Source of the DNA: Candidatus Saganbacteria bacterium
GTDB lineage: Bacteria; Margulisbacteria; WOR-1; O2-12-FULL-45-9
Assembly (NCBI GenBank): GCA_016219705.1
Contig: JACRKQ010000016.1
Coordinates: 1 to 36,555, forward strand
DNA length: 36,555 bases
Reading direction: 5' to 3'
Shown here: positions 1-36,555 of the stretch, piece after piece
How the letters are laid out: every line of letters begins with the position of its first letter
Position numbering within the stretch: position 1 is the stretch's first letter
Translations under genes and position numbers: made by a program
Notes under the pieces: model-generated
The model's database searches: none
What the model was told of the DNA's origin: nothing
What the model saw: the letters and a program-made list of their open reading frames with translations, nothing else

Positions 1-1
1 A

Positions 2-106
2 TATTACGATCGAGAAGAAGCGCTTTGTGACGTCCTATTTAAAACCTTTGGAAACATTCAGAAGAACCCGGAATTGATTAAGGGATTGCTTGTTCCTTTT
101 TTGTAA
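2..106 (+). CDS. C-terminal fragment of an unidentified protein, truncated by the window edge (YYDREEALCDVLFKTFGNIQKNPELIKGLLVPFL*)
   Basis: Open frame from the window edge to TAA at 104-106; below the ORF-track length cutoff. Confidence 0.45.
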   Translation, partial: YYDREEALCDVLFKTFGNIQKNPELIKGLLVPFL

Positions 107-133
107 ACATAATGTCTATTTAATTATGCGCAC

Positions 134-425
134 CTATATATAACCAACAGCCAAAATAACATCCACACTATAAAATTGGACATTATATATTTTGCCATCA
201 TCGGCAGTCTGTGCAAAATTTGCACAGACTCGATATTTATCTAACTCTTTGTCTTTTAGGATGTTGTTTATATGCTTAGTCACAACCGAGCGTTCAATGC
301 CAAATACTTTGGCAATTTGTGCTTGTGTTGCCCAGATGGTTTCGCTGGAAACGTCTCCCCGTAGCTCTATTGCTCCTCCCGAAGCTTGGTAAACAACAAT
401 TTGTTTGGAAGCTCTTTTTTTTCAT
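134..425 (-). pseudogene. RhuM-family (virulence protein RhuM / Fic-associated) N-terminal remnant
   Basis: Minus-strand frame reads KKRASKQIVVYQASGGAIELRGDVSSETIWATQAQIAKVFGIERSVVTKHINNILKDKELDKYRVCANFAQTADDGKIYNVQFYSVDVILAVGYI*, resembling the RhuM N-terminus. The ATG at 423-425 is out of frame because of an 8-A tract, and the frame stops at 134-136 just after the conserved LAVGY. Confidence 0.7.
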
Positions 426-1687
426 TAGTTTCGCAGTTCTCTGATTTTCCTGGTTAAAAGCGGTACATATTCCAGCACATCGCCGACGATGCCGTAAGTC
501 GCGACCTTAAATATTGGCGCGTCAGGATCTTTGTTGATGGCGACAATTATATCTGCTGACTGCATGCCGACTAAATGTTGAATTTTGCCGGAAATACCGC
601 AGGCAATGTAGAGTTTTGGCGCCACCGTTTTTCCGGTCTGTCCGACCTGATGGTGCGCAGAGATCCAGCCGGCATCAACTGTGGCGCGGGAAGCCCCAAC
701 GGCGCCGCCTAATACTTTTGCCAACTCTTCAATCAGGGCAAAATTTTTCGGATCACCGATCCCCCGACCACCGGAGACAATAATCTCTGCTTCTTGTAAA
801 TTGACTTTGGCGGACTCATCTCTTATAACTTCCAGTAATTTGACTACGAGGTCTTCTGTATTAATGGTGGGTTTAAAAGTGATAACAGTTTCATTAGTTT
901 TGATCTTTGCCGTGCCTGCCGGCCAAACGGCCCGTATGGGCAGGCAGGCATTTTGCACTTTGAGTTTCTTGAAGACTTTAGGGCGAACGGTTGACATCTG
1001 CGGGCGGTGGTTGGGCGAAATAATGGTGGCCATAATGTTGCCGCCAAAAGCGGGACGGGTCTGCTGCAAAATTTTCTTAACAGGATCAATCGCCAGGCCT
1101 GTGCAATCGGCGGTTAAACCGGCGCCGACGCGAATGGCTAATCGAGCGGCCAGGTCACGACCAGTTGTTGTGGCTCCCAGCAGGAAAATTTCCGGTTTAT
1201 ACTTCACAATTAATTCAGCAATAGCCCGTGTATATGGTAAAGAGCGGTAATCTTTTAGCTCTGGATTCTGTAGGAGATAAACTTTATCCGCCCCGTAAGT
1301 AAAAAGATTATCGTTCTCTTTTTCGATCCCTTCCCCGCCGCAAAGAACAGCCGCAACTTCCGTTTTTAAATCTTGCGCCAGCTTTTTCCCTTCAGCCAAC
1401 AATTCATAAGCGACCGATTGGACTTGATGGTCGCGCTGTTCCGCGAAGACCCAGATGCCGTGATAATGGCTTAAGTCAGCGCTGGTCTCTTTTTCAACTT
1501 TTATTTCAATGGCGTTAAATTTGCAGCTGGAGACGCAGGCGCCGCACATCGTGCATTTATCAAGATTGATGACGGCTAACTTACGTTTGTTTTCTGGCCG
1601 GTCAACCATGGTGATAGCGCCGGTTGGACAAGTTTTTACGCAGATGGTGCAGCCGGTGCAGATATCCGCAAAAACTTTAATATTCAT
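425..1687 (-). CDS. etfA: Electron transfer flavoprotein alpha subunit with N-terminal 2x[4Fe-4S] ferredoxin domain
   Basis: CTGCTICVKTCPTGAI and CTMCGACVSSCKFNAIEI cysteine motifs, followed by EtfA FAD-binding domain (SGGRGIGDPKNFALIEELAKVLGGAVGASRATVDAGW). Adjacent to etfB. Confidence 0.93.
   Translation of the reverse strand: MNIKVFADICTGCTICVKTCPTGAITMVDRPENKRKLAVINLDKCTMCGACVSSCKFNAIEIKVEKETSADLSHYHGIWVFAEQRDHQVQSVAYELLAEGKKLAQDLKTEVAAVLCGGEGIEKENDNLFTYGADKVYLLQNPELKDYRSLPYTRAIAELIVKYKPEIFLLGATTTGRDLAARLAIRVGAGLTADCTGLAIDPVKKILQQTRPAFGGNIMATIISPNHRPQMSTVRPKVFKKLKVQNACLPIRAVWPAGTAKIKTNETVITFKPTINTEDLVVKLLEVIRDESAKVNLQEAEIIVSGGRGIGDPKNFALIEELAKVLGGAVGASRATVDAGWISAHHQVGQTGKTVAPKLYIACGISGKIQHLVGMQSADIIVAINKDPDAPIFKVATYGIVGDVLEYVPLLTRKIRELRN
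913..946. repeat. Intragenic palindromic repeat inside etfA
   Basis: TGCCTGCC...GGCAGGCA arms flanking GGCC-AAAC-GGCC; translated in frame. Confidence 0.6.
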
Positions 1688-2470
1688 CTAAATTAATTTT
1701 CTCTCTTTAAGTTTATTTAAAAGTTGGTCCACCGCTTCGTTTGGTTTCCCCGTTAATATTTGGCCGCCGCCTTTAGGGGGAGGGGTAAAGATTTTTACAA
1801 CCTGGGTTGGAGAACCATTTAGTCCCAGATTTTTCGGATCGGCATCAATATCTGATGCTTTCATCATCTTAACCTCGGTTTTTTTTACCCGCATCATCCC
1901 TTTGAGAGAGGGGAGCCGTGGTTCGTTGATCTGTTTAACCACAGTTATTACTAATGGTAGAGGGGAAGAGACAATTTCGTTAACTTCTTCGAGCATTCGT
2001 TCAATCTTGGCCTGTTGTCCTTCAACTTCGATCTTAACGGCAAAGGTAACTTGAGGTAAACCGAGCCATTCGGCAATTCCGGGGCCAACTTGGGCGGTAT
2101 CGCCATCGATCGCCTGTTTACCGCAGAGGATCACATCAACATTGCCTAGTTTTTTGATGGCTTGAGCCAGTGTATAAGATGTCGCCCAAGTATCTGAACC
2201 GGCAAAGGCTCGGTCGGAGACTAAAACAACTTCATCAGCTCCCATGGCAATGGTGGTTTTGAGAGCGTCGGCCGCTTGCGGAGGGCCCATAGTGATAACG
2301 GTAACTTTACCACCGTGTTTTTCTTTGAGTTGGAGGGCAGCTTCGAGAGCATTTTCATCAAAAGGGTTAATAATAGAGGGAACGCCCTCCCTGATGAGGG
2401 TATTAGTTTCCGGGTTAATTTTAACCTCTGTGGTTTCAGGAACTTGTTTAATGCAAACTACAATATCCAT
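1688..2470 (-). CDS. etfB: Electron transfer flavoprotein beta subunit
   Basis: MDIVVCIKQVPETTEVKINPETNTLIREGVPSIINPFDENALEAAL is typical of EtfB; stop is adjacent to the etfA start. Confidence 0.93.
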   Translation of the reverse strand: MDIVVCIKQVPETTEVKINPETNTLIREGVPSIINPFDENALEAALQLKEKHGGKVTVITMGPPQAADALKTTIAMGADEVVLVSDRAFAGSDTWATSYTLAQAIKKLGNVDVILCGKQAIDGDTAQVGPGIAEWLGLPQVTFAVKIEVEGQQAKIERMLEEVNEIVSSPLPLVITVVKQINEPRLPSLKGMMRVKKTEVKMMKASDIDADPKNLGLNGSPTQVVKIFTPPPKGGGQILTGKPNEAVDQLLNKLKERKLI

Positions 2471-2550
2471 GACACGAGTGGCAAGTATAGCATATCATTT
2501 CAAGTTGACGCAACTTGCGGGACTTGGACTGTTTGGAGTAATATATATGT

Positions 2551-3402
2551 ATGCGAGTCGCTATTATCGGTTTAGGCTTAATCGGCGGATCAATTGCTCT
2601 TGGACTAAAGCAAGCTAATCCGGAAATTAATATTGTTGGGGTGACTCCTCGGCAGGAAACAATTGATGAGGCGCTTAGTCGCCAGGCGATCGATGAGGGG
2701 ACAACGGATTTATGTCGCGGAGTTGCTGATGCTGATATTGTTTTTCTCTGCCCCCCGCTCAATTTAATTGTCCCCACCCTTAAAAAAATTGCCCAAAGTC
2801 TAAAATCCGGCGCAATTGTCACTGATGTTGGCAGTAGTAAAACTGAAATCGTGGCTCAGGCGGCCAAAGTTACCCCCCAAGAAGTGCATTTTATTGGAGG
2901 CCATCCTTTGGCCGGTAAAGAGCAGACGAAGTTTGCAGCGGCTGAAGCGAATCTTTTTCAAAATCGTGTCTGGGTTTTAACTCCGACGGCGAAAACCAGT
3001 CGCCCGGCTACAATAATATTAACTCAGTTGATAAAATTACTGGAAGCGAGGGTGATAGAAATGAAAACAGATGAACATGATATTGCTGTGGCAGGAATCA
3101 GTCACACGCCGCTGGCCATTGCGGCAGCCTTGGTCAATTCCGTGGCGGCGGAGAAGAAAAGCCAGGCAAACATGAAACAACTGGCAGCGTCTGGCTTTCG
3201 TGACACAACCCGCGTTGCCTCCGGCGATCCTGAACTTGGGCGGGATATGTTCACAACAAACAAAAAAGCGGTATTAAAAACCTTGGCGAACTTTAAAAAG
3301 TCTCTGACTCAATTAGAGACAGCGATCAAAAAAGGAAATACGACTAAAATCAAACAGTTGTTGGCTCAGGCCAAGAAATTCCGCGACGAAGTATATGTCT
3401 AA
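2551..3402 (+). CDS. tyrA: Prephenate dehydrogenase
   Basis: GLGLIGGSIALGLK Rossmann motif, VTDVGSSKTEIV and GGHPLAGKEQTKFAAA motifs; followed by aroA. Confidence 0.9.
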   Translation: MRVAIIGLGLIGGSIALGLKQANPEINIVGVTPRQETIDEALSRQAIDEGTTDLCRGVADADIVFLCPPLNLIVPTLKKIAQSLKSGAIVTDVGSSKTEIVAQAAKVTPQEVHFIGGHPLAGKEQTKFAAAEANLFQNRVWVLTPTAKTSRPATIILTQLIKLLEARVIEMKTDEHDIAVAGISHTPLAIAAALVNSVAAEKKSQANMKQLAASGFRDTTRVASGDPELGRDMFTTNKKAVLKTLANFKKSLTQLETAIKKGNTTKIKQLLAQAKKFRDEVYV

Positions 3403-4699
3403 ACTAAAAATTTCCCCTATAAATAAGATTAATAAGACTATTACAGTTCCGGGAGATAAATCTATTTCCCATCGAGCTATAATGATTGGCGCGTTGGCTC
3501 AAGGTCAGACCACGATTACGAACTTCTTGTCCAGTGCAGATTGTTTAGCCACTATTGAATGTCTGCGGAAGATGGGGATTGAAATACAAATGTCCAATGA
3601 CCAATTTCCAATTTCCAATGGCGGTAAAATTATTATAAACGGCAAAGGCTTACATGGATTAAAACAGCCTAAAGAAGAATTATATGTGGGGAATTCCGGG
3701 ACGACGATTCGTTTGTTGTCGGGAATTTTAGCTGGACAAAATTTCAAGACTATAGTTTCTGGCGATGAGTCGATTCAAAAACGACCGATGCTAAGAGTTG
3801 CTAAGCCATTACGCGAAATGGGAGCCAGCATCGAAGGGAAAGTTACAAAAGATAATCTTTTTGCTCCTCTTAGAATTTCTGGTGGGGACTTAAAAGGGAT
3901 TACTTATGAATTGCCCATTCCCTCAGCGCAGGTGAAGTCAGCGGTTCTCTTGGCCGGACTGTTTGCTAAAGGAGAGACGACAGTCATTGAACAAAATCCT
4001 TCTCGAGATCACACGGAACGGATGTTAGGGTATTTTAAGGGGAAGGGACTAGGAGCTAGGGCACAGGTACTAGGCGGAGAGGAATTTGCTGGGGCTGAAG
4101 TTGATGTGCCCGGCGATATTTCTTCGGCGGCGTTTTTTATGGCTGCCGCTTTACTCGTTCCCAATGCGGAATTATTGATTAAAAACGTTGGCTTAAATCC
4201 AACCCGGACAGGTATTCTTGAGGTCTTTCATCGCATGAGCGGAAAGGTTGAGGTTTTAGACGAAGTAATTGTCTCCAACGAACCTCGTGGTGAGATTTTA
4301 ACCAAAAGTTCAAAGCTTAAAGGAATAAAGATTGATGGGGAGATCATGCCCCGCATTATTGACGAGATTCCAATCATTGCGGTGGTGGCGACACAGGCGG
4401 AAGGTCGAACAGAAATTCGGGAGGCCAAAGAGTTACGGATCAAAGAAAGCGATCGGATCGCGACAATCTGCGCAGAATTGAAAAAATTTGGCGCGCACGT
4501 GAAAGAGCTGGATGACGGCTTAATTATTGATGGGCCGACGGTTTTAAAAGGGGCGGAAATTGAGAGCCACGGCGATCATCGCATCGCGATGGCTATGGCG
4601 ATTGCGGGCTTGATTGCTGAAGGTGAGACGGTTATTAATGACACTGCCTGTATCGAGACGTCGTTTCCCGAATTTGAGAAGTTGCTCGCCAGCCTTTAG
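3395..4699 (+). CDS. aroA: 3-phosphoshikimate 1-carboxyvinyltransferase (EPSP synthase)
   Basis: PGDKSISHRAIMIGALAQG, GNSGTTIRLLSGIL, VPGDISSAAFFMAAALL and ESDRIATICAELKKFG are EPSPS motifs. Confidence 0.95.
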   Translation: MSKLKISPINKINKTITVPGDKSISHRAIMIGALAQGQTTITNFLSSADCLATIECLRKMGIEIQMSNDQFPISNGGKIIINGKGLHGLKQPKEELYVGNSGTTIRLLSGILAGQNFKTIVSGDESIQKRPMLRVAKPLREMGASIEGKVTKDNLFAPLRISGGDLKGITYELPIPSAQVKSAVLLAGLFAKGETTVIEQNPSRDHTERMLGYFKGKGLGARAQVLGGEEFAGAEVDVPGDISSAAFFMAAALLVPNAELLIKNVGLNPTRTGILEVFHRMSGKVEVLDEVIVSNEPRGEILTKSSKLKGIKIDGEIMPRIIDEIPIIAVVATQAEGRTEIREAKELRIKESDRIATICAELKKFGAHVKELDDGLIIDGPTVLKGAEIESHGDHRIAMAMAIAGLIAEGETVINDTACIETSFPEFEKLLASL

Positions 4700-4714
4700 A
4701 AAACAAAAAAATAC

Positions 4715-4743
4715 TTGACGCCTTCCTCCATATAATCTAGACT
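4715..4743 (+). promoter_or_regulatory. Predicted sigma70-type promoter TTGACG-N17-TAGACT for the ATPase at 4754
   Basis: Read directly: TTGACG 4715-4720, TAGACT 4738-4743; just upstream of the ATG at 4754. Confidence 0.55.
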
Positions 4744-4750
4744 ATATGGA
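4727..4750. promoter_or_regulatory. Near-perfect 24 bp palindrome (candidate operator) overlapping the -10
   Basis: TCCATATAATCTAGACTATATGGA: 22 of 24 positions symmetric; ends 3 bp before the ATG. Confidence 0.5.
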
Positions 4751-4753
4751 GTC

Positions 4754-5908
4754 ATGGTCTCATTATCTGAATTTAAAAGAGAGCTGAAAATAGATCTCGA
4801 AGGCAATAATGCCGCTTTTTTGTGGGGGCCGCGTAAAGTTGGTAAGACCACTCTGCTCCATCAAAAATTCCCCGATGCTAAGTATTATGATCTCCTTAAT
4901 ACGGAGTTAAAAACACAATTAACTTTAAATCCCGCGATATTACGGGAAGAAGCGCTGGCGGAAAGGCCGAAACTGGTCATAGTAGATGAAGTCCAAAAAG
5001 TTCCCACACTACTTGATGAAATACATTGGTGTCTGGAAAACACGAAAACGAAATTTATCATGTGCGGCTCCAGTGCCCGGAAATTAAGACATGGCGTGGC
5101 CAATCTTTTGGGAGGACGGGCTTGGCGATTTGAATTATTTCCCTTAACAACCAAGGAAATCGGCACAACTGACCTTCTTAAAATATTCAATCACGGGCTG
5201 ATCCCAAAACACTTTAGCGAGAGCTCTCCTGATCGCAGTCTCAAAAGCTATGTTTATGATTATATCGAACAGGAAATCCGCGCCGAAGCTTTGGTGCGGA
5301 ATATTCCTTCTTTTGCGCGGTTTCTGGAAGCAGTTTCTTTAACTCATGGTCAGCTTATTAATTATGCTAACATTGCCCGAGATTGCGGGGTTTCGCCAAA
5401 AACTGCGCGGGAATATTTTCAAATCTTGCAAGATACTTTGTTGGGCCACGAGCTCCAACCCTGGAGAAAAAGCAAGAATCGACGTCTAATCGAAACGGCA
5501 AAATTTTATCTCTTTGACATGGGAGTGGTTCGGACTCTGGCTGGGTTACCTAAAGTCCAGGCTCGCACCGAAGAATTCGGAAGGTATTTTGAGCATTTTT
5601 TAATTGAAGAAATTAGAGCCTTCCTGTCTTATCGCGAGAAAAATTTGGCGCTTTCTTATTGGCGAACCAGCACCGGGATGGAAGTTGATTTGATTATAGG
5701 TAATTTGGACGTAGTGATTGAATTTAAAGCGACAACAAGGGTAGATAATCGCGATTTTAAGGGGCTCTTGGCATTAAAAGAAGACCAAAAAATTGGCAGG
5801 GCGATTGTTGTCACTTTGGACACAAGGCCCCGTCTTATGGAAACGGGGATAGAGATTTTACCCTGGCAGGTCTTTTGCGAAAGACTTTGGAATGGGAAAA
5901 TAATTTAA
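4754..5908 (+). CDS. AAA (AAA_14) ATPase with C-terminal DUF4143, PD-(D/E)XK-like domain
   Basis: Walker A GPRKVGKTTLL, Walker B LVIVDEVQKV, C-terminal YWRTSTGMEVDLIIG...VVIEFKAT (D...ExK). Confidence 0.88.
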   Translation: MVSLSEFKRELKIDLEGNNAAFLWGPRKVGKTTLLHQKFPDAKYYDLLNTELKTQLTLNPAILREEALAERPKLVIVDEVQKVPTLLDEIHWCLENTKTKFIMCGSSARKLRHGVANLLGGRAWRFELFPLTTKEIGTTDLLKIFNHGLIPKHFSESSPDRSLKSYVYDYIEQEIRAEALVRNIPSFARFLEAVSLTHGQLINYANIARDCGVSPKTAREYFQILQDTLLGHELQPWRKSKNRRLIETAKFYLFDMGVVRTLAGLPKVQARTEEFGRYFEHFLIEEIRAFLSYREKNLALSYWRTSTGMEVDLIIGNLDVVIEFKATTRVDNRDFKGLLALKEDQKIGRAIVVTLDTRPRLMETGIEILPWQVFCERLWNGKII

Positions 5909-5918
5909 ATTATTTTCC
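5893..5918. repeat. 26 bp perfect palindrome at the tail-to-tail junction of two ATPase paralogues
   Basis: GGGAAAATAATTTAAATTATTTTCCC; both genes end ...GKII* and their stop codons overlap within TTAA. Confidence 0.85.
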
Positions 5919-7047
5919 CCGACCACAATTTTTCCAAAAAGTCTTCCCAGGGAAGAATATGCAGTTTATCAACGAGTCTCGGTCTTGGGTCCAAAGAAAC
6001 GACGATAGAATACTTGGTTTTATATTCTTCATCAAACGCCCGTAAGCCGTGACAGTGTTGGGGGCCGACGTTTTTTGAAGCCTTAACTTCAATTGCTGCT
6101 TCATGGTCTCCCAAAATAAAATCTACTTCAAGCTGTGAAGCCGTGCGCCAGTAAGCCAGGTCAAAATTTTTACCAGAGTAATGGCTGTAGGCCAGCAATT
6201 CTTGGAAGATAAATTGTTCGAACGCCCGCCCAAAATTCTCACTATTATATTCGATTGTTCCTCTTTTGAGCAGATAATTGGCAATGCCGATGTCAGAAAA
6301 ATAAAAACGAGGAGCATGAATTACCCGTCTTTTTGGCCTTTTTTGAAATGCCGGCAGATAATATCCGATTAATGTGTCTATTAGAATTTGAAAATATTCT
6401 TTGACTGTTACCGCATTGACATAGCATTCCCGGGCTACATTTTGATAATTTATTGTTTGGCCGTTGCTGAAAGCGGCTGCATTCAAAAACCTGGCGAAGG
6501 CAGGGATGTTTCTCGTGATGGCTTCGGCGGCAATTTCCTCCTTTAAGTAATCCCCGATATAGGCCTGAAGCAAAGGCTGCGGGTTGGCGGCTAAGTAATG
6601 CCGCGGCAATAATCCGTTGGTTAAAGCGCGCAAGAGATTAAATTTAGGAATTTCTTTATAAACCAGAGGGTGCAGCTCATAGCGCAAAGCCCTTCCTCCT
6701 AACAGGTTTCCTGCTCCTCTTTTTAGTTTTCTGGCGCTTGATCCGCAAAGAATAAATTGAATTTCCCGATTTACTATTAACCATTGTATTTCATCTAATA
6801 AAGCCGGAATTTTTTGCACCTCATCAATAATAACCGGATTTTTTAAGGAGTGTTTTTGCAGTAATTCATCGTGGAACAGTCCGGGATTGGCGGACAGCCG
6901 GACATATTCTTTGGTCAACAGTAAATCATAACGCAGGGAGTCGGGGAAAAGCTTGTCCAGCAGGGTGCTTTTCCCTGTTTGTCTTGGCCCCCAGAGAAAA
7001 CACGACTCTTTGCCTAAATTGAGTAATTTTTGCTCTCTTTTAAACAT
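5905..7047 (-). CDS. AAA (AAA_14) ATPase with C-terminal DUF4143 domain; paralogue of the 4754-5908 gene
   Basis: Walker A GPRQTGKSTLL, Walker B PVIIDEVQKI, C-terminal YWRTASQLEVDFILGDHEAAIEVKAS. Confidence 0.88.
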   Translation of the reverse strand: MFKREQKLLNLGKESCFLWGPRQTGKSTLLDKLFPDSLRYDLLLTKEYVRLSANPGLFHDELLQKHSLKNPVIIDEVQKIPALLDEIQWLIVNREIQFILCGSSARKLKRGAGNLLGGRALRYELHPLVYKEIPKFNLLRALTNGLLPRHYLAANPQPLLQAYIGDYLKEEIAAEAITRNIPAFARFLNAAAFSNGQTINYQNVARECYVNAVTVKEYFQILIDTLIGYYLPAFQKRPKRRVIHAPRFYFSDIGIANYLLKRGTIEYNSENFGRAFEQFIFQELLAYSHYSGKNFDLAYWRTASQLEVDFILGDHEAAIEVKASKNVGPQHCHGLRAFDEEYKTKYSIVVSLDPRPRLVDKLHILPWEDFLEKLWSGKII

Positions 7048-7064
7048 GATAAAATAAAGTTACA

Positions 7065-7088
7065 TTTATTATATCATGATATAATAAA
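7065..7088. promoter_or_regulatory. Perfect 24 bp palindrome (candidate operator)
   Basis: TTTATTATATCATGATATAATAAA is identical to its reverse complement; covers the -10 and most of the spacer of the predicted promoter. Confidence 0.6.
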
Positions 7089-7095
7089 GTGTCAA
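7068..7095 (-). promoter_or_regulatory. Predicted sigma70-type promoter TTGACA-N16-TATAAT for the ATPase at 7047
   Basis: Minus strand: TTGACA (7095-7090), TATAAT (7073-7068). Confidence 0.6.
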
Positions 7096-7120
7096 TATGG
7101 TTTATCAGCCCGGCGTCATA

Positions 7121-7303
7121 TTATCTCAAGCGATATTTCAAGGTGATAATATCGTCGTATTGAGGAGCAGGCCCTTTTACAAATAAGCCTGTTGTGGTAA
7201 TTATTTCATCTAATTTTTGGCTATGACTGACAGCGTAGCTCATAGCGGGTTCTTGCTTTGGCGTATCAACCACCAGAGTTAATAAATCATTCGTGATGTT
7301 CAT
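7121..7303 (-). CDS. Small hypothetical protein, possibly the 3' part of a frameshifted gene with 7380-7745
   Basis: ORF of 60 aa; its ATG overlaps (ATGA) the stop of an upstream alternate frame that ends in QIFFRRVE*. Confidence 0.35.
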   Translation of the reverse strand: MNITNDLLTLVVDTPKQEPAMSYAVSHSQKLDEIITTTGLFVKGPAPQYDDIITLKYRLR

Positions 7304-7745
7304 TCCACTCGTCGGAAAAATATTTGTTTTCCTTTTTGTGTAGGGTCTTCACTTAAAACTTGATATTGCGGTAAATTATTTATGGCGTATTGTAAATTAT
7401 TAGAAAGACGTTCTTCTGTTGCAGATGGGCTTCTAAGGGAAGGGCGCTTGGATTATCGAGCTCTCTATTTTGTTTTAATTGATAAGTTCTTCTCATCTCT
7501 CGCCCAGCCGGCGGAAAAACCAGTGAAAAATTTAAACCAATATTTTCTTTGGTCCCTCTTGTTCCTTCCGCAGCGCTTGTTCTGTTTTGATAAGGAGCGA
7601 CGGTTACTCTCTCCCCTCCTGCAGCTAAAAATGCACGGACCGAGATGAGCATGGCTGTTGCAGCGGAGCGCAGGTCTGTCGCGCGAGACGCTTTAAAGTT
7701 GCTTGCAAAAATTTGCGGAGGCGGAAGATTATTGGTTACTTTCAC
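7300..7745 (-). pseudogene. Hypothetical protein, apparently frameshifted
   Basis: Frame 1 (7745-7380) ends ...HLQQKNVFLIIYNTP*; another frame continues ...ATEERLSNNLQYAINNLPQYQVLSEDPTQKGKQIFFRRVE* to 7300. Confidence 0.35.
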
Positions 7746-7754
7746 GTTAGACTT

Positions 7755-9398
7755 TTAGACTCCAGCCGCTTTAAAAGCCGCCGCGACAATTGCTTGTGCT
7801 TCGGTTAGCACAACCGCAAGATGGTCCGGGCCTTGAAAGCTTTCAGCATAAATTTTATAAACATCTTCTGTGCCGGAAGGCCGCGCGGCAAACCAGCTAT
7901 TCTTAGTCGTAACTTTTAATCCGCCAATGGAGGCCCCGTTGCCTGAGGCCGCAACTAGTTTTGCGGTAATTGATTCCCCTGCCAATACTGTTGCGGCAAC
8001 CTGTTCAGGCGAGAGCTTCTTGAGAACCGCTTTTTGCGCAGCATTTGCGGCCGCATCAATTCTTGTATAGGCCGGCTCCCCGTATTTTCTGGTTAATTGC
8101 TGATAGAGTTTTTCTGGATCACGACCAAGTTTGGCCGTCATCTCCGCTGCCAGGAGATCCATGATGGGGCCATCTTTTTCTGTTACCCAGGTTGTTCCAT
8201 TCAGACGCAAAAAACAGGCTCCGGCCGACTCTTCGCCGCCAAAACCCATCGTGCCAGCTAATAAACCAGGGACAAACCATTTGAAACCAACAGGAACTTC
8301 TACCAGGCGTCGAACTAAACCAGCGGCAACACGATCAATCATACTGCTGCTGACCAGGGTTTTTCCAATGGCGGCATCATCTGGCCAAGCGGGACGATTT
8401 TGGCGTTGGAATAGATAATTGATCGCGACAGCTAAAAAGTGATTGGGATTCATTAATCCAACAGAGGGAGCAACAATCCCATGACGGTCGGAATCAGTGT
8501 CGTTGCCAAAGGCAATATCGAATTGATCTTTCAAGGCAATCAGACCGGCCATGGCATAAGGTGAAGAGCAGTCCATCCGAACTTTTCCGTCGTGATCAAC
8601 GGTCATAAATGAAAAAGTGGGATCAACCTGCGGGTTGACGACCGTAATATTGAGGCCATAGCGTTGCGCAATCGCTTCCCAATAATGGACAACTGCCCCA
8701 CCCAATGGATCGGCGCCTAATCTTAATCCGCTGGCCCGAATCGTGTCCATATCGATAACCTGGCCAAGTTCATCGACATAAGGAGTTATAAAATCAGCTT
8801 CGTGAGTGGTGCTAGCAACGCGAGCTCGTTCGTAAGGAATTCTTTTTACGTTCCGATTATCATCTTGCAATAAAGCGTTCGCTCGTTTTTCCACCCAATT
8901 CGTTACATCAACGTCGGCTGGTCCGCCGTTAGGAGGATTATACTTAAATCCGCCGTCTTCAGGGGGATTATGGGACGGAGTGATAATTACTCCGTCAGCT
9001 TGCGGCTGGCCCGGATGGCGCCGATTGTAATCAAGGATCATAAATGAAATAACCGGAGTTGGAGTAAATTCATCTTTTGCAGCAATAATTACTTCGACCC
9101 CATTGGCGGCAAAGACTTCCAAAGCTGTTTGGAAGGCCGGCATTGATAATGCATGGGTGTCAAAACCGACAAACATTGGTCCGGAAATCCCCTGGCTGGC
9201 CCGATATTCGCAAACCGCCTGGGCAGTCGCGGCGATATGCATTTCATTAAATGTCCCGTTTAACGATGAACCGCGATGGCCCGAAGTGCCGAAGGTAACC
9301 GGTCCCCGAGGCTTATCATCATGATAAGCGTCCACTAATTTGGGAACATTGACTAACATGCGGGCAGGCACTCTTTGTCCGGCTAATGGATGGATCAT
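7755..9398 (-). CDS. pgm: Phosphoglucomutase (alpha-D-glucose phosphate-specific type)
   Basis: [83 protein letters not shown]. Confidence 0.96.
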
Positions 9399-9482
9399 TT
9401 TTCTTCCCCCTTTAAATTGTTTTCTCTTCTACCAAAAGACAGACTCTCGCCAGCGATTTCAAGAAATTTCATATAGTTTGCG

Positions 9483-10580
9483 TCAAGAGGCAAGAACAAC
9501 CACATTCTCAATATGCGGGGTATGGGGAAACATGTCGAGCGGCTGGCAGCGTTCAATTTTATAGCCAAATTCTTTTAAAATATCAATGTCATGTTTCTGG
9601 CTCGCCGGGTTGCAGGAGACATAAACGATTTTTTTCGGTCTGATCCGACCAATAGCTTGCAAAGCTTTCTTATGGACGCCGGGACGAGGGGGGTCTAATA
9701 TTATCGTCGAAAATTTTCTTTCAAGAGAAGGGAGCGTATCCTCAACTCGTCCGGCTATTGATCGAAAATTACTAATATTATTTAAGGCGGCGTTAGAAGT
9801 GGATAACTCGACTGCGGGCTGATTCTCCTCAATACCAATTACTTCTTTGGCTTGATGGGCTAAAGATAAACCAAAACTGCCAGTGCCGGAATACAGGTCC
9901 AATAAGCTTTCCTCTCCTTCTAAACCGGCAAAATCACGGATAACCTCGATCAGCCTTTCCGCTTGCTTGGTGTTAGTTTGAAAAAATGATTGGCTGGGAA
10001 TCTTAAATTTAATTTTGCCAAGCGATTCAAGCAAATAATCTTGTCCCAACGATTGTTTTATTTCGCCATAGGATCGGTCGGCGGGAGATAAATTAATGCT
10101 CCAAACAGCTCCCTGAATTAAATCTTGGTTCTTCTGCCACAAATCTTCGAGCGGGAAGGCGGCGGCGTCTGACGTCAAAACGTTAATAACGGTATTTTGA
10201 ATATTTTTCCCTTCTCTAATAACGACGTGGCGCATGATCCCTTCCCGATAATTAGTTATTTTTTTCCAGGAGACAAAATAGCGCAGCCGGTCCATGATTT
10301 TGTTGCTTTGCTCCGACATCAGCAGGCACTTTTTAATATCAATAATTTCATAACGATTAGCCTTAAGCCCCAGCGTATAATTCTTGCCGAAGGCGTAATC
10401 CATCCGGTTACGATAAAAATACTGATCAGGGGAAGGAATAATCGTCTGGCAAATGTCGCCAAATAAATTTTGCACGACCGCCATTTTGCGCTTTAACTGC
10501 TCTTCATACGGCGTATCCTGCCAGGCACAGCCGCCGCAGCGGCCAAAATGAGGGCAAGCGGGTGTTTGAGCGGAAGCCAA
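9483..10580 (-). CDS. RNA (uracil-5-)-methyltransferase, TrmA/RumA family
   Basis: ACPHFGRCGGCAWQ Fe-S motif, DLYSGTGSFGLSLA SAM motif, LDPPRPGVHKKAL, VYVSCNPASQKHDI. Confidence 0.9.
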   Translation of the reverse strand: MASAQTPACPHFGRCGGCAWQDTPYEEQLKRKMAVVQNLFGDICQTIIPSPDQYFYRNRMDYAFGKNYTLGLKANRYEIIDIKKCLLMSEQSNKIMDRLRYFVSWKKITNYREGIMRHVVIREGKNIQNTVINVLTSDAAAFPLEDLWQKNQDLIQGAVWSINLSPADRSYGEIKQSLGQDYLLESLGKIKFKIPSQSFFQTNTKQAERLIEVIRDFAGLEGEESLLDLYSGTGSFGLSLAHQAKEVIGIEENQPAVELSTSNAALNNISNFRSIAGRVEDTLPSLERKFSTIILDPPRPGVHKKALQAIGRIRPKKIVYVSCNPASQKHDIDILKEFGYKIERCQPLDMFPHTPHIENVVVLAS

Positions 10581-10582
10581 AA

Positions 10583-11836
10583 CTACAAATACTCTCTCGG
10601 ATCAGCGATCTGGCCTTCGATCATTGACGCGGCAACGGTAGCAGGCGAGCCGAGATATATAAAGGAATTGCGGTTACCCATTCTCCCCAAAAAGTTGCGG
10701 TTGGCGGTCGAAATCACATTTTCCCCATCGGAAGGAACCCCATTATGAGTCCCGACGCATGGGCCGCAGCCGGGAGTCACGGCAATAGCCCCCGATTCTA
10801 ATAATGATTGATAAATCTCTTCCTTAATCATATCGAGTAAAAGTTGTTTTGATGAAGGAGCCAAAATCAAACGACAATTATTATTGATCTTTTTGCCTTT
10901 GAGAATTTGGGCGGCGATCCGAAAATCTTCCAAGCGGCCATTAGTGCAGGTGCCAATCAATCCTTGATGAATGGGAGTCCCTTTCAGTTCTGAAACGCCG
11001 CAAACATTATCTACAGCGTGGGGCTTGGCAATTTGGGGCTCGAGTTTGGGCACATCAATTTCCACAGTTTTCAGATATTTAGCGTCAATGTCCGCGGTTT
11101 GAGGATTGGCTTGGCGGCGAGAATGTTCTTTGACCCAATTCATAACCTTCTCATCTGGTTCCATCAATCCGACTTTAGCGCCGCATTCGATGGCCATGTT
11201 GGAAATGGTAAAGCGGGCATCAACAGACATGGCGGAGAGAGCTTCACCATAAATTTCCAGAGCCAAATAGGTGGCTCCGTCAGCGCCGATGTCGCCAATT
11301 AATTTCAAGACTAAATCTTTGGAATAGATTCCCTTTGGCAATGATCCCTTATAAACGACTTTCATTGTTTCCGGAACCTTAAACCAAAGTTTACCGGAGA
11401 TCATGCCAGCGGCCAGGTCGGTTGACCCGATGCCGGTTGAGAAAACATTGATCGCGCCGTAAGTGCAGGTGTGGGAGTCGGCCCCAATAACTAAATCACC
11501 GGGAACAACGTGTCCTTGCTCCGGGGTAATTTGGTGGCAGACACCGCAGCCGATATCATAGAGCTTAACGCCCTGCTCCAGGCAAAATTCGCGGATTTTT
11601 TTGTGGATAGCGGAGACGCCTTCATTAGGTGAAGGGGAACTATGGTCGATAATGATAGCAATTTTGTTGGGATCGGCAACCTTCTTGGCTTGCATCTTGC
11701 GAAAAGAATCGATGGCAACACCTGACGTTCCGTCTTGGCCGATCATAAAATCTAAATCAGCGACGACAATATCTCCGGCGTGAGCATCTTTGCCGGAATG
11801 AGCGGATAATATTTTTTCAGCGATAGTTTTAGCCAT
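10583..11836 (-). CDS. leuC: 3-isopropylmalate / homoaconitate dehydratase large subunit family
   Basis: MAKTIAEKILSAHSG, VIGADSHTCTYGA, GTCTNGRLEDFRIAAQILKG, TPGCGPCVGTHNGVPSDGENVISTANRNFLGRMGN. Start refined from the ORF track to the MAKT methionine. Confidence 0.9.
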   Translation of the reverse strand: MAKTIAEKILSAHSGKDAHAGDIVVADLDFMIGQDGTSGVAIDSFRKMQAKKVADPNKIAIIIDHSSPSPNEGVSAIHKKIREFCLEQGVKLYDIGCGVCHQITPEQGHVVPGDLVIGADSHTCTYGAINVFSTGIGSTDLAAGMISGKLWFKVPETMKVVYKGSLPKGIYSKDLVLKLIGDIGADGATYLALEIYGEALSAMSVDARFTISNMAIECGAKVGLMEPDEKVMNWVKEHSRRQANPQTADIDAKYLKTVEIDVPKLEPQIAKPHAVDNVCGVSELKGTPIHQGLIGTCTNGRLEDFRIAAQILKGKKINNNCRLILAPSSKQLLLDMIKEEIYQSLLESGAIAVTPGCGPCVGTHNGVPSDGENVISTANRNFLGRMGNRNSFIYLGSPATVAASMIEGQIADPREYL

Positions 11837-11918
11837 GATGTTTAATTTTATCATGAGAATGGAAATAACTCAAAAGTTAGTTCTTCCGTTTTTTAGTCCT
11901 TTGGTCTATAATATTTTC

Positions 11919-12410
11919 ATGGCTGACGAACATTCATTTGATATAGTAAGCAAACCCAATGTGCCGGAGGTGGAAAATGCCCTGCAGATGGCGGTTAAGG
12001 AAATTGCCAATCGCTTTGATTTCAAAGGGAGCACAACCAGTTTGGTCAAAGAGGCGGAGAAGATCAAAATAACCTCCGAAGATGAATATAAATTAAAAGC
12101 CGCTGGCACTGTTTTGCAGGATAAACTGGCCAGGCGGCAGGTCCATTTGAAGTTTTTTGATTATGGGAAGATCGAAAATTCTGCCGGCGGCGGAGTTAAA
12201 CAGCAAATTACTCTCAAACAAGGAATCCCTCAAGAGCAGGCCAAAGAGATCGTAAAATTTATCAAAACCCTCGGTTTAAAAGTTCAAGCCAGTATTCAAA
12301 GCGACCAGATTAGGGTAACAGCGAAAAAAATTGATGATCTCCAAGCCGTGATGCAGCAGATTAAAGCGAAAGATTTTCCTATCGTCCTGCAGTTTGTTAA
12401 TTACCGTTAG
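11919..12410 (+). CDS. yajQ: YajQ-family nucleotide-binding protein (DUF520)
   Basis: MADEHSFDIVSKPNVPEVENALQMAVKEIANRFDFKGS...IRVTAKKIDDLQAVMQQIKAKDFPIVLQFVNYR. Start refined to MADE. Confidence 0.95.
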   Translation: MADEHSFDIVSKPNVPEVENALQMAVKEIANRFDFKGSTTSLVKEAEKIKITSEDEYKLKAAGTVLQDKLARRQVHLKFFDYGKIENSAGGGVKQQITLKQGIPQEQAKEIVKFIKTLGLKVQASIQSDQIRVTAKKIDDLQAVMQQIKAKDFPIVLQFVNYR

Positions 12411-13351
12411 CGTTTTTTCTTTTTAGCTTGAATTTTTAGTGAAGCAATCTCCGGTCTCTCAGCCAAAGCTTTTTCCACCAGCGCGGCTTTCTGCGTTAAG
12501 TAAGGATCAAGGCCTTCCATTTGGTTGACTTCCTGCAGAAGTTTTGTCGCTTGCGGATGAGTGACGACATCGGCCAGATCTAATTTTGCCCGAGCGATCA
12601 GTTCAGTATAAGCAAGGGGCATTTCGATGACTTCAGAAAGCAGTCTGGCGGCTTTCGTATAATCGCCCGTCTTTGCCCGGTGGATCAGAATTTCCGCTTT
12701 TAAGACTTGCCCTTTGTTGGCGAAGTAATCATCAGGGCGCGATTTCAATTCCTTGAGCGATAAATCGGCTAATTTTAAAGCGGCTGGCAGATCGGTTGGT
12801 TCGCGATAAAGCAGAATTTCCGCTTTAGACAGCAGCGCGCGGCCGCGGAAATACCAGTGGGAATCATTTTCCTTGACAACCGAATTTATTAATTCCAAGG
12901 CCTGGGCCCAATCTCCCTTTTCCCGACGGGCCAGGCGTAATTCCGATTCGACAATATAGGTCTTGGCGGCAAAGAAATCAGAGAGGTCTTTGCCTAAAAG
13001 TTTGCGGGCTTTTTCGCAGAGCGAGATCGCGTTGTCAAATTCTTCCCGCACGCCGATCATCTGTTCCGCTTTTCCGACGAGGGCGCGGGCACGCAGGTAA
13101 TCCGGCACGGCAGAAAGCAATATCTGATCGTAAAGCCGAAGCGCTTCCTTGCGGTCGCCGGGGTCGCCGCGGCCGACAAGAAGATCGGCGATGCCAAACA
13201 AGATCTCCGGGGCGTCTGAACGATTGGGATGCTGGCTTAAAATATAACGATAACGTTTTAGCGCCTTGTTGATCTTTTCTTTTTCGGAAGGTATAGGGAA
13301 GCCGATCTCTTTATCGACAATGAAGCTCATGATCGGCGAGAGAATGGTCAT
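12407..13351 (-). CDS. TPR-like repeat protein
   Basis: Repeated helical units with A/L periodicity (RALVGKAEQMIG, RALLSKAEILLY, GQVLKAEILIHRA). Start refined to MTILSPIM. Confidence 0.6.
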   Translation of the reverse strand: MTILSPIMSFIVDKEIGFPIPSEKEKINKALKRYRYILSQHPNRSDAPEILFGIADLLVGRGDPGDRKEALRLYDQILLSAVPDYLRARALVGKAEQMIGVREEFDNAISLCEKARKLLGKDLSDFFAAKTYIVESELRLARREKGDWAQALELINSVVKENDSHWYFRGRALLSKAEILLYREPTDLPAALKLADLSLKELKSRPDDYFANKGQVLKAEILIHRAKTGDYTKAARLLSEVIEMPLAYTELIARAKLDLADVVTHPQATKLLQEVNQMEGLDPYLTQKAALVEKALAERPEIASLKIQAKKKKR

Positions 13352-13437
13352 TTTATCCCCCCTTGCCCGCCTCCGGCGGACTTGTCGAGAAAACAGTGTT
13401 GCCAATTGATTATAAGTAATGTAAAATGTAATGTCAA

Positions 13438-14232
13438 ATGGCGGTAATTTCTCCGGAACGGGAAGCAGAATTGCATGAACTGCAAAAGAAATTAGGCGTT
13501 GCCTTTCTTCATCTGCCGCTGTTAAACCAATCTCTAACCCATAGCTCTTTTGGCCACGAGCAGAAAATATCTGATAATGAACGCCTGGAATTTTTAGGCG
13601 ATGCCGTCCTCAAATTGGTAATCTCTGACTATCTTTATCATAAATTCCCGGATCGGGCCGAAGGCGACCTGACCAAATTCCGCGCCACCGTCATTTCTGA
13701 TGAGACACTGGCTAATATCGGCCGGCAGCTGGACATCGGGGCTTATATTTTAATGAGCGCCAATGAAAAACGAACTGGCGGGGTTAAGCGCAAATCGAAC
13801 CTGGCCAATGCCATAGAAGCCTTGATTGGCGCAGTTTATCTGGATGCGGGGGTTAATAAGTCGCGCGACTTAATTTTGCAGTTTTTAATTGCTGAAGTGG
13901 AAAAAGTTTCGCAAGAAGGTTTTATCCGCGACTATAAGTCCGCCCTGCAGGAATTAACGCAAAAACATAAATGGAAATTACCCCATTACCATGTGCTCAA
14001 GGAGACAGGGCCCAAGCATCGCCGGGTGTTCTGGATGGAAGTAAAAATTAACGACCAGCGCTACGGAATGGGCCGCGGCCGCAACAAAAAAGAGGCGGAG
14101 CAGAGGGCGGCGATGCATGCTTTAAGCAATCTGCGGCAGGAAACAAAAGTTTCGGCCAAGCGTCGTGAACCGCGGGAAACGAAAGGATTGCGCGGGATCT
14201 TTTCACAGGTCAGGAAAAGAATGAAAATATAA
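13438..14232 (+). CDS. rnc: Ribonuclease III
   Basis: NERLEFLGDAVLKLVISDYLY signature and C-terminal dsRNA-binding domain. Confidence 0.97.
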   Translation: MAVISPEREAELHELQKKLGVAFLHLPLLNQSLTHSSFGHEQKISDNERLEFLGDAVLKLVISDYLYHKFPDRAEGDLTKFRATVISDETLANIGRQLDIGAYILMSANEKRTGGVKRKSNLANAIEALIGAVYLDAGVNKSRDLILQFLIAEVEKVSQEGFIRDYKSALQELTQKHKWKLPHYHVLKETGPKHRRVFWMEVKINDQRYGMGRGRNKKEAEQRAAMHALSNLRQETKVSAKRREPRETKGLRGIFSQVRKRMKI

Positions 14233-15521
14233 TGGCAAAATTTTTATTAAAACAGGGGCGCGTAATTGATCCCGCTAATAAAATTGATGGGATCAGGGAT
14301 GTTTTAATTGATAATGGTAAAATCAGTAAAATAGGGGCCAAGGTCAAGGGGCAAGGGGCAAAAGAGATTGATGCTGTCGGTCTCTTTGTAATGCCTGGAC
14401 TGATTGATATGCACACGCATTTGCGTGATCCCGGACGGCCGGATAAAGAAACTATTGCCAGCGGGACGCGCGCGGCGGCCAGGGGAGGTTTTACCACTGT
14501 CTGCTGTATGCCCAATACCGAGCCGCCAATTGATAATCAAGCGGTCGTTAAATATGTGCGGGACACCGCTCTCTCCGACGGGGTGGTCAATGTTTTGCCG
14601 ATTGGCGCCATTACCAAAGGCTTAAAAGGTGAATTGCTGACCGAGATGGGTCTGATGCTGGAGCAAGGGGCGGCGGCTTTTTCCGACGATGGTAAACCGG
14701 TGATGCGCGCCAATATTATGCGCCGCGCTTTGGAATACGCTCGCCAATTTAATGTCCCGATTATCGCTCATTGCGAAGACCTCGATCTGGCACAGGGCGG
14801 GGCGATGAATGAGGGGGCATTGTCGACGGAAATCGGCCTGCCCGGGATACCGGCCCTGGCGGAAGAGATAATGGTGGCGCGCGACATCCTATTGGCCAGT
14901 AAATATGGGCGGATTCACATTGCCCATGTTTCCGCGGCCGGATCGGTTGAATTGATCCGTCGGGCAAAACACAAAGGAATTCCCGTAAGCTGTGAAACCG
15001 CCCCGCATTATTTCAGCTTAACTGAAGCCGCGGTGAAAAATTATGACACTAATGCAAAAGTCAATCCGCCGCTCAAAAGCCCGGCTGACGTCAAAGCAAT
15101 CTTAAAAGGATTAAAAGACGGGACAATTGACGCCATTGCCACAGACCACGCGCCGCATAATATCGAGGAAAAAAACATCGAATTCAATACGGCCGCTTTT
15201 GGGATAGTTGGGTTAGAAACAGCCTTGGGATTAGTTATGACCAAATTGGTCGCGCCAAAAATCCTCACCTTGCGGCAAGTAGTGGAAAAAATGGCCGTGG
15301 CTCCGGCCAGGATCCTTAATTTAGCTAGAGGAACATTATCAGAGGGGGCGGTCGCTGATATTATTGTTATCGATCCTCAAGCCGCCTGGATAGTTGATCC
15401 CCAGCAATTTGTTTCACGCGGTAAAAATACCCCTTTTGCCGGCTGGCCGCTTAAAGGCCGCCTTCTCCACACCATTGTTGGCGGGAAAATGGTGGTAAAA
15501 GATGGGCGCTTGCTTGCTTGA
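14232..15521 (+). CDS. pyrC: Dihydroorotase
   Basis: GLIDMHTHLRDPGRPDKETI, IAHVSAAGSVELIR, CETAPHYF, TDHAPHN. Confidence 0.96.
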   Translation: MAKFLLKQGRVIDPANKIDGIRDVLIDNGKISKIGAKVKGQGAKEIDAVGLFVMPGLIDMHTHLRDPGRPDKETIASGTRAAARGGFTTVCCMPNTEPPIDNQAVVKYVRDTALSDGVVNVLPIGAITKGLKGELLTEMGLMLEQGAAAFSDDGKPVMRANIMRRALEYARQFNVPIIAHCEDLDLAQGGAMNEGALSTEIGLPGIPALAEEIMVARDILLASKYGRIHIAHVSAAGSVELIRRAKHKGIPVSCETAPHYFSLTEAAVKNYDTNAKVNPPLKSPADVKAILKGLKDGTIDAIATDHAPHNIEEKNIEFNTAAFGIVGLETALGLVMTKLVAPKILTLRQVVEKMAVAPARILNLARGTLSEGAVADIIVIDPQAAWIVDPQQFVSRGKNTPFAGWPLKGRLLHTIVGGKMVVKDGRLLA

Positions 15522-16164
15522 TCGACGCGAAAAACCCCGCTATTTTATAATCAGCCTCGGCGCCATTTTCACGGCGCTGTTTTTTCTGCCTTTTTTTACT
15601 GGCTGCGGCGATGATACCGGAGGAATAGCTTCTATTATTGTTGCCCCCAGCGCAGCCACAATTGGCGTCAATCAATCAATTGTTTTTACGGTGACCGGAC
15701 GGACTGCCGCCGGTTTGCTGGTTCTGATTAGTCCAACCTGGAGCCTGACCGGCGGAATTGGCGCTATTGATGCTGCTTCCGGCCTGTTTACCGCAGGGGA
15801 CGCGGCGGGGAGTGGGACCGTGTCCGCTAGTTACGGCGGAGTTATTGGCAACGCCAGTGTGACTGTTACGGAAAATGGTTGGATTAGCGGCCAAATTTCC
15901 AGCACATTAGGGTCAATAAGCGGTATCCGCGTTTATTTAAGGCAATTGGCGACTCTGGATGCTTTTACGAGCAGCAGCGGTAATTATGAAATTGCCAACG
16001 TGCCGCCGGGGACTTATGAAGTGAAGACAGCCGCCACAGATATTTATCTGTCCAGCTCGCAGGAGGTCTCTGTCAGGCGCGGCCAAACCCGCTCCGGTAT
16101 CAATTTTGTTCTCCAGATCCAGCCGGGAGTTCCAATCATTCCGACGACGACAAATCCTTTTTAA
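15502..16164 (+). CDS. Secreted lipoprotein with Ig-like (Big) and carboxypeptidase-regulatory-like domains
   Basis: Hydrophobic N-terminus with FFTGC lipobox; VAPSAATIGVNQSIVFTVTG Ig-like; SSGNYEIANVPPGTYEVKTA CarboxypepD_reg-like. Confidence 0.7.
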   Translation: MGACLLDRREKPRYFIISLGAIFTALFFLPFFTGCGDDTGGIASIIVAPSAATIGVNQSIVFTVTGRTAAGLLVLISPTWSLTGGIGAIDAASGLFTAGDAAGSGTVSASYGGVIGNASVTVTENGWISGQISSTLGSISGIRVYLRQLATLDAFTSSSGNYEIANVPPGTYEVKTAATDIYLSSSQEVSVRRGQTRSGINFVLQIQPGVPIIPTTTNPF

Positions 16165-16214
16165 CGCTGCCCCTTCTTGCGGCTGGCTGGCAATAAAATT
16201 GCTATAGAGCTGGC

Positions 16215-16598
16215 ATGCGTTATTTGTTATTCTCCTTTTTATTTATATTGCTATTGCTGCTTTCTTCTTGTGCTTTTCCCCAGCCGGCAGAACAAAAATT
16301 AGTAACAGTTGAAGAGGATGAACCAGCAATGATAGTGCCGGCGCCTTCTCGAGAAGCTGTTTTTGTCAGCGAGAACCAGATGCTGGCCGATAAACCGGAG
16401 ATAATTTTAAAACTTAATTCTGATCCGCGCCTCTTACCGGTGGGGTATGTCCGTTTAGCGGGAATAGTGAATGGGGTTGCTCCACTGGCATTATTAGATG
16501 TCGTCGGCAGAAGTGTTTGTTTAGAGTTAAACGACGAGTTGGGCGGTTACCGTCTGGTGAAAATCGACGGCCAGGCGATATATTTAAGGAGGTTGTGA
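16215..16598 (+). CDS. Small lipoprotein, possibly a PilP/GspC-like secretin partner
   Basis: LLLLLSSC lipobox; coupled (TGATG) to a secretin gene. The functional assignment is inference from context. Confidence 0.5.
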   Translation: MRYLLFSFLFILLLLLSSCAFPQPAEQKLVTVEEDEPAMIVPAPSREAVFVSENQMLADKPEIILKLNSDPRLLPVGYVRLAGIVNGVAPLALLDVVGRSVCLELNDELGGYRLVKIDGQAIYLRRL

Positions 16599-17785
16599 TG
16601 AGTAAAAGGTTTTGTGTCGTGAAATTTGTTAGTCTGTTTTTATTCTTCTCCGCAATTGTTGGGTTGTCATCTTCTGTCTGCGCCGCGGAAATTATCGACC
16701 GCCTCGATTTTAATGACGCGCCGGCTTTAGCGGTTATCCAGATGCTGGGACGGAAAGCTAATATTAATGTTGTGGTCGCCGGCAATAGCTCTAATACCCA
16801 GGACAAACGAATCTCCTTATCTTTAAATCGCATCACGGCAGAGCAAGCGCTGGAACAAGTTTTAAAAACCAGCGGCCTGGTTTACGAACGCAGAGATAAT
16901 GTCCTGTTGATCTCTTTTTCTCCTTTGCCGCCAGATGACGCCGGTTTTCCCGGCGAGACGGCGGCGATAAATTTACAGTATCTGCCGGCGCAAAAAGTTG
17001 TCGATCTTCTTAATAAATTGTGGCCAGCCTTAAAAACATCTTCCGGGGGCGGTGAAAACATTATTGTTATCGTCGGTAAGGAGAATCTGCTGGCCGAAGC
17101 GCGGCAGTTGATTGCGGTAATTGACCGCCCCGCTCCCCAGGTATTAATTGAAAGCCAGGTTATGGAAATTACTGAAAGCGACGCCTTAAAATTAGGCTTG
17201 TCTTACGGGGCGGAGGCCGGGAGCTTTAAATTTATCACGAATAAAGAGACGAAAAGAACGTCGCCAGCCGCGGAACTGATGACAACACTTAACGCCTTGC
17301 TGGGCAACGGGCAGGCAAAAATTGTTGCCACTCCCAGGATTGCAACTTTGGCCGGGCATGAAGCGACCATTAATATCGGCAACCGCGTACCTTTTGCCGT
17401 CCCGGTCAGCAGCAGCGGCAATAATCAGCAGTGGAAAGTGGATTACATTGATGCGGGGGTGAAATTGAAAATCACCCCGTTTTTAGGCGAAGCGGGGGAG
17501 GTGACCGCTGATATCCAACCGGAGGTCTCTTCCATCTCTGAATGGCGCGTTACTCCCGCCGGGGAATTTCCGGTGATCAGCACGCGAAATGCACAGGCGA
17601 CTTTGCGGGTTAAGAACGGGGAAACAATTGTCGTCGGCGGGTTATTATCGGAAAGCAAAAGAGAAAACATTACGGCTGTCCCGGTATTGGGGCAGATTCC
17701 TCTGATAAATTTATTGTTTCAAAATAAAACAACGGAAAAGGCCAAGACCGAGATAGTCTTCTTAATTACGCCGCATATTATCTAA
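16598..17785 (+). CDS. Secretin (type II/IV pilus-type outer-membrane channel)
   Basis: STN-like N-terminus, VLIESQVMEITESDALKLGLSYG, KIVATPRIATLAGHEATINIGNRVPF, GGLLSESKRENITAVPVLGQIPLINLLFQ. Start refined to MSKRFCV. Confidence 0.9.
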   Translation: MSKRFCVVKFVSLFLFFSAIVGLSSSVCAAEIIDRLDFNDAPALAVIQMLGRKANINVVVAGNSSNTQDKRISLSLNRITAEQALEQVLKTSGLVYERRDNVLLISFSPLPPDDAGFPGETAAINLQYLPAQKVVDLLNKLWPALKTSSGGGENIIVIVGKENLLAEARQLIAVIDRPAPQVLIESQVMEITESDALKLGLSYGAEAGSFKFITNKETKRTSPAAELMTTLNALLGNGQAKIVATPRIATLAGHEATINIGNRVPFAVPVSSSGNNQQWKVDYIDAGVKLKITPFLGEAGEVTADIQPEVSSISEWRVTPAGEFPVISTRNAQATLRVKNGETIVVGGLLSESKRENITAVPVLGQIPLINLLFQNKTTEKAKTEIVFLITPHII

Positions 17786-17830
17786 GGTCTCTCATCGTAA
17801 ACCATAGGGGGACGTGCTAAAATTATTTCC

Positions 17831-18562
17831 ATGGCGCGCTATGGTATTATTGCTGATGTTCACAGTAATTGGGAAGCCTTGACGGCGGCGCTCGATAAGC
17901 TGGAAGGCGTCGATAAAATTATTTGTTTGGGCGACATGGTTGGCTATGGGCCGGACCCCAATTTATGCCTCGATAAGTTACGGCAAATAAAAGCAGATTG
18001 TATTGTAGGCAATCATGAGGCGGTGCTTCTCGATTTTTTTCCTTTGACCTGGTTTAATGATGCGGCCCGAGAAGCAATAGAATGGACGCAACAGCAAATA
18101 TCCGCGGAAAATCTCGCTTTTTTAAAAACCTTGCCCCAGACTTTAGAAATTGACGGCTTTCAGGGTGTTCACGGGAGCTTGCGTCAGCCGCTGGAAGAAT
18201 ATGTTGTTAATTTAACCGAAGCCTGGCCGATGTTTGAACAGATGACCCGGCCGCTTTGTTTCATCGGACATGCCCATTTGCCTTTTTTCATTGCCCAGAA
18301 AACGGACGGTAATTTTGCGGGACATGATCTGGCCGATAAAGAAGAAGTGGTGATCGATTATTATCATAAAATGATCATTAATCCGGGCGGGGTGGGACAG
18401 CCCAGAGATCATGATCCGCGGGCCGCATTTGGAATTTATGATGATAAGAGCAGGATTTTTACTCTCCAGCGGGCGGCGTATGATGTTGCGGCAGTACAGG
18501 GAAAGATGGAGAAGTTTGGCTTACCGAAAAAGTTAATTAAACGGCTGGCGAAGGGGAGTTAA
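17831..18562 (+). CDS. Calcineurin-like metallophosphoesterase
   Basis: YGIIADVHSNWEAL, CLGDMVGYGPDP, GNHEA, FIGHAHLPF, INPGGVGQPRDHDPRA. Confidence 0.9.
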   Translation: MARYGIIADVHSNWEALTAALDKLEGVDKIICLGDMVGYGPDPNLCLDKLRQIKADCIVGNHEAVLLDFFPLTWFNDAAREAIEWTQQQISAENLAFLKTLPQTLEIDGFQGVHGSLRQPLEEYVVNLTEAWPMFEQMTRPLCFIGHAHLPFFIAQKTDGNFAGHDLADKEEVVIDYYHKMIINPGGVGQPRDHDPRAAFGIYDDKSRIFTLQRAAYDVAAVQGKMEKFGLPKKLIKRLAKGS

Positions 18563-18591
18563 AAAAATAAATGGAGGCGGATATTTTTTCA

Positions 18592-20958
18592 CTACCCCAT
18601 AACCACTTCAACATGATGTTCCTGCCCGCCTTGATCTGCGGAAATTAAGTTGCCGGCTAATTTTTTACCATCAACCGTAAGTGATTTAATCCCCTTGGAA
18701 ACATTTTCCGGATTGCGTACAGTTATGTAATACGTTGAACCGCGGAAAATTCTCTTGACCTGAAAACCCTTCCAGGCCTTGGGAATGCAGGGATCGACTA
18801 ACAAACCGGCATAATCAGGGCGAATGCCGAGTATCCACTGTGTTGCGGCGACAAAATTCCAGCTGGCGGATCCGGTTAGCCACGAGTTTTTTCCTTCACC
18901 AAAAGCCTGGTGCGCCCGGCCGGCGATCATCTGGCAATAGACATAAGGTTCTGTCTTGTGAGTCTCGCTAATTTCGTTGCGGGCGGCCGGTTGGATCGCC
19001 TTATAATATTGGTAAGCAATATCGCCGCGGCCAATAATACATTCAGCGATCATCGCCCAGGGATTGGGATGGCAGAAAATCGCGCCATTCTCTTTAAGCC
19101 CCGGAGGGTAGACGCCGATTGAGCCGAGGCGATAATCGAATTTTGAATAGGGTGGATCGAGAATCAAGACTCCGTGTTCTGTCGCTAATTTTTTATTAAC
19201 CGCATCGAGACATTTTTTCGCTTTTTCCTTATCTGCGACGCCGGCCAGCAGCGCCCAGGCTTGCGGTTCCAGATAAATTTTTCCTTCCAGGCACTCTTTT
19301 GATCCGACCGGAGTTTCCTCGTCGGTAAAAGCGCGGATGTACCAATTGCCGTCCCAGGCGGTTTCATTGATTTTTTGTGTCATCTCTTCCGCCAACTTAA
19401 TATATTTCTTTACCGCAATCGGTTTTTTGGCGAGTTCAGAGAGTTTGAGCATGTCTTTGGCGGCGGCGACGAACATTTGGGCGACCATGACCGATTCAGC
19501 CTTCCCTTTGCCCTGGTCAAGATTTAAACAATCATTCCAGTCGGCGAAAAAAATTAAGGGGAGACCATGAGGGCCCAAATTCTTAGCCGAAAATTTCATG
19601 GCTTTTTCGAGATGATCAAATAAACTGACGGTTTCGCCCCCCGCGAAAGAGATCTTCTCCTGCAGAAAATCAACGTCGCCGGTTTCTTTGATATAGCTAG
19701 CGACAGAATAGATCAACCAGAGATGATCATCGCCATATTTATTATCGGATGGGTTGGCCTTTTTCGTTAGTGGTGAATATTGGTGATAAGCGTTGCCCTC
19801 GGGCAACTGGGTAGCGGTTAAATCTTTGATCCTCGACTTAACTTTTTCCGGGATTAAATGGACGAAGCCAAGAGTGTCCTGGTTGGAATCGCGGAAGCCC
19901 ATGCCGCGGCCAATACCGGATTCATAATATGAGGCGGAGCGAGACCAGTTAAAGGTCGTTAAACACTGGTATTGGTTCCAGACATTGATCATCAAATCAA
20001 GTTCGGGGTCTTCTGATTGGACGGAGAATTTATTGAGATTGTCTTCCCAATAAGCGGCCAGTTTTTTTAATTCCTGCTCAATAACTTTGGGATCTTCAAA
20101 TTTTTTGACTTTGGCCGGAGGCTCTTTAATATTTTCAGTAAAACCGAGGACAAAAGTAAAAGTTTTTATTTCTCCCGGTTTAATTTTAAAATTAAACATT
20201 TGAGCGCCGACGGGAGACCAGCCGCAAGCGATAGAATTGCGCATCTTCCCTTCAATTACCGCTCGCGGGACCGACCAATCGCCGTAGTTACCCATAAAAT
20301 CACTGCGCTGGGTGTCAAATCCGGCTGCCCGGGCATTAGCGCAGCTGAAGTAGCCGATGATATCCTGGGTGACGCGATAGCGGCTGATATGGTAAATAAT
20401 ATTATCTTTAACTTCGGCTTGTCCGATGTTTAAGTTGTACTGATAATCGGTCATATCGTTCAAGGCATCCCAGAGACAAAATTCAACAAAAGAAAAGAGA
20501 GAGAGATCTCGAGCGTTGGCGCCGCCTTTTTTAGGTTCACATTTGACTTCTAACTGCCAGATCTCCAGATTTTCACCCAGGGGGACAAAGTAAGTGGTTT
20601 TGGTTGAAATGCCCGCGTATTGGGCGGTGATGACCGAATAGCCCAAACCATGCCGGCATTCATATTTATAATCATTGAGATTTTTTAGGACCGGCTGCCA
20701 CGATGTCGACCAGTAACTGCCGCTGGTATTATCACGCAGGTAGAGATAGCGTCCCCCGCGGTCCATGGGGACATTATTATAGCGATAACGGGTGATGCGG
20801 CGCTCTTTGGGGTCTTTGTAGAAACTGTAACCGCCAGCAGTATTGCTAAATAAGGCGCAATATTCTTCACTTCCTAAATAGTTGATCCAGGGGAGGGGAG
20901 TGTCGGGGCGGGTGATCACATATTCTTTGCGTTCTTTATCAAAATAACCATACTTCAT
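18592..20958 (-). CDS. GH94-family glycoside phosphorylase (cellobiose/chitobiose phosphorylase-like)
   Basis: GRGMGFRDSNQDTLGF, FFADWNDCLNLD, TEPYVYCQMIAG, GSASWNFVAATQWILGIRPDYAGLLVDPCIPKAWKGFQVKRIFRG. Confidence 0.9.
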   Translation of the reverse strand: MKYGYFDKERKEYVITRPDTPLPWINYLGSEEYCALFSNTAGGYSFYKDPKERRITRYRYNNVPMDRGGRYLYLRDNTSGSYWSTSWQPVLKNLNDYKYECRHGLGYSVITAQYAGISTKTTYFVPLGENLEIWQLEVKCEPKKGGANARDLSLFSFVEFCLWDALNDMTDYQYNLNIGQAEVKDNIIYHISRYRVTQDIIGYFSCANARAAGFDTQRSDFMGNYGDWSVPRAVIEGKMRNSIACGWSPVGAQMFNFKIKPGEIKTFTFVLGFTENIKEPPAKVKKFEDPKVIEQELKKLAAYWEDNLNKFSVQSEDPELDLMINVWNQYQCLTTFNWSRSASYYESGIGRGMGFRDSNQDTLGFVHLIPEKVKSRIKDLTATQLPEGNAYHQYSPLTKKANPSDNKYGDDHLWLIYSVASYIKETGDVDFLQEKISFAGGETVSLFDHLEKAMKFSAKNLGPHGLPLIFFADWNDCLNLDQGKGKAESVMVAQMFVAAAKDMLKLSELAKKPIAVKKYIKLAEEMTQKINETAWDGNWYIRAFTDEETPVGSKECLEGKIYLEPQAWALLAGVADKEKAKKCLDAVNKKLATEHGVLILDPPYSKFDYRLGSIGVYPPGLKENGAIFCHPNPWAMIAECIIGRGDIAYQYYKAIQPAARNEISETHKTEPYVYCQMIAGRAHQAFGEGKNSWLTGSASWNFVAATQWILGIRPDYAGLLVDPCIPKAWKGFQVKRIFRGSTYYITVRNPENVSKGIKSLTVDGKKLAGNLISADQGGQEHHVEVVMG

Positions 20959-21054
20959 TCTTTAATTATATGATTTTTTTGAATTGTCGTCAATTGAGCG
21001 GGGAAAGAAAAGATGGCATAAACTAAAATGATATAGTATAATTTTATTAAAGAG

Positions 21055-21201
21055 ATGAGCCCAACGGTATTTAAAGAAGGGAATTGCCGGCTTTACTTTT
21101 TTTCTAAAAAACAATTAAACCATCTGCAAAAAATTATTGAAAGGCGTAAAAATGAGATCATCAAAAAATGGAAAGAACATCTTAAAGCCGGAAATAACTA
21201 A
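21055..21201 (+). pseudogene. DUF4160-like gene with apparent internal deletion (48 codons)
   Basis: MSPTVFKEGNCRLYFFS fused directly to KKQLNHLQKIIERRKNEIIKKWKEHLKAGNN; the middle portion of a typical DUF4160 protein is absent. Not in the ORF track. Confidence 0.55.
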
Positions 21202-21412
21202 TATTTCCGAACATGGCTTTTGGACTTTGCTGCAAGGTCGCGAGTACTTCCTTTCTTTTAAAAAATATCCCTGGTTTAAGGAAGCTAAAATATCAGCGAT
21301 TACAAATGTGAAACTCTTCCATAATCACCATCTCTATTGGCCCGATCTTGATGTTGATTTATCTACCGAAATTCTTGCGAACCCAGATAAATATCCCTTA
21401 ATATATAAATGA
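21151..21412 (+). CDS. DUF2442-family protein
   Basis: YFLSFKKYPWFKEAKISAITNVKLFHNHHLYWPDLDVDLSTEIL; overlaps the DUF4160-like ORF, a commonly paired arrangement. Start uncertain (ORF track gives 21137). Confidence 0.75.
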
Positions 21413-21459
21413 AAGTGTTTTTAGCAGAAAGGGTCCAAAAAGAACTGCACTTAAAATAA
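21409..21459 (+). repeat. Direct repeat copy A, encoding mini-ORF MKVFLAERVQKELHLK*
   Basis: 46 of 51 nt identical to 22297-22347; ATGA overlap with the DUF2442 stop. Confidence 0.85.
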
Positions 21460-21486
21460 TGGAATGTCACTTAGTGCAAATATCTT

Positions 21487-21960
21487 TTAATCACAAATTA
21501 TTACAGAGCCATCTGTGCCATTATAAGTAAAACACCAATGTTGTAGTATATCGCGCCCAATCAAGCACTCAAAATTTTTAAGGTCACAACAAATTAAAGG
21601 AATTTCTTTTCCCTTCCCCCAAGGAAAAAGTAAAAGGCCATAATACACAGGCCTGTCTTTTTCATCATGTACAGACGCAACTTTTTGATATCCAGTATGC
21701 AATAGTTTCAGTTTCTCCGCAATTTTAGGACTTATAATTGAACTACTCGCTCCCGTATCAATTAATGCTTTTGTTGAAAAAGTTGGTATGCTTTCTCCTT
21801 TTTCCCTTATTCTTTCGCTAACGGTTTTTGGGTGTGTTATCGTAACATCGATAAAAGCACCGGTTTTTGTTAGTACAATTGGAGGGGGGATAGAAATATC
21901 GATCGCTTTGCCATCTTGAACCTTTTTCGCTTTTCCTGCGTACCGAAGAGTGGTGATCAT
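21487..21960 (-). CDS. Retropepsin-like aspartyl protease family protein
   Basis: STKALIDTGASSSIISPKIAEKL (DTGA active-site loop) ... FECLIGRDILQHWCFTYNG (IGRDIL motif). Confidence 0.85.
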   Translation of the reverse strand: MITTLRYAGKAKKVQDGKAIDISIPPPIVLTKTGAFIDVTITHPKTVSERIREKGESIPTFSTKALIDTGASSSIISPKIAEKLKLLHTGYQKVASVHDEKDRPVYYGLLLFPWGKGKEIPLICCDLKNFECLIGRDILQHWCFTYNGTDGSVIICD

Positions 21961-22202
21961 AAGAGAGCTTCCATAACGAAATTAATGGGTTCATTTTCAG
22001 TCATGAAATATACCAAAAAATTATCTTCAAGCCCGAAAAGACGAACACCTTCCTCCGCCGCTTTTTCGTAAGTATCAAAAGAATTTATAATTTTGCCGTC
22101 AGAAATAAGCAAGTATTTATTGGGATATTCAAAAAGGAATTTGTTTTTGTTTTCTTTAATAAAATTAATGTTAACATCTAAATTCTTTTCACTCATATCC
22201 AC
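21957..22202 (-). CDS. Small protein, DUF5678-like, cotranscribed with the aspartyl protease
   Basis: FLFEYPNKYLLISDGKIINSFDTYEKAAEEGVRLFG...FLVYFMTENEP; overlaps the protease start by 4 nt. Confidence 0.6.
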   Translation of the reverse strand: MDMSEKNLDVNINFIKENKNKFLFEYPNKYLLISDGKIINSFDTYEKAAEEGVRLFGLEDNFLVYFMTENEPINFVMEALL

Positions 22203-22238
22203 ACCCCTAAATATAAGATACCAATGACTATATAATTT

Positions 22239-22267
22239 ATTATACGCTATTCAATTTATTATATCAA
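22239..22267 (-). promoter_or_regulatory. Predicted promoter TTGATA-N17-TATAAT for the 22202-21487 operon
   Basis: Minus strand: TTGATA (22267-22262), TATAAT (22244-22239); AATTTATTATA occurs twice, 19 bp apart (22234 and 22253). Confidence 0.5.
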
Positions 22268-22296
22268 ATTTTATCTCTAGCCATCCAGCAAAAGTC

Positions 22297-22347
22297 GTGA
22301 AAGTGTTTTTAGCGGAAAGAGTCCAAAAGGAACTGCGCTTAAAATAA
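22297..22347 (+). repeat. Direct repeat copy B, encoding mini-ORF MKVFLAERVQKELRLK* with GTG start
   Basis: 46 of 51 nt identical to copy A; overlaps the 3' end of the GH42 gene on the other strand by 9 nt. Confidence 0.85.
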
Positions 22348-24120
22348 AAACTTCTTTGCAAACGCCAGCCACTTCTTCTTACCGTTTTTGATTTCGAGGA
22401 ATAGACTGAAATTAGCGTATACAACTTGGCCTTTGCCGATTTTTTTTGTTAGCGTGAATTCTTTTTTTGGCTTGCCGGCAATTCCATCGATAAAACCGCA
22501 TTTTGCCGATTCGGTATATTCATATTTAATTCCCAGCAGATCTTCTATCAGCGCGTTAGGGTAGAGATGTCCGTTTTCATCCCGGACGCCAAAGCGGGCC
22601 TCGGTTATCAATGTCCCGCCATTTTTAATCCACTGTTTTAAATTATTATACTGTTTGCGAGAGAGGAGATAAGGATTGGGTAATAATATTGTCCTGCAGG
22701 GAAGATGATTATTATCTAAATCTTGTTCAAAGATAAAGTCGACCGGTTTACCTTTTTTATAGGCGGCCAGGTGGGCGCCCGGGAGCGACATCAAAGTATG
22801 CATTAAGCCGATTTCCACCCGGACCGGTTCCCATTGTCCGACGATGCCGCGCGGAGGTCCCTGTTCCTGGTAGGTCTGTATCTCGCTGGAACGTAAATAA
22901 GCAATAGCAATTTTAGAATTTTGTGTTTTGGATTTGTTTCGGGTTTCGGATTTAGATTTTAGAATTTTTGCCGCGAGCTGTTTTATAACTTCTAATCTCT
23001 TCGTCGAACTTCCGTCAGATTTGAGGATTCCAAAACCTTGTGTTTCCGCCCCGAACATTGGCGGTTTCCAATTGTGATATAACAAAGCCTGACAACCATG
23101 TTCAAAAGCCAGCTCTGTCCAATTTTTAATCTCCGGGCCTTTGACATACTCCGGGGCGCCCCAGCGGACATTTTGGCCGCCTTGAAGCTCGGTAACATGA
23201 AATTCGGCGCCGCCAGCGCGGCAGAAACTGCGCCACAAGTCATAAGAAAAAGCCAAGTCAGTTTGGGTCATCCGGCCGCCTTTGGGATAGACATCCATGC
23301 CGTAAAAATCCAGCCCGGCCGACATCAAACTATGGTCAGGGACGCGAGTGCAGATGCCGATAAAGCCGTTCGTTCCAATTTTATGATTAGGATCAATCTC
23401 TCTGACGATCTTGGCCAGATGACTGATCCAATTTTTTAAACTAGCGGTTTTAAAACGGAACCAATCCAGAAAAATATGAGGGGAAACCGCTTCCCAAATG
23501 CCCGCCTTTGGCGTCATGATATCCTCAAAACGGCTAAACGTCGTCGTCCAGAAACTTGTTCCCCACACCCGGTTTAATTTTTCGAGCGAGCCGTATTTTT
23601 TTCTCGCCCAGAGGATAAAAGCCTGGCGTGAATGTTCGCAATGACAAAAATCATTGCTCGTTGTATGGTCCAGCGGTGGATAAACCGGTTCATTGTCGAG
23701 CTGCCAGAGCAACAGAGCAGGATGATCTTTGTAGCGGTCGACCAGTTTTTTGGCTAAACGATCAGCTAAATGGCGATAGTGAGGATTATCTTTGCAGATA
23801 TTAGGGCGCGGGCCGTATTCAGGATAAAGCGTGCCGTCTTGAGCCACGGGACGGCTGTCTGGATAGAGACGATAAAACCAGGTTGGGACTTGGGAAGTTG
23901 GGATACCGAGCAAAACTTTTAATCCGTGTTTGGCGCAGAGGCTCATCGCCTGATCGAGCTCGGCAAAAGAGAAACGGCCTGGTTCCGGCTCCATCCAGTC
24001 CCAAGCCATTTCGCCAAAGCGGACGATATTTAGGCCCGCAGCCTTAATCTCCTTAAAGGTTTGGTCCCAAGTCTCTTTGGGCCATTGATCGGGATAATAT
24101 GTTACGCCAAATGGCAGCAT
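22339..24120 (-). CDS. GH42 beta-galactosidase
   Basis: MLPFGVTYYPDQWPKETWDQTFKEIKAAGLNIVRFGEMAWDWMEPEPGRFSFAELD, LLLWQLDNEPVYP, FHVTELQGG. Confidence 0.93.
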   Translation of the reverse strand: MLPFGVTYYPDQWPKETWDQTFKEIKAAGLNIVRFGEMAWDWMEPEPGRFSFAELDQAMSLCAKHGLKVLLGIPTSQVPTWFYRLYPDSRPVAQDGTLYPEYGPRPNICKDNPHYRHLADRLAKKLVDRYKDHPALLLWQLDNEPVYPPLDHTTSNDFCHCEHSRQAFILWARKKYGSLEKLNRVWGTSFWTTTFSRFEDIMTPKAGIWEAVSPHIFLDWFRFKTASLKNWISHLAKIVREIDPNHKIGTNGFIGICTRVPDHSLMSAGLDFYGMDVYPKGGRMTQTDLAFSYDLWRSFCRAGGAEFHVTELQGGQNVRWGAPEYVKGPEIKNWTELAFEHGCQALLYHNWKPPMFGAETQGFGILKSDGSSTKRLEVIKQLAAKILKSKSETRNKSKTQNSKIAIAYLRSSEIQTYQEQGPPRGIVGQWEPVRVEIGLMHTLMSLPGAHLAAYKKGKPVDFIFEQDLDNNHLPCRTILLPNPYLLSRKQYNNLKQWIKNGGTLITEARFGVRDENGHLYPNALIEDLLGIKYEYTESAKCGFIDGIAGKPKKEFTLTKKIGKGQVVYANFSLFLEIKNGKKKWLAFAKKFLF

Positions 24121-27100
24121 ATTTCTTTAACCTTCCGTTCACGGATTTGTAGAGCGATCGGTGCGGGAATAAAAGGCTGGTTAATCTCCACTGTTTTACC
24201 GTCAATAATTAACTTATAAGTGACTGGCGCCAAGCCTTCGTAAGTATTTTTTTTCTGCGGATTGAGGTAGGTCACATCAATGTTGCCCAAAAGCTTGAAA
24301 CTAAATTGGCCGTTTTTAAACAGCCATTTAGGCAGGATGGGCGCTAGTTTAAAACAGAGCTGACCGCTGTGGTCGGTATAAAAGATATTTTTTCCTGTTG
24401 TCATCAGCAACCAGATATCGATAAACTCTGCGGTGGCGCCGGAGAGCCGGGCGACAAAACCCCGCCCATGGTTTTGCCTGTTAGAATTACAGCTGCTGAC
24501 GATAAAAGAAGAATTTTCCAGGATGCTGCGCCGGTAAGTCGCCGGTTTCAAGAAAGGGACCAGGACATTTTTCAAGTCGCCAAAAAACTCTTCATAACAG
24601 CCGGTCTTCAGCAGTTCCAGCAGATATTTATATTCCATATGGAGCCAGACCGATTCATTTTCCAGCCAGCCGGGAGCAAAAACCTTGGCCCGGCCGATTT
24701 CTATCGGCGCGTCAGGCAAAGGCGCGTTGACCTTATACATTTTTAATTTTCTGTCGTAAAGCGGGCTTTGTTTGACTAATTTTGGGATTTGCTTATCATG
24801 ATCAACTCGCAGCGCGTGAACAAACCCCTCTAAAAACAGGGGGAGGGGCTTTTGCTCAAAGCGTTTGGCTTTGATCCCGTGACTATTGGCGTGCTCATAT
24901 TCCACCAGTTCATTAATAAAATAAGTGTAATAATTACCGTAGCGCTCCCGACATTGCCGGACCGCTTCAGTGCATTTTTGCTGCAGCTGCTGAATAAACG
25001 AACGCAAAGTGGCGTTGTCTATTATCTTTTCCTCGCCGGTAATACCCAGACGGGTGGCCCGACGGAAATCTTCTTTCAAGCGGCAGCTGTCATCCCAATA
25101 ACGGAAATTATTTTGCCGGTTGTTCATTAATACGGCGACCAGTTTTTCCAGGAAGGCGGCGACTTCAATTGGCAGCGTGACGGTGATCGACTCATCAATC
25201 TGGTCGAGGAGATAATTACAGAGACGTTTTATCTCCAATGTCTCTGATAATGAAGAGCCGAGCAACCCGGGCAGGCCGTTTAAGGCGTCATACCAATTCG
25301 GTTTTTCCGCTTCCATTTCAATGCCGATGCCGCAAGGATCAAAAGAAGCCGTTTTATTAACCAAAAGACAAATTATTTTTCCTAACAGGGTGGTTTTATA
25401 AATGGCCCCCTGGCCGTTTTCCGTCCTGACCGCATTTCTCTCCCAACTGCGCCGGCTCAATAACTCGGCTTTCTCCGGATCGAGTTTTACGCTGCCGTAC
25501 TGGCGGACCTTGTCGCCGATGAGCCGATACTTATGTTTGCGCTCGACGACAATATACTCCGAATCATAAAAAGTGAATTCCTTATCGATAAATAACAGAG
25601 CTTTGACCTGCTCCGGGTAGAGGCAGGCAAAACTTTCCAGCAGGTCGGTATTATAGGTAAAATGATCAGTCCAATAGCCTTCACCATGGGCGGCCTCCTC
25701 TTTGCTGACCGACTTTTCCATCAGAGCGGTGGCGAAGTCCAAGGCGGAGGTCTGGTAAGCGCAGCCCGCAAAATCAAGGCGCTTTAAAATGTTGCCCAGG
25801 ACGAAAGGTTTTGTTAGTAAGGGGACGAGATCAGGCGGCGGGTTGACGAAATGCTGTTTGGCCAGGTTCTCCGCGACCGCCGCTGAACGGATAAAAAATT
25901 GACTGCCGAGGACGATCAGGGGGTTAAACCCGTCCAATTGGATCAGGTTAAAAAACCGATAAATATTATCGGCGGCGACCCGGGGATTAAAGAAAATATC
26001 ATTGCGCCGGTTCTGATTAATGTCGCGGTAGTTGCCGTTGCCCTGGGAAAAGTACGACGGCATCAGCTTGAAATCATTATAGTCGCGCTCCATGTCACCG
26101 TGCTTGCGGTAAAATAAATATAACACTTTATGATCGAGGGTGACTGGCAGTCCGCCGCGCATGACATTATCGAGGAAATTCTGCCGACAATACAGGTCAA
26201 AACTCTGGCTGGCGCTCTCTGTTCCCATCATGGCGCTGATATCATCAATTATCCGGTCATTTTCTTTAGCCTTGCGAAGAAAATAATCATGCCGGCGGGC
26301 GCGCGCCTGGAATTTTTTTAACTGGGAAGGATTGTCGGCTTGCCCGATGATAGAACAGATTTTTGCTTCCCCCTGGCCGGCCAGTTTAATTTTTTTATAG
26401 CAAAAAGCGCTGGGAATAAAACCCTCGGTCTGTTGGTTAGTCGGCACTCGAAAATTTTTAACAGCCAAAAAACTAGCGGGACGCTCCCAGCTCTTCTGCT
26501 CGCCAAAAACGATGTTGGGATCAACAATGACATCAACCGGCCGGTCTTGGCCTGATTGGCGGCAAAAGGCCAGGTAAAAGTTTCCCTGGTCCAGGCAATT
26601 GGTTTCGGCGCAGTCGGCCGGGGCCACCTTCAGCTTATAGAAATGGGTCTTAAAATCCTCCACCACGCTCCAGGCGGCGATAGTCTGGCTCATCCGTTTC
26701 AGCAGGTCGTTGCTGAAGCCGTAGGGGATGATCGCGGGGAGGCCGTCAATAATTTCAATGTTTTGCGGACGATTAGCCAAGTTTGTAATGGTGACACTGC
26801 GGGCTAAACCGGGCAAAATCTCATTGGCTAAAGTAAAATAATTAACGGTAATCCTAATTTTAAGCTGTTTGTTCTCTTCAATTAGCGTCAGATTCCCAGG
26901 CTGGATACGCATGGTGTTGGGTTGCGGCGATGTTTCGGCAAAAGGTTCGTAATATTGGCCATTAACTTTGATAAAAGTGCGGAAGCTGTTTAACGCGGCG
27001 TAGCGGTAAGCTTTATTAGCGGATTGGAATTCAATGATAGAATTATCTTTGTCCTGGACGCCGGCGGAGGTAATGCACTGGCCGCGGTTGGCGTAGAAGA

Positions 27101-27224
27101 CCCACATGGGACAGCCGAAGACCCCGGCGATGCCGGGGAAAAAACTGGAAAAGGTCGGCGCCTGATTGTAGTTTTCAATGACAAATGCATTGTCGGGAGT
27201 GAGATAATATTTCACGGAACCCAT
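24102..27224 (-). CDS. Large GH94-like protein (1,2-beta-oligoglucan phosphorylase-like / cellobiose phosphorylase superfamily)
   Basis: FSSFFPGIAGVFGCPMWVFYANRGQCITSAGVQDKDNSIIEFQSANKAYRYAALNSFRTFIKVNGQYYEPF and HGEGYWTDHFTYNTDLLESF; about 1040 aa. The subfamily is inference. Confidence 0.7.
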   Translation of the reverse strand: MGSVKYYLTPDNAFVIENYNQAPTFSSFFPGIAGVFGCPMWVFYANRGQCITSAGVQDKDNSIIEFQSANKAYRYAALNSFRTFIKVNGQYYEPFAETSPQPNTMRIQPGNLTLIEENKQLKIRITVNYFTLANEILPGLARSVTITNLANRPQNIEIIDGLPAIIPYGFSNDLLKRMSQTIAAWSVVEDFKTHFYKLKVAPADCAETNCLDQGNFYLAFCRQSGQDRPVDVIVDPNIVFGEQKSWERPASFLAVKNFRVPTNQQTEGFIPSAFCYKKIKLAGQGEAKICSIIGQADNPSQLKKFQARARRHDYFLRKAKENDRIIDDISAMMGTESASQSFDLYCRQNFLDNVMRGGLPVTLDHKVLYLFYRKHGDMERDYNDFKLMPSYFSQGNGNYRDINQNRRNDIFFNPRVAADNIYRFFNLIQLDGFNPLIVLGSQFFIRSAAVAENLAKQHFVNPPPDLVPLLTKPFVLGNILKRLDFAGCAYQTSALDFATALMEKSVSKEEAAHGEGYWTDHFTYNTDLLESFACLYPEQVKALLFIDKEFTFYDSEYIVVERKHKYRLIGDKVRQYGSVKLDPEKAELLSRRSWERNAVRTENGQGAIYKTTLLGKIICLLVNKTASFDPCGIGIEMEAEKPNWYDALNGLPGLLGSSLSETLEIKRLCNYLLDQIDESITVTLPIEVAAFLEKLVAVLMNNRQNNFRYWDDSCRLKEDFRRATRLGITGEEKIIDNATLRSFIQQLQQKCTEAVRQCRERYGNYYTYFINELVEYEHANSHGIKAKRFEQKPLPLFLEGFVHALRVDHDKQIPKLVKQSPLYDRKLKMYKVNAPLPDAPIEIGRAKVFAPGWLENESVWLHMEYKYLLELLKTGCYEEFFGDLKNVLVPFLKPATYRRSILENSSFIVSSCNSNRQNHGRGFVARLSGATAEFIDIWLLMTTGKNIFYTDHSGQLCFKLAPILPKWLFKNGQFSFKLLGNIDVTYLNPQKKNTYEGLAPVTYKLIIDGKTVEINQPFIPAPIALQIRERKVKEICCHLA

Positions 27225-27236
27225 AGAGATACTATT

Positions 27237-27302
27237 CTACTCGACTGTCACTGATTTCGCAAGGTTCCTGGGTTGGTCGACGTGACAGCCGCGCTTGAAG
27301 GC
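27237..27302 (-). pseudogene. glmS 3'-end remnant (second copy of the last ~21 codons)
   Basis: Minus strand reads AFKRGCHVDQPRNLAKSVTVE*; 56 of 66 nt match 28592-28657. Confidence 0.9.
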
Positions 27303-28504
27303 TAGGCCATTTTAGTTAAAAAATCTCTAACATTGACATGTTTGATCCCATTGTAATGACCGGCCGCGGTCTCGTCCATGGAAACGACAAATTTGGGATA
27401 ATTATCCTGAATGGCCAAAAGGTTGCCAAATTCCCTATCTCTGATTTTTTCATCAGAGATCAAGTAAGCAACCTGGACGTAAATTTTTTCATCCCCTCTT
27501 TCACAGACAAAGTTAATTTCTTTGTTTTTTAGTTGTCCCACGGTCACGTTATAACCGGAGGTTTTTAGATGAAGAAAAACCAGGTTCTCCAGAATTTTGC
27601 TGATATCGGTTTGTTTATATCCGACGATAGAGTGGCGCAATCCCAGGTCCTCGAAATAATATTTTTCTCCGATTTCAAAAATTCTTTTGCCGATAATATC
27701 GGAACGGCAAGTTTTGAAAACCAGGAAAGCCTGCGTTAAATGGGTCAGGTAATTTAGCACCACGTTGGGCGGCATTTTGGTCTTTTGCGACTTCAAGAAA
27801 TCGCTGATTTTTTTTGCAGAGACCAGTGAGCCAACGTTGTCCGCCAGAAAAGCGACCAGCCGCTCTAAAAATTCAGAGTTCCTAATTTTAAAACGACGAA
27901 CTACATCTTTATAGAGAATGGCGTTATAAATGTTCCTTAAATAATCATAAACAACCGCGTCTTCAAGTTCTAAATTTATCAGATAAGGCAAACCGCCATA
28001 TTTTATATAGCTCATAAGAGCAGCAGACGAATTTTTTAGTTTGTGAAATTCAAGAAATTCAGGGTAAGAAAGACCAAAGATTTTTACTTCAATATACCGG
28101 CCGCTCAAATGTGTGGCTAGCTCGCCAGAAAGTAAATTGGCATTGCTACCGGTGCAGTAAAGATCATATTTTCCTCTAGCCTGAAGGTCTCTAAGGGCCT
28201 TTTCAAAACCAGCAATTTCTTGGATTTCATCTATAAATATATAGGCTTTCCCTCTCCCCTTAGTTTTTGCTTTGATATAAGCCAGCAGATCGGTATGAGT
28301 TTTAATAAATTCAAATTCATTCAGTTCTTTATTAATGTAAACGATGGAAACCTCTTTTTTCTTTTTGATAATGTCTATGATCTGGTAAAGCAGGTAGCTT
28401 TTTCCTACCCGGCGCTGACCAATAATAACTTTGATCAGGTTTTTGTCAAAATAAGGACGCAGCTTGTTCAGGTATAAATCACGTTTTTTATATGTTTTAA
28501 TCAT
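27302..28504 (-). CDS. AAA ATPase with DUF4143-like C-terminus and degenerate nuclease motif
   Basis: Walker A GQRRVGKSYLLYQ, Walker B AYIFIDEIQEI; C-terminal KEINFVCERGDEKIYVQVAYL replaces the usual EVD...ExK. Confidence 0.85.
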   Translation of the reverse strand: MIKTYKKRDLYLNKLRPYFDKNLIKVIIGQRRVGKSYLLYQIIDIIKKKKEVSIVYINKELNEFEFIKTHTDLLAYIKAKTKGRGKAYIFIDEIQEIAGFEKALRDLQARGKYDLYCTGSNANLLSGELATHLSGRYIEVKIFGLSYPEFLEFHKLKNSSAALMSYIKYGGLPYLINLELEDAVVYDYLRNIYNAILYKDVVRRFKIRNSEFLERLVAFLADNVGSLVSAKKISDFLKSQKTKMPPNVVLNYLTHLTQAFLVFKTCRSDIIGKRIFEIGEKYYFEDLGLRHSIVGYKQTDISKILENLVFLHLKTSGYNVTVGQLKNKEINFVCERGDEKIYVQVAYLISDEKIRDREFGNLLAIQDNYPKFVVSMDETAAGHYNGIKHVNVRDFLTKMA

Positions 28505-28539
28505 GACTATAAATCCTTAGATATAGTGTAATAGTTATA

Positions 28540-28568
28540 ATTATATGTAAAACTAATTTAGGTGTCAA
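28540..28568 (-). promoter_or_regulatory. Full-consensus sigma70-type promoter TTGACA-N17-TATAAT for the ATPase at 28504
   Basis: Minus strand: TTGACA (28568-28563), TATAAT (28545-28540); palindrome TATAATTATA at 28536-28545 overlaps the -10. Confidence 0.65.
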
Positions 28569-28591
28569 GTCTCGGCTCAAAACTGTAGGTG

Positions 28592-30421
28592 TTACTCCAC
28601 CGTCACTGACTTGGCAAGGTTCCTGGGCTGATCAACATGACAGCCGCGCTTGACGGCGATATAATACGCCAGGAGCTGAAGCGGGATAACCGCCAGAATG
28701 GGGGAGAGGGCTTCAGAGGTTTTGGGGATAAAGATCGCTTCATCAACGCGCTCTTTGATCTCTTCATTGCCGACGCAGGCAACAGCGATCACTATGCCGC
28801 CACGCGCCTTGACCTCTTCAATGTTGCCAAGAATTTTATCATAACGCCGGCCCGCTAAAGCCAGCACTACCACCGGCATATGCTGATCAATCAAAGCGAT
28901 CGGGCCGTGCTTCATCTCGGCGGCCGGGTAACCTTCCGCGTGGATGTAGGAGACTTCCTTAAGCTTCAGCGCCCCTTCCAGGGCGATGGGGAACCCTTTG
29001 CCCCGTCCGAGATAGAGGGCATTGGTCGCTTTGGACAAGCATTCGGCGATTTTTTCCGCCGCCGGCTCACAGTAAAGGGCGTCTTCAACTTTGCCGGGTA
29101 GCTCGATCAGATCATTAATAAACTTGATCGATTCCGTATCGCTGATAAGTCCCCGGCGCTTGCCGAAAAGAATGGCCAGAAGATAGAGGACCGTTAGCTG
29201 GGTGGTGAAAGCTTTGGTTGAGGCGACCCCGATTTCCGGTCCCGCGTTGGTATAAACAACCCCGTGCGACTCGCGGGCGATGGAAGAGCCGACAACGTTG
29301 CAAATGGAGATTACCTTGGCATTCTGCGCCTTAGCCTCCCAAACAGCGCCGAGCGTATCGGCGGTCTCGCCAGACTGGGTAATGGCGATCACCAGGGTAT
29401 TTTTATCGATGATGGGGTGGCGATAACGGAACTCGGCGGCGTATTCGACTTCAGTCGGGATCCGGGCAAATTGTTCAAAAAGATATTCGCCAATCAGCGC
29501 GGCGTGCCAGGAAGTGCCGCAGGCGGTAAAAACAATCCGGTTTACCTGGCGGATCTCTTCGTCAGAAAGATTTAATTCATCGAAGTGGATCCTATGGCTC
29601 TCGGCGGCGATGCGGCCCTCAATGGTTTTCCTGATGGCGCTGGGCTGTTCATGAATCTCCTTTAACATAAAATGGGAGTAACCGCCTTTTTCCGCCGACT
29701 GCGGGTCCCAGGAGATTAATTCTTTCTTTTTAATGACCGGGCTGCCGTCCAGGGTAAAAACTTTGATCTGGTTTTTTGTCAGAATGGCGATCTCGCCGTT
29801 GTCTAATTTGATAATCTCGTCGGTATATTTAAGAATCGCCGGGATATCGGAAGAAATAAAATATTCTTTGTCGCCAAATCCGACAATCAAGGGGCTGCCG
29901 GAACGGGCGACAATGATCTGGTCCGGCGCGTGTTCGGAGATGACCGCTAAAGCATAAGAGCCGCGGACAAATTTGAGCGCCAAAGCGACCGCTTTTAATA
30001 AGTCGCCATGATAATTATCCTCGATTAAATGGGCAAGAACTTCTGTATCGGTTGTTGAGCTGAACTTATGGCCTTTTTCATGCAGTTGGCGGCGCAGTTC
30101 CAAATAATTTTCAATAATGCCGTTATGGACGACGGCGATCTTACCGGTACAGTCTTCATGAGGATGGGAATTGGAGTCAGATGGTTGGCCGTGAGTGGCC
30201 CAGCGGGTATGGCCGATGCCGATCTCGCCGCTAATGGGGCGCTGTTTCAAAAACGTTTCCAGTTCGATGATTTTACCGGCGCGTTTGGAGACAAAAATTT
30301 TATTATTATCGAGAGTGGCGATGCCGGCGGAATCATAGCCCCGGTACTCGAGCTTCTTTAATCCCTCGAGGATAAAGGGGACGGCTTCTTTCTTACCAAT
30401 GTAGCCGAATATACCGCACAT
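28592..30421 (-). CDS. glmS: Glutamine-fructose-6-phosphate aminotransferase (isomerizing)
   Basis: MCGIFGYIGKKEAVPFILEGLKKLEYRGYDSAGIA ... YIAVKRGCHVDQPRNLAKSVTVE*. Confidence 0.98.
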   Translation of the reverse strand: MCGIFGYIGKKEAVPFILEGLKKLEYRGYDSAGIATLDNNKIFVSKRAGKIIELETFLKQRPISGEIGIGHTRWATHGQPSDSNSHPHEDCTGKIAVVHNGIIENYLELRRQLHEKGHKFSSTTDTEVLAHLIEDNYHGDLLKAVALALKFVRGSYALAVISEHAPDQIIVARSGSPLIVGFGDKEYFISSDIPAILKYTDEIIKLDNGEIAILTKNQIKVFTLDGSPVIKKKELISWDPQSAEKGGYSHFMLKEIHEQPSAIRKTIEGRIAAESHRIHFDELNLSDEEIRQVNRIVFTACGTSWHAALIGEYLFEQFARIPTEVEYAAEFRYRHPIIDKNTLVIAITQSGETADTLGAVWEAKAQNAKVISICNVVGSSIARESHGVVYTNAGPEIGVASTKAFTTQLTVLYLLAILFGKRRGLISDTESIKFINDLIELPGKVEDALYCEPAAEKIAECLSKATNALYLGRGKGFPIALEGALKLKEVSYIHAEGYPAAEMKHGPIALIDQHMPVVVLALAGRRYDKILGNIEEVKARGGIVIAVACVGNEEIKERVDEAIFIPKTSEALSPILAVIPLQLLAYYIAVKRGCHVDQPRNLAKSVTVE

Positions 30422-31753
30422 TTATTGATTAAGTATCGTCTCGACTTCTTGCTTAGCTAACTTTAATTGTTCGCGGATTTTGGTCTGATTGTATTCCGCG
30501 CCGGAGGTGACATAATCCCACATGATGCCGAAGCGACGGGTCAGGATCGGTTCCAAAAGTCCCCAACTGGGGATGGGCGGATAAGTTTTGCCGTAAAGCA
30601 CCGCATCCTTGAAAATTTTCCGGTGCGGATCATTGGCAAAGAAAGGATCGGAAAAAGCCTCCAGCCTGGCCGGTAGGAAACCGGAAACTTTAGCGTAATC
30701 GACTTGCTGTTGTTTAGCCGTCAGATATTGCATCACGGCAAAAGCGCCGGCCTTATTCTTCGCTTGTTTGAAAATCCCTAAATCTGATCCGCCGACAAAA
30801 GTATAGCGACCCTTGGGTCCCCGGGGATATCCGGTCACCGCAAAGTTGCGGGAAGTAAGGCTGCCAAACGCGCCGCCTTCAGACGCCGGGCGGGTCAAAG
30901 TCTTCACTTCATACGGGCCGTCAAAATACATAGCGCAAGCCCCATCATTAAAATTACCGCTGACCTGGGCGGTATTTAATTCCAGGTATTCAGTGGGGAC
31001 GTAGCCCTCGCGCACCAGGTCAATGTAGTAGGAGACAGCGGCAAAAACAGCGTCGCTATCGAGCAGGCAATGCTTGCGGTCTGGCGAGAGGAAATCGCCG
31101 CCAGCCATCCAGATCCAGGGAGCCAAGGCGTGGATAACATTCCAATCGTTTTTCCCGGACATACCGAAGGCGGCAACCGGCTTGTCTTCGATAACAATAT
31201 CAGCGTCGTGGATTTTTTTCAAAGCCGCCTTAAACGAATCCCAGGTAGCGAGGTCCAAGCTGGCCACACCGGCTTTTTTCAGGACATCGCTGCGGAAGTA
31301 AAGAGCGCGGGCGTCAACTAACCAGGGAATGGCGGTAATCTTGCCGGAGTTTTCTACTCCGGTAGTCGTCCAACTGACAGGGACGAAGGCCTTTGAGCCG
31401 CCCAATGAGGTGATAGCTTCTTTGGAGATCTCTTCCAGCGCGCCCATGGCGGTGATAGCGGAAACCCAGGTGGAGCCGAGCTGAACGATGTCGGGAACGT
31501 CGCCGGAGGTGGCGGCCGTCGTGATCTTTGACCAGGCGGCGCCCCAGTCGACCGAAGTAATTTTTACTTTGAGACCGGTTTTTTCCTCAAACGGTTTTAA
31601 TAATTTTTCCAGATCAGCCACCGGCTCCAGGGAATTGGGCATGACCCACATTTCCACGACGTTATTGGCGGCAGTTTTTTTAGCGGGAGCGCAACCAACG
31701 ACAAATGAACAAATGACTAATAAAATGACAAATGGAATTATTTTATTTTTCAC
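30422..31753 (-). CDS. Extracellular solute-binding protein, family 1 (sugar ABC-type lipoprotein)
   Basis: FVVGCAP lipobox; VEMWVMPNSLEPVADLEKLLKPFEEKTGLKVKITSVDWGAAWSKITTAATSGDVPDIVQLGSTW. Confidence 0.9.
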   Translation of the reverse strand: MKNKIIPFVILLVICSFVVGCAPAKKTAANNVVEMWVMPNSLEPVADLEKLLKPFEEKTGLKVKITSVDWGAAWSKITTAATSGDVPDIVQLGSTWVSAITAMGALEEISKEAITSLGGSKAFVPVSWTTTGVENSGKITAIPWLVDARALYFRSDVLKKAGVASLDLATWDSFKAALKKIHDADIVIEDKPVAAFGMSGKNDWNVIHALAPWIWMAGGDFLSPDRKHCLLDSDAVFAAVSYYIDLVREGYVPTEYLELNTAQVSGNFNDGACAMYFDGPYEVKTLTRPASEGGAFGSLTSRNFAVTGYPRGPKGRYTFVGGSDLGIFKQAKNKAGAFAVMQYLTAKQQQVDYAKVSGFLPARLEAFSDPFFANDPHRKIFKDAVLYGKTYPPIPSWGLLEPILTRRFGIMWDYVTSGAEYNQTKIREQLKLAKQEVETILNQ

Positions 31754-31821
31754 GAGGGGATCTCCTTTCTATTCTATGTAATAGAGGATATTATAGCATA
31801 AAAGCATAGAGATAAAAATTG

Positions 31822-34488
31822 TTATGGCGTCATCGTTCGCGGGACATAAATTGGCATGGGCCGGCTGCCAAGACTGACTGTATTGCCTGCTCTAGCGGCG
31901 GTAACGGTGACAAAATAATCTTCACCTGCTTGAGCCGCAGTACGGGAACTAAAAGCAGCGTTTGGCGTAGTGGTTCCTGGTAGTGTTTCGATGAGGGTTG
32001 CTCCTCTGGAAAGGGCAAAGGTGAAGGTGGTTAATGTTCCAGCCGGCGGAGGATTTAAACCGACTGGGAGCGAATTATCAATGAAAGCGGCTGGAGATGG
32101 GAGCGTAATTGTTGGAATTTGGACACCGCCCGGAAGAGGATAAAACGTCCCGATGGCGCCGGCGCCTGATGCGGAAGTTAATCGGACATTATAAATTTGA
32201 GGAGCTGTTCTCAAAGCAATTCTTCCTGACACACGATAAGCGCCAGTTAATTCTTCAGAAAAACCAGAATCATCAAGCAGCTCTCGGCTTTCTGGTGTTA
32301 AACTGGCGGCTGTAACTGGGAGACCACAGGAATCGAGCCATCTCATGTTAAAGGTGTAAGTATTACTATCACCCATGACGGCTGATGATGGAGTGGCTGT
32401 CAAGCCTTCTCTTGTAACATTAAGACCAACCGGGCTGGTGTTTGGCGGACAAGATCCTGCCGCCGGCGCTTCATGGGCGAAAACTTCCATAACAACATAA
32501 TATCTATCATCGGGACAGGCGCCGGTGATGCGGGCGAAAACAAAAACCCTGCCTGTTGTTGTTGGCATATATGTGATGGTTGCGCCTGTTCCTGATCTGG
32601 ACAGGGCATCCATTTCTGTCCAGGTGGCTGGCAATGAATCAGTCGTTACTCCCCAGTCAATGGTTGCGCCGGTCGGAGCATTTCTTAGCGAGTAGATCCC
32701 GTTTCGCCCGACTTGAACATATGATGGCGGATTAATTTCTGGCTCCACTGGCCTGAATGAAGGATAGACCTCTAATGTACCGATTCGGCTTCCATCAGCG
32801 GCTTGTAAAGCAGGGAACATGCCGGCGCCATTAAGCAGGGCATCACCGCGAGCGGCGCGGACATAACCGGTAATAATCGCTCTGCTGTCGCTGATTTGAG
32901 TTAGAGGCGTGCCGGGGACAGGACACAGCAGATCAGTTAAACTGCTCTCGTCAATTCGTGATGGATTGGGACAGCCACCTGTTGAAGCTGGGAGAATGAA
33001 AGTCCATTGAACAGCTTCTCTGGCGCCGCGAGTATGCGCGGCCGGGGAAATTGTCGAAGCGCCGGGACGAATAGTGCAGATCCGCGTGCCGGCAGGATAA
33101 ACGTGGAGCCGCGGCGCGGCTCCGGGTATGGGATATCTGGCGCCACTGGCGGTAATGACAGTAACGGAAATAGCATGATCGCCAACCGGCAGACTAGCAA
33201 CAGTATAGATTGGGAGAGAAGTTGTAGCTACGGGTCGTCCATTTACTTGCCATTCATATTGGGCGCCGGCCACTGTTTCGGTGAGGTTAACCCGGGCGTC
33301 CTGGCCAAAATTTATGTCGGTATCCTGCAGTCTGATTTGCGGCACGATCGGATAGATTGATGGAAAAGGAATCCGCAAAATGGCGCTGGAATTTGGGGGA
33401 CGATCTGGATCATGCACAATTATAACGGGAGTAAATAGGGAAACAAGGCCATTCGGTTGGCCAGAAATGGTAAAAGTCCGGCCGTCGGAACTTATCTCCA
33501 GAGCAGGATCGGTAAAAAAGGCAGACAAACTATTCAGTGAAGCCTCCCTATCATTCATATCAACCTGAAAAGGCTGGCCGTTACAATTAGCGCGCGTAAC
33601 AGAATAAGAGATTCTGGTTGTTGCTCCCAGGACAACTCTGGGCGACGGATCCTCGCGATCGGCATTGGGAGTAGAATAGCAGGTATTCCCACCGCCCCCG
33701 ACGTTAAAAGTTGAGGAGATTGGAGCACTGCCGCCAAAAGTGATCCTAACTTGATGCGTGCCAGTTTCACGTGGAATCTCTGTATGGGAATAATTTAAAC
33801 CGATTGTGGACATGATAGATATTGTTGACATATTAGATGGAAAGGTTATCATAATATTTGGCTCTGCAGTAGAGCAGCCAGCCGGAATAATATTAGCTGG
33901 GACAGTGATAGTTACTGAACGACGAAGAACGGGACTTGTTGGTGTAATGGAAATAACGGAAGAATTGATATTGGTTGGGGCGCAATTATTATTTCCTCCT
34001 CTTAGTGTGGGATTAACATAATCTGGAAGAATATTAAAGGACTTTTCATTCATTGTTCCACGAACGAGATCTCGGACGACAATTTGCGGAGTGTTGCCGG
34101 AGCTTGATGTCCACAATGTTTCGATTGTCATCCTACTTTCATAAATGTTGTTGCCCATAGAACGCATGGGGAAAGTTGCTGTTCCAATGCGCAGGGTTAC
34201 TTGTAGTTGAGCATTTGCCGCTCTGTCGCAAGAGAAGACTCTATGAGCTTGAAAAATGTAAGAATCGCCGGCATGCACCTGATCGGTGGGTGGGACTGTT
34301 GTGCCCGGGAGCGGCTGACGTAAAGGAGCTAAAATGGCCTGTTCCAGGTCTGGCTTGTGACCATTAGAAGAACAAGCGGATGTTTCGCTCGGGCTGGAAC
34401 AGCCGCTGATGGCGACAGCAGGCCCAAAGTGAGGAGTTAAGCCTAGGGCGGCTAGAATTAAAGGTTTTAATCGTGCTGTAACAACCAT
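31822..34488 (-). CDS. Large surface lipoprotein with multiple Ig-like repeats
   Basis: AISGC lipobox-like motif; repeated Ser/Thr/Pro/Gly-rich beta segments (SVTVITASGARYPIPGAAPRLHVYP, YNVRLTSASGAGAIG...). Confidence 0.6.
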   Translation of the reverse strand: MVVTARLKPLILAALGLTPHFGPAVAISGCSSPSETSACSSNGHKPDLEQAILAPLRQPLPGTTVPPTDQVHAGDSYIFQAHRVFSCDRAANAQLQVTLRIGTATFPMRSMGNNIYESRMTIETLWTSSSGNTPQIVVRDLVRGTMNEKSFNILPDYVNPTLRGGNNNCAPTNINSSVISITPTSPVLRRSVTITVPANIIPAGCSTAEPNIMITFPSNMSTISIMSTIGLNYSHTEIPRETGTHQVRITFGGSAPISSTFNVGGGGNTCYSTPNADREDPSPRVVLGATTRISYSVTRANCNGQPFQVDMNDREASLNSLSAFFTDPALEISSDGRTFTISGQPNGLVSLFTPVIIVHDPDRPPNSSAILRIPFPSIYPIVPQIRLQDTDINFGQDARVNLTETVAGAQYEWQVNGRPVATTSLPIYTVASLPVGDHAISVTVITASGARYPIPGAAPRLHVYPAGTRICTIRPGASTISPAAHTRGAREAVQWTFILPASTGGCPNPSRIDESSLTDLLCPVPGTPLTQISDSRAIITGYVRAARGDALLNGAGMFPALQAADGSRIGTLEVYPSFRPVEPEINPPSYVQVGRNGIYSLRNAPTGATIDWGVTTDSLPATWTEMDALSRSGTGATITYMPTTTGRVFVFARITGACPDDRYYVVMEVFAHEAPAAGSCPPNTSPVGLNVTREGLTATPSSAVMGDSNTYTFNMRWLDSCGLPVTAASLTPESRELLDDSGFSEELTGAYRVSGRIALRTAPQIYNVRLTSASGAGAIGTFYPLPGGVQIPTITLPSPAAFIDNSLPVGLNPPPAGTLTTFTFALSRGATLIETLPGTTTPNAAFSSRTAAQAGEDYFVTVTAARAGNTVSLGSRPMPIYVPRTMTP

Positions 34489-34537
34489 TTTTTTTCTACC
34501 TCCTTCATTAGTCTAGCTAATTTGGACCTCTAAAACA

Positions 34538-36555
34538 TTAATCGCTTGGCAACCCGAGCCAAGGATATGGCTGGATAGCCAATGCTGGACCAACCAGAAG
34601 ATTAACAAGATCAAAATTTACAGTTACTGCCAACCGGCCGGACAAATTCTCCCTATTGGCGGCGCAAGTTAAACTTCGTATGAGGATAGCATTGTTCAAA
34701 GTATTTGGAGAGAAACCAGCATGAAGACAGGTTAAGTCATTGCCGCCATTGCCGCTTAGAGCCGGATTGTCAGTATAACTGGCGCCAGCCGTAATTATCC
34801 AGCCGCGTAAAGATATCCCGGCCGCGCCAGCCACCGTCCAATTTGTCCTATTGCCAAATGATCCCTCAAGCTGTCTGAAGCGGAGATCGCCGCCGCCAAA
34901 GAATATGCCTGCTGTTCCCCGCAGACCAAACAAAAATTCATAAGGGCGAGATGAGCCGAATGGTGGAGAAGACTGATCGCCGACACCCGCGTAAATGTGT
35001 GCTAGCAATTCGCTGTCTCGAGGACGGACAAGACTGCTGGCTGAAGCTCCTCTTGCTATTTCTAATTGAAGACCGAACCGCCACATTCGTCTGTTGGTTG
35101 TGCGATTGAGAGCGGTGTCTTCTGTCCTATTTAGTGGTGAACCGCTGACGTAGGCGCGGCCGAAAGTATTGCGGCTCCATCTATGACCAAAAGCGGCGCC
35201 GACATAGGCATTAGCATTTGGGCCCTCCGGTTGAAAGATGGTAGAACCTGATAATGAGGCGCCGGCAAAGAGATCAAGGTAGCCGGTTCTTGCTCGCTCA
35301 TTGAAGAAAAATCTTGTCTGCACCAAACCCGAAAGGCCAAGCAGGGTTAGGCCGTCAAAATTAAAAGGAGAGGCGTTTAAGTTGGCCGCGACTTGCAGAG
35401 CAAACTGATTTGGCAATGGCCGGCGGATATCCTGACCAGACAATGTAACAAGGCGATTAAAATTAGGATCGCCAAAAGAGGCGGATAATCCGACAGGCGG
35501 AGTCTGTTGGCGATAAGTTGCAGCAACGTCAGCTGGTAACCAAGCCGACGGTGAACTGCTGCCTATATCGGTAGAGGTTGTAAGCGTGAAAGTTGAATAT
35601 TGCAGCAGGCGATTGGGGACCGAAGATGTTAGGGTAAAAGCACGATGTGTTACGCTTGGCGCGGCTGGAGTATTTGTTGTGTCATCCTGTCCGACCAAGA
35701 CTTGATACTCTGTGTCGACCAAAGCGGTTTCAGGGATAGCATAGCGGCGGGTCAGGCTGGCGGCGCTGTCAGTTGTTCCTCTGGCCGCTTCTCTAAGCCT
35801 GATGTTCTCTTGCTGACCTGTCTCCCTGTTGCGGAAAGAAAGGCCGATCCAGGGATGCTCGGGGAAGTTTGTCCCGGTGACGGTGAAGACGATCTCCCTT
35901 CCCGGGATTGGTTGTGAGCCTTCAGCCAGTGTTACGCGCGAAATGGTAAGGTCGGTGGTGTTGCTGGCGGCGGTAACTGTAAAAGCAGAATGTTCCGCCA
36001 TCAATGGATGATTTGTCCAGGGTGATGTCGGGCGGATGTTTTCCGCAGTTAAATTTCTTGCCGCATTATGCCAATCGCCTCTTGTATCTCTGATTTGGAG
36101 ACTTAATTGAGTTCCAACAGGAATAGCGGCTGGAATATTTGCGTTCAAAGAGCTCCTATCAACAGGAATTTCGACGATGGTATTACCGGATGAATAAGTT
36201 AATCTAACTTCTCGATTTGCTTCAGAAGGAAGAGTGCCAGTTACGGTTAAGGTAGTTAACTGGCCTGAAGTAGTTGACGTTGCAGTGACGTTGGTAATGG
36301 TTGGTCTGGGTAAATCCTGACAGCCGCATTGCTGATCAATACGAGATGTGGAATTTCTTTGAAATATAGCATTGAGAGAGGAGCTTCTTCCTAAAGCGGC
36401 TAATAAGCCGCCACGATATTGTGTTCTGGAATAACCTCTGAAGTTTACCTGTTGATTATCTGGGGCAATCGCGTTGTTTGCCGCTGTAAGAACGCGGACA
36501 AAATCTGCTAATAATGTTCTGTCGCTAGCAGACAAAGTTGTATTGGTATTTGCTG
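34538..36555 (-). CDS. Surface protein: Ig-like N-terminal segments and beta-barrel-like C-terminus; 5' end outside the window
   Basis: Frame is open to the window edge (upstream codons ANTNTTL before MSASDR). C-terminal alternating aromatic/glycine strands (GYLDLFAGASLSGST, FLFGLRGTAGIFFGGGDLRF, WTVAGAAGISLRGWIITAGASYTD). Confidence 0.55.
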   Translation of the reverse strand, partial: ANTNTTLSASDRTLLADFVRVLTAANNAIAPDNQQVNFRGYSRTQYRGGLLAALGRSSSLNAIFQRNSTSRIDQQCGCQDLPRPTITNVTATSTTSGQLTTLTVTGTLPSEANREVRLTYSSGNTIVEIPVDRSSLNANIPAAIPVGTQLSLQIRDTRGDWHNAARNLTAENIRPTSPWTNHPLMAEHSAFTVTAASNTTDLTISRVTLAEGSQPIPGREIVFTVTGTNFPEHPWIGLSFRNRETGQQENIRLREAARGTTDSAASLTRRYAIPETALVDTEYQVLVGQDDTTNTPAAPSVTHRAFTLTSSVPNRLLQYSTFTLTTSTDIGSSSPSAWLPADVAATYRQQTPPVGLSASFGDPNFNRLVTLSGQDIRRPLPNQFALQVAANLNASPFNFDGLTLLGLSGLVQTRFFFNERARTGYLDLFAGASLSGSTIFQPEGPNANAYVGAAFGHRWSRNTFGRAYVSGSPLNRTEDTALNRTTNRRMWRFGLQLEIARGASASSLVRPRDSELLAHIYAGVGDQSSPPFGSSRPYEFLFGLRGTAGIFFGGGDLRFRQLEGSFGNRTNWTVAGAAGISLRGWIITAGASYTDNPALSGNGGNDLTCLHAGFSPNTLNNAILIRSLTCAANRENLSGRLAVTVNFDLVNLLVGPALAIQPYPWLGLPSD

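Follow-up and report, generated by a model that had tools for sequence, protein, structure and literature searches.

Tn7 depends on TnsABCD and on defined ends, and its insertion downstream of glmS produces a short duplication. Islands with an integrase, for instance e14 in icd and those in tRNA genes, carry a copy that restores the gene end and displace the native end; they use a tyrosine or serine integrase and a fixed attachment core. The case of e14 in icd is mentioned in PMC5431349. In fungal mitochondria, mobile ORFs (mORFs) were described for atp6, atp9, cox2 and nad3 in Glomus, the first having been found in atp6 of Allomyces (PMC3630166). PDC-S01 is an ATPase fused to the PD-(D/E)XK superfamily; it was counted in 29,494 bacterial and 9,986 archaeal copies, was ranked fourth in abundance among the defence-type systems of prokaryotes, and is a candidate defence system with validation pending (PMC12988326). 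The passages of PMC12988326 cited here mention neither a mobile unit, nor gene-end repeats, nor insertion sites of PDC-S01. The insertion pattern reported below was undescribed in the literature searched for DUF4143, COG1373 and PDC-S01, a search with bioRxiv and most subscription journals outside its scope.

Here we analyzed a PDC-S01 gene that lies between two copies of the 3' end of glmS in a contig of Candidatus Saganbacteria. The whole stretch of 36,555 nucleotides is referred to as the window.

The glmS locus and its empty sites

On the minus strand, glmS is followed by 87 bp with a promoter, the ATPase ORF, a copy of the last 22 codons of glmS, and, after a gap of 12 bp, a GH161 phosphorylase gene (Table 1).

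Table 1. Features around the 3' end of glmS (positions of the window)
Feature	Position	Strand	Remarks
glmS, target gene, intact, 609 aa	28592-30421	-	SIS and glutamine amidotransferase domains
Repeat copy 1, functional glmS 3' end	28592-28657	-	repeat search, codon comparison
Left part of module, with promoter	28505-28591	-	87 bp
-35 TTGACA	28563-28568	-	full sigma-70 promoter
-10 TATAAT	28540-28545	-	17-bp spacing to -35
AAA_14-DUF4143 ATPase (PDC-S01), 400 aa	27302-28504	-	PF13173, PF13635
ATPase TAG stop	27302-27304	-	shares a base with the start of the remnant
Repeat copy 2, stranded glmS 3' end (remnant), untranslated	27237-27302	-	
GH161 phosphorylase, right flank of the empty site	24102-27224	-	5e-224 to PDB 9qqk
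GH94 gene, farther along from the remnant	18592-20958		

The repeat search gave a direct repeat of 65 nt between the two glmS tails, 86% identical and 1355 bp apart from start to start. Its alignment score of 85 was higher than those of all 3000 upstream-versus-downstream comparisons across different loci (best 64). In the codon comparison the tails differed at 10 of 66 nucleotides; nine of the differences were silent, and the sole replacement, V to F, was in the second codon of the repeat. These differences, and the presence of a consensus promoter with a single ATPase ORF between the copies, had been reported in a sequence-only reading of this DNA and were reproduced by our repeat search, codon comparison and Pfam analysis. 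That reading had also placed the ATPase stop codon against the remnant, which was borne out: because the TAG and the remnant share one base, the first of the remnant, part of this stop codon was probably contributed by the glmS target. The GC content of the ATPase gene was 37.7%, compared with 51.8% for glmS.

In 13 relatives, all from the same family and order, the phosphorylase gene comes after glmS with no ATPase in between, and most of these relatives keep the same neighbours, a solute-binding protein upstream and GH42 and GH94 downstream. The ATPase was absent from this site in every relative compared. The ATPase gene is therefore an insertion, as had been proposed, and we regard an insertion with duplication of the gene end at glmS as practically certain. 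The gene after the remnant had been taken for GH94-like; its position was right, its identity was not, as it is the GH161 phosphorylase. One of the 13 relatives, G004, has a phosphotransferase-like ORF between glmS and the phosphorylase (L038, 8928-9992, plus strand), which is convergent with glmS and has no copy of the glmS tail.

In principle, a second glmS that was later deleted, or a local tandem duplication, could have left its end as the remnant, with the ATPase there by chance. Nothing beyond the repeat itself was found to favour this. The relatives have a single full-length glmS orthologue there, directly before the phosphorylase, and no second full-length glmS was found at the place of the remnant among the relatives searched. 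As empty sites were also common, neither of the outcomes that would have spoken against the sequence-only reading was observed. This synteny rules out a deleted paralogue, and the silent bias of the differences rules out a recent local duplication. The pattern also recurs with many other genes, so that we consider the whole explanation highly improbable.

If one tail had decayed without selection, about 61% of the differences would be expected to change the protein; 9:1 in favour of silent changes was observed (P=0.0014). This bias towards silent changes rules out a local duplication followed by decay of one copy, so the two tails derive from two separate lineages, in agreement with the sequence-only reading. 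The glmS tails of different genera in the family differ at 10-23 nt (mean 16). Because the pair in the window differs at only 10 of 66, the source of one tail was likely a relative closer than any genus sampled. The 12-bp spacing between the remnant and the phosphorylase is of the kind seen after glmS itself in the relatives, which places the remnant where the native glmS end is expected. The remnant is probably the native end, and copy 1, the functional end, was probably brought in with the module, a direction that we infer.

Repeats around homologous ATPases

The DNA before and after each ATPase ORF was compared for 80 homologues of 53-69% identity from many phyla. A direct repeat was called at an upstream-downstream alignment score of at least 40, with other ORFs of the same loci as controls. 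Long direct repeats flanked 17 of 95 homologous ATPases versus 4 of 233 other ORFs, and two of these four positive controls were ATPases of a similar kind, one DUF4143-type (L116) and one a related AAA protein (L087). Among the DUF4143 genes of the window's phylum, 18 of 103 were between long repeats, compared with 0 of 21 controls. The two surveys overlap in the window gene and a few phylum genes, and are largely, not fully, independent. Both yielded other DUF4143 genes between duplicated gene ends, which the earlier reading had suggested looking for. The DUF4143 ATPase family very probably moves as single-gene units with gene-end repeats. The AAA ATPase at L087 (3274-4923, minus strand) is of another family (AAA_22 or ATPase_2-like) and has a direct repeat with a score of 83; judging from this locus, the phenomenon may extend to other ATPase families.

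Across the family the repeats were 24-234 bp long and comprised gene 3' ends (glmS, etfA and others), gene 5' ends (L064, L069, L110), tRNA genes and intergenic DNA. The repeat of L125 is a whole tRNA-Gln, and that of L084 is the 3' half of a tRNA-Arg, in which the tRNA part differs at 1 of about 35 nt and the flank is strongly diverged. The repeat of L274 reads like the conserved end of RNase P RNA. One copy (L265, G000:C8) lies between 109-bp repeats. In Bacteroides luti, the ATPase genes of L126, L197, L202 and L207 were found within a dispersed intergenic repeat of about 240-480 bp, and these four loci were excluded from later analysis as members of a dispersed repeat family.

Silent changes were in excess over 25 pooled coding repeats (P=2e-6); at L311, for example, 6 were silent and 1 was a replacement. 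In several cases, both ends have diverged under purifying selection. The 3' end of etfA was hit twice, in G017 and G004, by genes of different DUF4143 subfamilies in opposite orientation. In G017, also a member of Saganbacteria, the etfA tails (L086) showed 12 silent and 3 replacement differences (P=0.0022), and the stranded copy agrees with the orthologue consensus. In G004 the stranded end has diverged from the functional end; over the 21 nt compared, it is like that of most same-family relatives, and the functional end is like those of other lineages. These comparisons support a foreign functional end and a native stranded end of etfA in both genomes. The window itself contains a second AAA_14-DUF4143 gene of another subfamily (5905-7047, minus strand), with the canonical EVDF...EVK motif and no flanking repeat at that place; a close relative of it is the gene in the etfA 3' end of G004, with the stranded etfA tail.

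Such repeats could also arise as a long target-site duplication, in which a recombinase, either the ATPase or a helper in trans, would insert the gene at staggered breaks separated by tens to hundreds of bases, and fill-in would give repeats that diverge later. The repeats of L129 and L076, which are identical across 234 bp and 61 bp, are consistent with this route, as are the widely varying repeat length and the noncoding and tRNA targets. At L110 of Desulfobacter latus, the two repeats are more closely related to each other than either is to the single copy at a paralogous empty site; this favours target duplication over a foreign end, and the founding event there looks like a plain target duplication. 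Target duplication alone, however, fails to explain the mostly silent differences at glmS (9:1), etfA (12:3) and L311 (6:1), and we judge it unlikely. Both outcomes, foreign ends and sister repeats, would be accounted for if a gene end is duplicated or captured when a site is founded and is then carried along as the module spreads between relatives.

The distribution of the genes was very patchy: the 1.47-Mb genome G000 has 28 DUF4143 genes, and several same-family relatives have none. Copies within one genome were mostly just 35-55% identical to each other, and so have arrived separately. Modules of Desulfobacter that are 87-89% identical at the DNA level sit at different sites. In a plasmid collection, PDC-S01-like genes were found on 230 plasmids, 173 of them from Acinetobacter, and in one of the regions examined such a gene lay near a gene annotated as BrxA family. 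The plasmid loci examined, from Acinetobacter, Moraxella and a Bacteroides isolate, gave a single weak repeat (score 42, at L179) and no other above the threshold.

The probable mobile unit, its protein and its proposed movement

Of 34 downstream repeats, 30 start at -8 to +45 bp from the ATPase stop codon, and six start no later than the last base of that codon. Similarity between the Desulfobacter modules extends from about 77 bp before the start codon to the stop codon. Because of these borders, we take the mobile unit to be the promoter and the ORF, with no repeats at its termini. Conservation in the protein alignment ends at a DFL motif, after which a few residues are ragged; no conserved end motif was seen by eye at the module ends, and synonymous conservation rose only weakly at both ends of the ORF. 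Inverted repeats between 26500 and 29500 of the window amounted to two weak pairs, neither located at both module ends. An insertion sequence or transposon was rejected, as there are no terminal inverted repeats and the repeats of 24-234 bp are not a fixed short duplication.

Upstream of the ATPase genes, a palindrome with a half-length of at least 8 was present in 43% of the regions, compared with 6% of shuffles. A palindrome of the type TTTTAAGTATACTTAAAA overlaps the promoter, for example in L075-L106, and that of Bacteroidales is different: CAATTATAATTG. Such palindromes suggest a putative autoregulatory operator, bound perhaps by the winged-helix-like region of the module's own protein.

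The ATPase ORF matched PF13173 (5.4e-30) and PF13635 (2.9e-12), and the PADLOC model PDLC04787 for PDC-S01 matched it over residues 1-398 (3.9e-147), a full-length family match. AAA_14, DUF4143 and ATPase_2 were the only Pfam domains; LAGLIDADG, GIY-YIG, HNH and His-Cys homing endonuclease domains were not found by Pfam, and the module, with its single ORF, has no integrase or transposase. The structure model (pLDDT 89), whose best PDB matches were SSO1545 and Orc1/Cdc6, shows a predicted AAA+ domain, a helical winged-helix-like middle part and a C-terminal restriction-endonuclease-like domain. Position 331, the candidate catalytic Asp331, is Asp in 43 of 44 aligned proteins but Asn in the window protein. 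Gln344 is invariant, and the Lys position of the motif is Ala, Thr, Cys, Val or Ser across the branch of the window protein. The canonical PD-(D/E)XK motif was matched by 65 of 107 DUF4143 proteins of the phylum set. The window copy may be a disabled module, or its domain may bind DNA instead of cutting it.

For the movement itself, we infer a break, a repair route and a role of the protein as follows. The module, about 87 bp of promoter DNA and one ATPase ORF without transposase or integrase, would meet an empty allele that breaks where the repeat has its left border, or close to it. Repair would then copy the donor's gene end together with the ATPase gene, so that the host gene stays functional. 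Finally, rejoining to the broken native end would leave that end stranded as an untranslated remnant. The AAA+, winged-helix-like and PD-(D/E)XK-like protein would be the likely DNA binder or breaker, and new sites would presumably be founded by a rarer event.

Homing-like spread of a self-contained mobile gene between related genomes at gene ends is the reading that we mildly favour, based on the empty sites, the foreign GC content, the flanking repeats, the silent bias, the recurrent use of etfA and the border near the stop codon, and also on the Desulfobacter modules at different sites, the separate arrivals and the direction seen at etfA of G004 (21 nt). Counting against it, repeats were detectable in only about 18% of the copies, the intact Asp...(Asp/Glu)-x-Lys motif is absent from the window protein, and the same-target search found no targets common to distant lineages other than etfA and orthologous loci, a pattern that differs from strict homing to one site. 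The further step, that the ATPase-nuclease is the only recombination protein and that PDC-S01 genes are self-mobilising single-gene elements homing into and recapping gene ends, is put forward tentatively and with some doubt.

A protein without any role in movement would also fit the loss of the candidate catalytic residues in the window protein. A useful gene, for instance for defence, could be carried passively by ordinary homologous recombination or transformation, with the homologous gene end of the donor recombining on one side and an illegitimate join on the other, leaving the native end behind. Ragged ends without motifs, foreign gene ends from related lineages and a module without recombinase would all be expected from such transfer. 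Random carriage, however, would bring longer flanks and hit other genes equally, whereas in 30 of 34 cases the border was no more than a few dozen bases from the stop codon, and repeats were in strong excess over other ORFs of the same loci. We consider passive transfer quite unlikely, and return to homing-like spread for its consequences.

It appears that a gene presumed to act against phages, and a very common one, is itself a mobile element. If the gene moves itself, its presence beside defence genes may reflect mobility and not defence, and inference from "guilt by embedding" would need re-examination. Since each remnant dates an insertion and may record its donor, the duplicated gene ends allow the idea to be tested across whole genomes.

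Comparison with described systems

PDC-S01 (COG1373) is the same protein family, and the gene is filed under that name, which the catalogue lists as an abundant defence candidate in the passages cited (PMC12988326). The integrase islands differ from the ATPase module, which encodes no integrase. Tn7 shares the nearness to the glmS 3' end, and the sequence-only reading had linked the site to attTn7 and TnsD. This link was abandoned: the cut is about 66 nt inside the glmS coding sequence, the repeat is 65 nt, the single ORF is accompanied by neither Tn7 genes nor Tn7 ends, and the family uses many targets besides glmS.

The closest architecture is that of the mobile ORFs of fungal mitochondria. 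In both, a single mobile ORF has settled close to the 3' end of a gene, an empty site is kept by close relatives, and the differences are mostly synonymous. In the fungi a foreign C-terminal end has taken the place of the native one, which lies stranded downstream, and the same exchange is probable at glmS. The fungal mORFs encode a LAGLIDADG or GIY-YIG endonuclease in mitochondria. The product of the module is instead an AAA+ ATPase that contains a PD-(D/E)XK-like domain; the module has its own promoter and lies in bacterial chromosomes, and the family also uses intergenic sites, tRNA genes and gene 5' ends. Lacking the known domains, the module was kept out of the homing endonuclease genes. 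If the reading is true, an architecture of mobile genes from fungal mitochondria exists in bacteria with an unrelated ATPase-nuclease, and the glmS locus would work like a gene-end-replacing mobile ORF.
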